Source: Dehalococcoidia bacterium (lineage in GTDB: Bacteria > Chloroflexota > Dehalococcoidia > Lucifugimonadales > UBA3495). From it: 64,000 bases of DNA. Position numbers and translations under genes: made by a program. The notes below the pieces were generated by a model. That model was not told the origin of the DNA and did not search any database. It saw nothing but the letters and a program-made list of their open reading frames with translations. Positions 1-64,000 of this stretch are shown in pieces. The stretch's first letter is position 1. Every line of letters begins with the position of its first letter. The stretch lies in assembly GCA_022827095.1 (NCBI GenBank), contig JAJDTP010000019.1, positions 124,001-188,000 of the forward strand, in the 5' to 3' direction.

Positions 1-521
1 CACTCGGGCGGCAGGATCACCGGCATGCGGTCGTGGATGGGCGCCAGCAGGTCGTTGGCGGCGGTGGTGATGATCACGCAGCTTCCTTGCTCCTGGTCGT
101 CAGGCTGGGCGGCGTACCAGATGCCGGCGAAGGCGACGGGGTCGCCGTCCCGATGCGAGACCCATTGGGGCGTTTTGGCTCGACCCGTCCCGGCCTGCCA
201 TTCGTAGAACCCGTTGGCCGGCACCAGGCAGCGGCGGGAGGCGAACGCGTTGCGGAAGATCGGTCGCTGGTCGATGGTTTCCGACCGGGCGTTGAACAGG
301 AGTCGCGGAGCCGACCTGCTGTTGCGGCTGCGCGACGGTGTCAGGCCCCAGCGAATCATGCCCGCGGCGCGGGCGTCGCCGTTGTTGAGTACCGTGAGGA
401 TCGACGAAGTGGGAGGAATGTTCCAGCGCGGCAGGTAGGAGCCCTGCAGGGGCTCCGGCCCGAAATCGAAATGGCCGGCTAGATCCCCCAGTTCAGCGAA
501 TAAGCCGAACCGCCCGCACAT
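1..521 (-). CDS. yedK: SOS response-associated peptidase (SRAP/HMCES/YedK), C-terminus cut by window edge
   Basis: Translated by hand from the ATG at 521; about 173 residues are present and the frame runs off the left edge without a stop. The protein begins MCGRF, giving the Cys2 that becomes the catalytic N-terminal residue after Met removal. It also has WNIPPT (the conserved Asn), FNARSE, VPANGFYEW (the conserved Glu) and IHDRMP (the conserved His), which together are diagnostic of the SRAP family. Family members crosslink to abasic sites in single-stranded DNA and shield them. The gene starts 12 bases after the dnaN stop on the same strand, so the two are probably cotranscribed, which fits a replication-linked repair role. 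Only the last part of the domain is missing. Confidence 0.95.
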   Translation of the reverse strand, partial: MCGRFGLFAELGDLAGHFDFGPEPLQGSYLPRWNIPPTSSILTVLNNGDARAAGMIRWGLTPSRSRNSRSAPRLLFNARSETIDQRPIFRNAFASRRCLVPANGFYEWQAGTGRAKTPQWVSHRDGDPVAFAGIWYAAQPDDQEQGSCVIITTAANDLLAPIHDRMPVILPPE

Positions 522-533
522 GGCGGGGTGAGC

Positions 534-1694
534 CTACCACTGGACGTACATTGGCATGACCACATGTACGTACCGGTCGGAGTCGGCGGGCCGGAACACT
601 CCCGGGCTGGAGGAGTTGGTCACCTCGATGGCGACCTTGCCGCGTCCCAGCACGTTCACGATGTCCTGGAGGTAGCGCACGTTGAAGGCGATCTTGGCGT
701 CCGCGCCGTCCAATTGATCAATGTCCAGCTCGTCCAGGCTGTCGCCCACTTCCTCGGAGCGCGCGGAAACCTTGAGCTGGCCGCCGTCGCTGGCTTCCTG
801 GGGCATCATTTCCAGCCGCACGATGTTGCTGCCGTCTCGGGCAAAGACTGACGCCGACTGCGTGGCGCGCTTCAGGTCGTCCAGTTCCATCACGGCTCGG
901 GTCTCGAACCGCTCGGGAATGAGCTGCTCGTAGTTCGGGAAGCTACCCTGGAGCAGTTGGGAAACGATCTCAACGTGTTCCAGCTTGAACATGGCCTGCC
1001 CGCGGTCGGGGGACAGGGTCATTTGGATGGGGCTGCTCTGTTCCGAGGCCAGCCGCTGCACTTCCTGCATGGTCCGCGCCGGAACGATCACCTTGATTTC
1101 CTCGTCGACGGACTGTGATATCTGGCCGGAGTAGACCGCCAGGCGGAAGCCGTCGGCGGCGGCCATCACCACGCTGGATTCGTTCAGCTTGAGCTCCACG
1201 CCGGTGAGCACGGGGCGCGATTCGTCGGTGGCGGCCGAGAACGCCACCAGGCTTATCCCGGAACGCAGGACACTGGGGTCGATGTCTATGGCGGTGCCGG
1301 TATCGACCTGGGGAACGGGCGGGAAGTCTACGGCGTCCGCTCCGTTGATGTGGGTCACGGCGCGACCGCAGGCCAGGTGCAAAACGCTGCCCCCGCTGGC
1401 CGGCCCGTCTGCGTCGGGTCCGCCCAGATCGAGGTCGATGCGGTCACTGGGGCGGGTATTGACCCAGTCGGCCAGCAAGCGATGGGGCACGGTTATCGAT
1501 CCTTCTTCCTCGATCATCGCCCCAATCCACGTGGTGATGGCGATTTCGAGGTTGGTGGCGGACAGCATCAGCATGCCCTGATCGGTGCGCAACAGGACGT
1601 TTTGAGTTATTGGCAGCGTCGATCTGCTGGCCACCGCCCGGCTCACTACGCTGAGTCCACGGGCCAAATTTTCCTGAAGACACGACAGTTTCAT
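534..1694 (-). CDS. dnaN: DNA polymerase III beta subunit (sliding clamp)
   Basis: A 386-residue protein of normal clamp length starting MKLSCLQENLARGLSVVSRA, with the three repeated clamp domains. Recognisable blocks are the N-terminal TLPITQNVLL segment, the middle FPPVPQ and PVLTGVE region, and the C-terminal segment ending YVHVVMPMYVQW. The DnaN C-terminal signature is usually MPM(R/K), so this ending is a near match. The protein dimerises as a ring on DNA and tethers polymerase III and other clamp clients. It lies upstream of the SRAP gene and is divergent from the AlaX gene. No dnaA or recF is visible, so the usual dnaA-dnaN order cannot be assessed here. Confidence 0.97.
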   Translation of the reverse strand: MKLSCLQENLARGLSVVSRAVASRSTLPITQNVLLRTDQGMLMLSATNLEIAITTWIGAMIEEEGSITVPHRLLADWVNTRPSDRIDLDLGGPDADGPASGGSVLHLACGRAVTHINGADAVDFPPVPQVDTGTAIDIDPSVLRSGISLVAFSAATDESRPVLTGVELKLNESSVVMAAADGFRLAVYSGQISQSVDEEIKVIVPARTMQEVQRLASEQSSPIQMTLSPDRGQAMFKLEHVEIVSQLLQGSFPNYEQLIPERFETRAVMELDDLKRATQSASVFARDGSNIVRLEMMPQEASDGGQLKVSARSEEVGDSLDELDIDQLDGADAKIAFNVRYLQDIVNVLGRGKVAIEVTNSSSPGVFRPADSDRYVHVVMPMYVQW

Positions 1695-1725
1695 CTCTAA
1701 TCAACCCATATTCGGAATGCGGCAA

Positions 1726-1754
1726 ATTATAGCATGGGGGTCGCTTGATATAAT
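1726..1754. promoter_or_regulatory. Candidate divergent promoters for dnaN and alaX
   Basis: Between the divergent dnaN and AlaX genes, attata at 1726-1731 reads TATAAT on the minus strand, and tataat at 1749-1754 reads TATAAT on the plus strand, exactly 17 bases apart. Each hexamer could be a -10 element for its own gene. No good TTGACA-like -35 box is visible for either, and the two elements would occlude each other. This is inferred from motif and position only. Confidence 0.35.
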
Positions 1755-1802
1755 GCGGGGCATTCCAACACCGATCGCGCCGCGACCCATGGCGAGGTTA
1801 GC

Positions 1803-2522
1803 ATGACCGAGTTGCTGTTCCTGAACGATGCCTACGTATCCGAGTTCGATGCCACCGTCACGGAGGTGACGGGCGACGGAGGGGTGATGCTGGACCGTAC
1901 CGCGTTCTACATCGGAGGCGGAGGGCAGCCCTGCGACGTGGGTAGGCTGGTGGATGCGTCGGGGGTCGAGTTCAAGGTTACCAAGGCCGCGCGGGCCGGT
2001 GGTTCCATTGTGCATACGATAGACGGTTCGGCCCGGCCCGCCGTTGGGACCGCGGTGCGTGGGGCCATCGACTGGGAGCGGCGGTATCGTCTGATGCGAA
2101 CGCACACGGCCCTGCACATCCTTTGCGGCGTCGTTTGGCGGGATTACGGGGCGCTGGTCACGGGCGGTGACATGCAGCCCGGCCGCGCGCGCATGGATTT
2201 TGAGCTGGAGAACATGTCGGCCGAGTTCGCCGATGAGATCGAGGCGCGCATCAACGCGGAGGTGGCGGCAGGGCGGGACATCGGGGTTGGCTTCCTGAGC
2301 CGGCACGAGGCCGACGCCCACCCGGACCTGATCCGCACCAAGATCAACCTCCTGCCGGCGGCGGTCACCGAAGTGCGGACCATCGACATACAGGGTCTGG
2401 ATCTGCAGGCTGACGGCGGCACGCACGTGCGCAACACCAGTGAGGTGGGCCGCATCGAGGTGGTCGGCCACGAGAGCAAGGGGCGGATCAACAAGCGCCT
2501 GCGCATCGCCCTGGCCGACTGA
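1803..2522 (+). CDS. alaX: Alanyl-tRNA editing protein, AlaX-M type
   Basis: A 239-residue stand-alone homologue of the AlaRS editing domain. It has the glycine-rich stretch with GGGGQP near residues 38-42, the zinc-binding HTALH at 101-105 (HxxxH), and a second motif DGGTH at 204-208. In AlaRS the last motif is CGGTH; here the Cys position is Asp204, leaving His208 as the remaining ligand of that pair. Such proteins hydrolyse mischarged Ser-tRNA(Ala) or Gly-tRNA(Ala). The length and GGGGQP loop fit the AlaX-M class. It is divergent from dnaN and stands alone. Confidence 0.9.
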   Translation: MTELLFLNDAYVSEFDATVTEVTGDGGVMLDRTAFYIGGGGQPCDVGRLVDASGVEFKVTKAARAGGSIVHTIDGSARPAVGTAVRGAIDWERRYRLMRTHTALHILCGVVWRDYGALVTGGDMQPGRARMDFELENMSAEFADEIEARINAEVAAGRDIGVGFLSRHEADAHPDLIRTKINLLPAAVTEVRTIDIQGLDLQADGGTHVRNTSEVGRIEVVGHESKGRINKRLRIALAD

Positions 2523-2581
2523 ATGGATGGCGTGTAAGATCCTACGCCGCTGTGGAACCCATAACGAGGGATAAATCACAC

Positions 2582-4584
<2,003 letters not shown>

Positions 4585-4588
<4 letters not shown>

Positions 4589-4942
4589 AGGCTTTCCAGC
4601 AAGTGTATGAAGTCGGCTATCTCGCCTTTCCCATGGCGAATTATTCTTTCGTCGGGTGGGCCGCCGTAAAATCGCGAGTGGAACCAGTTTGCCAGAGCAT
4701 AGTTAGGTGTACAGAACTGCCGGAGCGCCCTCGTCATCAACCAAGCGCATCACGATTTCTTCCAGGTCCCGGTGCGCGCCGTGAGGCCAACCGCGCTGCA
4801 TCGCAACCGCTTTGATAGAGTGGGCAGCGGCGCCCCAGATCTTGTTGCCAGCTTCTTCTAACTCGCCACGCTCCACCTCGTCATCCACCAGTTCCAGGAA
4901 ATGCCAGCTCCGCTCCAAGTGGTAGTCGATGGTTGTGGTCAT
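4585..4942 (-). pseudogene. PaREP1-like small helical protein, interrupted by a frameshift
   Basis: One frame from the ATG at 4942 gives 79 residues ending LVDDEGAPAVLYT. It includes KIWGAAAHSIKAVAMQRGW, a pattern I associate with the PaREP1 family. The overlapping +1 frame is open from about 4747 down to a TAG at 4585 and continues the same protein with ALANWFHSRFYGG and GEIADFIHLLESL. That second part matches the second half (SLHGNFYEGH and LSELVPLL) of the intact relative at 11603-12055. The simplest reading is a single-base indel between 4703 and 4747, natural or from assembly. The stop overlaps the hyuA stop by three bases, end to end. Function unknown; the helices resemble HEPN-type domains, which is inference. 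Confidence 0.7.
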
Positions 4943-5046
4943 TGCGATGATCCTCGGGCCATTAGCAGTATCTTACTGTAGCATCGGCAGTGCTTGACTG
5001 TAAAATCCGTTCGTAACCCTTCACCTGTTACCCTAATTGTGATGCT

Positions 5047-5874
5047 ATGACCCTTCCTGATATTTCACGCCTCTCAGTGCTGGCCTGTTACGCCCATCCG
5101 GACGACGAAGGGTTTGCCTCGGGCGGACTGCTTGCGATGCTTGCGGCCGGCGGGGCCCGGGTCACTCTGGTCTGCGCCACCAACGGCGACATCGGTGAGA
5201 TCAGCGACCCCGCGCTGGCAACGCCCGAAAACCTGTGGCAGGTCCGCAAGCAGGAACTGCGCAACGCCATGGACATCACCGGCATCAACGACATCAGGTT
5301 CCTGGACTACCGGGACAGCGGCATGGAAGGCTGGGATGACAACCACCACCCAAATGCCTACCGCAACGCCGACACCGGAGCCGTGGTGGAACGGTTGCGC
5401 GGCATCATCGCCGAGGTCGACGCGCACCTCGTCATAACCCACGACCCAACCGGCGGCTACGGCCACCCCGACCACAAGACCATGTGCGCCCACGCCACCG
5501 CTGCCGCCGAACGGGCCTCCGACCCCGACGGGGCCACGCCCCTGCTGTACTACGTCTGCTTCCCCCGCAGCGTATTCCAGCGCATGTGGCAGGAGATGAC
5601 CGACCGTGACATCATGCCGCCCTTCGCCGTGGACGCGGTGGATACCCTGGGTACGCCCGACGGCGAAGTGACCACCACGCTGGACATCTCACCGTGGGTA
5701 GAGACCAAGATAGCGTCCCTCTCGTGCCACCGCACCCAGATCAGCAGCGACGGCCCCTTCGAGCAATTGCCGCCGGAGGTGATGCGCCGGCTGATGGGAA
5801 CGGAGTACTATCAACTGGCTGCGCCGGCAGGGGCGGTGGACTTGCTGGCAGCCTTGCAGGAGGTCTCAATCTGA
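5047..5874 (+). CDS. PIG-L family (LmbE-like) zinc-dependent deacetylase
   Basis: A 275-residue protein with the family signature AHPDDEGFASGG near residues 16-27, where His17 and Asp20 are the expected zinc ligands. A second HPDHK motif after GYG carries the later zinc His. Family members remove N-acetyl groups from GlcNAc-containing conjugates such as GlcNAc-inositol, mycothiol and bacillithiol precursors, or act on other amides. No thiol-biosynthesis partner is nearby. The start is the ATG at 5047; no strong ribosome-binding site is visible. It ends one base before the TIR-like gene at 5876, so the two may be cotranscribed. Confidence 0.9.
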   Translation: MTLPDISRLSVLACYAHPDDEGFASGGLLAMLAAGGARVTLVCATNGDIGEISDPALATPENLWQVRKQELRNAMDITGINDIRFLDYRDSGMEGWDDNHHPNAYRNADTGAVVERLRGIIAEVDAHLVITHDPTGGYGHPDHKTMCAHATAAAERASDPDGATPLLYYVCFPRSVFQRMWQEMTDRDIMPPFAVDAVDTLGTPDGEVTTTLDISPWVETKIASLSCHRTQISSDGPFEQLPPEVMRRLMGTEYYQLAAPAGAVDLLAALQEVSI

Positions 5875-5875
5875 C

Positions 5876-6775
5876 ATGCCGTTTTATCACGTTCGGATTA
5901 CCCGAAAATCGAATCGCAGCGAAGATGAGATTCGATTGGACCTGAGTCGCCCGGAACTTGAAGAGCGTTTCTTGGTACCATATCGGGATGGTTCTGCGAT
6001 AACGGTGCAGGGCTCTACTGTAGACCCTGATGACATCGACCGGATCAAAATCAGCGTTACGGAAGAAGATTCAGACTATTGGCTCCCGATCGTGCGACGT
6101 GAACGAGCCGCTAGTGGCGTTGTCGCCATAGGCATAAGCGACGAATGGTACGTCACGGGCAAAGGGCAAGACGTTACCGACGAGCTTATCGTGAGACCGC
6201 CCGGGAGACCAGGGAAAGTCGAAGCCGTATCTGCGCCTAGCCTGGCACTCCCTACCAATACTAGGGAGGTTTTCGTAGTTCATGGAAGGAATGCAAAAGC
6301 GCGAGACGCATTGTTTTCCTTCCTGAGGGCCATCGACCTCCATCCCCTGGAGTGGTCGCAGGCCGTTCAAGCCACCGGCAAACCCATGCCTTACATCGGC
6401 GAAATCCTAGATGCTGCGTTCTCACACGCCTCAGCAGTTGTTGTCCTAATGACACCGGATGACGAAGCACGGCTTAGGTCAGCGTTCCGCGAAGAGAACG
6501 CACCTCCCTTTGAGACAGATCTGACTGGACAGGCCAGACCGAATGTGTTGTTCGAAGCCGGTATGGCGATGGGTCGAAACCAAGACAGAACCATCCTTGT
6601 AGAACTTGGTGCGTTGCGGCCGTTCAGCGATGTAGCTGGACTGCACGTTATTCGACTTGATAATACTCCACAGCGACGTCAGGAATTAGCGAACAGACTC
6701 AAGCTTGCTGGATGTCCAATTTATCTTGAAGGCACCGATTGGTATACGGTCGGTGACTTCACGGTCACGGACTAA
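5876..6775 (+). CDS. TIR-like nucleotide-binding protein (CAP12/PycTIR-type domain)
   Basis: A 299-residue protein in two parts. Residues 1 to about 120 are a charged beta-rich region (LDLSRPELEERFLVPYRDG) of unknown role. Residues 131-290 form a TIR-like domain: EVFVVHGRNAKARDALFSFL at 131-150, VVVLMTPDDEA, and ARPNVLFEAGMAMGR, in which Glu227 sits where TIR NADases place their catalytic Glu. The domain matches the predicted nucleotide-binding TIR-like family used as effectors in CBASS and Pycsar. No cyclase, TM segment or STING domain is encoded beside it. The DNA is visibly AT-richer than its neighbours (26 of 60 bases at 5881-5940 are G or C, against 38 of 60 at 7081-7140), suggesting acquisition. 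Confidence 0.8.
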   Translation: MPFYHVRITRKSNRSEDEIRLDLSRPELEERFLVPYRDGSAITVQGSTVDPDDIDRIKISVTEEDSDYWLPIVRRERAASGVVAIGISDEWYVTGKGQDVTDELIVRPPGRPGKVEAVSAPSLALPTNTREVFVVHGRNAKARDALFSFLRAIDLHPLEWSQAVQATGKPMPYIGEILDAAFSHASAVVVLMTPDDEARLRSAFREENAPPFETDLTGQARPNVLFEAGMAMGRNQDRTILVELGALRPFSDVAGLHVIRLDNTPQRRQELANRLKLAGCPIYLEGTDWYTVGDFTVTD

Positions 6776-6845
6776 GCATCGCCGGTGGTTCAGACCTGCG
6801 ACCATCGGTCGAGTGTTTCAACCGATGAAGGAGACACAGTGATTT

Positions 6846-8444
6846 ATGCCCGTTGACGCCATCAGCTTGGAAGTGTTCAAGAACATGTTTATCTCCGTTT
6901 CCGAGGAGATGGGCGTGGCTTTGCAGCGCACCAGCTACTCCACCAATATGAAGGAACGGCAGGACTTTTCCTGCGCGCTGTTCAATCCTGCCGCCGAAAT
7001 GGTGGCGCAGGCCGCGCACCAACCGGTACACCTGGGGGCGATGCCGGCCTCGGTGCAGGCGGCCCTGCAGACCTTCCCCCGCGGACTGCGCCCGGGGGAT
7101 ATCGTTATTCTCAACGATCCCTACCTGGGCGGTTCGCACCTGCCGGACATCACGCTGGTGGCCCCGGCCTACATTGATACCGACGACGGCAAACAACTGA
7201 TCGGCTACGTCAGTAACCGGGGCCATCACTCCGACGTGGGCGGCATGGCCCCCGGCTCCATGCCCCTGTCAACCGAGCTTTACCAGGAAGGGATGATCAT
7301 TCCGCCCCTGAAGTTGTCACGGGCTGGGCGCATCAACCACGAGGTGATCGCCCTGATCTGCCGCAACTCGCGGACGCCCGAAGACCGGCAGGGCGACCTG
7401 GCCGCGCAGATCGCATCCATCCGGGTGGGCGACAAGCGTCTGACTGAGATCGCCGAGAGGTACGGCTTGGACGAAACCCTCGAGCACATGGACGCGCTGC
7501 TGGACTACTCGGAACGGCTGACCCGTCGTCGCATCACCGAAATACCCGACGGCACCTACAACGTGACTGACTACATGGACGACGACGGTCTCACGGAAGA
7601 GCCGGTGCGCATCTCGGTGGCGGTGACCGTGGACGGCGACCGGATGAAGATCGACTTCACTGGAACAGCCGACCAGCGACCGGGCTGCATCAATGCGCCG
7701 CGCGCCGTCACAGTGTCCGCCAGCCTTTACGTGGTGCGCTGCGTCGTCGGGGACGAGGCGCCGGCCAACCAAGGCTGCCTGCGGCCGGTGGAGGTCATCA
7801 CCCCCCGCGGGAGCCTGGTGGACCCGCTGCCCCAGCGCGGCGTGGCCGGCGGCAACGTGGAGACGTCCCAGCGCATCACCGACGTGCTCCTGGCGGCCAT
7901 GAGCCAGGCCATGCCGGATCGTATCCCCGCCTCATCCCAGGGCACCATGAACAACATGATCATCGGCGGGCACGACATCTCCCGCGACAAGCCCTACGTG
8001 TACTACGAGACCATCGGCGGCGGCATGGGCGCGCGGCCGGACAAAGATGGCGTGTCCGGCATCCACACCCACATGACCAACACGATGAACACCCCCGTGG
8101 AGGCGCTGGAGTTCGCCTTCCCGCTGCGTCTGCGCCGCTATGCGCTACGCCGTGGGTCGGGCGGCGATGGGCTGCACAGGGGCGGCGACGGCCTGATCCG
8201 CGACGTGGAGTTCCTCAGTCCTGCCCGTGTCACCGTCCTGTCCGAGCGTCGGCGGTACGCCCCGCCCGGCTACCACGGCGGGCACCACGGCGAACATGGC
8301 GAGAACGTGTTGCTCAAGGGTGGATACGAGGAGGTCCACCTGGCCGGCAAGGAGACGCTCGACGTGGAGGCCGGCGACGTACTGAGCATCCGGACTCCTG
8401 GCGGTGGTGGCTGGGGCGCGCCGGCGGACCAACATCGTCATTAA
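6846..8444 (+). CDS. hyuB: Hydantoinase/oxoprolinase family protein, B subunit (HyuB-like)
   Basis: A 532-residue protein with HyuB hallmarks. It begins [20 protein letters not shown] and has [47 protein letters not shown] and, at the end, [15 protein letters not shown]. The B subunit works with HyuA in ATP-dependent opening of cyclic amides, or in related carboxylase complexes. AAGGAGA at 6828-6834 lies 11 bases upstream of the ATG. Its A-subunit partner ends 2.2 kb upstream, an unusual separation because these genes are usually adjacent. Substrate is unknown. Confidence 0.93.
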
Positions 8445-8514
8445 TTTACCGGGATGCACAGGATATACAAGATAAACAGGATATTTATTCATTTATCCTG
8501 TCCATCCCGGTAAA
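8445..8514. repeat. Intergenic inverted repeat, short form of the CAGGAT family
   Basis: Two 21-base arms, 8445-8465 and 8494-8514, are inverted complements with one mismatch and enclose a 28-base AT-rich loop. It lies between the hyuB stop and the glycosylase start. The CAGGATA core inside the arms resembles longer elements at 29938-30047, 44056-44167 and 61260-61371. It could fold as a hairpin and act as a terminator, although no poly-T tract follows. Confidence 0.75.
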
Positions 8515-8518
8515 AAGA

Positions 8519-9223
8519 ATGTCAGCTATTGCGAACATTGCCAGTATTGACGAAGTGCAGCGGCGGGTGGTCGCCTGCCGGGCCTGCCCACGGCTGGTGG
8601 AATGGCGGGAGGAGACCGCGCGGGTCAAGCGGCGGATGTACCGTGAGGAGGAGTACTGGGGTCGCCCGCTGGCGGCCTTTGGCGATCCTGAAGCCCGCCT
8701 GCTGATCGTCGGCCTGGCGCCGGCGGCCCACGGCGGCAACCGAACTGGCAGGATGTTCACCGGCGACCGCAGCGGCGATTGGCTGTTCGGCGCGTTGCAC
8801 CGGGCCGGTTTCGCCAACCAGCCCGAGTCGGTGCGCCCGGGCGACGGACTGGAACTGCGCGGTGCGTTAATCACCGCTGCGGCCCGCTGTGCGCCGCCGG
8901 CCAACAAGCCGACCCGTGAGGAGTTGGCAGCCTGTCAGCCCTACATCGCTCGCGAAATCGAGTTGCTCGCTGACCTGCGGGCGGTCGTGGCCCTGGGTCG
9001 CATCGGCTTCGATGCCTTCCTGCGGGCCTATGCTGCCGCCGGACGCACGCCGCCCAAGCGCAAACCACCCTTTGGGCACGACGTGGCGACCCTGTTGCCC
9101 GACGGCGGGCCGCTGCTGATCGCCTGCTATCACCCCAGCCAGCAGAACACGCAGACCGGCCGGCTCACCGAACCGATGCTGGACGCGGTGTTCGCCCGAG
9201 CGTGGGACGCCTGCGGGTTCTGA
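8519..9223 (+). CDS. Uracil-DNA glycosylase, family 5 (UDGb) type
   Basis: A 234-residue protein. CRAC at 20-23 and two later cysteines ([10 protein letters not shown] and AACQPY) give the four-cysteine iron-sulfur pattern of family 4/5 glycosylases. Motif 1 is [19 protein letters not shown] and motif 2 is [10 protein letters not shown]. Both are the UDGb form, which lacks the usual catalytic Asp/Asn of motif 1 and has a broad substrate range (uracil, hypoxanthine and others). It excises deaminated bases from DNA. The ATG at 8519 follows immediately after the inverted repeat. Confidence 0.92.
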
Positions 9224-9237
9224 GTTCGTTTCATGCC

Positions 9238-9296
9238 CCGCTCATGGTGAGCCGGTCGAACCACGAGCGGGCCCTTCGACAGGCTCAGGACGAGCG
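9238..9296. repeat. Single palindromic intergenic repeat (TTCGAC...GAGCGG type)
   Basis: Arms at 9238-9260 and 9274-9296 form an imperfect inverted repeat (ccgctcatggtgag pairs with ctcaggacgagcgg; gtcgaa pairs with ttcgac). It resembles a widespread class of bacterial palindromic repeats containing TTCGACAGGCTCAG. This is the only copy I found here. Confidence 0.6.
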
Positions 9297-9450
9297 GAAT
9301 GGTGAGTGATGTGGAACTTTGGAAGTGCCCGTCTGCCGGGGATTTCGCCGGTTTTACACCCTCAAGCGCAGCGGGTATCATGCTGGCACCATTCAGCAAT
9401 CCCGATGGCAGAGGCTAACTGCCATCCCCATGCCCCAAGGAGGCCCCAAA

Positions 9451-10650
9451 ATGCGAGGAGTAGCCATAGTTTCCCCGGTCCGCACCGCCGTCGGCAATTT
9501 CGGCGGAGCGCTGCGTGACGTGCCCGCCGCCGAACTGGCGTCCACCGTCATCCAGGCCGCGCTGGAACGCAGCGGCGTGGACCCGGCCAGGGTCGATGAC
9601 GTGATCCTGGGCCACGGCTACCCGTCCGGCGAAAACCCTGCCATTGGCCGCCTGGCTAGCCTCAAGGCAGGCTTGCCCATCGAGGTGCCCGGCTACCAGC
9701 TGGACCGCCGCTGCTCCTCGGGCCTCCAGGCCATCCTCAACGCCTCCATGCTGATCCAGACCGAGAACGCCGACGTAGTCATCGCCGGGGGCGCCGAGAG
9801 CATGAGCAGCGCGGAGTTCTACAGCAACGAGTCACGCTGGGGCGCGCGATTTGGCTCGGTGACCTTCCATGATCGGCTGGCCCGCGCTCGCGTCACCATC
9901 GCGCCGGACGAGCGGTTCGGTCCCATCCCCGGCGGCATGGTCGAAACTGCCGAGAACCTGGCCCGCGAGTACGAAATTCCCCGTGAGGAGCAGGACGAGT
10001 ACGCCCTGCGCAGCCACCAGCGCGCTGTGGCCGCCCGTGACTCCGGCAAGTTCGCCGACGAGATCGTGCCGGTGAGCATCCCCCAGCGCCGCGGCGATCC
10101 CAAGATCTTCGACGCTGATGAAGGCCCCCGTGCTGACACCACCATGGAGGTGCTGGGCCGGTTGCGCCCGGTGATGCGTGACGGCGTGGTGACGGCGGGC
10201 AACGCCAGCAGCCAGAATGACGCTGCTTCCGTCTGCCTGGTGGTGGCCGAGGACAAGCTGGAAGAGCTGGGACTGGAGCCCATGGCCTTCCTGCGCGGCT
10301 GGGCGGTGACCGGTTGCCATCCCGCCACCATGGGCATCGGTCCGGTCCCAGCGGTGAACAAGGTCATGGACAAGATCGGCATGACGCTGGGCGACATGGA
10401 CATCATCGAGCTGAACGAAGCCTTCGCGGCCCAGGTGCTTGCCGTGCTGCGCGAGTGGCAGCTTCCCCACGAGGACAACCTGAACGTGAACGGTTCCGGC
10501 ATCTCCCTGGGCCATCCCATCGCGGCCACCGGCGCCCGCATCCTCACCACCATGCTCCACGAGATGCAGCGCCAGGACGCCCAATGGGGCCTGGAGACCA
10601 TGTGCGTGGGCGGCGGCCAGGGCGTGGCGGCGGTGTTCGAGCGGAAGTAG
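9451..10650 (+). CDS. Thiolase family acetyl-CoA acetyltransferase
   Basis: A 399-residue thiolase of standard length. The nucleophile is Cys88 in DRRCSSGLQAI; NEAFAAQVL, the GHP motif in GISLGHPIAATGAR (catalytic His), and CVGGGQG (catalytic Cys near the C-terminus) are all present. It catalyses reversible thiolytic cleavage of 3-ketoacyl-CoA or condensation of two acetyl-CoA. I chose the ATG at 9451 because AGGAGG is at 9438-9443 with good spacing; an upstream in-frame start at 9319 would add about 44 unlikely residues. No other beta-oxidation gene is adjacent, so degradative versus biosynthetic role cannot be told. Confidence 0.95.
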   Translation: MRGVAIVSPVRTAVGNFGGALRDVPAAELASTVIQAALERSGVDPARVDDVILGHGYPSGENPAIGRLASLKAGLPIEVPGYQLDRRCSSGLQAILNASMLIQTENADVVIAGGAESMSSAEFYSNESRWGARFGSVTFHDRLARARVTIAPDERFGPIPGGMVETAENLAREYEIPREEQDEYALRSHQRAVAARDSGKFADEIVPVSIPQRRGDPKIFDADEGPRADTTMEVLGRLRPVMRDGVVTAGNASSQNDAASVCLVVAEDKLEELGLEPMAFLRGWAVTGCHPATMGIGPVPAVNKVMDKIGMTLGDMDIIELNEAFAAQVLAVLREWQLPHEDNLNVNGSGISLGHPIAATGARILTTMLHEMQRQDAQWGLETMCVGGGQGVAAVFERK

Positions 10651-10675
10651 TAGAGATGGGCCGGCAAGGTTAGTG

Positions 10676-11587
10676 ATGACCACCCAATTTTTGCCTGACC
10701 ATGACCACATCCTGCTCACGCTGCTGCCTGACCCTTCCAAAGTGCCGGATATGCAGCGCGGCCGGCGCATGTCGGAGCTCTACGTGCCTCTCCACTCCCA
10801 CTTCGAGCTTTGGCCGGACGTTCTGGTTGGAGCCAACGGGTATCTGACCCAGGACGGCGGCAACCCGGACACTTGGGCCAAAATGGACGTGGTGGTTACT
10901 CGCGACGTGACGCCGGACGCCATCATCGGGCGCAACGGGTATATCATTGATGAGGTGGGCAAGCCGCCGGATTTCGTGCTGGAGGTAGTACCCGAATGCC
11001 TCTTTTACGATGAGTCCAGCGACAAGTTCGGCCTCGTAGCTGATATGTTCGGAGAAGTGCGACCGGATGAAGTCCGGCGGGACTACGATTACGAGCGTAA
11101 CTGCCGCCTCCATGCCGGCTATGGAGTACGTGAATACTGGCGTCTTTCGGCCAGCCCCGACGACCCGCAGCAGGATGTACCGTTGGCTGGCCTCCGACTG
11201 ATTGATGGAGTTTATGAACCGATCCCGGTCACCGCGGAACCGGATGGCGAGTTGCGCGGCCACAGCGCGGCCTTGGGCCTGCATTTATGCTGGGACGGCA
11301 ACCTGCTGCGCTGGATGCAGACCACCGGGGGAAGGTTTCTGCCTGGCATGAAAGAGCAGGATGAGACCATTAAAGACCTTCTCACCGTTCTGCGAAACGA
11401 GCGGCAGCGGCGTGTCAAAGCGGAATACGAGAGTTTCGTCGCCAGTGAGAAAGTACGCCGGTTGGATGAGATGCTCCGGGAACACGGAGTCCTACCCGAC
11501 ACGGTCCGTTTCCGCGACCAACGTGACGCACGCCTTGACGAACTTTCGCGGCAGTTGGCGGAAGCGTCGCACCCGTGGACGCAGTAG
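10676..11587 (+). CDS. Uma2-family (DUF820) nuclease-like protein, divergent copy
   Basis: A 303-residue protein with the Uma2 restriction-endonuclease-like fold: MDVVVTRDVTPDA, PPDFVLEVV and GYGVREYWRL. In canonical members, including those at 26987 and 28441, a Lys sits eight residues before the GV of GVxEYW. Here that position is Asn, preceded by Arg, and an insertion separates the Glu motif from it, so the catalytic site may be altered. The C-terminal 80 residues are charged and helical. The start is the ATG at 10676; a GTG lies three bases upstream. It may form a unit with the next two genes. Function of the family is unproven. Confidence 0.75.
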   Translation: MTTQFLPDHDHILLTLLPDPSKVPDMQRGRRMSELYVPLHSHFELWPDVLVGANGYLTQDGGNPDTWAKMDVVVTRDVTPDAIIGRNGYIIDEVGKPPDFVLEVVPECLFYDESSDKFGLVADMFGEVRPDEVRRDYDYERNCRLHAGYGVREYWRLSASPDDPQQDVPLAGLRLIDGVYEPIPVTAEPDGELRGHSAALGLHLCWDGNLLRWMQTTGGRFLPGMKEQDETIKDLLTVLRNERQRRVKAEYESFVASEKVRRLDEMLREHGVLPDTVRFRDQRDARLDELSRQLAEASHPWTQ

Positions 11588-11602
11588 GCAACGGAGCAGA
11601 AC

Positions 11603-12055
11603 ATGCCACCACGTACGCGCCGCGAACCTCCGCAACGCCGGAATGCCCGTGTCCGCAGGCACCTGCAGATGGCCCGTGAGTATTGGGTCAAGGCGCCGCA
11701 GTATCTGGCCGATGGCGATTTAAAGCAGGCAAGCGAAAAAGGTTGGGGAACGGTTGCGCAACTCACCAAAGCGGTGGCTACCCTGCGCGGCTGGGATCAT
11801 TATGACCACGTGGCGATACGCGAAGCGGTCCAGGCCTTGGCCGCTGAACAGTCGGAGCAGTCCGAAGGGATTCGCCGCGGCCTCAACGCCGCCGAGAGTC
11901 TGCACGGCAATTTTTACGAGGGACATCTGACTGCGGAACACACCGAGTTCAACCTGTCGGAACTAGTCCCGCTGCTGGGTGTCGCCTGGCGAGAGATCCC
12001 AGAAGAATATACCGGCGGTGTATCATTCGATGAATGGACCGCTGATCGAGAGTAG
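11603..12055 (+). CDS. PaREP1-like small helical protein (intact copy)
   Basis: A 150-residue soluble helical protein. After a basic N-terminus (MPPRTRREPPQRRNAR) comes HLQMAREYWVKAPQYLADGD, then KGWGTVAQLTKAVATLRGW with a following DHYDH, then SLHGNFYEGHL and LSELVPLLGVAW. The W-(G/A)-x(4)-K-A-V-A-x-x-R-G-W pattern and the later LHGNFYEG are shared with the interrupted gene at 4585-4942 and more distantly with 17779-18174 and 18168-18539. I relate it to the PaREP1 family, whose role is not established. It lies 15 bases after the Uma2 gene. Confidence 0.65.
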   Translation: MPPRTRREPPQRRNARVRRHLQMAREYWVKAPQYLADGDLKQASEKGWGTVAQLTKAVATLRGWDHYDHVAIREAVQALAAEQSEQSEGIRRGLNAAESLHGNFYEGHLTAEHTEFNLSELVPLLGVAWREIPEEYTGGVSFDEWTADRE

Positions 12056-12124
12056 GACCACCCAATAGTGGCGCAGGCGTACATCTGGCGGTTAGGGTGG
12101 GAACCGCCTAATGAGGAAGACCCT

Positions 12125-12547
12125 ATGGTATCGAGAGTAACCACGTATGCTCAGATAGCGGAGTTGGCATACAGCGTCCTAAAGAAACTGTGGCGGCTAT
12201 GGAACGAGTCCACTCCCCAAGAACGCGAAACCATCACTCAGCACTTGCAAGCCATTTATGACGTGCTGAGAAATGTAGCCGCTCGCGGATCTGAAAGCCC
12301 GAACTTGCCTCCGATGTTGATGTTGCCTCCACCAGAAGTTGTGGTTCAGGGCTCGAACGTCACCAACAAAGACCGGAAGCGATTTGTCGCACGCGCAAGA
12401 CGATTTCGCCAAGATCTCCGTCTATTCGCCCGCACGATAGGCAGATACCGAAGCAGTTTCACAGTTGACGACTCCAAAGCGATCATCGGGCGACTGAACG
12501 AAATTAGGAAGATTTTATCCGCGATAGAACGTCGGACCCGAAACTGA
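12125..12547 (+). CDS. Hypothetical helical protein
   Basis: 140 residues from the ATG at 12125, which has gaggaaga just upstream; an in-frame GTG at 12068 would add 19 residues. I do not recognise a family. The protein is mostly helical with an amphipathic N-terminus (AQIAELAYSVLKKLWRLW), a proline-rich linker (NLPPMLMLPPPEVVVQ) and a basic C-terminal half (KDRKRFVARARRFRQDLRLF). There is no signal peptide or TM segment. Its DNA is AT-richer than the oxidoreductase gene that follows. Possibly an accessory partner of the two genes upstream. Confidence 0.55.
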   Translation: MVSRVTTYAQIAELAYSVLKKLWRLWNESTPQERETITQHLQAIYDVLRNVAARGSESPNLPPMLMLPPPEVVVQGSNVTNKDRKRFVARARRFRQDLRLFARTIGRYRSSFTVDDSKAIIGRLNEIRKILSAIERRTRN

Positions 12548-12618
12548 CGTCCATTGTTCAGGTTCTCGGTACTAAATCGTCTTCACTATCATCGGTAATC
12601 AGAATCAGGAGCAAAGAA

Positions 12619-14214
12619 ATGGCTAGCAAGCACGACATAGCCGACGTACTGGTCATCGGGGCCGGGGCTTCCGGCGGGGCGTTCACCTGGAGCCTGACGC
12701 AGGCCGGCGTCAAGGTGGTGTGCCTGGAGCAGGGCGGCTGGGTGCCGCTCAACGCCTTTCCGGTGAACGAGCCGCAGGCGCAGCTCCACTGGCAGACTGA
12801 TTTCCACCCCAACCCCAACTTCAGGGGCCTGCGGGAGGACTATCCGGTCAACGAGGATGACACCCCCATCGCGCCGTACATGTACAACGCGGTGGGCGGC
12901 AGCACCATCCACTGGGGCTCCCACTTCCCCCGGTTCCATCCGTCGGACTTCCGCCTGAAGTCGTTGGACGGTGTGGCCGATGACTGGCCCATGGACTACT
13001 TCGAGCTCGAACCGTACTACGACCAGAACGACCGGGCCCACGGCGTCAGCGGGTTGCAGGGCGACACGGCCTACCCGCCCAAGCCGGCTCGGCCCACACC
13101 GCCACTGCCCATTGGGCCGGGCGGCGAGAAGCTGGCGCGGGCCTTCAACCAGTTGGGCTGGCACTGGTGGTCGTCGGACAACGCCGTTGCCTCCACTGCC
13201 TACGACGGCCGGCTGGCGGACGTGGGAGAGTACCTGCGTTCGCCTTCCAGCAGCGATATCATCTTCTGGCCCGCCGCTCTCAAGCAGGGCGCACGCCTGA
13301 TCACCCACGCCCGCGTCCGGGAGATCCTGGTGGACGCGACCGGCCGAGCCACCGGGGCCGCCTACTACGACCGCAACGGCAACCTGCAGGCGCAGCATGC
13401 GAAGGTCGTGGTGCTGGCCTGCAACGGCATCGGCACTTCGCGGCTCCTGCTGAACTCCAAGAGCGCACTGTTCCCGGATGGTTTGGCCAACAGCAGCGGG
13501 CAGGTGGGACGCAACCTGATGCACCATCCCTGCGGCTACGTTCTGGGCCTGTTCGACGAGGACCTCGGTCCCGACGATGGGCCGCGCGGTTCCTCCATGC
13601 TGAGCCAGGAGTTCTACGAGACCGATCTGCGGCGCGGCTTCGTGCGTGGCTACGACATGCAGATTTCCAACGTGGGAGGCGCCCCGTTGCAGATTGCGTT
13701 GGGCGGACTGGTCGGCCAGCAGGTGGAATGGGGCGAGGGACACCACCGCGACTTCGCGGAACGGTTCCGGCACCAGATGGGTATAGTCATCATGACCGAA
13801 GACCTCCCGGAGGAACACAACACGGTCACGCTGGACCCCACGTTGACGGACGGCCACGGCATACCGGCGCCCAAGATCAACTACACGGTGAGCGACAACA
13901 CCTGGGCCATGCTGGACCATGGCATCGCCCGCGCCACCGAGGTTCTGGAGGCCGCCGGAGCGAAGAGGGTCGTTTCATCCCGGCTGCGCCGCAACGCCGG
14001 TTGGCATCTGCTGGGCACCGCGCGCATGGGATCTGATCCCGACCGTTCGGTGGTGGACCGCTGGGGCCGCGCCCACGACGTGCCCAACCTGTTCATCATC
14101 GACGGGAGCATCTTCACCACCGGGGCCTGCATCAACCCGACGACGACGATCCAGGCGCTGGCGCTGCGCACCGCGGACTACCTGAAGGGGGAGGGCTCTT
14201 CTGCAATCTCCTAG
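12619..14214 (+). CDS. GMC family FAD-dependent oxidoreductase
   Basis: A 531-residue flavoenzyme. The N-terminal VLVIGAGASGGAFTWSL is the FAD-binding dinucleotide fold; GGSTIHWGSHFPRFHP follows. Near the C-terminus WHLLGTARMGSD carries the catalytic His and INPTTTIQALALR the conserved Asn region of GMC enzymes. The family oxidises alcohols, sugars or choline-like substrates. The form without an obvious signal peptide and with HLLGTARMG resembles the gluconate/sorbose-type branch more than choline dehydrogenase. It is followed closely by acetyltransferase and glyoxalase-fold genes on the same strand. Confidence 0.92.
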   Translation: MASKHDIADVLVIGAGASGGAFTWSLTQAGVKVVCLEQGGWVPLNAFPVNEPQAQLHWQTDFHPNPNFRGLREDYPVNEDDTPIAPYMYNAVGGSTIHWGSHFPRFHPSDFRLKSLDGVADDWPMDYFELEPYYDQNDRAHGVSGLQGDTAYPPKPARPTPPLPIGPGGEKLARAFNQLGWHWWSSDNAVASTAYDGRLADVGEYLRSPSSSDIIFWPAALKQGARLITHARVREILVDATGRATGAAYYDRNGNLQAQHAKVVVLACNGIGTSRLLLNSKSALFPDGLANSSGQVGRNLMHHPCGYVLGLFDEDLGPDDGPRGSSMLSQEFYETDLRRGFVRGYDMQISNVGGAPLQIALGGLVGQQVEWGEGHHRDFAERFRHQMGIVIMTEDLPEEHNTVTLDPTLTDGHGIPAPKINYTVSDNTWAMLDHGIARATEVLEAAGAKRVVSSRLRRNAGWHLLGTARMGSDPDRSVVDRWGRAHDVPNLFIIDGSIFTTGACINPTTTIQALALRTADYLKGEGSSAIS

Positions 14215-14225
14215 AGGTGTCGCAA

Positions 14226-14783
14226 ATGCGCATCACCACCGAGCGACTGGTCCTGCGGGAGTTCGGCGAAGATGATTGGCGGGCCGTGCTGGAATACCAG
14301 CGCGACCCGCTTTATCTTCGGTACTATCCGTGGGAAGACCGGAGCGAAACTGACGTTAGGGTATTCGTCGACATGTTTCGGGACTGGCAGACCGAGCAGC
14401 CGAGGCGTCGGTTCCAACTGGCAATCACGCGCCGGGAGGACGGCGAGTTGGTCGGCAACTGCGGCATCCGTCGTAAACCCGACAACGAATGGGAGGCCGA
14501 TATCGGTTACGAACTGTCTCCCAAATGGTGGGGTCGAGGCTATGCCACGGAGTCGGCTAACGCCATGGTGGATTTCGGGTTCCGTCACCTGGGCCTGCAA
14601 CGCATCTCGTCCTGGTGCATTGCCGACAACGTGGCGTCGGCCCGAGTTCTGGAGCGTCTGGGGTTCACTCAGGAAGGACGGTTGCGCCGGAACGAATACT
14701 TCAAGGGTCGGTGGTGGGATACACTGTTGTATGCATTTCTGGCGGAAGAATGGCCAATCGCCGCGAAATCCGCCGATACCTGA
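14226..14783 (+). CDS. GNAT family N-acetyltransferase (RimJ/RimL-like)
   Basis: 185 residues starting MRITTERLVLREFGEDDW, the typical RimJ/RimL-type N-terminus, then DIGYELSPKWWGRGYATESA (acetyl-CoA pyrophosphate loop) and NVASARVLERLGFTQEGRLR. It transfers an acetyl group from acetyl-CoA to an amine; the substrate may be a protein N-terminus or a small molecule. I chose the ATG at 14226, with gaggtg just upstream at good spacing; a GTG at 14217 is the alternative. It begins 11 bases after the GMC gene. Confidence 0.9.
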   Translation: MRITTERLVLREFGEDDWRAVLEYQRDPLYLRYYPWEDRSETDVRVFVDMFRDWQTEQPRRRFQLAITRREDGELVGNCGIRRKPDNEWEADIGYELSPKWWGRGYATESANAMVDFGFRHLGLQRISSWCIADNVASARVLERLGFTQEGRLRRNEYFKGRWWDTLLYAFLAEEWPIAAKSADT

Positions 14784-14809
14784 CATCACGGCAAGCCCAC
14801 GGAGGTAAC

Positions 14810-15187
14810 ATGCCCAAGATAGTGCACTTCGAACTGCCCTTTGACGATGCCGAGCGCGCAAACAGGTTCTACGGCGACGTATTCGGCTGGCAGTCCAGCA
14901 AGTGGGACGGGCCGGAGGAATACTACCTGCAGCAGACGGGCGGAGACGACGAGCCCTACGGCATCGGTGGCGCGCTCATCGCCCGCGCGTCGGCCCTCAA
15001 CGACGGCGGCACCCTGGTCGTAATCGGCGTGGATGACCTGGATGCCTACACTGAAAAGGTGGCTGCGGCCGGCTGCGAAATCGTGACGCCCCGGACCGCC
15101 ATACCCGGTGTGGGCTGGTTCACCAATTTCCGGGACACCGAGGGCAACGTGGTTGGAATGTTCATGGACGATAACAACGCGGCGTAG
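14810..15187 (+). CDS. VOC (glyoxalase/bleomycin-resistance fold) family protein
   Basis: 125 residues starting MPKIVHFELPFDDAERANRF, with FYGDVFGWQ and the C-terminal FRDTEGNVVGMF typical of the vicinal-oxygen-chelate fold. The beta-alpha-beta-beta-beta unit is repeated twice. GGAGGT lies just upstream of the ATG; a longer in-frame ORF from 14615 is overlap with the acetyltransferase. The metal-binding pattern is incomplete: the N-terminal His in IVHFEL is present and a Glu lies in DTEGN. The reaction cannot be assigned. Confidence 0.88.
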   Translation: MPKIVHFELPFDDAERANRFYGDVFGWQSSKWDGPEEYYLQQTGGDDEPYGIGGALIARASALNDGGTLVVIGVDDLDAYTEKVAAAGCEIVTPRTAIPGVGWFTNFRDTEGNVVGMFMDDNNAA

Positions 15188-15188
15188 G

Positions 15189-15647
15189 TTAGTCATCTGC
15201 GGGAGCGGCTTCCGGCTCCCGCGCCGCCGGGTTGGGCGGGACGATTGGAGGGGGCGCGGTGAACACGGGAGGGCCGCCCGGCTCGGGATGGGAATGATTC
15301 ACCAACGCGCTGATGATTTCGGCTTTCATCTGTGCCATCTGTTGCATCAGCTCCCGGTGCGACTGGTCGATTTTCTCGCTGAGTTCCCGGCGGGTTTCGT
15401 CGACCTTCTCGCTGAGTTCCCGGCGGGTTTCGTCGATCTTCTCGCTGAGTTCATTACGGGTTTCTCCGATTCTGTCGTTGGTTTCCCCCAGCTTGTCGGC
15501 AATCTGGTCAACCCGGTTAAACAGCCGGAAAACGAATATCGACCCAATCGTGATAAACGCCACTATGACGGCTATCAAGCCGCCGATGATAGCGATTTCA
15601 AGTGCGTTGTCGGCCAAAGTGCTTTCCATATCAATCTCTCTTGCCAT
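15189..15647 (-). CDS. Membrane-anchored coiled-coil protein with 11-residue repeats
   Basis: 152 residues on the minus strand. One TM helix (about residues 17-41, IAIIGGLIAVIVAFITIG core) is followed by a coiled coil in which the 11-residue unit ETRRELSEKID occurs in tandem near residues 62-94. A proline-rich tail (PPVFTAPPPIVPPNP) ends the protein. The 11-mer periodicity is typical of right-handed or straight coiled coils. There is no catalytic domain. It faces the glyoxalase gene tail to tail with one base between them. Similar small proteins are often annotated as hypothetical or apolipoprotein-like. An alternative start is the ATG at 15629. Confidence 0.65.
   Translation of the reverse strand: MAREIDMESTLADNALEIAIIGGLIAVIVAFITIGSIFVFRLFNRVDQIADKLGETNDRIGETRNELSEKIDETRRELSEKVDETRRELSEKIDQSHRELMQQMAQMKAEIISALVNHSHPEPGGPPVFTAPPPIVPPNPAAREPEAAPADD
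15373..15471. repeat. Three tandem 33-bp units inside the coiled-coil gene
   Basis: Units start at 15373, 15406 and 15439. The first two are nearly identical; the third has diverged in its second half. Each encodes one 11-residue coiled-coil turn. The repeat also keeps opposite-strand frames open, producing spurious ORFs. Confidence 0.85.
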
Positions 15648-15756
15648 TGAGATTATCCGGCGGTACTGTAAATGCTGTCAACCGCAACTTTCTCAACATG
15701 GATTGGTTTGTCAGGCTATCCGGGAAGGTCGAACGCACTAATAATCCGCGGCGCCA

Positions 15757-15846
15757 ATGAAACTGTGGCGGATCGTGCAAGAATACCTGCCGCCCCTCGT
15801 TCAGCAACTGCAAGCCATCATCAACGAAAACCTGCCGGCGAAGTGA
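15757..15846 (+). CDS. Possible 29-residue peptide upstream of the SDR gene
   Basis: ATG at 15757 to TGA at 15846, with an in-frame stop just upstream at 15742, so it is a complete short frame. It reads MKLWRIVQEYLPPLVQQLQ followed by AIINENLPAK, an amphipathic helical peptide. It ends 27 bases before the SDR start. No clear ribosome-binding site precedes it. It may be a real small protein, a leader peptide or chance. Confidence 0.3.
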   Translation: MKLWRIVQEYLPPLVQQLQAIINENLPAK

Positions 15847-15873
15847 ATCGCCGGCTTTCCACGGAGGTAAATC

Positions 15874-16650
15874 ATGGGCCGAATGGACGGCAAGGTGGCG
15901 ATCATCAGCGGCGGCGCGCGCGGCATGGGCGCCGAGGAAGTCCGCCTGTTCGCCCGGGAGGGAGCGAAGGTCGTCTTCGGCGACATTCTCGACGACCTGG
16001 GACAGCAGGTGGAGGCCGACTGCAAAACCGAAGGCCTGGACGTTGCATACGCGCATCTGGACGTGACCAGCGAAAGCGACTGGGATGCTATCGTCGCGCT
16101 GGCCGAGGAACGCTACGGCAAGCTGGACGCGCTGGTGAACAACGCCGGCATCAGCATTTCCGTCGAGGGTGGCGCGCGCAATATCTCGTTGGAAGACACC
16201 AGCGTCGAGCAATGGGACCGGGTGATGGACATCAACTCCAAGGGCGTTTTCTTGGGAACCCGTGCGGCCATCCCGGCAATGCGTCGCGCCGGCGGCGGGT
16301 CGATCATCAACATTTCTTCCATTGCCGGCATGACTGGAGCTTGGTCTCGGTCGCATCCGTACAACGCATCCAAGGGTGCCGTGCGGCTGTTCACCAAGGC
16401 CACGGCCGTGCAGCACGCCCGCGAGGGTATACGGGCGAACTCCGTGCATCCCGGGCCGATCATGACGCCCATGAGCGAGTCGACCTACGCGGACCCGGAG
16501 GTGGCGGCGCAGCGATTGGCCCTAGTGCCCCTGGGACGGCGCGCTCACCCCATCGAGGTGGCCTACGGCGTGATGTACCTGGCCTCGGACGAAGCGTCGT
16601 TCGTGACGGGAGCCGAGCTGGTCATCGACGGCGGGTGTATTGCCCAGTAG
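15874..16650 (+). CDS. Short-chain dehydrogenase/reductase (SDR)
   Basis: 258 residues with the classical SDR layout: SGGARGMG nucleotide-binding glycine motif near residues 13-20, LDVTSESDWD (NAD-binding Asp), NNAGIS, INISSIAG (catalytic Ser), YNASKGA (Tyr and Lys), and a C-terminal GAELVIDGGCIAQ. The pattern fits NAD-dependent cyclic-alcohol or glucose 1-dehydrogenase-like members. GGAGG lies just before the ATG. Two close paralogues are at 26182-26934 and 29183-29929. Confidence 0.93.
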   Translation: MGRMDGKVAIISGGARGMGAEEVRLFAREGAKVVFGDILDDLGQQVEADCKTEGLDVAYAHLDVTSESDWDAIVALAEERYGKLDALVNNAGISISVEGGARNISLEDTSVEQWDRVMDINSKGVFLGTRAAIPAMRRAGGGSIINISSIAGMTGAWSRSHPYNASKGAVRLFTKATAVQHAREGIRANSVHPGPIMTPMSESTYADPEVAAQRLALVPLGRRAHPIEVAYGVMYLASDEASFVTGAELVIDGGCIAQ

Positions 16651-16715
16651 TGCGGCGGCAAGTAAGATAGCCCCGAACCCATCCACCTGACACACCATCT
16701 GCAAGGGAGACGATT

Positions 16716-17663
16716 ATGCCTGAAACTTACGGTCAGGGAGATTTTCAATACACCTTCGTGGAAGACTGGCTGAAGCTGCCCGACGGTATGCGCCTGCTGG
16801 AGTGCCCGGGCGTGGCAGTCGACGGCGACGACCGCGTGTTCATCCTGACCCGCGGCGAGCATCCGATTATGGTCTTTGACAAGGACGGCAACTTTGAGCG
16901 GTCCTTCGGGCAGGGCCACTTCAGCGACAACCGCACCCACGGCCTGTATTACAGCGCGGCTGACGACACCCTGCTGGCGGCCGATGATGGCATCCATACT
17001 ATCCAGAAGTTCAGCGTCACCGGCGAGAAGCTGATGGAAATCGGCGAGAAGAACCACCCGGCGCCCCGCTGGAGCGGTCAGCCCTTCAACCGGCCCACCT
17101 CCGCCGCCATCCGCCCCAGCAACGGCGACATCTACGTCTCCGACGGGTACGGCAACTCGCGCATCCACGTGTACACCGCCGAGGGGCAGTACAAGTTCTC
17201 CTGGGGCGAGCCGGGCATCGACGCCGGCCAGTTCATCCGCCCGCACAACATCGCCTTCGACGAGGACGAGCGCGTGTATGTGGTGGACCGCGAGTGCCAC
17301 CGCATCCAGCTCTTCGACACCGACGGCAACTTCACGGAGATGTGGAGCAACATCCACCGACCGGACGCCATGGTGTACTGGGGCGGCCATATCTACGTGG
17401 GCGAGCTCAACGGCATGGGCGGTGTGGATGACGCGCCGGGATTGGGTCACCGGGTCACCATCTACGACCGGGACGGCAATCGCGTCTGCGTATTCGGCGC
17501 CCCTGAAGAGGGTGAAGGCGCTGGCCAGTTCATCGCGCCCCACGGTATCGCTGTGGACAGCACCGGCGCGGTGTACGTGTCCGAGGTGTCCTACACCATT
17601 CGCGGCAGCCACATGGACCCGCCGCGCGAGCTGCGCAGCTTCTCCAAGTACGCCAAGGCATAG
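16716..17663 (+). CDS. NHL-repeat six-bladed beta-propeller protein
   Basis: 315 residues with repeated NHL units such as GVAVDGDDRVFILTRGEHPI, NIAFDEDERVYVVDRECHRI and GIAVDSTGAVYVSEV. The repeats form a beta-propeller. No signal peptide is visible, so it may be cytoplasmic or exported by an unusual route. The fold resembles peptidyl-alpha-hydroxyglycine lyase-like and SMP-30-like proteins, but no catalytic assignment is possible. AAGGGAGA precedes the ATG. A paralogue is at 59912-60748. Confidence 0.88.
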   Translation: MPETYGQGDFQYTFVEDWLKLPDGMRLLECPGVAVDGDDRVFILTRGEHPIMVFDKDGNFERSFGQGHFSDNRTHGLYYSAADDTLLAADDGIHTIQKFSVTGEKLMEIGEKNHPAPRWSGQPFNRPTSAAIRPSNGDIYVSDGYGNSRIHVYTAEGQYKFSWGEPGIDAGQFIRPHNIAFDEDERVYVVDRECHRIQLFDTDGNFTEMWSNIHRPDAMVYWGGHIYVGELNGMGGVDDAPGLGHRVTIYDRDGNRVCVFGAPEEGEGAGQFIAPHGIAVDSTGAVYVSEVSYTIRGSHMDPPRELRSFSKYAKA

Positions 17664-17689
17664 ACTTTGCGCCGGCAGTACCGCAGTGT

Positions 17690-17713
17690 AGGGGCGAAAG
17701 ATCTTTCGCCCCT
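17690..17713. terminator. Perfect 24-bp palindrome after the NHL gene
   Basis: A perfect palindrome centred between 17701 and 17702 (aggggcgaaaga and its complement), 26 bases after the stop of the NHL gene. It could form a strong hairpin and reads the same on both strands. No T tract follows, so factor-independent termination is uncertain; it may instead be an intergenic repeat. Confidence 0.5.
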
Positions 17714-17778
17714 CGTCTGTGTCGGGTGATAACATGGGACATCCGATGGAAAACCGTGATGCTTCCGGAGCAACCGTG

Positions 17779-18174
17779 ATGGCTACCACCGAGACCGGCG
17801 TCAACGAGACCGTGACAATCAACCGCCAGGTAAAGGCGCATCTGGATGCTGCCGACCGAGAGTTGATGGTACCGGACACGGTCAAAAGCTCCGCCGAGCT
17901 GTGGGCCGCCGTCCGGTTGGCGGCGGTGCTAACGCTCAAGCAACGAGGTCTGCCTCATGAAAACGACGACGAGATTTTGGAATCCATCAGCATCTTGGAC
18001 GAGCGGGAAAACGCTGCCGGGAAAATCAAGCTGAAGTACGGCGCCGCTGGCATATTCCGCGATAACGCCGGCCACGACTTTATGGAATTGGACGAATTTT
18101 TGTTCTGCCGTCCTTCCGCCACAGAATTCGCAGACTGCATGCAGGCCTTGCTGGAAAAGGAAATGCCATGCTGA
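17779..18174 (+). CDS. Small helical protein, PaREP1-like (divergent)
   Basis: 131 residues from the ATG at 17779, which has a ggag upstream; in-frame starts at 17719 and 17746 are alternatives. Key segments are HLDAADRELM, ELWAAVRLAAVLTLKQRGL with PHENDDEILESI, and KYGAAGIFRDNAGHDFMELD. The spacing of W, A-rich helix, RG and H matches the proteins at 4585-4942 and 11603-12055, so I place it in the same loose family. The function is unknown. It overlaps the next gene by seven bases (18168-18174), indicating translational coupling. Confidence 0.6.
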   Translation: MATTETGVNETVTINRQVKAHLDAADRELMVPDTVKSSAELWAAVRLAAVLTLKQRGLPHENDDEILESISILDERENAAGKIKLKYGAAGIFRDNAGHDFMELDEFLFCRPSATEFADCMQALLEKEMPC

Positions 18175-18539
18175 CCGGGGCAGAGCACGCTAGAGAAGCG
18201 TTGGACTGCATCCAGATCAGCCATCGACTAATCGCGCGCGGACGCCGTCGGCCCGCCTCCGATATCCTCTGGTTAGCCGTAAAGCACGCCATTAGCGTTA
18301 TCGGTATCGCAACCGGACAAGATTATGGGAAATACCAGCACAAGCGAGCTGTAATACGCCGGCTGGCTGACGAAACCAACAACGCTGAACTCAATGACTC
18401 TCTTAAAGTGGCGATGCGCGTTCATGCCGATGCGGACCAAGGGTTTCTGTCCGTGCTCGAATTGATCGTACGGCAGCAGCAAACATTGGACTTTGCTGAA
18501 CATCTGCTTGCCATATCCAATGTGACCAGCGACCACTAG
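18168..18539 (+). CDS. Small helical protein, PaREP1-like (divergent), coupled to the upstream gene
   Basis: 123 residues. It has HAREALDCIQISHRLIARG, SDILWLAVKHAISVIGIATG and LKVAMRVHADADQGF, echoing the W-x-A helix and later A-x(2)-H segment of its upstream partner. There is no TM segment or signal peptide. Overlap with the previous gene suggests the two products interact. It ends 11 bases before the TTG start of the next gene, so all three may be one transcript that continues into the selenoprotein. Confidence 0.6.
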   Translation: MLTGAEHAREALDCIQISHRLIARGRRRPASDILWLAVKHAISVIGIATGQDYGKYQHKRAVIRRLADETNNAELNDSLKVAMRVHADADQGFLSVLELIVRQQQTLDFAEHLLAISNVTSDH

Positions 18540-18550
18540 AGGCAAACAAA

Positions 18551-19618
18551 TTGACCACAAACTTTACCGACATAACCACCACCACCTGGGATGATGCCCT
18601 TTCGGCCATCGAGAAGGGCTACGAGCTGGGCTGGAGCGACGGCCTGCCCGTGGTGCCTCCCACGACGGCCCGCGTGGCCGAGTTCATCGGTTACTCCGGC
18701 CGGAACCTCGATGACGTGATAGGCGAACTGCCGGAACGGCGCCGGGTGATCACGGTGGAGAAGGCCGCAGCCAACGCTGTGATGGCCGGCTGCCTGCCCG
18801 AGTACTTTCCCGTGGTGCTGGCCGCCACCGAGGCCATGCTGGACCCGGTGTTCAACCTGGTGGGGCCGTCATCCAGCATGGGCGGCGCGGCGGTGCTGTG
18901 CATCGTCAACGGCCCAATCCGGGAGCAGATCGGGCTGAACAGCCGTAACAACCTGTTCGGACCGGGCAACCGCGCCAACGGCACCATCGGCCGCGCCATC
19001 CGGCTCATCCTGATGAACGCCTGCGCTGCCATCCCCGGCCTGTTCGACCGGAGCGTCATCGGACACCCTGGCAAGTACACCTACTGCATCGCCGAGGCGG
19101 AGGGCGAAACCCATTGGACTCCGTTGCACGTGGACCGCGGTTTCGACGCCGGGGACAGCACAGTTACGGTGTTCGCCAGTGAAGCTCCACGGCAAGTAAG
19201 GTCCGTGGGGCGACCTGAGGCGATCCTGTACGCTATCGCGGACGTGGCCTCGTCCTTGGGTACGTCAATGTCCACCTCTGGATCTGTGGGCGACGTGTCG
19301 GTGGGCATCCGGCAGGGTCAGGTGGCAATCACCATCGCCGGCAACAGCAACCTGTGGCGGGACTGGACAAAGCAGCAGGTTCGGGAGTATCTCCACGAAA
19401 ACGTCCGGCGGTCCGTGGCCGACCTGAAGCGCGGCCTGGTGCTGCGCGGCGACGTGGAGCCCGGCGACGAGGCCGCGATGGTACCGCTGGTTCCCGAACC
19501 AGACGATATTCTGGTAGTATTCGCCGGCGGCGAGGAGTCCAATTCCTCTTCGGTGATACCCAGCTGGGGGCCAAAGGTGGGCTCCACCGCCGTTACCAAG
19601 ACTGTGAATGTACCGTAG
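18551..19618 (+). CDS. Conserved protein of unknown function, partner of the selenoprotein
   Basis: 355 residues from a TTG at 18551 with AGAGGC seven bases upstream. I do not know a named domain, but the text looks strongly conserved: LGWSDGLPVVPPTTARVAEF, TVEKAAANAVMAGCLPEYFP, VVLAATEAMLDPVFNLVGPS, FGPGNRANGTIGRAIRLI. There are no TM segments; it is probably cytosolic. A conserved-looking Cys lies in VMAGCLPEYF. It ends 33 bases before the selenoprotein start on the same strand. Gene order suggests they act together, perhaps with the selenoprotein as a redox subunit; this is inference. Confidence 0.75.
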   Translation: MTTNFTDITTTTWDDALSAIEKGYELGWSDGLPVVPPTTARVAEFIGYSGRNLDDVIGELPERRRVITVEKAAANAVMAGCLPEYFPVVLAATEAMLDPVFNLVGPSSSMGGAAVLCIVNGPIREQIGLNSRNNLFGPGNRANGTIGRAIRLILMNACAAIPGLFDRSVIGHPGKYTYCIAEAEGETHWTPLHVDRGFDAGDSTVTVFASEAPRQVRSVGRPEAILYAIADVASSLGTSMSTSGSVGDVSVGIRQGQVAITIAGNSNLWRDWTKQQVREYLHENVRRSVADLKRGLVLRGDVEPGDEAAMVPLVPEPDDILVVFAGGEESNSSSVIPSWGPKVGSTAVTKTVNVP

Positions 19619-19651
19619 CGACGACAGGAACAGGATCCAGGAGGGCCGAAC

Positions 19652-20188
19652 ATGGCAACTCAACAATACACGTTGGTCAACCCGACCACCGAGCCGATCA
19701 TCGCGCCTTTCGACGGCGCGCCGCGTCTGCCTACCCTGGCGGGCACCCGGGTGGGTCTGATCGACGACAGCAAGCGCAACGCGGACGTGCTGCTTGAGGA
19801 ACTGGCTGAAGTGCTGCGCAACCGCTACGAGATTCGCGAGGTGCGCTGGCTGCGCAAGCCCAGCGCGTCGCGGCCGGCCGATCCCCAAGAACTGGAGGAG
19901 TTGGTGGCCAACGTAGACTCGGTGGTGGTTGCCATCGGAGATTGAGGGAGCTGCAGCGCGTGCAGTGTGCACGACGGAATCCACGTTGAGAAGGCCGGCC
20001 TCCCCTCCGCGACCATTTGCACCGACCGGTTCATTCCCACGGCCAACGCAATGGCCAAGATGTGGGGCGCGGAAGACTATCCGACCATTTTCACCCAGCA
20101 CCCCATTGAGAACCTGGACCGGCCCGCCCTGCGGGAACGGGCGGAGGGCTTGGCCACTGAAGTCGTCGCAATCCTGACCAGCGGCTGA
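19652..20188 (+). CDS. UGSC-motif selenoprotein, in-frame TGA read as selenocysteine
   Basis: A 178-residue product if TGA 19943-19945 is read as selenocysteine at position 98. Upstream, the frame encodes a small alpha/beta domain (GTRVGLIDDSKRNADVLLEE and ELEELVANVDSVVVAIGD). Immediately after the TGA the same frame continues GSCSACSVHDGIHVEKAG, then ATICTDRFIPTANAMAKMWG, and stops at 20188. U98-G-S-C101 is the motif that defines the UGSC family of (seleno)proteins known from marine metagenomes; Cys104 adds a second spacing. AGGAGG lies before the ATG. Without recoding, the product would be a 97-residue fragment and the conserved downstream half would lack a start. No selA, selB, selC or selD is in the window. 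Confidence 0.9.
19943..19965 (+). promoter_or_regulatory. UGA recoding site with possible SECIS-like hairpin
   Basis: UGA is at 19943-19945. Five bases later ctgca (19951-19955) pairs with tgcag (19961-19965) around a five-base loop gcgcg. A short stem downstream of UGA is expected for a bacterial SECIS, but this stem is small and starts closer to UGA than the E. coli fdhF element, and the loop lacks an obvious GU. The UGA assignment is strong; the hairpin assignment is weak. Confidence 0.35.
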
Positions 20189-20199
20189 CGGGGTGAAGC

Positions 20200-20573
20200 C
20201 TACGCCATTTGCAAGCCTTGGTCCGTAAATCTTGCAAAGTCGTCCTCATTGGCGGTCGCGAATTGGGAGCCTGCTCCCAGCGCGACCGCCTCAATCATGC
20301 AATCCATCATCGTGCCCCGCCGCCGGCCCGATGTGTTGAACAGGCGCGCGGCGATGACGGCATGTTCAGGCGTGAAATCCAGGGTGCCCCAACTATTCTG
20401 GCGGCCAATCCGAGATCCTCTTCGGTCAGCGGGGCGCACAGAAATTCAGCCCAAGCGATCGCGCTGACCATAACAGAGTCGCCGGTGCCGAGCCATTCTC
20501 GTAGCTTTCGGTTCTCCGGCGAATCAGCGATCAGTGCCCGGATCAGGAAGCTCGTGTCCAGGTGAATGATCAC
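20200..20573 (-). pseudogene. PIN-domain (VapC-like) toxin interrupted by a frameshift
   Basis: From a GTG at 20573 one frame gives IIHLDTSFLIRALIADSP (first acidic residue of PIN), SAIAWAEFLCAPLTEEDLGL (second) and AARIVGA. The protein continues in another frame with LDFTPEHAVIAARLFN, RGTMMDCMIEAVALG (third acidic residue) and ATANEDDFARF, ending at 20200. The junction lies near 20390-20405. Together they make a full-length VapC of about 125 residues with all catalytic acids, so a single indel broke the gene, or the assembly has an error. It overlaps the upstream partner gene by four bases (GTGA). Confidence 0.8.
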
Positions 20574-21034
20574 CGATCAATGGCACGGCGTTCCGTGCTC
20601 AGGTTTTGCGCCCACTCAGCCAGGTTAACCCCGCGATCCTCGAGTGCGGCCTGCAATTGATTCAAGGCGTCCAGGGCATCGGTCGCAGACGCCGACACCA
20701 TGTTCGGTGCGTAGTCATCCGCTTTTCTTAGACTTGAGCGCTTAGCCCCAGTCTCGCTCGGGTTGCCCGGGTCCGAAGTACGCTTGCGTCGAAACAGAAG
20801 TGTCTCCCTCGCCAAATCCACCTCGGCCGTTTCCCATCCTGCGGCAGCCCATGCGGCACCTTGACTGTGGGTCGAGTCGTTAGCCCACCAAGCTTGATAA
20901 TAGCGCGCGGATGGTGGGAGCTTGTCACCAATCACGGCCTCGACTTCGGAAAATGACGCTCTCCACTCGCGGGTGGTCAGGTTGAATAGACACGCATGCA
21001 GGGCGCGGTATTTCCGTCCTCGGCATTCCGACAT
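20570..21034 (-). CDS. Probable antitoxin-position protein with DUF7662-like N-terminal domain
   Basis: 154 residues from the ATG at 21034, which has ggag seven bases upstream. Residues 7-75 (KYRALHACLFNLTTREWRAS, GDKLPPSARYYQAWWAND, GAAWAAAGWETAEVDL) resemble a small conserved domain I recall as DUF7662, found in restriction-like and toxin-antitoxin contexts. A basic linker follows and the C-terminal 45 residues are helical (ATDALDALNQLQAALEDRG). Its position directly upstream of, and overlapping, a PIN toxin gene is that of an antitoxin; this is an inference from context. Confidence 0.6.
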   Translation of the reverse strand: MSECRGRKYRALHACLFNLTTREWRASFSEVEAVIGDKLPPSARYYQAWWANDSTHSQGAAWAAAGWETAEVDLARETLLFRRKRTSDPGNPSETGAKRSSLRKADDYAPNMVSASATDALDALNQLQAALEDRGVNLAEWAQNLSTERRAIDR

Positions 21035-21074
21035 AGTTTTTCTCCGGATCAGCGCACCCTCGTAGGCACTCTTC

Positions 21075-21305
21075 TTAGCGACTTGTCGTGGCCTCCGCAT
21101 CCCGCAGGTCGGGCGGCAACAGGTTGGGTATGCCGTCTCGGATGGGATAGATCTCGTTGCACGCGGAGCAGGTTAGGGTGCCGGTCAGCACCTCGCCGGC
21201 ATCCGGAGCGTCGTCGGACGCTATGACTTGAGCCTGCAGTGTCAGAGGCGATCGGCAGATGGGGCAGGCCAGTATGTCCAGCAGGTCGGTTCTCAATGCG
21301 TTCAC
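21075..21305 (-). CDS. Trm112 family protein
   Basis: 76 residues from a GTG at 21305. LLDILACPICRSPL and LTCSACNEIYPIRDGIPNLL are the two CxxC zinc-ribbon halves and the signature end of Trm112/UPF0434 proteins. Family members bind and stabilise methyltransferases or act as small zinc proteins near lipid A and DNA-repair genes. There is no methyltransferase beside it. Same strand as the membrane-protein/TlpA pair upstream. Confidence 0.9.
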   Translation of the reverse strand: MNALRTDLLDILACPICRSPLTLQAQVIASDDAPDAGEVLTGTLTCSACNEIYPIRDGIPNLLPPDLRDAEATTSR

Positions 21306-21316
21306 CTCAGCTACAT

Positions 21317-21778
21317 TCAGCCCGCCAGTCCTTTTTCGAATGACCAGGTGAGCACGTCGGCCAGGCCGATGACCAGGACGCCGGCTATGGTCAGCGCCAC
21401 CGGCCCGGTCATTGCGCCGGGGATGCCGCCAGCGGGTCTGTCCCGGCGTCGAGGGAGGAGCCAGGCGACAACGAAAGCGTACACCGCCAGCAGGATTTTG
21501 GCGACCAGAACGACGGTGTACGCCATGCCGGCGGCGTCCGAAGTGAGACGGTCCACGGTAAGAATCACGCCGGAAATGATGAGCACGGCGATGGCGGTCA
21601 CGACGATGGGCCGGAACTCGGTAGCCAGCGCACGGCCTACCAGTCCGCCCGAGTCAGCGGAGCGCAACGCGGGCCGGCCAGCCAGCAGCATGAACAGGCT
21701 GCCGCCAATCCACACCACTGCCGCCAGCGCGTGTGCCCAGCGTATGATGAGCAGGATGATGCCCAGCACGTCTACCAT
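21317..21778 (-). CDS. Four-helix membrane protein, CopD-like
   Basis: 153 residues with four predicted TM helices: LGIILLIIRWAHALAAVVWIGG, IVVTAIAVLIISGVIL, VVLVAKILLAVYAFVVAWLL and VALTIAGVLVIGLADVLTW. The first helix has the WAHALAAVVWIGG pattern seen in CopD-type and related heme- or copper-linked membrane proteins. The start codon overlaps the TlpA stop by one base (TGATG), so the two are translationally coupled. A role in redox or metal handling with TlpA is plausible but unproven. Confidence 0.7.
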   Translation of the reverse strand: MVDVLGIILLIIRWAHALAAVVWIGGSLFMLLAGRPALRSADSGGLVGRALATEFRPIVVTAIAVLIISGVILTVDRLTSDAAGMAYTVVLVAKILLAVYAFVVAWLLPRRRDRPAGGIPGAMTGPVALTIAGVLVIGLADVLTWSFEKGLAG

Positions 21779-22278
21779 CAGAGAAGGTCGTCCAGTATTT
21801 TGGTCAGCGTGTCGACGTCCATGCGGCTGATCTCCATCTTGTGGATCCGGCCGGCCTGGTCGATGAAGTAGGTCGTTGGGAAGAACTGTACCGCGTACTC
21901 CTGTGCCACCATCGCACGGACGTCGGTGGCGAAGTCGAAGGTGAGGCCGAACTCGTCGACGAACTGCCTGGCCTCAACCTCGGTGTCGAAGCCCTGGGGC
22001 ACGAACAGTCCGATAAAGCGTACGTCGCGGCCCTGATATTCCTCCCATACCTCCTGGAAGGCGGGCATCTCGTCCCGGCAGGGCGGGCAGGACGGGTACC
22101 AGAAGTTGATGACCACCGCCTTGCCCCGTTGCTCCGACAGGCGGAACTCCTCTCCTTTGAAGGTCCTCAGGGAGAAGTCTGCGGCAGGCTGTCCGCCTGA
22201 GCAGGCGATTGCCATCGCCGCCAGGAGCGCCAGCAGCGCAACGCAACGCCGGAGTGCCGGTTTGCCCAACGTTTCCAT
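21778..22278 (-). CDS. TlpA/ResA-type thiol-disulfide oxidoreductase, lipoprotein
   Basis: 166 residues. An N-terminal hydrophobic stretch ends at AMAIACSGG, a lipobox-like site, so it is probably a membrane-anchored extracytoplasmic protein. The thioredoxin fold has FWYPSCPPCRDEMP (active site CPPC) and a cis-Pro in FFPTTYFIDQAGRI. It probably reduces or oxidises thiols of secreted or cytochrome-type proteins. The coupled downstream gene encodes a four-TM protein. Confidence 0.9.
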   Translation of the reverse strand: METLGKPALRRCVALLALLAAMAIACSGGQPAADFSLRTFKGEEFRLSEQRGKAVVINFWYPSCPPCRDEMPAFQEVWEEYQGRDVRFIGLFVPQGFDTEVEARQFVDEFGLTFDFATDVRAMVAQEYAVQFFPTTYFIDQAGRIHKMEISRMDVDTLTKILDDLL

Positions 22279-22284
22279 TATTTC

Positions 22285-24444
22285 CTACCGGGGCGGGCTG
22301 GCCTGGCCATACTGATTGTCGCCCCAGCATACTGCTCTCCCATCGGGGCGAATGCCGCAGGCGTGATTGCGGCCAGCGTCGGCGGCTATGAAAGCGCCAT
22401 CGGGAGTGACCGAGTTCACGCAGTATAAGACGTGGCCCCTCGGCAGGACGCAGGTATATTCATCTCCGGATATGAGGGCAACAGGTACGCCGTCCGGCAG
22501 TTGTCCGGCGGTGATTTCCTTGTGTTCTTCCAGCAGTTCCGGGTCTTCGTACCAACACACGGTATCGCCGGCGGAGGGTTCATAACACATCAACTCGTAC
22601 CCGCCGCTTAGTGCGCCCCAACACACCAGATTGCCATCTGACCTTAACCCGCAGGTATGTAATCTACCGGCGCTGACGGCATCAAAAGCACCCTCCGACG
22701 GCGTTGCCTGACCCAGAAGGCCAGTATCCCATCCTTCATTCGCGCCCCAGCAGGTTATCGTACCGTCCGTCCTCAATCCGCAAGCGTGCCAATCGCCCAC
22801 GCTGACGCTGACGTATTTTCCGGCGGGCGGCGTGAACATACCGGCGTCAGATTCGGTGTCAGCGAAGAGTTTTAACATACCCCAGCACTTAACGCTGTGG
22901 TCCGTCCGCACACCGCAGGAGCTCAAAAACCCGGAGCTGAGGCTGATGAATGTGCCGAGGGGCGCATCTACCGCACTGTAAGCAGTGACGGGCCCACCGA
23001 ATGGGTCGGATGGCATAGATGAGCCGCCCCAGCACGCTACCGTGCCATCATCGCGGAGAGCGCAGGTGTGGGCCAAGCCGGCGCTCACCGCCGTAAACGT
23101 GCCGGCCGGTGGCATGGCCTGGCCGGTGAACTCGAACTCAGACAGATTGCTACCCCAGCACTCGACCCTGACGTCCGTGCGGATTCCGCAGGTGTGGTCA
23201 TCCCCGACGCCGAGGGCTTTGAAAGCGATCTCAGGCGGGTCCATGGATGGAGTCTTTCCGGGTGGATTGCTCTGCCTCCAGTCATTTTCTCCCCAGCATA
23301 TTATGCTGCTATCCTCTCTGACTCCGCAGGCATGATTATTGCCGGCACTTATGGATACGAAAATCCCGGCCGGCGGCGTCGCCTGTCCCAAAAGTCTGAG
23401 GTAATCATTAATATTCCGTCCCCAACATTCTACAGCCCTACGCTCCATTCGTATGCCACAGGTAAAACGGTTTCCAGCGCTCACGGCTCGGAACGCGCCT
23501 TTCGGCGGTATAACATAGTCATGATTGAGGCGGTCATCATAGTTCCCCCAGCAAGAGACACTACCATTAGATTGCAATATGCCGCAGGTATGATTGAAAC
23601 CGACACTGACTGCTTTGAATGTCTCGCCAGGTGGCGGGGTATTGGCCGGGTTTCTGCTTATGGAATCGTAACCGGTTTCCCAACAGGTCAGAGTGAAGTC
23701 AATGCGTAGTCCACAGCTTTGCCAGGTGCCAACACTGACCGAGTGGTACTCTCCTGGCGGCGTCTCACTGTTCGTGTATTCTTCGGCGCATTTGATTCCC
23801 CCGCCGTACGTCACGCCGCAAACGCGAGTACCGATGCTGATAGATACAAAATCTCCGTCCGGCAGTGAAAGCAGACCGTCTATGTCCGCGCCCCAGCAAA
23901 CTGCGCTCCTGTCCGTCCGTACTCCGCAAGTTTTGTTTCCGCCGGAATCCAGCGCAATAAAAGACCCTTCTGGCGTAGTTGCCTGGCCGTACCGATTATC
24001 GCCCCAGCACACAATGCTCCCGTCCGCGCGCAAGCCGCAGGTATGCGCATAGCCGGAGGCCACGGAAACAAACCCGTAGCTATTGCCCTGCGCAAGGGAA
24101 ACCGTCCCCGGCGGGTGTGCGGGCGGTGATGTCAGCCAAGGCGTGGGCGTTGACGTTGGAAACGGCGTTGGCCGGTCGCCGTCCTTCTCCGTCGGACCAA
24201 GCACGGCCGGCGTACCTGTGGTTGGCGTCAGTGTCGGGACAGTAATCGGGGTGGTTACGCTCCGGGGCGTCGGTCCGGCTGCCCGCGGTATCGGCGTACC
24301 GGCAGGTAGCAGAGAAGACTGCATTTCGCCGCCGGGAGGCGTCGTATTGGACGCATCGCTAATGCAGGCAACCGTGCTGGCCAGCAAGAGCAGCGTCAGC
24401 AGCAGCAGGAAAAATCCGACGACAGCGCGAAATCTTGCAAGCAT
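22285..24444 (-). CDS. RCC1-repeat lipoprotein
   Basis: 719 residues. The N-terminus has a long hydrophobic segment ending LASTVACIS, a lipobox. A proline/threonine-rich linker (residues about 35-110) is followed by about 14 RCC1-like units with the core HTCGLRxDGxxxCWG, the last being HACGIRPDGRAVCWGDNQY. These form one or two seven-bladed propellers. Each unit has two Cys (TCG and CW), giving roughly 28 cysteines that could form disulfides outside the cytoplasm. No enzyme domain is present; a binding or surface role is likely. It ends seven bases before the TlpA gene start. Confidence 0.9.
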   Translation of the reverse strand: MLARFRAVVGFFLLLLTLLLLASTVACISDASNTTPPGGEMQSSLLPAGTPIPRAAGPTPRSVTTPITVPTLTPTTGTPAVLGPTEKDGDRPTPFPTSTPTPWLTSPPAHPPGTVSLAQGNSYGFVSVASGYAHTCGLRADGSIVCWGDNRYGQATTPEGSFIALDSGGNKTCGVRTDRSAVCWGADIDGLLSLPDGDFVSISIGTRVCGVTYGGGIKCAEEYTNSETPPGEYHSVSVGTWQSCGLRIDFTLTCWETGYDSISRNPANTPPPGETFKAVSVGFNHTCGILQSNGSVSCWGNYDDRLNHDYVIPPKGAFRAVSAGNRFTCGIRMERRAVECWGRNINDYLRLLGQATPPAGIFVSISAGNNHACGVREDSSIICWGENDWRQSNPPGKTPSMDPPEIAFKALGVGDDHTCGIRTDVRVECWGSNLSEFEFTGQAMPPAGTFTAVSAGLAHTCALRDDGTVACWGGSSMPSDPFGGPVTAYSAVDAPLGTFISLSSGFLSSCGVRTDHSVKCWGMLKLFADTESDAGMFTPPAGKYVSVSVGDWHACGLRTDGTITCWGANEGWDTGLLGQATPSEGAFDAVSAGRLHTCGLRSDGNLVCWGALSGGYELMCYEPSAGDTVCWYEDPELLEEHKEITAGQLPDGVPVALISGDEYTCVLPRGHVLYCVNSVTPDGAFIAADAGRNHACGIRPDGRAVCWGDNQYGQASPPR

Positions 24445-24451
24445 CAGGGTA

Positions 24452-25630
24452 TTACACCGCTGCGCGGCCAGCCGACTCGGCGAACTGGCGGCCGAACAGG
24501 CTGGTCAGCAGCGCGCTGACGACGGTTGCGCCGACGCACATGTAGCCGATACCCATGTACCCTACGTTCGCCAACAGCGCCCCCGCTATGGCGGCGCCCA
24601 GCATTCCGCCGCCCTGGTTGCTGAAACCCATGAGACCAACGCCGGTGGCCTTGGACTCGCCGGAATACTCGGTGCTGGCAGAGATGAGGATCGGGAACGA
24701 CACGCTCAGTAGGCCGGTGCTCAATGTCGCAACGGCCACCGTTGCCCACAGCCCCATCTCCACGGAAAACACCGCAAACCCGAATGCTCCACCGGCGATG
24801 CCGCAGGCGGCGATGATCAGCGCGCGGTACCTCCGGTTTGCCGCGTAGGATGCGCTGTAGTTGCCGGCCATCTGCCCAAGCGAGGTTATCGCCAACGGCA
24901 GGGCCACGAAGCCCACGCTAAGGTCAAAGGTATGTATCAGGTAGGCGGCGAAGAAACTGATGCTGCCCCAGAAGGCGACGCGCTGAGTAACGTTTACCGG
25001 CACTGCCACTCGGAAGAACCGCAGCGACACCAGTGACCTGTACCTGGAAATGTACGCGAAGTTTCGGACTCGCTCTCCGCTCTCTTTGGGGAGCCACAGG
25101 AAATTCGCCACCAGCCCGACCACCAGCACACTGCCGTACACGATGAACGCAAACTGCCAGCCGCCCAGATCGGCCAGCACCGCCACCAACGGTACGCTGA
25201 TGGCCGCTGCCAGACCCTGGATCGACAGCAGGGCGCTCACAGCCGTTGCACGCCTCGCCGGGGAAATGACGTCCGACACCGACCCCACGATGTTGGGTGG
25301 TATCACGCCCCCGCCCAGGCCGGTCAGGACCCGCAGCGCCAGCAGCGTCTCCAGGTTCGGCGCGAATGCGCAACCCAGCGTGGATAACGAGAGCACCGCC
25401 AGGCTCACCAGCGCCACCGGCCGACGCCCGAAGGAGTCGGACAGGGGACCTGCCGATACGCCGGTGATCGCCCAGGCCGCGAAAGTCGCGGTCGCCAGCT
25501 GGCCGGCCACTGCCACCGATATGTCCAGATCGGTCGCGATTTCGACCAGGAGCGGCGGAACGATGAGGATCGCGCTGATGGTGGCAAACACGGTAAGCGC
25601 CAGCACGGCCATGAACCACGCTTTGTTCAC
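24452..25630 (-). CDS. MFS transporter
   Basis: 392 residues with about 12 TM helices. The loop 2-3 signature appears as GPLSDSFGRRPVAL, and later GGGVIPPNIVGSVSDVISP. The length and GPLSDSFGRRP motif fit drug/metabolite MFS exporters. The start is a GTG at 25630, with an alternative ATG at 25612. It lies seven bases upstream of the RCC1 gene on the same strand. Substrate unknown. Confidence 0.9.
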   Translation of the reverse strand: MNKAWFMAVLALTVFATISAILIVPPLLVEIATDLDISVAVAGQLATATFAAWAITGVSAGPLSDSFGRRPVALVSLAVLSLSTLGCAFAPNLETLLALRVLTGLGGGVIPPNIVGSVSDVISPARRATAVSALLSIQGLAAAISVPLVAVLADLGGWQFAFIVYGSVLVVGLVANFLWLPKESGERVRNFAYISRYRSLVSLRFFRVAVPVNVTQRVAFWGSISFFAAYLIHTFDLSVGFVALPLAITSLGQMAGNYSASYAANRRYRALIIAACGIAGGAFGFAVFSVEMGLWATVAVATLSTGLLSVSFPILISASTEYSGESKATGVGLMGFSNQGGGMLGAAIAGALLANVGYMGIGYMCVGATVVSALLTSLFGRQFAESAGRAAV

Positions 25631-25900
25631 CTCTCTATGCGCTGCTTGTGCCGTTCGTGTACTGATGTCGCTGGTACCTTTTCGGGGCCGGCAAAACTCG
25701 GGCCGGGAGGTGTGAGCAGGTGTTACTACGGGCCGCCCTCAGGGTTAGTTCCTGATGCGCCTGACAGGTCAGGCGGTTGGCATGACGATTGCTGACGCAC
25801 AGATAATAATTACCGGCGATAATTATAGCCCATACGCATTATCGCCCACCCGGTGTGCCGCCCGAGTGTTGGTCGAGCCCAGCCGGTGGCAGGACCCTGT

Positions 25901-26064
25901 GGGTAACTGTTCAGAATTCAGGAGGTTGTCATTGCGAGGCGCTTGCGCCGTGGCAATCTCGGCTCCGTAGCAGCAATGTCTGCCCCGACGGACTCCCCTT
26001 CACCAACGAGATTGCCGCGCTGCGCTCGCAATGACCCTTTCTTCGCAAGTCTGAACAGTTACCC
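25901..26064. repeat. Palindromic repeat B1 with perfect 14-bp terminal inverted repeats
   Basis: The core 25927-26034 starts tcattgcgag and ends with its complement, with inner arms containing cgagattgcc-like sequence. Outside it, gggtaactgttcag (25901-25914) is exactly inverted at 26051-26064. No ORF lies inside. Related cores are at 46842, 48533, 57265 and 63485. It looks like a non-autonomous palindromic (MITE- or REP-like) element and fills much of the 550-base gap before the SDR gene. I see nothing else convincing in that gap. Confidence 0.85.
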
Positions 26065-26181
26065 CTGTGGTCCGCGCTTGACTGCCTATCGTGCTTGGCT
26101 ACAATCGTAGCGTCCCGTAGAAACCTTATCCCGGAGCCATGGTCAGCCGTCAAACGGGCGGCCATGCTGGAGGTGTTTGTC

Positions 26182-26934
26182 ATGCGCTTGGAAAACAAGG
26201 TTGCCCTGATCAGCGGCGGCTCACGAGGACAGGGGGCCGCCGAGGCGAGGCTCTTTGCTGGTGAAGGCTGCAAGGTGGTCATCGCCGATGTGCTCGAGGA
26301 CGAGGGCCGTCAGTTGGAAGCCGAGATCAACGAGACCGGCGGCGAGTGCGTCTTCGTGAAACTCGACGTCACCAGCGAAGACGAATGGAACGCCGCCGTC
26401 AGCGCCGCCGTGGAGCGGTTCGGAAAGCTGGACATTCTGGTGAACAACGCCGGCATCTACCGGCAGGTGGGCATCGAGGACACCAGCGAAGAGCTGTGGG
26501 ACAACATCTTCGACATCAATGCCAAGGGCGTGTTCCTGGGCACCAAGGCGGCCATCCCTGAGATGCGCAAAGCCGGCGGCGGCTCCATCATCAATATCTC
26601 CAGCGTGGCCGGCCTGATTGGAAGCTGGCGGGCGCCGGCCTACGGCGCGACCAAGGGCGCGGTGCGGCTGTTCACCAAGTCCACCGCCATCCAGTACGCG
26701 GCCGAGGGCATCCGCTGCAACTCGGTGCACCCGGGCATCATCGAGACGCCCATGACCACGCCCACGCTGCTGCGGGACGACGCGGCACGGCAGGCCTCGC
26801 TGGACCGGACACCCATCGGCCGCGTTGGACAAGCGGAGGACGTGGCCTGGGGTGTCCTGTTCTTGGCGTCAGACGAATCATCGTTCATGACGGGTAGCGA
26901 GCTGGTGATCGACGGCGGCCTGTTCGCGCAGTAG
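26182..26934 (+). CDS. Short-chain dehydrogenase/reductase (SDR), second copy
   Basis: 250 residues starting MRLENKVALISGGSRGQGAA, with the glycine motif SGGSRGQG, NNAGIY, INISSVAG, YGATKGA (catalytic Tyr and Lys) and a C-terminal GSELVIDGGLFAQ. The ATG at 26182 has GGAGGTG six bases upstream; a longer frame from 26095 is unlikely. NAD(P)-dependent alcohol or ketone conversion is expected. It is followed after 52 bases by a Uma2 gene, mirroring the pair at 28441-29929. Confidence 0.93.
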   Translation: MRLENKVALISGGSRGQGAAEARLFAGEGCKVVIADVLEDEGRQLEAEINETGGECVFVKLDVTSEDEWNAAVSAAVERFGKLDILVNNAGIYRQVGIEDTSEELWDNIFDINAKGVFLGTKAAIPEMRKAGGGSIINISSVAGLIGSWRAPAYGATKGAVRLFTKSTAIQYAAEGIRCNSVHPGIIETPMTTPTLLRDDAARQASLDRTPIGRVGQAEDVAWGVLFLASDESSFMTGSELVIDGGLFAQ

Positions 26935-26986
26935 CCCGTGAAACCGGATCACAAACGGCCCATGCGCCCGCAATGGAGAGCGCCTC

Positions 26987-27778
26987 ATGGTCAACAAGTT
27001 AGCAAGGCAGGTCGGCGCACACCGCAATGAGAATGAGGAGGTGGACGACTTATCCATCGATTATCCTTCCGCAGACGGTGAGCGCATGGCGGAAACCGAC
27101 TTTCAGTACATCCCTTTGACCAACACCGTCTCCGCCCTCCGGGTTCGCTATCATGACCGGTCCGACGTGTACGTCGCCGGCGACATGTTGATCTATTACC
27201 GCATCAACCGCAATGACCTGAGCATCGCTCCAGACGTTTATGCGGTTTTTGGCGCGGCCGGCAACCATCCCCGCGATTCCTGGCTGGTGTGGCGGGAGGG
27301 CAAGGCTCCGGACTTTGTGATGGAAATTGCGTCGCAAAGCACCTGGCGGCGGGACGTTGCCCAAAAGCGGGACATCTACGCTGAGATGGGCGTGTCTGAA
27401 TACTGGCGTTTTGACCCCACAGGCCGTTTCTTTACGCCGTCCTTGGTGGGCGAGCGTCTGGTGGACGCCGGGTATCAGCAACTGCCGGTCGTTACGGATG
27501 AGGCTGGCATACTGCGGGGCTACAGCGCAATCCTGGAGTTGGACTTCTGCGTGCTGCCCGGTCTGGACCTCAGACTTTTTGACCCGGCGACAGGTGAGTG
27601 GCTAACTACGCACCTGGAAAGCGAAGCGGGCCGTCGGGCGGCCGAAGCGGCCTTGCAATCAAGCGAGGCCGAGCGTCGGGCGGCTGAAGTAGCCCTGCAA
27701 TCCAGTGAGGCGGGCCGTCGGGCGGCCGAAGCCGAAATCGCCCGGCTCCGCGAACAACTGTCACAACAGCAACCATAG
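26987..27778 (+). CDS. Uma2-family (DUF820) putative endonuclease with coiled-coil tail
   Basis: 263 residues. The nuclease-like core has IAPDVYAVFG, APDFVMEIASQSTWRRD and KRDIYAEMGVSEYWRFD, giving the D, E and K expected of the PD-(D/E)xK-like fold. The C-terminal 55 residues are a coiled coil of 14-residue repeats (EAGRRAAEAALQSS) ending AEIARLREQL. Start is a GTG or nearby ATG at 26987. Close paralogue at 28441-29166. Uma2 proteins are widespread in Chloroflexota and cyanobacteria; biological role unproven. Confidence 0.85.
   Translation: MVNKLARQVGAHRNENEEVDDLSIDYPSADGERMAETDFQYIPLTNTVSALRVRYHDRSDVYVAGDMLIYYRINRNDLSIAPDVYAVFGAAGNHPRDSWLVWREGKAPDFVMEIASQSTWRRDVAQKRDIYAEMGVSEYWRFDPTGRFFTPSLVGERLVDAGYQQLPVVTDEAGILRGYSAILELDFCVLPGLDLRLFDPATGEWLTTHLESEAGRRAAEAALQSSEAERRAAEVALQSSEAGRRAAEAEIARLREQLSQQQP
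27623..27739. repeat. 42-bp tandem repeats encoding the coiled-coil tail
   Basis: Units begin at 27623, 27665 and 27707. The first two are full 42-base copies and the third is partial. Each encodes 14 residues of coiled coil in the Uma2 protein. Copy-number variation here would change tail length without disrupting the frame. Confidence 0.8.
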
Positions 27779-27782
27779 CGGC

Positions 27783-28370
27783 TTGGAGCTGATCTCTGCT
27801 ATCCGACTGGCGCTGATCGCAGGGCTGGCCGCGTCCCTGCTGGCGTTACTGGCCGGAGCAGAACCGGCCCACGCCTGTTCCTGCGCTCCTTCCGGCTCGC
27901 CGGCAGAGGCTTTGGAACGAGCCGATGCGGTGTTTGCCGGAGAAGTGACTTCGGTGAAATTCAGTGGCACTTCCCCTTATCGGCTTTCGTCGTCGGCGCT
28001 GGTGACGGTGGAGTTCCGGGTCACCCGGGTCTGGAAGGGGCCACGCTTGCCCACCTTGACCGTCGAAACCGAGCGTAGCGAAATTTCCTGCGGCTACGAG
28101 TTCAAAGAGGGGCAGAATTACATCGTCTATACCGGGGAAGGCAGACGAACCGGGTTATGTACCCGCACCGCCCCGGCCTGGATGGCGTTTGCGGATTTCG
28201 TGGCGTTGGGGCCGGGACATCCGCCGGAAGCCTCTCCCGATATAAAAACGACTGAAGGAGGCGCCTGCGCAGCGCCGTCAAGCCCGGGCTCGAAACCGAT
28301 GGACATCGCCAGCCTGTCCTTGCTGGTCGGCGTTATCGCCTTGGGCATCCGCCGCCGGCCTCGCCTATAA
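27783..28370 (+). CDS. Secreted TIMP/NTR-like protein with C-terminal membrane anchor
   Basis: 195 residues from a TTG at 27783, five bases after the Uma2 stop; a start further upstream would overlap that gene. A signal peptide (LALIAGLAASLLALLAGA) ends near AEPAHAC, so the mature protein would begin ACSCAP. A CxC at the mature N-terminus followed by VFAGEVTSVKF and VTRVWKGP is the TIMP/NTR-like pattern. Two later Cys (SCGYEF, GLCTRT) could pair with the N-terminal ones. The C-terminus has a TM helix (IASLSLLVGVIALGI) followed by RRRPRL, resembling a sorting or anchor signal. Target unknown. Confidence 0.75.
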   Translation: MELISAIRLALIAGLAASLLALLAGAEPAHACSCAPSGSPAEALERADAVFAGEVTSVKFSGTSPYRLSSSALVTVEFRVTRVWKGPRLPTLTVETERSEISCGYEFKEGQNYIVYTGEGRRTGLCTRTAPAWMAFADFVALGPGHPPEASPDIKTTEGGACAAPSSPGSKPMDIASLSLLVGVIALGIRRRPRL

Positions 28371-28440
28371 TGAAGGTGCGAAACGGTCGCCGACAGCAGA
28401 CCGTTAACTGATGCCTCCGTAAACATTTGGAGCTAATCCG

Positions 28441-29166
28441 ATGGTCAGCAAAACCACAAGGGTACAGGTTCCTTACGAGGATGAGGTTGATGATCTCACC
28501 ATCGATTACCCATCATCCGACGGTGAGCCCATGGCCGAATCCGAAGCGCAGTATGCGCCCCTGACTGAAACGGTGTCCACGCTCCGCGTCCGATACCACG
28601 AACGTAACGACGTTTACGTCGGCGGCGACCTGCTGATCTACTATCAGATGAACCGCAATGACGTCAGAGTCGCGCCCGATGTCTTCGTCGTCTTTGGCGT
28701 CACCAGCCGCCACCCACGGGACTCCTGGCTGGTCTGGCGCGAGGGCCGGGTCCCGGATTTCGTTATGGAGATCGCATCCTCCAGGACTTGGCGGCGGGAC
28801 GCCACCGAAAAGCGCCGCATCTACGCCGACATGGGCGTTACCGAGTACGTGCGCTTCGACCCGACCGGAAACTACTTTACGCCGACCCTCGTCATGGAAA
28901 CGTTGGAAGGCACGGAATATCGGGAGCAGCCGCTCACCACGGACGACGCGGGAATCCTGCGCGGATACAGCGCCGGGCTGGAGCTGGAAATCTGCGTAAC
29001 GCCGGACTTGAAGCTGCGTCTGTACGATCCTGTGGCCGGAGAATGGCTGCGGACGCATCAGGAAACCGAGGACGCCCGCCGCGAAAGCGAAGCTGCACAC
29101 CGAGCCGCCGAAGCCGAAATCGCTCGGCTTCGAGAGCAACTGGAACAACTGCGACAGCAATCATGA
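28441..29166 (+). CDS. Uma2-family (DUF820) putative endonuclease
   Basis: 241 residues, clearly paralogous to the gene at 26987: shared DYPS-DGE-MAE N-terminus, VAPDVFVVFG, PDFVMEIASSRTWRRD, KRRIYADMGVTEYVRFD and ILRGYSAGLELEICV. The D, E and K positions are intact. The coiled-coil tail is shorter (HRAAEAEIARLREQLEQL). It begins after a 70-base gap and ends 16 bases before the SDR gene, so the two may be cotranscribed. Confidence 0.85.
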   Translation: MVSKTTRVQVPYEDEVDDLTIDYPSSDGEPMAESEAQYAPLTETVSTLRVRYHERNDVYVGGDLLIYYQMNRNDVRVAPDVFVVFGVTSRHPRDSWLVWREGRVPDFVMEIASSRTWRRDATEKRRIYADMGVTEYVRFDPTGNYFTPTLVMETLEGTEYREQPLTTDDAGILRGYSAGLELEICVTPDLKLRLYDPVAGEWLRTHQETEDARRESEAAHRAAEAEIARLREQLEQLRQQS

Positions 29167-29182
29167 CAGCGAGGCATTGGAA

Positions 29183-29929
29183 ATGAGACTGGAAAACAAG
29201 GTGGCTTTCATCAGCGGCGGCGCCCGGGGCATGGGCGCCACTGAAGCGCGAATGTTCTCCCGCGAGGGCTGCAAGGTGGTCATCGGAGACCTCAGGGACG
29301 AACTGGGGCGACAGGTTGAAGCCGAGATCAATGAGCTGGGCGGCGAGTGCCTGTTCGTCCACCTGGACGTGACCGACGAGCAGTCCTGGAAGGACGCTAT
29401 CGGGGCCGCGGTGGAGCGGTTCGGCAAGCTGGACATCCTGGTGAACAACGCCGGCGTGTATATGCCAGAGCGGGTTGAGGACACCACGATGGAGAACTGG
29501 GACGTCACGATGAGCGTCAACGCCAAGGGCGTTTTCCTGGGCACCAAGGCGGCCATTCCCGAAATGCGACGCAACGGCGGCGGCTCCATCGTGAACATCT
29601 CCAGCGTCGCCGGGCTGGTAGGCAACCACATCTCCTCGGCCTACACCGCCTCCAAGGGTGCGGTGCGGTTGTTCACCAAGTCCACGGCCATCCAGCACGC
29701 CGGCGACGGCATCCGGTGCAACAGCGTGCATCCCGGCACCATCGAGACTGACATGACCGCCGACCTGCTGGCGGCCGGAGGCCGGGAGGACCGGCTGAAC
29801 CGGACCCCGCTGGGCCGCCTGGGCCAGGCGGAGGACATTGCCTACGGCGTGCTGTTCCTGGCCTCCGATGAGGCGTCCTTCATGACCGGGAGCGAACTTG
29901 TGATTGATGGCGGTCGGACCGCCATGTAG
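29183..29929 (+). CDS. Short-chain dehydrogenase/reductase (SDR), third copy
   Basis: 248 residues starting MRLENKVAFISGGARGMGAT, with NNAGVY, VNISSVAG, YTASKGA and GSELVIDGG. The ATG at 29183 has gagg eight bases upstream; a TTG at 29177 is possible. It is more like the copy at 26182 than the one at 15874 at the N-terminus (MRLENKVA). A palindromic element begins eight bases after the stop. Confidence 0.93.
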   Translation: MRLENKVAFISGGARGMGATEARMFSREGCKVVIGDLRDELGRQVEAEINELGGECLFVHLDVTDEQSWKDAIGAAVERFGKLDILVNNAGVYMPERVEDTTMENWDVTMSVNAKGVFLGTKAAIPEMRRNGGGSIVNISSVAGLVGNHISSAYTASKGAVRLFTKSTAIQHAGDGIRCNSVHPGTIETDMTADLLAAGGREDRLNRTPLGRLGQAEDIAYGVLFLASDEASFMTGSELVIDGGRTAM

Positions 29930-29937
29930 AGCCATCC

Positions 29938-30047
29938 GTCAGAAGCAGGATTTGCCGGATTTTGCGATTGACAGGATTGGATCCCTTCCGTAGCAGGGAC
30001 CTCGTGATCCTGCCGAGCTGTCCAATCCGGTGAATCCTGCTTCTGAC
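29938..30047. repeat. Palindromic repeat A2 (CAGGAT family)
   Basis: A 110-base element with imperfect inverted arms. The ends gtcagaagcaggatt (29938-29952) and the complement of aatcctgcttctgac (30033-30047) match exactly, and inner segments (ccggat, cagga) match with differences. It fills the gap between the SDR and channel genes. A hairpin of this size may act as a terminator. Confidence 0.8.
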
Positions 30048-30068
30048 CATACCGGCGCACAGTAATCC

Positions 30069-30938
30069 ATGGGAATATTTTCCGGCGGGTTTTCCCTGCT
30101 GCAATGCCGGCTGCCTGACGCCAACCCCTACGTGCGTCTCCAGCACGCGGTGTTCCATGTGCTGGAGGCCGACAGCGGCAGTGCGGCTCGGGTGGTCGAC
30201 TTCACCATCTTCGGGCTGGTGCTGTTCAGCGCGGTGAACCTGGCGGTCGGCAACACCCAGCTGGAATTCTTCTTCATCAGCGTGTTCGCCGCCGAGTACA
30301 TCATCCGGCTATGGTGCATGGTGTGGCACAACGACTACCGGCAGGGGGGATGGAAGGCCCGCCTGCGCTACGCCACCACCAACGCCGCGGCTATCATCGA
30401 CTTCATCGCCATCTGGCCGACCTTGGTGGTGATGATCGTATTCGGAGAGGTCGAGGTGCTGCCGATCTTCAGGCTGGTGTCCCGGCTGATCATGACCGGG
30501 CGGCGTTTCCCGGCCATGCGCCTGATGGGGCGGGTGATGCTGCGGTCGGCGTCACAGCTCGTCAGCGTGCTGGTGACCCTCAGCGTGTTCTGGCTGGCGG
30601 CGGGCTACCTGATGCACTCGGCGGAAACCAACCTGCCCAACGGGAACCACGAACAGTTCGGATCCATCGGGGACTCGCTGTGGGCCTCGGTGGTGATCCT
30701 GACCACGCTGCCGTCCCTGGAGGTGGTGCCGGGGACGCTGGTTGGGCGGGTTATCGCCGGCTTCATCGCCCTGCTGGGAATCGGCCTTTTCGCGCTTCCG
30801 GCCGGCATCCTGACCTCCAACTTCATGGAGGCTTACCAGCAGGTGCGGGAAAACGCGGGCAAGATAGAGCTGAGCACCTGCTGGGTGCTGAGCGCGGCCC
30901 AGCGGCGACAAACACACTGGCCGCCGGCCCTGGGCTAG
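30069..30938 (+). CDS. Potassium-channel-like membrane protein with a non-canonical pore
   Basis: 289 residues with six TM segments in the KvAP/Kch arrangement. S1-S3 are around residues 38-120 and S4-like RLVSRLIMTGRRFPAMRLMG follows; S5 is LVSVLVTLSVFWLAAGYLMH and S6 is GFIALLGIGLFALPAGILTS, very like bacterial voltage-gated potassium channels. The pore helix is SLWASVVILTT, but where TVGYGD is expected the sequence reads T212-T-L-P-S-L-E218. The signature filter is therefore lost. It may be selective for another ion, act as a voltage sensor or be non-conducting. No frameshift explains the change, because the flanking sequence stays in frame. Confidence 0.8.
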   Translation: MGIFSGGFSLLQCRLPDANPYVRLQHAVFHVLEADSGSAARVVDFTIFGLVLFSAVNLAVGNTQLEFFFISVFAAEYIIRLWCMVWHNDYRQGGWKARLRYATTNAAAIIDFIAIWPTLVVMIVFGEVEVLPIFRLVSRLIMTGRRFPAMRLMGRVMLRSASQLVSVLVTLSVFWLAAGYLMHSAETNLPNGNHEQFGSIGDSLWASVVILTTLPSLEVVPGTLVGRVIAGFIALLGIGLFALPAGILTSNFMEAYQQVRENAGKIELSTCWVLSAAQRRQTHWPPALG

Positions 30939-31455
30939 GTAGGCGAAAGCATTTGGCAAGCGCGCCGTTTTGACGGTGATTGCAACCCATGACAATACCG
31001 TTTTGGGTGATGGATTTCCTGCACGCTCAGCCAGATTGCGCAGGGCGATCGCATATGAGCGGTTTTAGCGCCGTCATTCTGGCTGAAGAACGTCACCCCG
31101 TATCTGATATGGGGGCCGGAATCCATCGGCTGAAATCGTCAACTATCTTTCATATTCTTTCCTCATGCGACCTGTGGGATCCGGTTTTCGTTGGAGTGAC
31201 AGAGCTGTAATTTCATACGCGATAGCCTTGCCCGCCTGTCATCATTTCTTGCCAATTCCCGGAACCTCGGCTATATTCTGCCTTGCCACAGACGCGGTGG
31301 ATGTTCCCTCCACTGCCACGCGGAATTAACCTTCCGCACACGTTCCTTGACCGCCGGGGCGACGTTCCTTACGCGCCTTCTAGCGGGGAACGTGTCTTTG
31401 GGAACCACGGCGTCTGTGGCAGGAAGTCGTACCCGCACGCCGCTAGGAGGTTCCC
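30939..31455. other. Intergenic region with a degenerate repeat, no gene seen
   Basis: 517 bases between the channel gene and the secreted propeller gene. Around 31073-31129 the sequence resembles part of the element at 57068-57187 (gtcattctggc, then gaagaacgtcaccccgtat-like text and ccggaatcca). The remainder holds only short frames without ribosome-binding sites or recognisable protein. A promoter for the next gene must lie near the right end, but I see no clear boxes. Confidence 0.5.
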
Positions 31456-33408
31456 ATGGGTTTTCCCAAGTCGTTGAAGGTCATTTGGATCGTCGTGATG
31501 GTTGCGGCGGTCGTTGTCATAGGCGGAGTGGACAACATCGCACGGGGACAGTCCCCTCCGCTCCTTCCCACCAGCGTGAGGGTGGTTAACGGAGGCGAGC
31601 TTGGAGAGGCCAACCTGACCTGGAAAGCGGTGGAGGGCGCGACGTATTACCGCGTTGGATGGATGGCCGACGAGGACTATCGGCGAGCCCTCAGCGAGCC
31701 GGACCGGGAATGGCAGAAAGAGGTCCGTTATTCCAACATCGTCAACCGGGGTCAACCCACTTGGACGGTGACCCGTCTCTCCCCGGGCATCAAGTACTGG
31801 TTTGCCGTGGGCAGCCACAACGCTTTGTACGGCGAGCCGGAATGGTCTGCCTGGAAAGCGCTGACACCCACAGCGGCCTCGGCCAGAGAAGGGGGATGGG
31901 AAATCTGGGCGGGGGACCAATCGGACAGTGCCGATATAAGCGCAGACAACCCGACCGGGACCCACGGTAGCCGAATTCTCATTTACGAAAGCAGCGATTT
32001 CCTGGCTGCTCCTCCCGGTTGGTATGCCGAAGATGATCCTGAATACGGGCCGACCGTTGTCCATGCTGTTGACGTTTTTCCGTCGGCTTTTGAAGAATTG
32101 GGAGTGAACGTAAGGCGCCTCCACGGCATGATGCCCCAACCCTTGACCCACCGGTATATGGCTGCGAGTTTCTTCGGTCCGGAGGCTGGAATGGTGGGGA
32201 TCATTGACGCGGAAGGCCAATGCACACAGTCTGCAAGCGGCCTCCGAGAATGCAAGCGGATCCAAGGCGATCCGGAGTTGGCCGCCAAGCTGGGCAAGGC
32301 TCTCTTTCGCACCACGGGTCCGGAAGGCTCCGCTCCTTCCAATCACATGGCCTTCTTCAGCGCTGACGGCACCAAACTGATTGTGGCCAATCTCGCTGCA
32401 AAGCTATTGGAACGGATCGATTACGACGCGGAGACCGACACCTTCACGTTCAACAAAGCTGCCACACTGGACTTGGTGGGAGGACGGGACCTCACCGCCA
32501 TGGAAGCGGAGGCGGATTCGACTCTCGCCGGCGGTAGGGTGGCCGGCGATTACTCCAATTTCCAGCCGACCACTACGCCAAGCGGAGCTCTAAGGGAAGG
32601 GCCGGGCCGCCCCAATAACGTCGTGGTCTGTCCCGCAATCAGCAGCGACAACCAGCACGTCTACGTGACCTTCGGCGGCGGCGGACTGTTTGTCGTGGAC
32701 ATTACGACGGAGCCTATGTCCATCGTCGCGGAATATACCAATGACGTCATCAGCGCTGCTGGATGTGGTGGTAGGGAAGCGGGCGGCTCCATGTTCCTGA
32801 ACGCAGGCGTGTCGGCCAGCGGCGCCGGCGCGGATGACTCGACGTTCATCATGTACCGTCTGCCGCTGGATTATCCGGATGGCGCGAACCCGCAAACCGT
32901 GCCAAACACGCCGCCGGTGGTGAAGTTCTACGAAGAGAAGACGCTGGGCATCACCGAAGCTGCGGGACTGGCGGCGCGCAGGGATGCCCATGGGCTGGCT
33001 GTCTCGGCCAACGCGCGGTATCTGTATCAGTTTGACCGCATACAGAACAAGGCAGAGGTGTTCGATGTTGGCAAGATCCTCAACAATCCCGCCGCAACCC
33101 TGGCTGAGCAAGCGGTAGCGCATGTAGGCACCATCGACCTTACCGGCTCGGGACACTGTGTCGGCGAGGCGGCGCCCTTTGTCAATCAGGACGATGCCGG
33201 ATACCAATTCAACGACGACCCTGCCCCCGACCATGCTGAGGTTACACCCGATGGCAGGATGATTCTCGTCGCCTTCCGGGGACCAATACCGGTCAGCGTG
33301 AAACACGCCGGCATGGGCAGTTGCCCCGGGTTAGGACTGGTGATGCTCTCGGGCGATGGGGGGTTCAACCGGCAAGTTGACCCACGTGTTCCGGACCTTC
33401 CTATCTGA
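31456..33408 (+). CDS. Secreted protein with fibronectin type III domain and beta-propeller region
   Basis: 650 residues. An N-terminal signal anchor (VIWIVVMVAAVVVIGGV) is followed by a fibronectin type III-like domain (residues about 38-135: NLTWKAVEGATYYRVGW, WTVTRLSPGIKYWFAVGSHN). The rest resembles a YVTN/LVIVD-type beta-propeller with units such as SADGTKLIVANLAAKLLERI, ISSDNQHVYVTFGGGGLFVV and VSANARYLYQFDRIQNKAEV. No catalytic motif is recognised. ggagg precedes the ATG. Likely exported and cell-associated; its ligand is unknown. Confidence 0.75.
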   Translation: MGFPKSLKVIWIVVMVAAVVVIGGVDNIARGQSPPLLPTSVRVVNGGELGEANLTWKAVEGATYYRVGWMADEDYRRALSEPDREWQKEVRYSNIVNRGQPTWTVTRLSPGIKYWFAVGSHNALYGEPEWSAWKALTPTAASAREGGWEIWAGDQSDSADISADNPTGTHGSRILIYESSDFLAAPPGWYAEDDPEYGPTVVHAVDVFPSAFEELGVNVRRLHGMMPQPLTHRYMAASFFGPEAGMVGIIDAEGQCTQSASGLRECKRIQGDPELAAKLGKALFRTTGPEGSAPSNHMAFFSADGTKLIVANLAAKLLERIDYDAETDTFTFNKAATLDLVGGRDLTAMEAEADSTLAGGRVAGDYSNFQPTTTPSGALREGPGRPNNVVVCPAISSDNQHVYVTFGGGGLFVVDITTEPMSIVAEYTNDVISAAGCGGREAGGSMFLNAGVSASGAGADDSTFIMYRLPLDYPDGANPQTVPNTPPVVKFYEEKTLGITEAAGLAARRDAHGLAVSANARYLYQFDRIQNKAEVFDVGKILNNPAATLAEQAVAHVGTIDLTGSGHCVGEAAPFVNQDDAGYQFNDDPAPDHAEVTPDGRMILVAFRGPIPVSVKHAGMGSCPGLGLVMLSGDGGFNRQVDPRVPDLPI

Positions 33409-33605
33409 CGCGACCGGTACCAGGAACCTCAGCGACATTCACGCGGCGGTTGTGCGTATCAAGTAAAAGAACCCGCTCTTGTGGTCATCGGGCGGTGTCG
33501 GTGTCTTTCCCGTCATGCGAGCGGGTCGATATCCCTGCGCCGTCCGCGATGACCAGCTTGATAATGGCGACGATTCTCGCGGCTTGCGTCCGGAGGACAC
33601 CGAGG

Positions 33606-34526
33606 TCACCTCAATTCCCGAGGCAGCGTGAAGGTGATGTCCTCTTCTGCGCCTTCCAACAGGGTGACTTTCGCCGGGTCCAGCGCCTCTATCACCGCTT
33701 CCACCAGCACCTCCGGGGTGGAAGCGCCGGAGGTGATGCCCGCCCTCCGGCATCCCACCAGCCATTCCGGGTCAATTTCGTCCGGGCCGTTGATCAGGTA
33801 AGCCGGTGTGCCGTTGGCCTCGGCGACCTCGCGCAGCCGGTTGCAGTTCGATGAGTTCTGCGCGCCGATCACGAGGACCACGTCAACCAGTCCCGCCATC
33901 TGTGTGACCGCGTCCTGGCGGTTGGTGGTCGCATAGCAGATGTCGTTCCGCACCACGGCGCCGGGGAACCGTTCCTGAATGGCGCCGATGGCGTTGGCGG
34001 TATCGCCCACGGATAGTGTCGTCTGGGTTATAACCGCTACCTCGGTGTCCTCCGACCAATCCATCTCGGCGCTGACTTCCTGCTCGGACAGGGGCGCGGA
34101 ATCATTGATCAGCGTCATGGGAGCCTGCCCCATGGTCCCGCGGACTTCCTGGTGGCCCTGGTGCCCGACCAGCAGTACCTTCCTGCCTTCGCGGTGGTAC
34201 TTCTTGGCCTCGTTGTGCACCCGGGTCACCAGCGGGCACACGGCGTCGATTACCCTGAGGTTACGCTCGGCCGCTTTCTCAAAATCCTCCGGAGGCGATC
34301 CGTGCGCCGAGAACACCACCAGGGAGCCGTCGGGCACTTCATCGACCTCTTCCACCGTGATGGCTCCCTTCTGCTCCAGCTCCGCCACGACGTAGGGGTT
34401 GTGCACGATCTGATGCTTGACATAAACGGGAGGACCGAACCGGTCCAGGCATTCCTCCACGACGTCGATGGCCCGCACCACGCCGGCGCAGAACCCTCTT
34501 GGGGAACTCAATATGACTTCAACCAT
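33606..34526 (-). CDS. ispH: 4-hydroxy-3-methylbut-2-enyl diphosphate reductase
   Basis: 306 residues from the ATG at 34526 (gagagg upstream). It starts MVEVILSSPRGFCAGVVRAI; Cys13 is the first iron-sulfur ligand, with the others in DAVCPLVTRVH and NDICYATTNRQ. KHQIVHNPYVV, FSAHGSPPE and LVVHP-like LVGHQGHQEV motifs fit IspH. It catalyses the last step of the MEP isoprenoid pathway, yielding IPP and DMAPP. An in-frame start at 34586 would add 20 residues. No other MEP gene is nearby. Confidence 0.96.
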   Translation of the reverse strand: MVEVILSSPRGFCAGVVRAIDVVEECLDRFGPPVYVKHQIVHNPYVVAELEQKGAITVEEVDEVPDGSLVVFSAHGSPPEDFEKAAERNLRVIDAVCPLVTRVHNEAKKYHREGRKVLLVGHQGHQEVRGTMGQAPMTLINDSAPLSEQEVSAEMDWSEDTEVAVITQTTLSVGDTANAIGAIQERFPGAVVRNDICYATTNRQDAVTQMAGLVDVVLVIGAQNSSNCNRLREVAEANGTPAYLINGPDEIDPEWLVGCRRAGITSGASTPEVLVEAVIEALDPAKVTLLEGAEEDITFTLPRELR

Positions 34527-34632
34527 TTTGTAATCCTCTCGCAGCGCATCTTCGCCCCTGCGGCCCATGATCCCTTGAATGCTCATTCAGTAATTCCTGC
34601 TTATCTTTGCTCGTGCGCGTTGGGTGTCGTCG

Positions 34633-35808
34633 CTAGGCGTTGTCTGGCTCCCAGCCCCAGGGGCGGGGTCCCCAGCCGGCTTCGAACACCTCGCCTCGCT
34701 TCACCGACAGCACGGGAGTAACGGCGCGTTCCGACTGACGGCCGTTGCCCAGCACGTCGTAAACCACCCATTCGCCGTCCTGGATTTCCAGCACAGAAAC
34801 GTCGGCCTGCTTGCCAACCTCCAGGCTGCCCAGCCGTTCTTCCTCTCCAATCGCTCGCGCCGGATTGATGGTGCACATCTCCACCACCCGGTCCAGGGTG
34901 AATCCCATGGCCAGGAAGCGGGTCATCATCTCGGTCATGCTGTGGACGGTGCGGATGCGGCCCGGCACGGTCAGGTCGGTGCTGATGCAGTGAGGTTCCA
35001 CGCCCTGGTCCAGCACCCGCTCGCCGATGTCGAAGCTGAAATTGGCGCGCCCGTGGGCGGTGTCCAGCCAGACTCCGCGCTCATGGGCTTCCCGCGCCTC
35101 GGGCACCAGGTTGCCGTCGCTGTCCAGGACCCCGCCCGGGTTGGCGGTGAAGAAGTGAGTTACGATGTCGCCGGGCTCCATGAGAGGAAGCAGATCCCGG
35201 ATCACCTCAGCGGGATAGCGCTTCTCCGTGTCGCCGATGTGCACCATGAGCCGCACGCCGGCCTCCCGGGCTGCCCTCTTGGCCAGGCGCGGCATTTCCA
35301 TGCCCATGATTTCCAGGGCTGGCGACACCATGCGGGCCTTGATTCCGCGGATTGTGCCGTTGCTCTCCTCGACTACCTGTATGGTTCTTTCGAGGTCGAT
35401 GCTGCTGGGCGAGAAGATGTCGGGCGTGGTGGCCAGACCGGTGCGGCAGATGTGCAGGAAGGGGATCACCTCGGTGGCGTTGTTGGGAATGATGTGCGCC
35501 GGAAACCCGCCGTAGGTGTCGCAGCCGCTGCTGCCAGCATCCACCATGGTGGTGACGCCGGCGCGGACCCCACCCACGTCGGCGTTGACACCGTTGCCGT
35601 TGACGCCTTCGTAGACGTGGGTGTGCAGGTCGATCAGGCCGGGCGTGACGTATCTGCCCCGCACCTCGACAACGCGGGATGCCTCGTCTGCCGAGATATC
35701 TGCCGCAACAGCGGCAATCTTGCCGTCGGTTATCGCGACATCGTATGCGCCGTTCAGATTCTGCGTGGGATCGATTACCGTGCCGCCTTTGATGAGCAGG
35801 TCGTACAT
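34633..35808 (-). CDS. Amidohydrolase/deacetylase family metallohydrolase
   Basis: 391 residues from the ATG at 35808, with ggaggg upstream. The N-terminal YDLLIKGGTVIDPTQNLNG and PGLIDLHTHVYEG (HTH metal motif) mark the composite-barrel amidohydrolase fold. Other ligands are in GIKARMVSP (candidate carbamylated Lys), RLMVHIGD, DIVTHFFT and HCISTDLTVPG (catalytic Asp). The closest named group is the amidohydrolase/deacetylase-type metallohydrolases related to dihydroorotase and D-aminoacylase. Substrate unknown. It lies 106 bases upstream of ispH on the same strand. Confidence 0.88.
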   Translation of the reverse strand: MYDLLIKGGTVIDPTQNLNGAYDVAITDGKIAAVAADISADEASRVVEVRGRYVTPGLIDLHTHVYEGVNGNGVNADVGGVRAGVTTMVDAGSSGCDTYGGFPAHIIPNNATEVIPFLHICRTGLATTPDIFSPSSIDLERTIQVVEESNGTIRGIKARMVSPALEIMGMEMPRLAKRAAREAGVRLMVHIGDTEKRYPAEVIRDLLPLMEPGDIVTHFFTANPGGVLDSDGNLVPEAREAHERGVWLDTAHGRANFSFDIGERVLDQGVEPHCISTDLTVPGRIRTVHSMTEMMTRFLAMGFTLDRVVEMCTINPARAIGEEERLGSLEVGKQADVSVLEIQDGEWVVYDVLGNGRQSERAVTPVLSVKRGEVFEAGWGPRPWGWEPDNA

Positions 35809-35982
35809 GAGTGCGCTCCCTCCGTCGGTTGTGGTCATCTGTTGGTGGGGGTTGGACGCCCCTTCGTGGTGGCCGTGTCAGCGTAGACAGCGCCGATGGC
35901 AGTGTCAAGCGTAACGGCTGGAACCCGGCCTCTGCCAGCGGCGGCAGGCCGGCCAGAACGAGAAACTCTCGTAAGCCTACGT

Positions 35983-37371
35983 CTAGTCCGCTGTAGTATT
36001 GCCGGGCGAGCCCACGGCGTTGTGCTCGGCGACCGTAGCCGACCGGCTATTGAGCCGGCACAAAGTTGAGATCAGGCTGCCACCAACAACCAGGACCATA
36101 TAGACGTAGATGCACACGTTCTGCCAGAGGTACCCCGCGTTCAGCCGATGCAATGCCTCTTCCTGCGGATACCCCAAGGCTTCGAAATCGATCTCCCACG
36201 AATACAGCAGGTTATGATCCGGAAGGATGGACGGCAGGCCTGGCGTCAAGTAAATGGCAAGCATCGCGACGGCGCCGATGGCGGATACCGTTATAGCCAC
36301 AGACACCGCTGCGTAAAGGAAGAACCGACGATCCCGCTCCGCAAGGTCGATGTCCGGGTCATGCAACAAGAGTATGATGGCGAATGCGCCGGACAATGCT
36401 GCAAGCTGAATACCAAATTCTGTCCAGACCCCGATATTGGACAGTATCAGGATGCAAACGTATGCCAATGCCGCCGGAGGCGCTACCACCGTAACCGCTC
36501 TCCGCAAAGGATCGTTTGTCCCGCGACCTGATCCGTATTGCCAGTTCCAGAGCAGGTGGAATACCAGCGCCGCGGCTGAGGAGATGACCAGGTTCACCAT
36601 GAGCGCCAGCATGTAGGGGAGCGGCTCTACCGCGAATTCTCCCAGGGTGTAGAACCCATAGATGTCCATGCGCGTCAAAGCTGAGGGCAGCAGTTGAGCG
36701 CTCAGCAGGAAGAAGAGCGATATGGAGAGGAACTCGCGGAGGGCGTTGTTGCCCCGCATACGCATGAACTTGTACGCCAGCATCAAACCCATGATGGACA
36801 CGATGTAGACGATAGGAATCCATGGGTCCATCAGGTCTGCCGACGACAGGATGTACCCGCTGGCCACGATGCACACTCCCGGCAGCAGGCAACTGAACGC
36901 GGCGAAACGCAGTGTTTCTCTCAGGTCCAGCGACGCGGCGATGCTGAGTGGAGGGTCCGCTTTGATCGCTTCGCTGGGCGATGCTTGGGTTCCCGGTAAG
37001 CTCTCCTGGCGCTCCGGCTCGGCATCCGCAGACGCGCGCTTGGGTTGGGATTCGGTACCGGATTTGAAGCCGGCCAACGTCAACAGGCCCTCCACTTCGG
37101 CGTCCGAAAGGTTCAGGGCTCTGCCGAAAATCTCCAGTCGTTTTCGGTTGGGTCGGGTTACGCCGGATTCCCAACGGGAAACCATGGTGTGGCTGGACCG
37201 GTCGGCGAATTGACTGTCGACCAACGCCATGCGCCGCAACAATTCTTCCTGGGTCAGACCACGGTTTCCGTTTTCCGTCGAAAATGCCTCCCGGTAAGCC
37301 TTCATCAGGATGCCTACCTGTACCGACCGGGCGCGCTGCGTATCGCGGTCCTGCATCAGAGCCACCAGCAC
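35983..37371 (-). CDS. XRE-type helix-turn-helix protein with eight transmembrane segments
   Basis: 462 residues. The N-terminal 100 residues form an XRE/Cro-like helix-turn-helix (LTQEELLRRMALVDSQFADR, HTMVSRWESGVTRPNRKRLE, IFGRALNLSDAEVEGLLTLA). After a charged linker come eight TM helices, including PIVYIVSIMGLMLAYKFM, FLSISLFFLLSAQLLPSAL, MLALMVNLVISSAAALVF and VYMVLVVGGSLISTL. This architecture suggests a membrane-embedded DNA-binding regulator. It diverges from the gamma-glutamyltransferase gene, which could be its target. I know no named family for the membrane part. Confidence 0.8.
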   Translation of the reverse strand: MLVALMQDRDTQRARSVQVGILMKAYREAFSTENGNRGLTQEELLRRMALVDSQFADRSSHTMVSRWESGVTRPNRKRLEIFGRALNLSDAEVEGLLTLAGFKSGTESQPKRASADAEPERQESLPGTQASPSEAIKADPPLSIAASLDLRETLRFAAFSCLLPGVCIVASGYILSSADLMDPWIPIVYIVSIMGLMLAYKFMRMRGNNALREFLSISLFFLLSAQLLPSALTRMDIYGFYTLGEFAVEPLPYMLALMVNLVISSAAALVFHLLWNWQYGSGRGTNDPLRRAVTVVAPPAALAYVCILILSNIGVWTEFGIQLAALSGAFAIILLLHDPDIDLAERDRRFFLYAAVSVAITVSAIGAVAMLAIYLTPGLPSILPDHNLLYSWEIDFEALGYPQEEALHRLNAGYLWQNVCIYVYMVLVVGGSLISTLCRLNSRSATVAEHNAVGSPGNTTAD

Positions 37372-37604
37372 ATATCAGATTAGCGGCGTGCCATGTGACA
37401 CCGGGCATGTATTTCTGTGCGTAGCTGCATTGTATCCCGTTTTCCGGCGGATGGAGCACGTTTGGGCCAGGGAACACCTGACGCTTTCCGGTAGTCCATG
37501 CTCCGCTTTCCTTCAAACTGGCAGGCTGTGCATCGATGCCCTATACTGCCGGCCAGCAAACGCGACGGCATTTTGGTGCGGATTCACCGCGAAGGCAGGT
37601 TGTT

Positions 37605-39356
37605 ATGCCCATCGGACTCAGAAGCTACCGTCCCCTGGTGGGCGGCGTTACCCACATGGTAAGCACCGGCCACTACCTGGCAACCGCGGCCGGCTACCGG
37701 ATTCTTGAGCAGGGCGGGAACGCTATTGACGCGGGGGTGGCGGCCGGCATCGTTATCAATGTGACGCTCCCCCAGTACACCAGCTTCGGTGGCGTGGCTC
37801 CCATCATCATCCACCACGCCGAGTCCGGCGACACCAGGGAAATCAGCGGCCTCGGTCGGTGGCCGGCCGAGGCGTCCATCGACTACTTCCGGCGCGAACA
37901 CGGTGGCGACATACCCCACGGGGTGATGCGCACCGTGACGCCGGCTGCGCCGGACGCCTGGCTCACCACCCTCAGCCGGTACGGCACCATGACCTTGGAG
38001 CAGGTGGTCACGCCGGCGCTGGAACTGGCGTCCCACGGCTTCCCGATCCCGGCCACGCTGCACCGTGCCCTGGTCAGCAGCGGCGACAACATCATTCTCG
38101 ACGAAGGAGACACCAGCCAGTGGACCAGCACCATGGACATCTTCTATCCCGGAGGAAAGGCTCTGGGCATCGGAGACCTCCTGGTGCAGGCGGACCTGGC
38201 CCGTACCTTCCGGCGCATGATTGACGCCGAACGCGCCGCAGCCGGGCAAGGTCGTGAGAGCGGTATTCGGGCCGCGCGAGACCTGTTTTACAAGGGTGAC
38301 ATCGCCGAGGAGATGGTCGCGTTCATCCGGAGCCAGGGTGGTTGGCTGTCCATGAGTGACCTGGCGTCCTTCTCAGTGGGTGTGGACACGCCGCCCATGA
38401 TTGACTACAAGGGCATCGACGTGTACGCCTGCGGGCCGTGGTGCCAGGGGCCGATGAACCTTCACGCCCTGCGCATCCTGGAAGGCTGCGACCTCCAGGG
38501 TATGAGCCACAATTCGGCCGATTACATCCACACCGTTCTGGAGGCCCTCAAGCTGGCCTTCGCCGACCGCCACGCCTACTACGGCGACCCCGATTTCGTG
38601 GACGTGCCCATGGCCGGCCTGCTCTCCCGCGAATATGCGGAAATCCGCCGCAAGGAGATCGACCTCCGCCGGGCTCACCCTGAGATGCCCGATGCGGGAG
38701 ACCCCCGGGCATTCCAGGCGGGGAGCGGCCACGCGGCCCGCAAACCGGAACCGGTGGCCGGTCCGTTGTCGGCTGACACCTCGTACATCTGCGCGGTGGA
38801 TCGCTGGGGCAACGCCTTCTCCGCCACCCCCAGTGACGGCTTTGGCGGCGCGCCCATAGTGCCCGGTCTGGGCTTCATGGTGTCCGCTCGCGGAGCGCAG
38901 AACTGGCTGGATGAGGACCATCCCGCCGGCCTCGCCCCTGGAAAGCGCCCACGCCTCACCCCGAACCCCGCGATGGCGTTCAAGGATGGCAAACCCTGGA
39001 TGCCCTTCGGGACGCCGGGTGGAGACGTGCAACCCCAATCCATGGTGCAACTCTTCCTCAATGTTGCCGAATTTGGGATGGACGTGCAGCAGGCCATCGA
39101 ATCTCCCCGCGCGTCAACGTGGAGTTTCCCCAACTCGTTCTGGCCGCACGCCTACCGCCCCGGCCTGGTGGGCGTCGAATCCCGCATCGAGCCGTCCGTC
39201 GTGGACGACCTGCGGAAACGCGGCCACGATGTGGACGTGTGGAACGAGTGGACCCCTCGGATGGGTTCCCTGTGCGCTATCGAGGTCGATCGCGAGCGCG
39301 GTGGCCTGTTCGGCGGCGCGGACCTGAGGCGGGACGGCTACGCCATGGGCAGGTAA
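37605..39356 (+). CDS. ggt: Gamma-glutamyltransferase family protein
   Basis: 583 residues from the ATG at 37605 (aaggcagg upstream). ATAAGYRILEQGGNAIDAGV is the family N-terminal motif. The autocleavage/catalytic Thr position is in SADTSYICAVDRWGNAFSAT, where canonical enzymes have TTH; here the Thr is preceded by Asp and followed by Ser-Tyr. PGLGFMVSARG and GTPGGDVQPQSMVQ match the small subunit. It cleaves gamma-glutamyl bonds, as in glutathione, or acylated substrates such as cephalosporins. No strong signal peptide is visible, unlike periplasmic homologues. It diverges from the XRE-membrane gene and ends at a terminator. Confidence 0.92.
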   Translation: MPIGLRSYRPLVGGVTHMVSTGHYLATAAGYRILEQGGNAIDAGVAAGIVINVTLPQYTSFGGVAPIIIHHAESGDTREISGLGRWPAEASIDYFRREHGGDIPHGVMRTVTPAAPDAWLTTLSRYGTMTLEQVVTPALELASHGFPIPATLHRALVSSGDNIILDEGDTSQWTSTMDIFYPGGKALGIGDLLVQADLARTFRRMIDAERAAAGQGRESGIRAARDLFYKGDIAEEMVAFIRSQGGWLSMSDLASFSVGVDTPPMIDYKGIDVYACGPWCQGPMNLHALRILEGCDLQGMSHNSADYIHTVLEALKLAFADRHAYYGDPDFVDVPMAGLLSREYAEIRRKEIDLRRAHPEMPDAGDPRAFQAGSGHAARKPEPVAGPLSADTSYICAVDRWGNAFSATPSDGFGGAPIVPGLGFMVSARGAQNWLDEDHPAGLAPGKRPRLTPNPAMAFKDGKPWMPFGTPGGDVQPQSMVQLFLNVAEFGMDVQQAIESPRASTWSFPNSFWPHAYRPGLVGVESRIEPSVVDDLRKRGHDVDVWNEWTPRMGSLCAIEVDRERGGLFGGADLRRDGYAMGR

Positions 39357-39384
39357 GACCCAGACCCATCACATCTGACTGGAA

Positions 39385-39408
39385 GGCGCCGGGTAATTTC
39401 CCGGCGCC
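39385..39408. terminator. Strong hairpin terminator after ggt
   Basis: A perfect nine-base stem, ggcgccggg at 39385-39393 and cccggcgcc at 39400-39408, with loop taattt, followed by gtcttgt. It lies 29 bases after the ggt stop and may serve both ggt and the convergent sensor-regulator gene. Confidence 0.75.
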
Positions 39409-39480
39409 GTCTTGTCCGCACTCGTTGTGCGAGGTGGCTGCCAGGGGTGCACGCAACGCGCCGGTTCGCTTGAACTCGCG

Positions 39481-41880
39481 TTACGGCTTTGCCATCCGGT
39501 AACCGATCCCGTGCTCCGTGAAGATGTACGACGGATCTCGGGCGTTGTCCCCCAACTTTTGGCGTAGTGTCTTCACGTAAGCGCGTAGAAGCTGCGATTC
39601 TCCAGCGTACTCGGGTCCCCAGACGCGGTGCAGCAGCTCGTCCTGTGTCATGACCCGGCCGGCGCCGCTCGAGAGTTCGTGCAGCAACTTGTACTCGGTG
39701 GCGGTCAGCTGTACCGGCTGTCCCGCAACCGTGACCCGGTGGGACGTGTAATCCACGCTTACGCTTCCCAGAGCATATCCCTCGTCATTGTCCGCAGATT
39801 GGGATCTGGCTTTTCTGCGCAAGGTGGCCCTGATCCTCGCCACCAACTCCGTGGGAGAGAATGGCTTCACGATGTAACCGTCGGCGCCTTTCTCGTAGGC
39901 CAGGATCGCGTTTGCTTCGTCGCCCGGGTCCAGGATGCCGATCACGGAAACTCGATGTGAGGTTACCAGCCATTCCACCAGCTCAAACTCTTTCTCATTG
40001 GATCTGGACAGGTCAATCACCGCGATTTCGGGCTTTTGCTCTGTAATCAAACGCTCCAGGTCACCCAGGTCGAGCACCGCCAGGGGGGCAAAGTCCGCCC
40101 GCGCCAGCGTCCGGCGCATCGTGCTGAGGATATGCGGATCCTCGGCGACTACCAGAATCCGCGGTTTCTCACCAGCCGGCTGTTGAACGGGGCCGATGCC
40201 ATTGCCGGCTTCGGAGGTTGTCGCGACCGATTCTGCCTCGGCAATGGGGATCCTCAGCGTGAACGTCACCCCGTGTTCGCCTTCGCTCCGCTTTACGTGG
40301 AAACGACCGCCATGAGCGTTGACGACACCCTGCGCGATCGACAGGGCTAACCCACCTTCCCCGGCGCCGTCTTGGCCTTCACGCGATCGTGCCGCCCGCA
40401 GTCTTTCGAACAGCTGGGGAGGTTGGGTGCTGTGGCCGCAATCCCCGACGGTCGATACCGAGATGGCGACCTCGGAGTCCTGCAATTCGGCGCTGACCGT
40501 GATGGTGGCCAATTCTGTGGAATACCTGAAGCTGTGGGCGAAGAGGTCGCGCAGGATCTGGTCGATGCGCTCGCGGTCCGCGAGAATGTGGGGCAGGCCC
40601 GATGGGATTCGAACGTCAAAGGTCTGGCCGGCATGGTTGCGCCGAAATTCATTGATCGCGCCGGAAGCCAACTGATGCACGTCGGTGTTTTCCAGTGAAA
40701 GCTGCAACGTGCCGGCGTCTATTCGAGACAAATCAATCAGGCTGTTGATTTGCGTGCGCATCAGCTCGGTCTGGTGGTCAATTATCCGCAGCAGTTGTAA
40801 AGGCTCGGGCGAGTGCATTGAGCCGACCACATCGGTCAAAGCGACAATAGACCCCTTGATTGCACTCAACGGCGTGCGCAGCTCCTGACTGACCATTCCC
40901 AGGAGATCCGACCTCAACTTTTCGTCGTCCAAATGTGGGCTCATGTCCTGCATGGCCACCACTATCGACACAATATCGCCGTTATCTGAGTAGATGGGCG
41001 CGGCGTTGATGAGGGTGGTGATGGAGCGTCCGCTAGGCAAACAGACGACAATTTCCTCACCTCGAACCGTTTCGCCGCTCTGCATAACCCGGGAGGTCGG
41101 CAGCTCACCGAAAGAAATTTCCCGCCCGTCAGCCCGCCGGAACGAAGCCACCTCCGGCAGCCGCTCGAAAGACCCTCCCGGCAGTTGCAGATCGTCAACC
41201 ATGCGCTGGCATTCACGGTTTGCGACGAGCAGGCGCCCCGTTTTGGCGTCAAAGACGATCACGCCCATTGGGGCTATATCGACCAGCTTTTTCAGGTCGG
41301 TCTTTCTTCTTTCTACGGCTTCAAATTTGCGAGCGTTGGAGATTGCGTTTTCCGCATGCGTGGCGAAACGCTCGATGATGTCTTCGTCATCCGACGTGAA
41401 CTCTTCGCCGCTTTCGGTTTCGGCCAGGTAGATGTTGCCGATGTGCACCTCGTCGTGGCGGATTGGCATACCCAGGAAAGCCTGCATCGGCGGGTGCCCG
41501 TCGGGGAGTCCGACCGACTTGGGATGACTGGCGATATCGGCGACCCGCAGCGGGCCCTGGACTTCGTTCAGGTAGCCCAACAACCCTTTGCCTTGCGGCG
41601 GGGTTTCGACGCCGTGGAATTCACCCTCGGTCCCGCCGGAGGTGAATATGTTCTCGACTTCTCCGGATTCAGAGAAAGCCAGAAGCACTCCGTACCGAGC
41701 CTTGGTGAGCCAACGCGCGTTATCGATCACCCTTTGCAGGACTATCTTGGTTTCCAAACTTTCCGAAACATGCAGGCTTGCTTCGAGAAGATCGCTAAAT
41801 CTGCTTCGCGACTCTTCGTCTTCCCGCTCCAGCCCTGTCTTTCCTTTCGAGGCGCCAATCGCTTTATGTGCAGACATCAT
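39481..41880 (-). CDS. GAF-PAS-pseudokinase-receiver-winged-helix signalling protein
   Basis: 799 residues from the ATG at 41880; a longer frame to 41940 is possible. In order: GAF (about 30-180), PAS (about 185-300), HisKA-like, HATPase-like, receiver, and an OmpR-type winged helix at the C-terminus (TATEYKLLHELSSGAGRVMT, YVKTLRQKLGDNARDPSYIF). The H-box reads VSQELRTPL, so the phospho-accepting His is Gln332. The N-box reads RDLFAHSFRYS in place of NLLxNA, and the G1 box is VGDCGHS. The receiver keeps an acidic pair (VVAEDP), a candidate Asp in AVIDLS and the Lys in IVKPFSP. It probably senses a ligand and binds DNA directly without autophosphorylation. Confidence 0.88.
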   Translation of the reverse strand: MMSAHKAIGASKGKTGLEREDEESRSRFSDLLEASLHVSESLETKIVLQRVIDNARWLTKARYGVLLAFSESGEVENIFTSGGTEGEFHGVETPPQGKGLLGYLNEVQGPLRVADIASHPKSVGLPDGHPPMQAFLGMPIRHDEVHIGNIYLAETESGEEFTSDDEDIIERFATHAENAISNARKFEAVERRKTDLKKLVDIAPMGVIVFDAKTGRLLVANRECQRMVDDLQLPGGSFERLPEVASFRRADGREISFGELPTSRVMQSGETVRGEEIVVCLPSGRSITTLINAAPIYSDNGDIVSIVVAMQDMSPHLDDEKLRSDLLGMVSQELRTPLSAIKGSIVALTDVVGSMHSPEPLQLLRIIDHQTELMRTQINSLIDLSRIDAGTLQLSLENTDVHQLASGAINEFRRNHAGQTFDVRIPSGLPHILADRERIDQILRDLFAHSFRYSTELATITVSAELQDSEVAISVSTVGDCGHSTQPPQLFERLRAARSREGQDGAGEGGLALSIAQGVVNAHGGRFHVKRSEGEHGVTFTLRIPIAEAESVATTSEAGNGIGPVQQPAGEKPRILVVAEDPHILSTMRRTLARADFAPLAVLDLGDLERLITEQKPEIAVIDLSRSNEKEFELVEWLVTSHRVSVIGILDPGDEANAILAYEKGADGYIVKPFSPTELVARIRATLRRKARSQSADNDEGYALGSVSVDYTSHRVTVAGQPVQLTATEYKLLHELSSGAGRVMTQDELLHRVWGPEYAGESQLLRAYVKTLRQKLGDNARDPSYIFTEHGIGYRMAKP

Positions 41881-42474
41881 TGATCCGTATGATTCCCTTG
41901 TGTCCGAAACTCGCAGGCACATTCTGCCAACTTGACACACTGAATACTTGGGACCAGGGAACTAATGTGTGCCCTGGACCCTCGGTAGATGTCTCGCAAA
42001 GTGAGTGCCTGTGGCTGCGCACCATACCATACGATTCCCGGAAATCAAACCATTGTTGCGGATGTATTGCGTATTTGTAACGAACGTGTGACTCATGCCC
42101 GCAGGCGAGCCTGGAGTCCGACGGACGCAGACAATGACACCTGCCGACGGTCACATTCAGGGTTGTAGCGAAGCAGCCGGAGGACAATCTTCGAATGAGT
42201 CAAACGTCTGGCGAGTATCTCACGAAAAACCCGTTATGTAACTATTTCGGTTTGTCATTCCGTGAATATGCCGAAACCTGATCGGCTTCGTGGACACTTA
42301 CTCGCTCGCCAAAGCGCGGTTTACATCGTTTACAATGGATCTGCAGCGACCTCCCTGATCGGTATCAGTTGGCCGCCCGATACGGTATCCGGTCGCTTTA
42401 CCACCGGACTGGGCGCCGTGAAATTACCGCTACAAAGAGGAAGGCAGGCATTCTACGCGCGCGTGATATCGGAT
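41881..42474. other. Intergenic region, nothing convincing seen
   Basis: About 590 bases between the start of the sensor-regulator and the phosphoribosyltransferase gene, which diverge. Short frames are present but lack ribosome-binding sites and recognisable sequence. The region should hold promoters for both genes; I could not identify boxes with confidence. Confidence 0.4.
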
Positions 42475-43005
42475 ATGGACGCATTACAAGCCATCGCCCA
42501 ACTTGTGCGACCACACATCCATAAAGGGCGTTTTGTCCTGGAGGATGGCCAGACCACAGACTGGTACGTCAACGGGCGCGCGTTCATGCTCACCCCCGAG
42601 GGCAGCATCCTGGCCGGACGATTCATCGGGAAACTGCTGGCCAGCGACGTGCGTTGCATTGGCGGACCGGCCACGGCGGCGATTCCAGTGGTGACGGCGG
42701 TGGTGCACCAGTCTCCTGTGCCGCGCACCGGGTTTTACGTGCGCGCCGAATCCAAAGCCTACGGAATGCTCAACCGCATTGAGGGGAACCTCGAGCCCGA
42801 GGTGGCTATCGTGGACGATACCTGCTACACGGGCGATCCGATCATCCGGTGCATTGCGGCCGTGGAAGAAGCGGGCTCAGTGGTCCGACAGGTTGTGGCC
42901 GTGTTCGACCGGGGAGACGGCGGCCAGCGCGTTCGCGAATTGGGCTACGAGTACCGGTACGTGCTGAGGATTGAGGACGGGGAACCGCAACTATCACCAG
43001 CCTGA
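42475..43005 (+). CDS. Orotate phosphoribosyltransferase-like protein
   Basis: 176 residues from the ATG at 42475. RFVLEDGQTTDWYVNGRAFM resembles the PyrE N-terminal region (SGxxSxxYxD in canonical enzymes is altered here). VAIVDDTCYTGDPIIRCIAA is the PRPP-binding loop, normally VDDxxTTG, with Cys-Tyr-Thr-Gly here. It therefore fits the type I phosphoribosyltransferase fold, nearest to PyrE, which converts orotate and PRPP to OMP. The non-canonical substrate loop leaves the exact base uncertain. An in-frame upstream extension to 42262 lacks support. No pyrF or other pyr gene is adjacent. Confidence 0.75.
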   Translation: MDALQAIAQLVRPHIHKGRFVLEDGQTTDWYVNGRAFMLTPEGSILAGRFIGKLLASDVRCIGGPATAAIPVVTAVVHQSPVPRTGFYVRAESKAYGMLNRIEGNLEPEVAIVDDTCYTGDPIIRCIAAVEEAGSVVRQVVAVFDRGDGGQRVRELGYEYRYVLRIEDGEPQLSPA

Positions 43006-43184
43006 CTGCCGAGCGTCACCCAGGATTTAAGCAGCCCACCCACACTTCGCCAATGGAGTCGAGCGCCGGGGCCGGCGGTCTCCCACTTGACGGCGTTAGC
43101 TGGTATTGGCCGACCGCCGAAGGCGGGGGTTGAGGGCCGGCTGCCGTAGAATAGATACGATTTTCATCGCTGTAGTGCGGTCCC

Positions 43185-44015
43185 ATGAATCAAATGGCAA
43201 AAATCTCAGCAGGGCTGGTCAACTCCAACTGGTTCGAATATTTCATTATCGCCGTCATCATCGTGAACGGCGCCCTGCTGGGCCTGGAAACCTCTGCGGA
43301 AATTGCCGGCGCCTACGGGCGCTGGTTGGAGTTGGGAAACCAGATCGCCCTGGGCATCTTCATCGCTGAGGCCATGCTCAAGATGATAGCGTTGTGGCCG
43401 CGTATGCAGGATTATTTCCGGGACGGCTGGAACATTTTCGACTTCATGGTGATCGTCTTTGCCCTGATCCCCGCGACCGGTCAGTTCGCCATGATTGCCC
43501 GGCTGGCGCGTCTGCTGCGCGTGGTGCGGCTGATCTCGGCGATACGGGACCTGAGGCTCATCGTGGCGGCGCTGGTGCGGTCGATCCCGAGCGTAGGTCA
43601 CGTGATCATGCTGATGAGCATCGTTGTCTACATCTACGCCATCATGGGCTTCCATCTTTTCCATACCCATGATCCGGAGCATTGGGGTAGCCTGGCGATT
43701 TCGCTTCTGACCTTGTTCAATATCATGACCCTGGACGGCTGGACCAACGTCATGGACACTGCGATGCAGCGGCATTCGTTCGCGTGGGTGTATTTCGTCA
43801 GCTTCGTCGTGGTGGGTACATTCGTCGTGATCAACCTGTTCATCGCCATCATCATCAACAGCCTGGACGAGACGAAGCGAGGCAACCTGCAGGAAGGGTT
43901 GGAGCCGGTCTCCCGGCAGGACCTGATGCGCGAGTTGCGGGCAACCCAGGAGACGCTGAAGAGGCTGGAAGAACGGTTGAACACGGACGAGGCCGAGGAC
44001 GAGCACCGTCGTTAG
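43185..44015 (+). CDS. Single-domain voltage-gated cation channel, NaChBac type
   Basis: 276 residues with six TM helices. The S4 segment is RLARLLRVVRLISAIRDLRL, with Arg every third residue. The pore reads FNIMTLDGWTNVMD, with the filter T182-L-D-G-W-T-N188. NaChBac-family sodium channels have TLESW; here Asp replaces Glu at position 3 and Gly follows at position 4. The S6 (VVVGTFVVINLFIAIIINSL) is typical, and the cytoplasmic tail is a coiled coil (DLMRELRATQETLKRLEERL), as in other family tetramers. A Gly at filter position 4 is a feature reported for a calcium-selective prokaryotic channel. Stand-alone gene. Confidence 0.9.
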   Translation: MNQMAKISAGLVNSNWFEYFIIAVIIVNGALLGLETSAEIAGAYGRWLELGNQIALGIFIAEAMLKMIALWPRMQDYFRDGWNIFDFMVIVFALIPATGQFAMIARLARLLRVVRLISAIRDLRLIVAALVRSIPSVGHVIMLMSIVVYIYAIMGFHLFHTHDPEHWGSLAISLLTLFNIMTLDGWTNVMDTAMQRHSFAWVYFVSFVVVGTFVVINLFIAIIINSLDETKRGNLQEGLEPVSRQDLMRELRATQETLKRLEERLNTDEAEDEHRR

Positions 44016-44055
44016 GGTCGCTGGGCTCACGCGTGCCTCGTTTGCGGCAGGACAG

Positions 44056-44167
44056 CGTCAGAATCAGGATTTTCAAGATTTGGAGATTGTCCGGTTCGGG
44101 ACCGTTCGGTAATGGAACTCTCCCCATCCGTATAAATCGTCAAATGCCGTGAATCCTGATTCCGACG
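44056..44167. repeat. Palindromic repeat A3 (CAGGAT family)
   Basis: A 112-base element with imperfect inverted ends (cgtcagaatcaggatt against the complement of aatcctgattccgacg, one mismatch). Its left arm is nearly identical over almost 30 bases with the left arm of the element at 61260-61371. Located between the channel and amidohydrolase genes. Confidence 0.8.
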
Positions 44168-44245
44168 ATTTACGCATGAGCGCCGTCGAGCCGTTCCGCG
44201 TGGGTGGTATCATTGCCGAGAATCACCCGTAATGGAGGGATTGAC

Positions 44246-45262
44246 GTGCCTTTTGGAGACAATGACTGGCTGGCCCTGACCCAGGAAGACCCGATCGAAC
44301 CCGAAATCCCGCTGTGCGATCCGCACCATCACTTCTGGGACGGGCGCCGGCAGAGCATCCCCTACCAGCGCTACCTGCTGCACGAGCTGATGGCCGACCT
44401 CGATTCCGGCCACAACGTCCGGTCCACGGTTTTCGTGGAAGCCCGGTCCATGTATCGCGCCGACGGACCGATGGAGATGCAGCCGGTGGGAGAGGTGGAG
44501 TTCGTGCAGGGCCTCGCGGCGGCCAGCGCCAGCGGCACTTACGGCGAGGCCAGGGCCGCCGCCGCCATCGTTGGGCACGCCGATCTCAAGCTCGGTGACG
44601 ACGTGGCCCGGGTGCTGGAGGCGCTGCAGGCGGCGAGCCCGAACCGGTTCAAGGGCATCCGGCACAACGTTACCTGGAGTCCGGACCCCCTGATTGAAAA
44701 CCGAGACGCCCAGGGAATCATGTCCAACGAGACCTTCCGCGCGGGCGCCAGGACGCTGGCGCGCATGGGTCTTTCCCTGGACGTCATGCTGTCCTTCCCC
44801 CAATTGAGCGAGCTTGCCGAGTTCGCGAGGGCGGTGCCGGAGGTGTCCATCATTCTCAACCACGTGGGTGGAGTCAGCCGCACCGGGATTTATGCCGGCA
44901 AGGACGACGAAGTCATACCGACCTGGCGGGATGGCATCAGTGCGGTGGCCGAGTGCCCCAACGTCACGTGCAAGCTGGGCGGGTTGGGGATGCCGCGGTG
45001 GGGGTTCGGCTGGCACGCCCGGACCGAGCCCATCGGATCCGAGGAGTTGGCCGAGGCGATGACGCCGTGGATGACGCACTGCATTGAGCAGTTCGGGCCG
45101 GATCGCTGCATGTTCGAGAGCAACTTCCCGCCGGACAAGGTCTCCTTCTCGTACAACGTGATGTACAACGCCTTCAAGCGGCTTTCCCGGAGCTACAGCC
45201 CCAGCGAACGGGCGAACCTGCTCCATGACACGGCGGTCCGGGTGTACCGCATCGACACCTGA
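44246..45262 (+). CDS. Amidohydrolase family (TIM-barrel, amidohydrolase_2 type) protein
   Basis: 338 residues from the GTG at 44246, which has ggaggg six bases upstream; an ATG-like extension to 44204 is less likely. CDPHHHFWDGRR is the metal motif. Later features are RFKGIRHNVTWSPDP, VSIILNHVGG and DRCMFESNFPPDK (conserved Asp region, with N-F-P-P). The family acts on ring acids and lactones or as decarboxylases; substrate unknown. It is followed after 17 bases by a GMC oxidoreductase, suggesting joint oxidation/hydrolysis of one substrate. Confidence 0.9.
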   Translation: MPFGDNDWLALTQEDPIEPEIPLCDPHHHFWDGRRQSIPYQRYLLHELMADLDSGHNVRSTVFVEARSMYRADGPMEMQPVGEVEFVQGLAAASASGTYGEARAAAAIVGHADLKLGDDVARVLEALQAASPNRFKGIRHNVTWSPDPLIENRDAQGIMSNETFRAGARTLARMGLSLDVMLSFPQLSELAEFARAVPEVSIILNHVGGVSRTGIYAGKDDEVIPTWRDGISAVAECPNVTCKLGGLGMPRWGFGWHARTEPIGSEELAEAMTPWMTHCIEQFGPDRCMFESNFPPDKVSFSYNVMYNAFKRLSRSYSPSERANLLHDTAVRVYRIDT

Positions 45263-45279
45263 CGCGAGGACACGACGGC

Positions 45280-46809
45280 ATGAAATACGACGTGATCATA
45301 GTCGGGGCCGGATCCGCCGGTTGTGTCCTGGCCAACCGGCTGTCGGAAGACCCCGGCCGATCGGTGCTCCTGTTGGAAGCGGGACCCGACTACCCGGGTC
45401 CGGACCAACTGCCCGACGAGTTGAAGTACGACATGAACCAGGCCGCTTCTGAAGAGGGAGCGGTGCACAACTGGTCGCTGGTCGGGAAATCCACGGAGGC
45501 TCAGGAAAAGTTGCTGCACGTGGCTCGCGGCAAGGTCACCGGGGGCAGCAGCGCCATCAATCACCAGATCCTGCTGCGTGGGGCACCGGAGGACTTCGAC
45601 GGGTGGGCGGCGGCCGGCAACGACGAGTGGAGCTACCAGAAAACGCTGCCCTATTTCCGCCAGTTGGAAAACGACGCCGACATCAGGGACGACTTTCACG
45701 GATCCGACGGCCCGATCCCCGTGTGGCGGCACGCCCGCGAGGATTGGCTGCCCCTGCACGCCGCTTTCTACCAGGCCTGCCGGGACCTCGGGTTCCCCGA
45801 CGACCCTGACATGAATCACCCCGATGCCACGGGCGTGGGACAGGTACCCCTGAACAACCCCGGCGGCGTTCGGATGAGCACGGCGATCACGTATCTCGAC
45901 GACTGTCGCCACCGACTGAACCTGACCGTCCGGTCCAACGTCGTGGTGCGACGCGTCCTGTTCGACGGCAAACGCGCGACCGGCGTCGAGGTGGAAAGTC
46001 AGGGCGAGATATTCGTCCTGGACGGGACGGAGATCATTCTGAGTGCCGGGGCGATTGCGTCGCCGCAACTGCTCCTACTGTCGGGCGTGGGCGATGCGGA
46101 GCAACTGCGCCCGCTTGGTATCTGGCCTGTGCATGACCTGCCGGGCGTCGGACGCGGCATGAAAAACCACCCGTCGGTCTCAATCGTGTTTCGCTCCCAG
46201 CCCGACCATCATCTGGCCCCGGATGCGCCGCGCAACCAGGTGGGTTTGCGTTTTACCGCGGAGGGCTCCACTGATCGCAACGATATCCAGGTGCAACCGA
46301 CCACGTCGTATCCCGAGAGCCGGGAGGCTCCCAACATACGAGTCGGATGCCGGCTGGAATTCCCCTACAGCGAAGGGCTATTGACCCTCACCTCGGCGGA
46401 TGTATCAGTGCAGCCGGACCTGGATTTCCGGTTCCTGGCGGATCCCCGGGATACGGCCCGGTTCCGCGACGCGGTACGCCGCACCGTGCGGATCTTCGAG
46501 CACCCGGCCTTCGCCGGTCTATTGGCGGAGCGTCTGTCACCGACTGATGCGGATCTTGCCGACGACGCTTCCCTGGACGCGTGGCTGCAACAAAACGCCG
46601 GCATTGCCGGTCACACTTCGGTCACCTGCAAGATGGGCCCGGCGACGGATCCGGCCGCCGTCGTCGACCAGTATTGCAAGGTGCACGGCCTGCAGAACCT
46701 ACGGGTGATCGACGCCGCCGTGATGCCGGACATCGTGCGGGCCAACACCAACGCCACCATCATAATGATGGCGGAGCGCGCAGCCGACTTCATCAAAGAG
46801 GGCAATTGA
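45280..46809 (+). CDS. GMC family oxidoreductase, choline-dehydrogenase-like
   Basis: 509 residues. The N-terminal YDVIIVGAGSAGCVLANRLS is the FAD motif, followed by GGSSAINHQILLRGAPEDFD. The C-terminus has GHTSVTCKMGPATDPAAVV (catalytic His) and RANTNATIIMMAERAADFI (conserved Asn). This is the classic GMC/choline dehydrogenase layout, so it probably oxidises an alcohol with FAD. It lies in a two-gene unit with the amidohydrolase upstream. Second GMC gene in the window; the other is at 12619. Confidence 0.93.
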   Translation: MKYDVIIVGAGSAGCVLANRLSEDPGRSVLLLEAGPDYPGPDQLPDELKYDMNQAASEEGAVHNWSLVGKSTEAQEKLLHVARGKVTGGSSAINHQILLRGAPEDFDGWAAAGNDEWSYQKTLPYFRQLENDADIRDDFHGSDGPIPVWRHAREDWLPLHAAFYQACRDLGFPDDPDMNHPDATGVGQVPLNNPGGVRMSTAITYLDDCRHRLNLTVRSNVVVRRVLFDGKRATGVEVESQGEIFVLDGTEIILSAGAIASPQLLLLSGVGDAEQLRPLGIWPVHDLPGVGRGMKNHPSVSIVFRSQPDHHLAPDAPRNQVGLRFTAEGSTDRNDIQVQPTTSYPESREAPNIRVGCRLEFPYSEGLLTLTSADVSVQPDLDFRFLADPRDTARFRDAVRRTVRIFEHPAFAGLLAERLSPTDADLADDASLDAWLQQNAGIAGHTSVTCKMGPATDPAAVVDQYCKVHGLQNLRVIDAAVMPDIVRANTNATIIMMAERAADFIKEGN

Positions 46810-46841
46810 CTCTCTCACGCTTGCTCGCCCAGCCTAATCTG

Positions 46842-46929
46842 TCATTGCGAGCGGAGCGCGGCAATCTCGTTGTGGCAAGGAACGCCCCCCGGTAACGAGA
46901 TCGCCACGTTGCTATCCTCCTCGCGATGA
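46842..46929. repeat. Palindromic repeat B2 (TCATTGCGAG core)
   Basis: An 88-base palindromic element starting tcattgcgagc and ending with a near-complement, gcgatga. Internal gcaatctcgtt is inverted as aacgagatcgc. It lies between the convergent GMC and PQQ genes. The outer flanks seen at 25901 are absent. Confidence 0.75.
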
Positions 46930-47004
46930 CGGAACGATACGCATGAGAGCTCGTGCCCGGTTGCAAGCGATGCGCGAGCCGATGTGCGTGGGTCGTAGCT
47001 TCGG

Positions 47005-48456
47005 TCACTCGATGGAGTGCAGCACGCCGTCGTTGGTCCTGACGTAGAGCCGCTCGCCGGCGAATACCGGAGATATCTCGATGGGGGCTCCCAACGGGAA
47101 GTTCCAGATCAACTCACCGTTGGATCGGCGCAGCGCGTAGAGACTGCCGGCGTCGGTCCCGAAGTAGACCCGGTCTCCCACGACCACCGGCGACCCGAAT
47201 ATGGCGCCGTCGGCCTCGAACCGCCACGTCTCCGTGCCGGAAATCGCGTCGGCCGCGTAGAAGTCGTCTTTGAAACTACCCGCGTACATCGACTCGGCCG
47301 CGACCGACGGCGTCGCCAGCAGCCCCGTTGTGGACCAGCGCCCCGTGGCGCGATCAAACGCGAAATCGGGATCAAACAACCACATCCTTCCCTTTTGTGC
47401 CGGTGGCTTCGGCACGCCCGGCACCTTCCAGTCCCAGAACTGCTTCCAGACCAGCTTGAACTGGTATTCGCCGGCGATCTCCCGGGCATCAGCATCCACT
47501 GCATGCACCTGCCCTCCGGACGGGAAGTACGCCATCCCGTTGGCGATAGCCGGGGACGCTTTGGTGTTCCCTTCGGTGCGGAAGCGCAGCTTGCTCTGCC
47601 CGGTTCTGCCCTCGAATACGTACAAATTGCCCAGGTTGTCGGCGGCGTAGACCAGTCCTTCGCTCACAGCCGGCGCCGCACGGACCTCGCCGACGATGTC
47701 CTCCCGCCACAAAACCTCTCCGTTGGCCGCGTCCAGGGCGTAAAGCGCGTTGTCGCCCGAACCCACGTAGACGATGCCGTCGGCCACGACTGGCGACGAG
47801 GCGATCTGCCCGCCGGTTTTGACCGTCCAGCGGAACTGCTGAGTGTTTCTGTCCACGGCGATGATCCGGTGGTCGGTCAATCCAACATAGAGCAGGTCGC
47901 CGGCCAGCGCCATGGAATGGTCCAGCGGGCTGGGGACGGTGACTTCCCATAGTTGCTCACCCGTCGATGCGTCCAGGGCGCTGATTTTGAAAAACGCGCC
48001 GACGTACACCACGCCGTCTTGCACGATGGGCGCGGACCGGGTCGGAGTGCCCAGGTCGTGGGACCAGGCAATCCTGCCCTGCGGCTGAGCGGCCACAGTG
48101 GGAATGTGGCGCGTGAGCTGGAGGTCACGCCCGACCATTGACCATTGGTCAGGCAGCGAGGCCGAGCTGAGCTTGGTGCTGGGCGAGTTGAACAGCAGCT
48201 TGATCGGGTTCGGAAAGAAGGGATAGTACAGCCACGCCAGGAAAAATAATACGACAGCGGCCACCCCGATCCGTATCAGACGACGCCTGTTGAACCATCG
48301 CCGACCCCGGGGGTCATCCTGCGCCCATTCGGGCAGGTTGGCGACCATACCGTCGCATTCCCGACACGGTTGCCCCGGATCCTGGCCTTCGGCTTCGCAC
48401 CGACCGCGGGCCTCGGCGCTGTTTGACCCGGCATCGGGTCGACTTGTTTCGTTCAT
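47005..48456 (-). CDS. PQQ-repeat (BamB-like) beta-propeller membrane protein
   Basis: 483 residues. A cytoplasmic N-terminus has a CEAEGQDPGQPCRECDG zinc-ribbon-like cluster (three Cys), then a single TM helix (IGVAAVVLFFLAWLYYPFFP) and an extracytoplasmic propeller. The blades read ALDASTGEQLWEV, AVDRNTQQFRWTV, ALDAANGEVLWRED and ALRRSNGELIWNFPLG, with SPVVADGIVYVGSGD-type spacing. PQQ-type units often bind no cofactor when isolated; here a structural or binding role is likely. The N-terminal Cys cluster is unusual for BamB-like proteins. Confidence 0.88.
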   Translation of the reverse strand: MNETSRPDAGSNSAEARGRCEAEGQDPGQPCRECDGMVANLPEWAQDDPRGRRWFNRRRLIRIGVAAVVLFFLAWLYYPFFPNPIKLLFNSPSTKLSSASLPDQWSMVGRDLQLTRHIPTVAAQPQGRIAWSHDLGTPTRSAPIVQDGVVYVGAFFKISALDASTGEQLWEVTVPSPLDHSMALAGDLLYVGLTDHRIIAVDRNTQQFRWTVKTGGQIASSPVVADGIVYVGSGDNALYALDAANGEVLWREDIVGEVRAAPAVSEGLVYAADNLGNLYVFEGRTGQSKLRFRTEGNTKASPAIANGMAYFPSGGQVHAVDADAREIAGEYQFKLVWKQFWDWKVPGVPKPPAQKGRMWLFDPDFAFDRATGRWSTTGLLATPSVAAESMYAGSFKDDFYAADAISGTETWRFEADGAIFGSPVVVGDRVYFGTDAGSLYALRRSNGELIWNFPLGAPIEISPVFAGERLYVRTNDGVLHSIE

Positions 48457-48506
48457 CGAGGATAGGTTAGCGTGTCAACGAGGTCGCGGCAACAATGTCG
48501 TGTCCC

Positions 48507-48638
48507 GGTAACTGTTCAGAGTTCAGGGATTGTCATTGCGAGGCGCTTGCGCCGTGGCAATCGCGACGCCGTAGCAGCAACGCCCGCCTTAAAGGATTCT
48601 CCAGCGCCAACGAGATTGCGGCGCTGCGCTCACAATGA
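48507..48638. repeat. Palindromic repeat B3 with one outer flank
   Basis: The core is 48533-48638 (tcattgcgaggcgc and a near-complement ending cacaatga). The left flank ggtaactgttcag (48507-48519) is the same as that of the element at 25901, but the right flank is missing or diverged. It occupies the gap between the PQQ gene and the ABC permease genes. The remaining 150 bases to the permease stop hold no recognised gene. Confidence 0.8.
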
Positions 48639-48791
48639 CGTTTCCCTCGCAGCTTTGAATACGTACGTGTCCGGGGCGGCTGTCGGCGCAGAGCGCAAAC
48701 AACGGCGCGGATGCGCATATCGCACCCGCGCCGCTCAATCGTCTGACTGACTCAATGGGTTGTGGGCTCACTGATGACAGCGCCGGTATGG

Positions 48792-49670
48792 CTACAGGTT
48801 CCGCTGCTTCGGGTCCAGCTTGTCGCGCAGCCAGTCTCCCAGCAGGTTCATCGACAGAACCGTGAGCAGGATGGCCAGCCCGGGGAAGAAGGACAGCCAC
48901 CAGGCGTCGGTCACGAACGACCTTCCGTCGGCCACCATCACACCCCATGCCGGCGTGGGACGAGAGATGCCAGCGCCCAGGAAGCTCAGCGTCGCCTCCA
49001 GCACGATGACGAAACCGACTTGCAGAGTGGCCAGAACCACTATGGTGTTGACGATGTTCGGGAAGATGTAGCGGAGCATGATCCGGAAGTTGGACGCTCC
49101 GGCAACCCTGGCCCGGGAGATGTAGTCCTGCGCTCTGATGGTCAGCGCTTCGCCGCGAACCAGCCGCGCATAGCGAGACCATTGGCTCAACACCAGCACG
49201 GCAATCAATATCTTCATGCTGGGCCCCGCCATGGCGGCGATCACAATCGCCACCACGATGATGGGCAGGGACAGGGAGATGTCCACCAGGCGCATCATCA
49301 GGTTGTCCGCCCAGCCGCCGTAAAAAGCGGACACAATGCCGAAAGAGGTGCCAATTATTCCTGATATCAGGATTGCCACGCTGGCCACCAAAAGCGACAC
49401 GCGGGCTCCATGCATGGCCCGACTGAGCACATCCCGTCCAATGTCGTCAGTGCCGAACCAGTGCTGCGCCGACGGTTCCGCGAAGCGATTCTTCATGTCG
49501 CCTTTCAGTGGGTCGTAGGGAGCAATCCAATCGGCGCCGAGGGCCGGGATGAGCAGGACTATCACCAGGACAGCCACTGGGATAACCGGGTAGCGGAAAA
49601 CTTCCCTCGCGTAATGTCCCATTCGGGATGGCGGACGTGGGCTGCTAAGTTCTGGCAGTGCTACGGCCAT
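48792..49670 (-). CDS. ABC transporter permease, DppC/OppC type
   Basis: 292 residues with about six TM helices and the EAA-type loop (GASNFRIMLRYIFPNIVNTI). The N-terminus has GTDDIGRDVLSRAMHGARVS, the hallmark of OppC/DppC-family permeases. It forms the second half of the peptide- or nickel-type importer with the downstream-numbered gene at 49850. An inserted repeat (49711-49844) separates the two permease genes. No ATPase gene is visible in the window. Confidence 0.92.
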   Translation of the reverse strand: MAVALPELSSPRPPSRMGHYAREVFRYPVIPVAVLVIVLLIPALGADWIAPYDPLKGDMKNRFAEPSAQHWFGTDDIGRDVLSRAMHGARVSLLVASVAILISGIIGTSFGIVSAFYGGWADNLMMRLVDISLSLPIIVVAIVIAAMAGPSMKILIAVLVLSQWSRYARLVRGEALTIRAQDYISRARVAGASNFRIMLRYIFPNIVNTIVVLATLQVGFVIVLEATLSFLGAGISRPTPAWGVMVADGRSFVTDAWWLSFFPGLAILLTVLSMNLLGDWLRDKLDPKQRNL

Positions 49671-49710
49671 GGCTGTTGTCCTCGCTTACGTCCTGTGGGT
49701 TTTAGGGCCT

Positions 49711-49844
49711 GTTGACAAACTTCGTCTTTCCGGCGAAAGCCGGAATCCAGTTGAGTGTAAAATCTGACCAACTTTCCTAATCGTCGAGGCTTTTCTGGGT
49801 TCCCGTTTTCGCAGGAGCGACGGTGTGATTTTCAGTTTGTCAAC
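49711..49844. repeat. Repeat D1 with 11-bp terminal inverted repeats inside the ABC operon
   Basis: Perfect 11-base ends gttgacaaact (49711-49721) and agtttgtcaac (49834-49844) enclose a short palindrome ttccggcgaaagccggaa (49728-49745). It has no ORF. It sits between two permease genes of one transcription unit, so it may modulate expression of the second. Confidence 0.7.
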
Positions 49845-49849
49845 CGGCT

Positions 49850-50770
49850 TTAGGTGTATCGAATGCGCGGGTCGAGGTAGGCGTAGGCAATGTCCACCAA
49901 GAGGTTGGCCACGATGTAGATGGTGGTGAAGGTGAGCATTATGCCCTGCAACAGGGCGTAATCGCTGGACCGCGCCGCATTGAACAGCAGGAAGCCCAAG
50001 CCGGGCCACTGGAACACCGTTTCGATGGAAACGGAGCCCACCATCAGCGACCCCAACGTGATGGCGAAGTAGGTCAGCGGGGCAATGGCGGCGTTCCGCA
50101 GGCAGTGCTTCCAGATGATCTTGCGCTCGGGCAGGCCCTTGATGCGGGCCAGCTTCACGTACTCGCTGTCCAGCACGTCCAGCATGGAGGACCGCACCAG
50201 GCGGAGCATGGCGGCAACCTGGAACCATCCGATGGCGATGGCCGGCAGGACCAGGTTCCTGATGCCGCCCTTACCCGAGGTTGGGAACCAGTCCAGCTGC
50301 ACGGCAAAGATCCACATGAGGACGATGCCCAGCCAGAACACGGGCAGAGATTGGCCCAGCAGGGCCACCACCTTGCCCGTCCAGTCGAAGATGGTATCCC
50401 GGTAAGTTGCCGTCAAGACCCCAACGGGCAACCCGATGACCACGGCCACCAGGATGCCGGCTCCGGCAAGCTGGATGGTTGCCATGAAGCGGTCCGCGAT
50501 GAGCTCGGACACGGTGAACCTGGGGTATTTGAACGAGTGGCCGAAGTCTCCCCGAACCGCGTTCCAGACGTAGGTGAAGTACTGTTCGTGCAACGGCTTA
50601 TTGATTCCCCAGAACTCTTCCAGGTCAGCCCGGACGGTGGCGTCGGCGTCGTCGGGCAGAATGGCGTCCAGGGGGTTGCCGCCGGCATGACCCAGGGCGA
50701 AAGCAATCACGCTGACCACCACCAGGACCAGGATAGCCTGGAGGATCCGCATAATGATGTATCTTTGCAT
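49850..50770 (-). CDS. ABC transporter permease, DppB/OppB type
   Basis: 306 residues with about six TM helices. It starts MQRYIIMRILQAILVLVVVS; the EAA-like loop (ARIKGLPERKIIWKHCLRNA) and LVGSVSIETVFQWPGLGFL are typical of OppB/DppB. AGGAG precedes the ATG. It pairs with the permease at 48792 and the binding protein at 50889 to form an importer for peptides or similar solutes. Confidence 0.92.
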   Translation of the reverse strand: MQRYIIMRILQAILVLVVVSVIAFALGHAGGNPLDAILPDDADATVRADLEEFWGINKPLHEQYFTYVWNAVRGDFGHSFKYPRFTVSELIADRFMATIQLAGAGILVAVVIGLPVGVLTATYRDTIFDWTGKVVALLGQSLPVFWLGIVLMWIFAVQLDWFPTSGKGGIRNLVLPAIAIGWFQVAAMLRLVRSSMLDVLDSEYVKLARIKGLPERKIIWKHCLRNAAIAPLTYFAITLGSLMVGSVSIETVFQWPGLGFLLFNAARSSDYALLQGIMLTFTTIYIVANLLVDIAYAYLDPRIRYT

Positions 50771-50888
50771 CCCTAACTCCTGCCCCAGGGTTCAGCCGTG
50801 GCTGGTTGAGATTCGCGCACCGCGACCGTCGGTTTCCCGGCAGTCGCGGCGCTTTCAAACCGGTTGTTGGTCAGACCGGTTGAGGGGA

Positions 50889-52706
50889 TCAGCAAGGCGG
50901 ACCCTCGATCAACTCGTTGCTGCCGAGGTCGCCGCCCTCCCAACCCGGGAAGGGCCATTCGCAGATGTAGTTGGTGTTGACGATCGTCTCGATGGGCACC
51001 CAGAAGAGCGGTATCCACTCATGATGGTAGAACTTGATGTCGCCAATCTGGAACAGCACCTTTTCACGTTCAGCCGGGTCCACGGTTACCTGCAACTGGT
51101 GGTACAACTCTTGCAGTTCGGCAGTCTCGTACATGAAGACCACGCCGCCATCTTCCTTGGGGGTGTTGAACAGCATGATCTGGGCTTCCACCGCCTTGAA
51201 TGAAGGGGTGGTCGCCAGGGCTGTTTCGTGGTTGGACTTGTTCCGGCGGCGGGCAACCACGGCGGCGCGGTCTTCGTCGCGGAGTTCCAATTCCACTCCG
51301 ATCTCCGCCCAAGCCAACTGCATGAACTGAGCGATCTGGGGAAGTTCCGGCGCGCCCGGGAAGGGATACATCGGAACCGTGATCTTGAACCCTTCGGGGT
51401 AGCCGGCCTCAGCCAGGAGCTGCTTGGAGGCCTCCAGGTCGTAGCCGTATTCCTCTTCCCAGTCCTCGTCCCACTTGGGGTTCCAGGGGGTCAGGGTGGG
51501 ATGGAAAGCGTGCACTTTGGAGTCCCAAACGCGACCCTTGTAGAGTTCCTCCTTGAAGGTCTCGCGGTCCACGGCCTTGTTCAGGGCCTTGCGCACCTTG
51601 ATCCCGATTTCTCCCGGCGCAGTCACCGGGAAATCGGGGTCATAATTCTCCGCATCGCCGTAGAACATGCCGCCGAAACGGAAGGCCGTCTGCTGGGCAG
51701 GGCCGTTGCTGGGTATGATCTTGAACTTGCCGGCTTCCTCTGCCTCAAGCTTGTCGCCCAGGTCCCGGTTGACCTCGGTCATGTGGGTCTCCTCGGCGCG
51801 GAACTGAGCCAGGCGGGTGGACTCTTCCAGCACCCAGGTGTTGCGCATTTCAGGGTAGACCGGGTCATGACGCCAGTGTCCGTCCGGGAAGGCCAGTGAG
51901 TAGTCCACGTGGACTTCCTCTTCCCGGCCGTCATACTGATATGGTCCGGTACCGGCCAAAGCCTCATAGTACGCGTTGGTACAGCCCTCGCTGGCCACGT
52001 TCTCCGCGTCGTCGAATCCGCCGGCCTGGTCGCACTGGGCTTTGCTGTAAATCATGTTGCCCGCTGACTCGGCGGCGTAGAACAGATACTCGGCGGAGGG
52101 CTTCACCATGTGGACCTGGATGTTATAAGGATCCAGAATGTCCACGTGGTCGACGTTGCAGATGCCGCCCTTGTAGCTAGCGCGGGTGCCCTTCTGGCAA
52201 GTGAGCTTGAAGCTGTGCTCCACGTCGGCTGCGGTGAACTCGCCAAAGTCCCGGTGGAACTGGATGCCCTGCTCCAGCTCGAAGGTCCAAACGTCACCGG
52301 TGGCGTTCATCTCCCACGATTTTGCCAGCATGGGGATCCATTCGCTGGTGTAGGGGTCCAGTTGCACCAGGTACTCCATGAACGGGCTGTGCTGGTACAC
52401 GAAGTCAACGCCCCCCAACCACGGCACCACGGTGTCGTCGATGGGCGTGATCAGTCCCAGGATGATCTTGTCCGTCGGCAACTGGCTCTCATCCACCACA
52501 TCGCCGCTGGGCTGGTCCTGGGACGCGGGCATGGCGGTGGGCTGAGCGGCGGCGGCCGGCGCGCCCCCGGATGCCGGCTGAGCTGCAGCAGGCTGGGCTT
52601 GCTCCGCCGGGGCCTCGGCGCCTCCGCATGCTGCGACGAATGTCAGGAGCAGCAGCGCTGGTAAAAGCATCAACGCCGATTGGATCTTCATTCGGTAGGG
52701 GTTCAT
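50889..52706 (-). CDS. ABC transporter substrate-binding lipoprotein, family 5
   Basis: 605 residues from the ATG at 52706 (GGAGG upstream); a frame opening at 52808 is not used. The N-terminal LLLTFVAACGG is a lipobox. A low-complexity Ala/Pro/Gln linker (residues about 34-75) precedes the family-5 domain, which has WTFELEQGIQFHRDFGEFTA, DVEHSFKLT and VRKALNKAVDRETFKEELYK, typical of OppA/DppA-like proteins. It captures peptides, nickel complexes or other solutes for the two adjacent permeases. Confidence 0.93.
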   Translation of the reverse strand: MNPYRMKIQSALMLLPALLLLTFVAACGGAEAPAEQAQPAAAQPASGGAPAAAAQPTAMPASQDQPSGDVVDESQLPTDKIILGLITPIDDTVVPWLGGVDFVYQHSPFMEYLVQLDPYTSEWIPMLAKSWEMNATGDVWTFELEQGIQFHRDFGEFTAADVEHSFKLTCQKGTRASYKGGICNVDHVDILDPYNIQVHMVKPSAEYLFYAAESAGNMIYSKAQCDQAGGFDDAENVASEGCTNAYYEALAGTGPYQYDGREEEVHVDYSLAFPDGHWRHDPVYPEMRNTWVLEESTRLAQFRAEETHMTEVNRDLGDKLEAEEAGKFKIIPSNGPAQQTAFRFGGMFYGDAENYDPDFPVTAPGEIGIKVRKALNKAVDRETFKEELYKGRVWDSKVHAFHPTLTPWNPKWDEDWEEEYGYDLEASKQLLAEAGYPEGFKITVPMYPFPGAPELPQIAQFMQLAWAEIGVELELRDEDRAAVVARRRNKSNHETALATTPSFKAVEAQIMLFNTPKEDGGVVFMYETAELQELYHQLQVTVDPAEREKVLFQIGDIKFYHHEWIPLFWVPIETIVNTNYICEWPFPGWEGGDLGSNELIEGPPC

Positions 52707-53118
52707 TACCAGACCTCCAGACTGTGCTTGTCGCGTCCGTGACCTTGGGTCAAGACGCATGTCCTCCGTGTTTCCCTGAAGCCCGAGCCAATAATCAACC
52801 TGGCTCATCCATCTGGTTGCGAATTAAGTCGGTATTACTGAATTAGGCGTCGTACCTCGGCGCGTCAGATATGAAAAGAGATATCAAATGCGTCTGTGGG
52901 ATTTGGATATCGTCAACGTCGTTACGAATTACGATCACGGATACGCGGCTGCAAGTCGTGTAACGTAACAAGTTGCAACGAACTAGAACCCATTCGCAAA
53001 TTAGGCGGACTGTATAACAGCAACGTGAGCGGTGTCAATAGCATCCGCGTTGGCGGACGCGCCGGCCCCGGGTCGCGACGCTCGCTGGTGCACGCCAAAC
53101 CCTGAGCGGCGGAAGCTG
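52707..53118. other. Intergenic region upstream of the ABC operon, no gene seen
   Basis: About 410 AT-richer bases between the binding-protein start and the end of the 1277-residue gene. No protein-like frame is convincing. It should contain the promoter of the ABC operon on the minus strand, but I do not see clear boxes. Confidence 0.4.
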
Positions 53119-56100
53119 TTACCGCCCAGACCCGGACAGCGAATCCTCGACAATGATCAGCTGTTGATTGGGCGGCATATCATGCAGGGTCTGGACGATC
53201 CCGCTGGGCCACCGGATCTGAACGGTATCGGCCCTGCTCGCCGAGCCGAGGCCGAAGTGCGCCGGCAGCATGTTCTGGCTCTTGTTGCTGGAGCCGGCCG
53301 CGATTTCCCGGATTTGCGTGCGGCCGTCGGCCACCACCGTGACCCGGGCGCCGATGCCATCCCGGTTGCTCACCGTACCCACCGTTCGCACCCGGAGCCA
53401 GTTGGCGTCCCCCGCGCAGTTGTTCCGGAACAGGCGGGCGCTCTGGGCCTCATCGCCGGCAAGGCCCATGTTTGCCACGTACAAATCCAGGCAGCCGTCG
53501 TTGTTGAAGTCGGCGTAGGCCACACCCCGGCCGACGCCCCGGTCGTCGGCTCCACTGATGGACGACACGTCCTCGAAGGTGCCCTCCCAGGTGTTGCGCA
53601 GCAGCAGGTTGGGTTGATGGCGGTGGTTGGTGAACGGATCGCTGTCGAGGTGGCCGCTGGCTACGTAGAGGTCCTCCCAACCGTCGTTGTCATAGTCGAA
53701 AAACACCGTGCCCCAACTGACCCGTTGCCGCCTTTGGAAGGAGCCCATCCCGGCCCCGGCGTCAGCGGCCGTTTCGGTGAAGGTGAGCCCGTCGCCGTTG
53801 TTCGTGAGCAGGACGTTGTCCTCGATATTGGTGACGTAGAGGTCGAAGTGCCCGTCCAGATCGTAGTCGCCGACCGCGAGGCCCATGCCGAACATCGCGA
53901 CGTCGGCCCGGGAATCGCGGGAGATATCCTCAAATTTCCAGATTCCGTCGGCGGCAGGACCGTCGTTGCGCCACAGGACGTTGGGTTGGGCATCCCGGCC
54001 GAAGTCGTTAACCACGTAAAGGTCGGAGTCGCCGTCGTTGTCGAAATCGACCCAGCCCGGCTGGAACCCGGCGCCCCACAGGTTGCCGTACTCTCCGGGG
54101 ATTTTCTCTGGAGACCCGTTGTCGCCCAGCAGATGCGAGACCTCGGTGAAGGTCCCGTCGCCGTTGTTGTGGAAAAGGCCCAGCGGTCGCACGGCAAGGT
54201 AGAAGACCCGGAGATCCAGGGCGTCCATGTCCGATTCTTCCATGTGACGGACAACGACGAAATCAAGATGTCCATCCCGGTCATAATCGCCCCACGCGCA
54301 GCCCATGGACCGATAGCTGGGATCGGGATCACCCAATCCAGCTCGGTCCGTCACGTCATCAAACGCTCCTGACCCATTGTTCCGAAAGAGTTTGCTGGAG
54401 CCCCAGTTGGTCACGTAGAGGTCCTGATCGCCGTCGTTGTCATAATCGGCGGCGCACCCGCCGTTGGACAGGCCCATCAACTCGTCGACGCCAGCCCCCT
54501 CCGCGACATCGGTGAACGATCCGTTGCCGTCGTTCCGGTACAGCGCGTTGGCCCCGTCGATTTGGTCCGGGGATTCGCCCCAGGAGGGTTTGGACGCGAC
54601 GTAGATGTCCTGCAAACCGTCATTGTTGAAGTCAAAAACGACTACGCCGGCACCCAGCGGAATCCGGTCCACCGGGTCCCGGAAGTGCTGAAAAGTGACA
54701 CCGGCCTCTCGCGCTACGTCGGTGAAGATCGGCGGGTGGTAGGCGAACCCACCGGGCAATGTTCGTGTGCGGCCGTCGGGATTGGTTATCACCACGTCGA
54801 CGACACCGGCCTGATGCGCTGGAACCGCCACGGTCATAGTGTGCGAGTCCAGAAACTCCAGGACGGCCGCTTCCACTCCCCCGATGGTGACGCGGCTGCT
54901 TTCCTCCATGCCGGCGCCGGAGATGGCCACCAGGCTGCCCCCGGAGGTGGCGGCGGCCGCCGGCTCCAGCGCCGAAATCCGTGGCCCGTGGGTGTTGGGC
55001 GGAGCGAGGTTCCCTGCTCTCCACGCCGCGCCGTGGTCGGCGCCGATGCCGTGGCTGAGGTTGACCTGGTGTGACCCGTCAGCGTTCATCGCCATGATCT
55101 CGGGGTCTCCGTAGCGGTCGCTGGAGAAGACTATCCGATCGCCGTCGGGAGACCAGGAGGGCCAGTAGTCATTGAAGGCGTCCCCGGTTATCTGCGCCGG
55201 GTGCGAGCCGTCAGCATCCATGACGTAAACGGCGCGTCGGCCCGTCCTGCTGGAGGAGAAAGCGATTTTGGAACCGTCCGGCGACCAGGCGGGAAATTCG
55301 TCTGAGGTCGCGTTCCTGGTGAGGCGCATCTGGCCGGAGCCGTCGGCGTCCATCACGTAAATTTCCAGGTTGCCATCACGGCGCGAGTTGAACACGATGC
55401 GTTGCCCATCGGAGGACCAGGAAGGTGACGAGTCGTACCCCGGGTGGCCGGTCAGGTTGACCGAGTTGGAGCCGTCGTCGTCCATCACGTAGATCTCGCG
55501 GTTGCCGTCGCGTTCCGAGGAATAGGCGATTCGACTGCCGTCGGGTGACCAGGTCGGAAGCGCGTTGTCCGGTCCGTCGTCCTCGGTGAGACGACGCACG
55601 CGGGATCCGTCGGCGTTCATCAGGTATATCTCAGGGCTGCCGTGACGGTCGGACACGAACGCGATCTTTTTACCGTCTGGCGACCAGGCCGCCATGTCGT
55701 CGTAGTTGGTGTTGTTGCTGAGCCGTTTCAGGTCTGAGCCGTCCGGCAGCATCGAGTAGATCTCGAAGTCGCCATCCCGGTCCGAGCTGAAAACGATGCG
55801 GGAATCGGAGTTGTCCAGGAAGAATGGGCCGATGAACAGCAGGCCCACGCCTCCCACCATGCTCAGGGTCCACGTGCCGGCGGCAAACGCGGCCACCGCC
55901 TTCTTGGGCATGACCCGAGACAGGCCCCAAAGGGTGAATGGGCCGGCCGCGGCCGCGCCGAACAGGAGCGCCGCCGCGGGCGCCGCGCCCATACCAACCA
56001 GCATCAGCACCGCCACCAGCGGTATCTCGAACAGCAGCGGCACGTTGATGAGGATACCCAGGGTCGCGGCAACGGCGATTCCGGACACATCGTCGCCCAG

Positions 56101-56952
56101 GTAGGCAGCGACGGTCTCGGGCGTAATCCATTGGATCACCAGGCCGCCGGCGAACCCCGCCAGGATCATGGCCGGGCCCAGCCGCCACAGGTAGCGGAGG
56201 CTGGACTTCAGCCAGTCCTTCAATCCGGTGGAGGCGATGTCTCGCCAGGTGGCTGACTCCTGGGCCTCGTCGTGGGCGGGATTCCCGAAAATGTCCGCCA
56301 AACGGACCTGACGCCTGACGAGCAGGGCCACCAACGGGCCCAGCACCAGTACCCCCGCGATGCTGACCGCGATGCGTGTGCTGGCCAGCATGGGCGTGAA
56401 GACCAGGGCCACCATCACCAGCGCGGGCACGTTCAGGGTTGAGGATCCCTGGGTCATGGCGATGGCGGTTTCCACCGGGGCCCCGCGGTTCCGAAAAGCT
56501 GACGCTATCGGAACGATGCACGCGGAGCACAGGTTCATGGAAGAGCCGACGGCGAATCCGCGCAGGATCCCCTTGATGCCGCCGCCGGTGAAACGTGAGC
56601 CTCCCCCGCCGGGGAACAGGAACACCTCGGTTATGCCGGCGGCGAGGAACGCGAAGATCATCCCCGCCGTCACCAGCTTCAGGTAGCTCGTCGAGAAGTC
56701 CCACCACCGTTCCCAGAACCCGGTTTCGGGTTCCCGGTTGATGCAAAACCCCTGGAAGCACTCGGCTTGCGGAGCATTGACGCCCGCCAGGTCGGCCTCG
56801 ACCGTGTCCAGCTTGGGTATGCGATTGAACGCCAGGAACAGACCCAGAATAACGGCCAACAGCACAATGCCGATGACCCGCTTTTTCTTCAGCGCCGTAT
56901 CAAACAACCGAAGTTGCTTGGCGGCAGCGATTCGTCGCGTTGCCTGTACCAT
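53119..56952 (-). CDS. Large fusion: permease domain, TolB-like propeller, IPT/TIG, FG-GAP propeller and ASPIC/UnbV
   Basis: 1277 residues in one frame. Residues 1 to about 378 form a permease domain of about nine TM helices, with MNLCSACIVPIASAFRNRG and TLNVPALVMVALVFTP, like the ArsP/DUF318 permease family. Residues about 380-660 hold six PD40/TolB-type units (FSSDRDGDFEIYSMLPDGS, AFVSDRHGSPEIYLMNADGS). About 665-755 is an IPT/TIG-like domain (GSLVAISGAGMEESSRVTIG). About 760-1190 are FG-GAP/VCBS units with Ca-binding DFNNDGLQD, DYDNDGDQDLY and DFNNDGCLDLY. About 1195-1265 is an ASPIC/UnbV end (GIGARVTVVADGRTQIRE). The last helix should place the propellers outside the cell. I know no characterised protein with this whole architecture. 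Confidence 0.9.
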   Translation of the reverse strand: MVQATRRIAAAKQLRLFDTALKKKRVIGIVLLAVILGLFLAFNRIPKLDTVEADLAGVNAPQAECFQGFCINREPETGFWERWWDFSTSYLKLVTAGMIFAFLAAGITEVFLFPGGGGSRFTGGGIKGILRGFAVGSSMNLCSACIVPIASAFRNRGAPVETAIAMTQGSSTLNVPALVMVALVFTPMLASTRIAVSIAGVLVLGPLVALLVRRQVRLADIFGNPAHDEAQESATWRDIASTGLKDWLKSSLRYLWRLGPAMILAGFAGGLVIQWITPETVAAYLGDDVSGIAVAATLGILINVPLLFEIPLVAVLMLVGMGAAPAAALLFGAAAAGPFTLWGLSRVMPKKAVAAFAAGTWTLSMVGGVGLLFIGPFFLDNSDSRIVFSSDRDGDFEIYSMLPDGSDLKRLSNNTNYDDMAAWSPDGKKIAFVSDRHGSPEIYLMNADGSRVRRLTEDDGPDNALPTWSPDGSRIAYSSERDGNREIYVMDDDGSNSVNLTGHPGYDSSPSWSSDGQRIVFNSRRDGNLEIYVMDADGSGQMRLTRNATSDEFPAWSPDGSKIAFSSSRTGRRAVYVMDADGSHPAQITGDAFNDYWPSWSPDGDRIVFSSDRYGDPEIMAMNADGSHQVNLSHGIGADHGAAWRAGNLAPPNTHGPRISALEPAAAATSGGSLVAISGAGMEESSRVTIGGVEAAVLEFLDSHTMTVAVPAHQAGVVDVVITNPDGRTRTLPGGFAYHPPIFTDVAREAGVTFQHFRDPVDRIPLGAGVVVFDFNNDGLQDIYVASKPSWGESPDQIDGANALYRNDGNGSFTDVAEGAGVDELMGLSNGGCAADYDNDGDQDLYVTNWGSSKLFRNNGSGAFDDVTDRAGLGDPDPSYRSMGCAWGDYDRDGHLDFVVVRHMEESDMDALDLRVFYLAVRPLGLFHNNGDGTFTEVSHLLGDNGSPEKIPGEYGNLWGAGFQPGWVDFDNDGDSDLYVVNDFGRDAQPNVLWRNDGPAADGIWKFEDISRDSRADVAMFGMGLAVGDYDLDGHFDLYVTNIEDNVLLTNNGDGLTFTETAADAGAGMGSFQRRQRVSWGTVFFDYDNDGWEDLYVASGHLDSDPFTNHRHQPNLLLRNTWEGTFEDVSSISGADDRGVGRGVAYADFNNDGCLDLYVANMGLAGDEAQSARLFRNNCAGDANWLRVRTVGTVSNRDGIGARVTVVADGRTQIREIAAGSSNKSQNMLPAHFGLGSASRADTVQIRWPSGIVQTLHDMPPNQQLIIVEDSLSGSGR

Positions 56953-57067
56953 GACAATAACTGGTAGCGCCGCCGTTTGAACGTTGTGGATTTCGCCGGA
57001 ATGCGCGGATGGTATGCGCGGGGCAATATGCCGTCAATGGCGGGGTGACGGCATCCGGTCTCAAGTC

Positions 57068-57187
57068 GTCACTCCGGCGAAAGAATGTCGCCCCGTACTT
57101 GATACGAGGCCGGAGTCCAGAAATCGCTTGCGCAAGCGACGTCCCCGTTCGGAAGCGTCCCTGGATTCCGGCTCAAGGCGGGAATGA
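57068..57187. repeat. Repeat D2, imperfect palindrome with CCGG ends
   Basis: Ends gtcactccggc (57068-57078) and a near-complement ending cgggaatgac. The interior holds aatcgcttgcgcaagcga, a small palindrome. Its text resembles the fragment at 31073-31129. Located between the fusion gene and MFS gene. Confidence 0.65.
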
Positions 57188-57219
57188 CTGTACAACCTCG
57201 AAAATGGCCCATGAACTCC

Positions 57220-57404
57220 GAACAGGTACTCCGGGAGGCAACAATTCAGACTTGCGGGGAAGTGTCATTGCCAGCGCAGCGCGGCAATCTCGTTGGCGTA
57301 GGGGAGTCCTTTGAGGCAGACGTGGCTGCCACGGTGTCGAGATTGCCACGGCGCAAGCGCCTCGCAATGACGGCCTCCTGGATTCTGAACAGGTACTCCG
57401 GGAG
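57220..57404. repeat. Palindromic repeat B4 flanked by direct repeats
   Basis: The core 57265-57370 begins tcattgccagcg and ends cgcaatga. A direct repeat of 18 bases, gaacaggtactccgggag, occurs at 57220-57237 and again at 57387-57404. The inner left flank (caattcagacttgcgg) resembles the complement of the right flank of the element at 25901. No gene inside. Confidence 0.8.
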
Positions 57405-57468
57405 CGGTTCGTTGACTCCCGTTTAAATGCAATGCTACGGTGGGCCACCCTGACCAACCGGAGCCGCG

Positions 57469-58707
57469 ATGCGCCGGATTGACTATCGCTGGATCATACT
57501 GGGCACGGGGTTCGCGATCCTGTTTTTCAACGGCGGGTCGCGCTCTGCCCTGGGGCTCATGCTGAAGCCCATGGTCGACGGACTCACGTGGTCTCGCTCG
57601 GTGCTGTCGCTGGGCGTCACGGCGTACATGCTGGTCTCCGCCGCGGCCATGCCCTTTGTGGGGCGCCTGGCGGATCGCTACGACCTCCGCTGGATCATGG
57701 GCATCGGAGCCGTGGTGGGCGCCGTTGGCCTCGCCCTGATGAGCGTCATATCCTCGCCGTGGCAGCTGTTCCTGGTGTACGGGGTGGTCTTCGCGCTGGG
57801 CAACGCCGGCATGTCCAATCCCATCGTGAGCGTCATGATCGTCCGGTGGTTCCCTAACCGGCGCGGCGTTGCCAACAGCGTGGCGGTCTCCGGCAACGCC
57901 ATCGGCCAACTGGTGATAGTCGGACTGCTGGCCCAGTCGCTGGTGCGGTTCGGCTGGCGTCTCTCCTACGCGGCGCTGGGGCTGGCCAACCTCGTGTTGT
58001 TGGCGCCGATTGTTGTGGCGGCGGTGCGATCAGCCCAGGCAGCGCCCGCAAGCTCGGGAACGCCGTTCGCGAGAGCGCCAGCGGGACAGGGTGAGGAGCA
58101 AGCCAGGGAGGGTCCGCTTCTCACGTCGATTCAGCTCTGGCTGCTCCTGGTGGTTTACGCCATCTGCGGCTTCCAGGACTTCTTCGTCCAAACCCACGTG
58201 GTGGCCTTCGCCCTGGACACGGGAATGGGCACGGTGGTCGCGGGGTACCTGCTGGCGCTCATGGGCGTGATGGGCCTGCTGGGCGTCATGGCCTCCGGCT
58301 ATCTCGCTGACAAGCTGGGCCCCGGCCGGCCGACGCTGGTCTGCTTCGTGATGCGCATCGGGATTTTCTTGCTGGTCATCCTGAGCCAGGACCAACCGTC
58401 GGTAATGATCTTCGCGCTGCTGTACGGCTTCACCTTCCTGATGACGGCGCCGCTGACGGTGATGTTTTCCGGCAACATTTTTGGCGCCAACCGGTTGGGA
58501 AGGGTCAGCGGAACCATCTCCGGCGTGCACCAGGTCAGCGGCGGGCTGGGCGCCCTGGCCGGCGCCCTGTCGTTCGACATCTGGGGCAGCTACGACCGCG
58601 CCTTCATGCTGATGCTGGCCCTGTCGATTATCGCGACGGTGAGCACCCTCCTGGTGCGGGACAAGGAGACCAGGGGCGCGCCGCAGCATGGGATGATTTG
58701 CCTCTAG
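57469..58707 (+). CDS. MFS transporter, monocarboxylate/oxalate-type
   Basis: 412 residues, about 12 TM helices. GTGFAILFFNGGSRSALGLM and FVGRLADRYDLRWIMGIGAV are typical of the first half; GYLADKLGPGRPTLVCFVMR repeats the loop 2-3 motif in the second. The pattern resembles the OxlT/monocarboxylate subgroup. It is convergent with the LLM oxidoreductase gene. Substrate unknown; a small organic acid is plausible. Confidence 0.9.
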   Translation: MRRIDYRWIILGTGFAILFFNGGSRSALGLMLKPMVDGLTWSRSVLSLGVTAYMLVSAAAMPFVGRLADRYDLRWIMGIGAVVGAVGLALMSVISSPWQLFLVYGVVFALGNAGMSNPIVSVMIVRWFPNRRGVANSVAVSGNAIGQLVIVGLLAQSLVRFGWRLSYAALGLANLVLLAPIVVAAVRSAQAAPASSGTPFARAPAGQGEEQAREGPLLTSIQLWLLLVVYAICGFQDFFVQTHVVAFALDTGMGTVVAGYLLALMGVMGLLGVMASGYLADKLGPGRPTLVCFVMRIGIFLLVILSQDQPSVMIFALLYGFTFLMTAPLTVMFSGNIFGANRLGRVSGTISGVHQVSGGLGALAGALSFDIWGSYDRAFMLMLALSIIATVSTLLVRDKETRGAPQHGMICL

Positions 58708-58737
58708 GCGCGCACGATATCCCGCTGTTTGGGCTCC

Positions 58738-59865
58738 CTAATTGGCGAAGCGCGGCATAACTTTGGTGGCGAAGTTCTCCAGGTTGCGCAGGATTTGGCG
58801 CTGCGACAGGCCGGAATGGGCAAACTCCACCAGCAGGTAGTCCAGGTTGCACACCTCACGTAGCTCGTGGATCTTCTCCGCGACGTTGTCCGGCGAGCCC
58901 ACCAACAGAGTGCGAGGCTCCAGGAAGTCCCAGTCCAGCTTCGTGTCGGGTTCAAGCTCCTCGCCGGGGTTGGTGAACACCTGCCGCCCGCGGAAAGGAT
59001 CATTGAATATGAAGGCGGACATGATGGCGGCCTCAGCGTCGCGCCTGGCCTCTTCCATGGATGAGGCGACGTAGGTGGACCGCATGACGGCCTGATCCTC
59101 GCCCAACTTGAACGGACGGTTTTCCAATTCGGAGCGCGCCTCGGCGTAGATTCCCATGCGCTGGCGGATTCGCCGCGGAGGTGGCTGCCAGTAGCAGGCT
59201 TTCAGTCCCATGCGGGCGGCGGTGGCGACCGAGCGATCGGTGGACACGGTCATCCACAGCGGCGGGTGCGGCTGCTGGTGGGGGCGCGGGGTGACGCGCA
59301 GGCGAGTGACCCGGTCGCCCTCCTGCCACGCCGGGTCGGAAGCCAGCGCCGGGTGGGAGAAAACGGTGTCGAGAACGGGGAAGGTGTAGTTGGTCCCCTG
59401 GTGGTCGAAATACTCATCAGCCCAGATCTTGCGGACGATGTCGACGATTTCCTGGAAAAGCTCACGGTTCTCGGCATCTTTGCGTGGGTCCGCGTTGGGG
59501 TGAAATTGCGGCCCCTCGTAGGGCCAGATGCCCCGGCCAAACCCCACTTCAAGGCGGCCTCCGCTCATGTTGTCCAGCATGGCCAGGTCTTCGGCCAGCC
59601 GTATGGGATGCCACCAGGTGGCGATGTTCGCCATCTGGCCGATGCGAATGCGGGAGGTGCGGGCGGCGAGGTCAGCGCCCAGCAGTATCGGATTGGGCAG
59701 GTCGCCCACGCCAAACGGCGTGAAGTGGTGCTCGCCGAGCCAGATGGCCTCGTAGCCGAGCTCCTCCGCGAGGACGGCCTGTTGTCGGAGGTTATCCAGA
59801 AACCCGGCCGCGTCGGTGGCCTCGCCGGCGGACGCCGCCACGGTCGTGAATGCTGCGAATCGCAC
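58738..59865 (-). CDS. LLM-class flavin-dependent monooxygenase (luciferase-like)
   Basis: 375 residues from a GTG at 59865 with aggaag upstream. YEAIWLGEHHFTPFGVGDLP, RIRIGQMANIATWWHPIRLA and LDNMSGGRLEVGFGRGIWPY are the family core. It uses reduced flavin and oxygen to oxidise small organic molecules, acting with a flavin reductase not present here. The NHL-propeller gene lies 46 bases upstream on the same strand, so they may be cotranscribed. Such enzymes are abundant in SAR202 genomes. Confidence 0.93.
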   Translation of the reverse strand: MRFAAFTTVAASAGEATDAAGFLDNLRQQAVLAEELGYEAIWLGEHHFTPFGVGDLPNPILLGADLAARTSRIRIGQMANIATWWHPIRLAEDLAMLDNMSGGRLEVGFGRGIWPYEGPQFHPNADPRKDAENRELFQEIVDIVRKIWADEYFDHQGTNYTFPVLDTVFSHPALASDPAWQEGDRVTRLRVTPRPHQQPHPPLWMTVSTDRSVATAARMGLKACYWQPPPRRIRQRMGIYAEARSELENRPFKLGEDQAVMRSTYVASSMEEARRDAEAAIMSAFIFNDPFRGRQVFTNPGEELEPDTKLDWDFLEPRTLLVGSPDNVAEKIHELREVCNLDYLLVEFAHSGLSQRQILRNLENFATKVMPRFAN

Positions 59866-59911
59866 GCCGGGCTTCCTGATGCGCTTTCGTGTGCCGGAGA
59901 TTTGCTAGCCG

Positions 59912-60748
59912 TCACGTCACGCGAGCCAGCTTCTGCACGCGCTGGTTGGAGGTGTCGGCGCCGTAGATGTTGCCTTGAGAGTCGGTGTACACCTGGTGGG
60001 CATACTCGAAGGTCCGGCCCCGGGCCAGCAGTTCGCCGTCCAGGGTGAGGATGCTGAGGCGGGGCACTTGGTCGGTGACGTAGACCCGCTGGTCGGCGTC
60101 GATGTGGACGCCCATGGGGCATTTGAAGTCGGTCCACTGGTCAAGGAACTCACCGTCGACGGTGAACACCTGCACGCGGTTGTTCTCCCGGTCGGCGACG
60201 TAGACCCGGCCGTCGGCGGACACGCGGATGCTGTGGGGCACGATGAACTGGCCGGGTCCGCGACCGGGGCTGCCGAAGGAGGCGATCAGCGAACCGTCGG
60301 CGGCGAGACGATGCACGGAGGAGTTGCCGTAGCCGTCGGCGACGAACAACTCGCCGGAGGGGGCCACGCAGACGTCAGCCGGGTGATTGAACGGGGCCTG
60401 GAGTGCGGCGCGGTCCCGAGTGCCAATGGAGGCCAGCAGTTCGCCGTCGACGGAGTACTTTAGAATCTGGTGCGCGTCCCGGTCCACCAGGTACACGGAG
60501 TCGTCGGGGCCGATGTGGATGTGGTGAGCGTCGGCGGGCACGCCGACGGGCCTGGGCCAGGCGGCCACCGGGTTCCCGTCGCGGTCGAATACCAGGACGG
60601 GCGGGCCCTGACGCTGGAACACGTAGACCCGGTCCCGGCTGTCCACGGCGACGCCGCTGATGCCCTGAAACCCTTGGCCCACCGGGAGGCGGGGCCATTC
60701 CGGTTGGTATTCGTAGATGAACTCGCCCATGCCGACGGTTATGGCCAT
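59912..60748 (-). CDS. NHL-repeat beta-propeller protein, second copy
   Basis: 278 residues from the ATG at 60748 (gaggag upstream); a longer frame to 60829 lacks support. Six NHL units, for example GVAVDSRDRVYVFQRQGPPV, DVCVAPSGELFVADGYGNSS and SIRVSADGRVYVADRENNRV. No signal peptide is seen. It is a homologue of 16716-17663 and is followed by a flavin monooxygenase gene, so it may bind or process the same substrate. Confidence 0.88.
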   Translation of the reverse strand: MAITVGMGEFIYEYQPEWPRLPVGQGFQGISGVAVDSRDRVYVFQRQGPPVLVFDRDGNPVAAWPRPVGVPADAHHIHIGPDDSVYLVDRDAHQILKYSVDGELLASIGTRDRAALQAPFNHPADVCVAPSGELFVADGYGNSSVHRLAADGSLIASFGSPGRGPGQFIVPHSIRVSADGRVYVADRENNRVQVFTVDGEFLDQWTDFKCPMGVHIDADQRVYVTDQVPRLSILTLDGELLARGRTFEYAHQVYTDSQGNIYGADTSNQRVQKLARVT

Positions 60749-61259
60749 TTCGTTCGTCTCCTCGGTCCGGGGTTCGTGCGTGTAGAGGCTACATTTGCCA
60801 GGATAAGCGGGATTGAAAGGACGGCGCATAGGATAGTGGCGACAGCGGCCAGGCGATGAACCGTTGTCGCCGGGATGAATGCGGTTGGCTACCTCCCGGG
60901 GTTGAGGTTGTGCGGATTGATCAGAGATTGCAGACGGTTTTTCAATGTATGACCAGGTTCCGAGCGGTTATCAGCCCTACGGCCGGAGGATTTGCGCTGG
61001 TTTTTTGCTCTCATTGTCCATGCCCAAGGCATGGCGGGCTGTGGCGGGCCCGGTGGCCGAGGAGACTACACCGGTTAGAGTGGCCGGCGACAGTCTCATG
61101 CAGAGGCCGTTAGCGACTTGGATGCTGATGAGGTTGGCCGTGCACGCTCGGAGCCTGGTCAAATGGATCGGGATTTACCGCCTGCGAGTCCATTATAGAG
61201 CATCAGTTCTGATTGAATCAAGGGAGCGCAGGCATGAACTGCCGGCCCACTTTCGTGAT
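60749..61259. other. Intergenic region, no supported gene
   Basis: About 510 bases between the divergent NHL and amine oxidase genes. Open frames exist (for example 60945 onward) but run into the following repeat and show no family sequence or ribosome-binding site. I see no clear promoter. Confidence 0.4.
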
Positions 61260-61371
61260 CGTCAGAATCAGGATTTTCAAGATTTGGGGATTATCAGGAT
61301 TGGAACCGGCCAGCGGTGGAGCTCTCACGATCCTGCCAAATCATAAAATCCGGTAAATCCTCATTGTGATG
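61260..61371. repeat. Palindromic repeat A4 (CAGGAT family)
   Basis: A 112-base imperfect palindrome. Left arm cgtcagaatcaggatttt is nearly identical to that of 44056-44167; the right arm (cggtaaatcctcattgtgatg) is its imperfect complement. It lies upstream of the amine oxidase gene, leaving about 120 bases for a promoter. Confidence 0.8.
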
Positions 61372-61494
61372 TTTCCTCTGAAGTGCCCTGGGCGCGCCCG
61401 ACACGTCCCTTGACCCGGAAACGTGGCGCTGTTAGCGTCCAGTATCTGTCATAGCAATTTACCCACCGGTGCGACCATACCAGAGGAGGTCGTC

Positions 61495-63441
61495 ATGGCC
61501 ATTTCCACCAAGGCGCCTGCACAGTCCGAACCACGTTCAGTGGTATCACATCCCCTGGACCCGCTCACGGCGGACGAGATTACCGAGGCGTCATCGATAC
61601 TGAAATCGCAGCGCGACCTGGGGCCGCGAACGCGGTTCGAAACCGTGGCGCTGCGGGAGCCGCTCAAGGATGACGTGCTCGGGTTCAAGGCGGGCGATAC
61701 GGTGGGGCGCGAGGCGTTCGTGGTGGTGCTGGACAACGACGCCGAGGCCACCTACGAGGCGGTGGTTTCGCTGAACGAACGGCGGGTGGTTTCGTGGGAG
61801 CATATCCCGGGTGTGCAGCCCCGGGTGATGTTTGACGAGTTCATGGAGTGCGAAGCGACAGTTCAGGCGGATCCCGGGTTCATTGCGGCCATCAAGAAGC
61901 GGGACATCACGGATCCCAGCCTGGTGATGGTGGACCCGTGGTCGGCGGGCAACTACGGGTACGAGGACGAAGAGGGCCGGCGGCTGGTGCTGTGTCGCCC
62001 CTTCGCCCGGACCAGCCCCACCGACAACGGCTATGCCCGGCCCATCGAGGGCGTGACCGCCGTGGTGGACCTGAACAAGATGGAAGTGGTGCGCATCGAC
62101 GACTACGGATTCGTGCCCCTGGCGCCGGAGCCCGGCAACTACGGCGCGGAGTTTGTGGGCAAGTTCCGGGAGGACCTGAAGCCGCTGGACATCACCCAGC
62201 CGGAGGGAGCGAGTTTCCAGGTGGACGGCTGGAAAGTCACCTGGCAGAAGTGGCACCTGCGGGTCGGGTTCACGCCGCGAGAGGGGCTGGTGATACACAC
62301 CGTCGGGTACGAGGATCAGGGCCGGGTGCGTCCCATCGTGTACCGGGCGGCGCTGTCCGACATGGTGGTTCCCTACGGCGACCCTGGCAAGGACCACTAC
62401 CGCAAGAACGCCTTCGACGCCGGGGAGTACGGCATCGGTTCGCTGACCAACTCGCTGACCCTGGGCTGCGACTGCCTGGGCGAGATTTACTACTTCGACG
62501 CGGTGCTGAACAGCGGGCAGGGGGAGCCCTTCACCATCCCCAACGCGGTGTGCATGCACGAGGAGGACTACGGCATCCTGTGGAAGCACACCGACTGGCG
62601 CAGCGGGCAGACCGAGGTGCGCCGCTCACGGCGGCTGGTGATTTCCAGCATCGCCACGGTGGGCAACTATGAGTACGGTTTCTTCTGGTACTTCTACCAG
62701 GACGGCACGATCCAGATGGAGATCAAGTTGACCGGCATCATCAACACCGCCGGCATCGCCGATGGCGAGACTCCGAAGTACGGGACGATTGTTGCGCCCC
62801 AATTGAACGCGCATATCCACCAGCACTTCTTCAACTTCCGCATGGACATGAGCGTGGACGGCGAGGAGAACTCGGTATTCGAGGTGAACACGGTGGCCGA
62901 GCCGCCGGGTCCGGACAACCCGCACAACAACGCCTTCTACGCGGAGAAGACCCTGCTGGGTACGGAACATGAGGCGCAGAGGGTGATCGACCCCATGAGC
63001 GGGCGGTACTGGCTGGTGTCCAGTTCCACGGCGAAGAATGCGCTGGGGCAGCCGGTGAGCTACAAGCTCATGCCTGGGGAGAACATCCTCCCCTTCGCGC
63101 ATCCTGACGCCAGCATCATCAAGCGCGCGGGGTTCATGACCAAGCACCTGTGGGTGACGCCCTACCACCGGGACGAGATAGCGGCGACGGGGCCGTACCC
63201 CAACCAGCACCCGGGCGGCGCGGGTCTGCCCGAGTACACCAGGAACAACCGCAACGTGGCGGACACGGACGTGGTGCTCTGGTACACGCTGGGCTACCAC
63301 CACGTGCCGCGGCCGGAGGACTGGCCCATTTCGCCGGTGGCCTACTGCGGGTTCAGCCTGAAGCCGGTGGGGTTTTTCGACACCAACCCGGTGCTGGACG
63401 TGCCGCCCAGCGACCACTGCGACGAGGCTTGCCATCCATAA
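61495..63441 (+). CDS. Copper-containing primary-amine oxidase
   Basis: 648 residues from the ATG at 61495 (GAGGAGG upstream). The TPQ cofactor precursor is Tyr392 in VGNYEYGFFWYF; copper ligands are His440 and His442 in HIHQHFFNFRMD plus a later His. The catalytic base lies in FDAGEYGIGSL, and YRAALSDMVVPYGDP and LGCDCLGEIYYFDAVL complete the catalytic core. It oxidatively deaminates primary amines to aldehyde, ammonia and hydrogen peroxide, with TPQ formed by self-processing. No signal peptide is visible. Only the N2/N3 and catalytic domains are present, as in other bacterial short forms. Confidence 0.96.
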   Translation: MAISTKAPAQSEPRSVVSHPLDPLTADEITEASSILKSQRDLGPRTRFETVALREPLKDDVLGFKAGDTVGREAFVVVLDNDAEATYEAVVSLNERRVVSWEHIPGVQPRVMFDEFMECEATVQADPGFIAAIKKRDITDPSLVMVDPWSAGNYGYEDEEGRRLVLCRPFARTSPTDNGYARPIEGVTAVVDLNKMEVVRIDDYGFVPLAPEPGNYGAEFVGKFREDLKPLDITQPEGASFQVDGWKVTWQKWHLRVGFTPREGLVIHTVGYEDQGRVRPIVYRAALSDMVVPYGDPGKDHYRKNAFDAGEYGIGSLTNSLTLGCDCLGEIYYFDAVLNSGQGEPFTIPNAVCMHEEDYGILWKHTDWRSGQTEVRRSRRLVISSIATVGNYEYGFFWYFYQDGTIQMEIKLTGIINTAGIADGETPKYGTIVAPQLNAHIHQHFFNFRMDMSVDGEENSVFEVNTVAEPPGPDNPHNNAFYAEKTLLGTEHEAQRVIDPMSGRYWLVSSSTAKNALGQPVSYKLMPGENILPFAHPDASIIKRAGFMTKHLWVTPYHRDEIAATGPYPNQHPGGAGLPEYTRNNRNVADTDVVLWYTLGYHHVPRPEDWPISPVAYCGFSLKPVGFFDTNPVLDVPPSDHCDEACHP

Positions 63442-63484
63442 GGTCGGAGCGATACCGGCGCGCTACTCACGCGCACCCAGTTTG

Positions 63485-63573
63485 TCATCGCGAGGAGTGT
63501 AACGACGTGGCGATCTCGTTGCCGTGAGAGTCAGCCTGACTGCGCCGAGATTGCCGCGCTTCGCTCGCAATGA
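63485..63573. repeat. Palindromic repeat B5 (TCATTGCGAG-like core)
   Basis: An 89-base element starting tcatcgcgagg and ending cgcaatga. The internal arms cgatctcgttgcc and ccgagattgccgcg pair imperfectly. It lies between the convergent amine oxidase and sulfite-oxidase-type genes. Confidence 0.7.
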
Positions 63574-63632
63574 CCTTGCCTATGAACTGGGTACGCATCA
63601 GCGGCGCGCTGGGGTGGCCCGGCGATACGAGG

Positions 63633-64000
63633 CTATGCCACCCGCACCGGGTGCCGCAGCGGCTGGTTGAAGAGGTACCCCTTCTCGTTGAAGTGCACGT
63701 GGTCGGGTTGCGTATTGCCGGCCGCGTCGGTGGCCCGCGTCATTATGACGTGTTCGCCGGGCGCGGCGTCCCACTGGAACTCGAACCGCGCCCAGGAGTG
63801 GTCGGGCTGAGAACCCGACAGTGTCGCGTCGTTCCACGTCCGGCCGGCGTCTGTGCTCCACTCCACGCGCGAGATGGAGCCTCGCGGCGAATGAGCGTAG
63901 CCGTGAATCCGGTGTGGACCGGGCGGCAATTCCGCCGGCCACGACAGGGCCAGGGCGCTCTTGATGATCTGCTCGGTTACGGGCTGGCCGAGCGATTCTC
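63633..64000 (-). CDS. Sulfite oxidase-type molybdopterin enzyme, C-terminal dimerisation domain (5' end beyond window)
   Basis: The minus-strand frame is open from the right edge to a stop at 63633, giving 122 residues. It reads GQPVTEQIIKSALALSWPAE, then PPGPHRIHGYAHSPRGSISR, VEWSTDAGRTWNDATLSG, WARFEFQWDAAPGEHVI and TRATDAAGNTQP. This is the beta-sandwich (Mo-co oxidoreductase dimerisation) domain of sulfite oxidases and related sulfoxide reductases; the Mo-binding part must lie outside the window. It is convergent with the amine oxidase gene. Confidence 0.85.
   Translation of the reverse strand, partial: ESLGQPVTEQIIKSALALSWPAELPPGPHRIHGYAHSPRGSISRVEWSTDAGRTWNDATLSGSQPDHSWARFEFQWDAAPGEHVIMTRATDAAGNTQPDHVHFNEKGYLFNQPLRHPVRVA

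Follow-up and report, generated by a model that had tools for sequence, protein, structure and literature searches.

The gene pair and its features

The window, that is, the whole 64,000-nucleotide stretch of DNA that was analysed, belongs to a Chloroflexota genome whose nearest relatives are Dehalococcoidia MAGs (3.79 Mb, 35 contigs, 97.65% complete). It carries a gene of the UGSC family and, directly upstream, a second gene hereafter referred to as the partner (Table 1). An earlier note on this DNA had proposed that two apparently separate short frames between 19652 and 20188 form a single gene, split only by a TGA at 19943-19945 that would be read as selenocysteine (Sec, U). Both the coordinates and the residue numbering (D97-U98-G-S-C101-S-A-C104) were confirmed: this TGA is the sole interruption between the ATG and the terminal stop, and reading it as U yields a product of 178 amino acids containing GD-U98-GSC101-SAC104-SVHDG. 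Standard gene calling indeed stops there and truncates the protein at residue 97, as had been anticipated.

Table 1. Features of the UGSC gene and its upstream partner, in window positions
Feature	Position	Strand	Details
Partner gene	18551..19618	+	352-355 aa; without relatives in Pfam, NCBIfam or the PDB; 33 nt separate its end from the UGSC ATG
Shine-Dalgarno-like AGGAGG	19639..19644	+	7 nt 5' of ATG 19652; from the sequence
UGSC-family selenoprotein gene	19652..20188	+	178 aa, Sec as residue 98; NF041046 154.6 bits, PF24696 E 9.6e-56
TGA, very probably decoded as selenocysteine (U98)	19943..19945	+	TGA almost invariant among homologues, with Cys in L090
Predicted bacterial SECIS hairpin	19959..19973	+	6-bp stem CGUGCA/UGCACG (19959-19964 with 19968-19973), loop GUG 19965-19967; fold and covariation, 81 sequences
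Terminal TGA, real stop of the UGSC gene	20186-20188	+	

The joined protein matches the NCBIfam model NF041046 ("UGSC family (seleno)protein") well above its cut-off of 125 bits, over model positions 2-147 of 147, and the Pfam model PF24696 (UGSC) with 189 bits against a cut-off of 25, over positions 3-171 of 172. When the two halves were searched separately against NF041046, the N-terminal half scored 52.5 bits and the C-terminal half 80.9 bits, each in the matching half of the model; since both halves independently match one curated family, a chance joining of frames is ruled out. The family motif U/C-G-[SGA]-C is present as U98-G-S-C101, its G99 and C101 being found in 81/81 distinct Sec sequences. 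The UGSC-containing protein was named long ago (PMC2398784) and accounts for 8.2% of the selenoprotein genes in ocean metagenomes, among the commonest there (PMC9402790), and reviews up to 2026 list it without an assigned function, the 2026 review among selenoproteins whose functions are largely uncharacterised. With its motif, TGA-encoded Sec, bacterial-type SECIS element and full-length match above both cut-offs, the gene shows no family-level difference from the UGSC proteins described previously (NF041046, PF24696, PMC2398784) and is one of seven paralogues in this Chloroflexota genome. To judge from its sequence, it is near certain to be a genuine selenoprotein gene of this already named family. 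No relative was found by a PDB sequence search with the UGSC protein.

Conservation of the in-frame TGA

In our alignment of 78 sequences, 77 have the TGA at the same site. In the order to which this genome belongs, 98 genomes were covered, and 129 of their 131 family places hold exactly one in-frame TGA, the remaining two being partial matches; among 301 genomes of the phylum the count is 72 of 75. In several bacterial groups, 80 loci were located by way of the partner gene; their full-length UGSC copies all have the TGA except one, a Geodermatophilaceae copy (L090) with Cys at position 98 (GDCAGC). Cys homologues, for which the earlier note had suggested a search at this position, therefore exist but are rare, and in this order they are nearly absent. 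The seven UGSC genes of the genome itself each contain one TGA.

Purifying selection acts on both sides of the TGA: in comparisons with the three closest orthologues, dN/dS is 0.04-0.09 before it and 0.02-0.05 after it.

SECIS hairpin and the residues of the motif

From the UGA it is 14 nt to the start of the predicted SECIS hairpin and 19 nt to its loop, and below the stem a short G-C extension continues through a bulge. The MFE of the segment 19952-19980 is -9.7 kcal/mol. The published limits for bacterial SECIS elements are a loop of 3-9 nt, a stem of 4-16 bp, a G in the first two loop positions, an MFE of -7.5 or lower and a distance of 16-37 nt from the UGA (PMC13188914); the GUG loop, the six base pairs, the 19 nt and the folding energy of this hairpin all lie within them. 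The fold energy of the single sequence was not unusual when compared with shuffled sequences (z -0.67), so the case for the SECIS element relies on covariation only. The best hairpin sits at the identical place (3-nt loop, 19 nt from the UGA) in 75 of the 81 distinct sequences, and the loop reads GUN in 79. Each of the six stem pairs is retained in 94-100% of the 81 sequences, with compensatory changes. Stem pair 2, which joins third codon positions on both sides, is paired in all 81 (C-G in 67, G-C in 14), and stem pair 4 is found as T-A (53), G-T (15), T-G (4) and A-T (3). The pairing score was 17.3, against a maximum of 15.7 in 200 column shuffles in which third positions were exchanged between sequences. 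An Rfam search of 19600-20300 returned no match.

From the spacing of U98, C101 and C104 the earlier note had suggested a redox centre made of all three residues, and this proposal stood only in part. Residue 101 is Cys in 81/81 distinct sequences, whereas residue 104 is Cys in 43, Gly in 19, Trp in 13, Ser in 4 and Ala in 2, hence something other than Cys in 38/81, and C104 is absent from three of the seven paralogues of this genome. Given this variability, a centre including C104 is not general, and U98-C101 is the only conserved pair. Within the SECIS stem, the codon of residue 104 is base-paired to those of residues 106-107 (window 19961-19972), which ties the identities of these residues together: Cys at 104 goes with His, Gly with Leu and Trp with a 106 codon ending in C. 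The Gly codon GGC, for example, is accompanied by the Leu codon CTC in 15 of 19 sequences, and the Trp codon TGG by a codon for residue 106 whose third letter is C. Part of the protein variation at residue 104 may thus be RNA-driven, through the SECIS pairing.

Selenocysteine machinery and the reading of the TGA

The genes whose presence the earlier note had proposed checking (selA, selB, selC and selD) were all found in the genome. SelA (540.9 bits), selB (355.5 bits) and selD (376 bits) score above their cut-offs, and the tRNA-Sec scores 66.4 bits, with the anticodon TCA (UCA) by ARAGORN. Among the 32 genomes with a UGSC gene, selA is present in 31, and the remaining one is 86% complete. The selD gene of this genome (L013 1501-2421; C20:25694-26614, - strand) is itself a selenoprotein gene, with an in-frame TGA in the context HCAGUAAK.

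Two readings in which the TGA is not decoded have to be weighed against this evidence. The TGA could be a sequencing error or the mark of a pseudogene, the gene being broken, and a draft assembly in 35 contigs leaves room for this as a general possibility; but the same TGA recurs in many species (81 distinct sequences), accompanied by a covarying hairpin and by purifying selection 3' of it, and we rejected this reading on those grounds as vanishingly improbable. The TGA could also be a true stop, the functional form being a product of 97 amino acids, in line with the end point chosen by standard gene calling. Against this, the C-terminal half is conserved as well as the N-terminal half or better and holds the invariant residues C101, E113, F127 and P151, the genome has a complete Sec machinery, and the Cys homologue L090 reads through the site. 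Homologues ending at residue 97, which would be expected from a true stop, were not what we found, as they continue past it, and we rejected this second reading as well, as highly improbable. Family scores above cut-off, TGA conservation, SECIS covariation and machinery thus all uphold the identification of a UGSC-motif selenoprotein, and the full-length product is almost certainly made, SelB with Sec-tRNA(UCA) decoding the UGA at 19943-19945 under the direction of the hairpin at 19959-19973. Where this codon is taken as a stop, misannotation follows at all seven UGSC loci in such genomes.

The upstream partner gene

The partner product has conserved residues C78, C176, R138, N140, R145, N153, E179 and W186 (numbered from 18560). 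Searches against Pfam, NCBIfam and the PDB sequences returned no relative; several stretches of the partner profile matched designed TIM-barrel entries of the PDB below threshold, and these were taken as chance.

The association with UGSC genes is close. The genome contains exactly seven partner homologues, one beside each of its seven UGSC genes, and one of these pairs is a natural UGSC-partner fusion (C15:115935-117644). Of 85 partner copies elsewhere, 80 are accompanied by a UGSC gene, on the same strand in 79 of these and with a median gap of 81 nt. Five copies lack one: for three of them the contig ends within about 220 nt, and two with full flanks (L042 and L052) have no UGSC gene within 5 kb and count against universal pairing. 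Among the 301 genomes, the UGSC gene occurs in 32, the partner in 32 and both in 31. Pairwise distances of the UGSC and partner proteins are correlated (r=0.86, 78 pairs), part of which may reflect shared ancestry across species. Within the genome itself, where species history is constant, the correlation is r=0.81, and only 3 of 5040 permutations reached a value as high. Judging from this sequence-level pairing, the UGSC protein and the product of the adjacent upstream gene probably act jointly.

Fusions of UGSC with a domain called Unknown_1 were reported in Global Ocean Sampling data, where the fused domains as a rule carry at least one conserved Cys (PMC2398784). The fusion in the present genome has the same layout, and Unknown_1 is likely the same family as the partner.

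The AlphaFold model of the partner has a mean pLDDT of 90.8 and a pTM of 0.91. A PDB fold search with it gave weak matches only (Z <= 4.4, TM <= 0.36), to class I fumarase (fumarate hydratase), Toblerone-fold (cyclic-amide) hydrolases, FtsZ and chorismate mutase, and these were not used to assign a function.

Predicted fold of the UGSC protein

The AlphaFold model of the UGSC protein (mean pLDDT 92.3) consists of five alternating strand-helix units, with U98 between the strand 90-96 and the helix 99-114. Its structural neighbours in the PDB are many beta/alpha proteins, with Z up to 10.8, among them lumazine synthase and receiver domains, and are not informative on function. The best natural neighbour, with Z 10.6 over 132 residues, is chain H of 8s7v, one of the subunits in the activation complex of methyl-coenzyme M reductase; this likeness may reflect only the common beta/alpha arrangement.

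A Trx-like fold was suggested as likely for UGSC in 2008 (PMC2398784). The protein does share with thioredoxin-fold selenoproteins a redox-type UxxC motif placed where a helix begins; contrary to that suggestion, however, the predicted order of its five strand-helix units is not that of thioredoxin, and no thioredoxin-fold proteins were noticed among the matches listed for the model in the PDB fold search.

Relation to the GrdB and PrdB reductases

GrdB, GrdF and GrdH, and PrdB, are the Sec subunits of the glycine, sarcosine, betaine and D-proline reductases. The GrdB model TIGR01917 is matched by 27 of 78 UGSC members, with a best E of 5.9e-7, and others match the GrdF, GrdH and PrdB models. 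The UGSC protein studied here scores 21.5 bits against TIGR01917, below the family threshold of 602.2, and its 178 amino acids give no match to PF07355, the N-terminal GrdB domain. PF07355 (GRDB) ends directly before the Sec and misses the Sec region; the model seems to have been built from truncated genes (L148-L168).

As PF07355 stops before the Sec, GrdB-like genes were extended past their own TGA for a profile-profile comparison. With hhalign, UGSC and the extended GrdB aligned with an E of 8.6e-8 over UGSC residues 86-163, and with the whole UGSC motif region masked the E was 3.6e-5, against 0.067 for the best of 40 column-shuffled controls. The part that can be aligned with the C-terminal Sec region of GrdB/GrdF/GrdH/PrdB (PF07355, TIGR01917, TIGR01918, TIGR04483) comprises some 70-80 residues surrounding the Sec; beyond the motif itself (UGTCTRC in the GrdB-like gene L148), the two sides share the helix after it and the segments G[IL]P and HP[LIV]. 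We thus regard the Sec region of UGSC as homologous to the Sec-bearing C-terminal region of GrdB/PrdB. The UGSC protein nevertheless has no N-terminal GrdB domain, scores far below the GrdB/PrdB cut-offs and adjoins a gene that is not GrdE-like, and is best described as resembling GrdB in the Sec region rather than as a member of the GrdB family. No relative was found by a PDB sequence search with GrdB.

The partner was also considered as a pyruvoyl proprotein of the GrdE/PrdA type, and this was not supported: hhalign against two GrdE-like genes gave an E of 0.56, and there was no NCBIfam match to such a family. The comparison with glycine reductase goes no further than the Sec region, as the partner shows neither a detectable likeness to GrdE nor a clear match to a known fold.

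The genome also encodes a separate GrdB/PrdB-like selenoprotein (L156; C35:68451-68861, - strand, and the following frame) with the motif LLTPTUPLCTH. Its product has a long C-terminal extension beyond the Sec region, and genes resembling it, with either TGA or Cys, are found throughout the phylum.

Possible function of the UGSC-partner pair

From its conservation and from the predicted fold, in which it lies at the end of strand 3 and at a helix N-terminus with Cys101 one turn on, Sec98 is likely a catalytic or resolving selenol. We propose that the UGSC protein could be the half that provides the selenol in a GrdB-like reductase made of two proteins, the partner subunit holding the substrate. 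The selenol of U98, in a UxxC pair with C101, would attack this partner-held substrate, and C101 would act as the resolving residue, the selenol being regenerated through a U98-C101 selenenylsulfide. Chemistry of the GrdB/PrdB kind with such recycling is a possibility that we put somewhat short of even. Still more tentatively, UGSC and its partner may be a new two-subunit selenoenzyme, in which a stand-alone Sec domain of the GrdB/PrdB type is combined with a substrate subunit of unclassified fold, and which is present in up to 11 diverged copies per genome in Chloroflexota and several other bacterial groups. The occurrence of several diverged pairs in one genome suggests one enzyme type acting on several substrates. 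Taken as a whole, a selenoprotein with a dedicated partner, a catalytic selenol and GrdB-like chemistry is the best explanation of the data and one that we hold to be reasonably probable.

Other functions can be imagined for the pair. UGSC might be a general thiol-selenol redox protein of the thioredoxin type (a peroxidase, a disulphide reductase or an electron carrier) with the partner as client or reductant: UxxC is typical of redox selenoproteins, the Trx-like fold of the 2008 proposal would fit, and the partner has two conserved cysteines, C78 and C176. The confidently predicted fold is not in thioredoxin order, however, and the one-to-one pairing of paralogues points to dedicated pairs and not to a general carrier, which leaves this option unlikely. 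To much the same degree we doubt that the pair is not a reductase at all, its selenol serving as the nucleophile of a lyase, hydrolase or transferase. The position of U98 at a strand end and helix N-terminus is a usual one for a nucleophile, and class I fumarate hydratase and cyclic-amide hydrolases head the fold matches of the partner; those matches are weak, though, and there is better evidence for the link to the reductases GrdB and PrdB. The pairing with the partner, the GrdB/PrdB relation and the near absence of Cys forms in this order turn an orphan selenoprotein into a defined, testable two-protein unit. The UGSC family itself was already known; the present analysis adds to it the partner module, the relation to GrdB, the predicted fold and a correction concerning C104.

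Neighbouring genes

The genes surrounding the 80 loci include a cluster of short-chain dehydrogenases in 17 and luciferase-like monooxygenases in 11 (both named by sequence inspection); they are otherwise varied and reveal no consistent pathway across these loci. In the window, two small open reading frames lie upstream of the partner, one at 17719-18174 without any match and one at 18168-18539 with a weak PaREP1/PaREP8 match (26.3 bits vs 24.4). Further upstream, positions 16716-17663 encode an NHL/six-bladed beta-propeller protein, homologues of which are found at 7 of the 80 loci with a partner gene, apparently a case of conserved synteny among close relatives.
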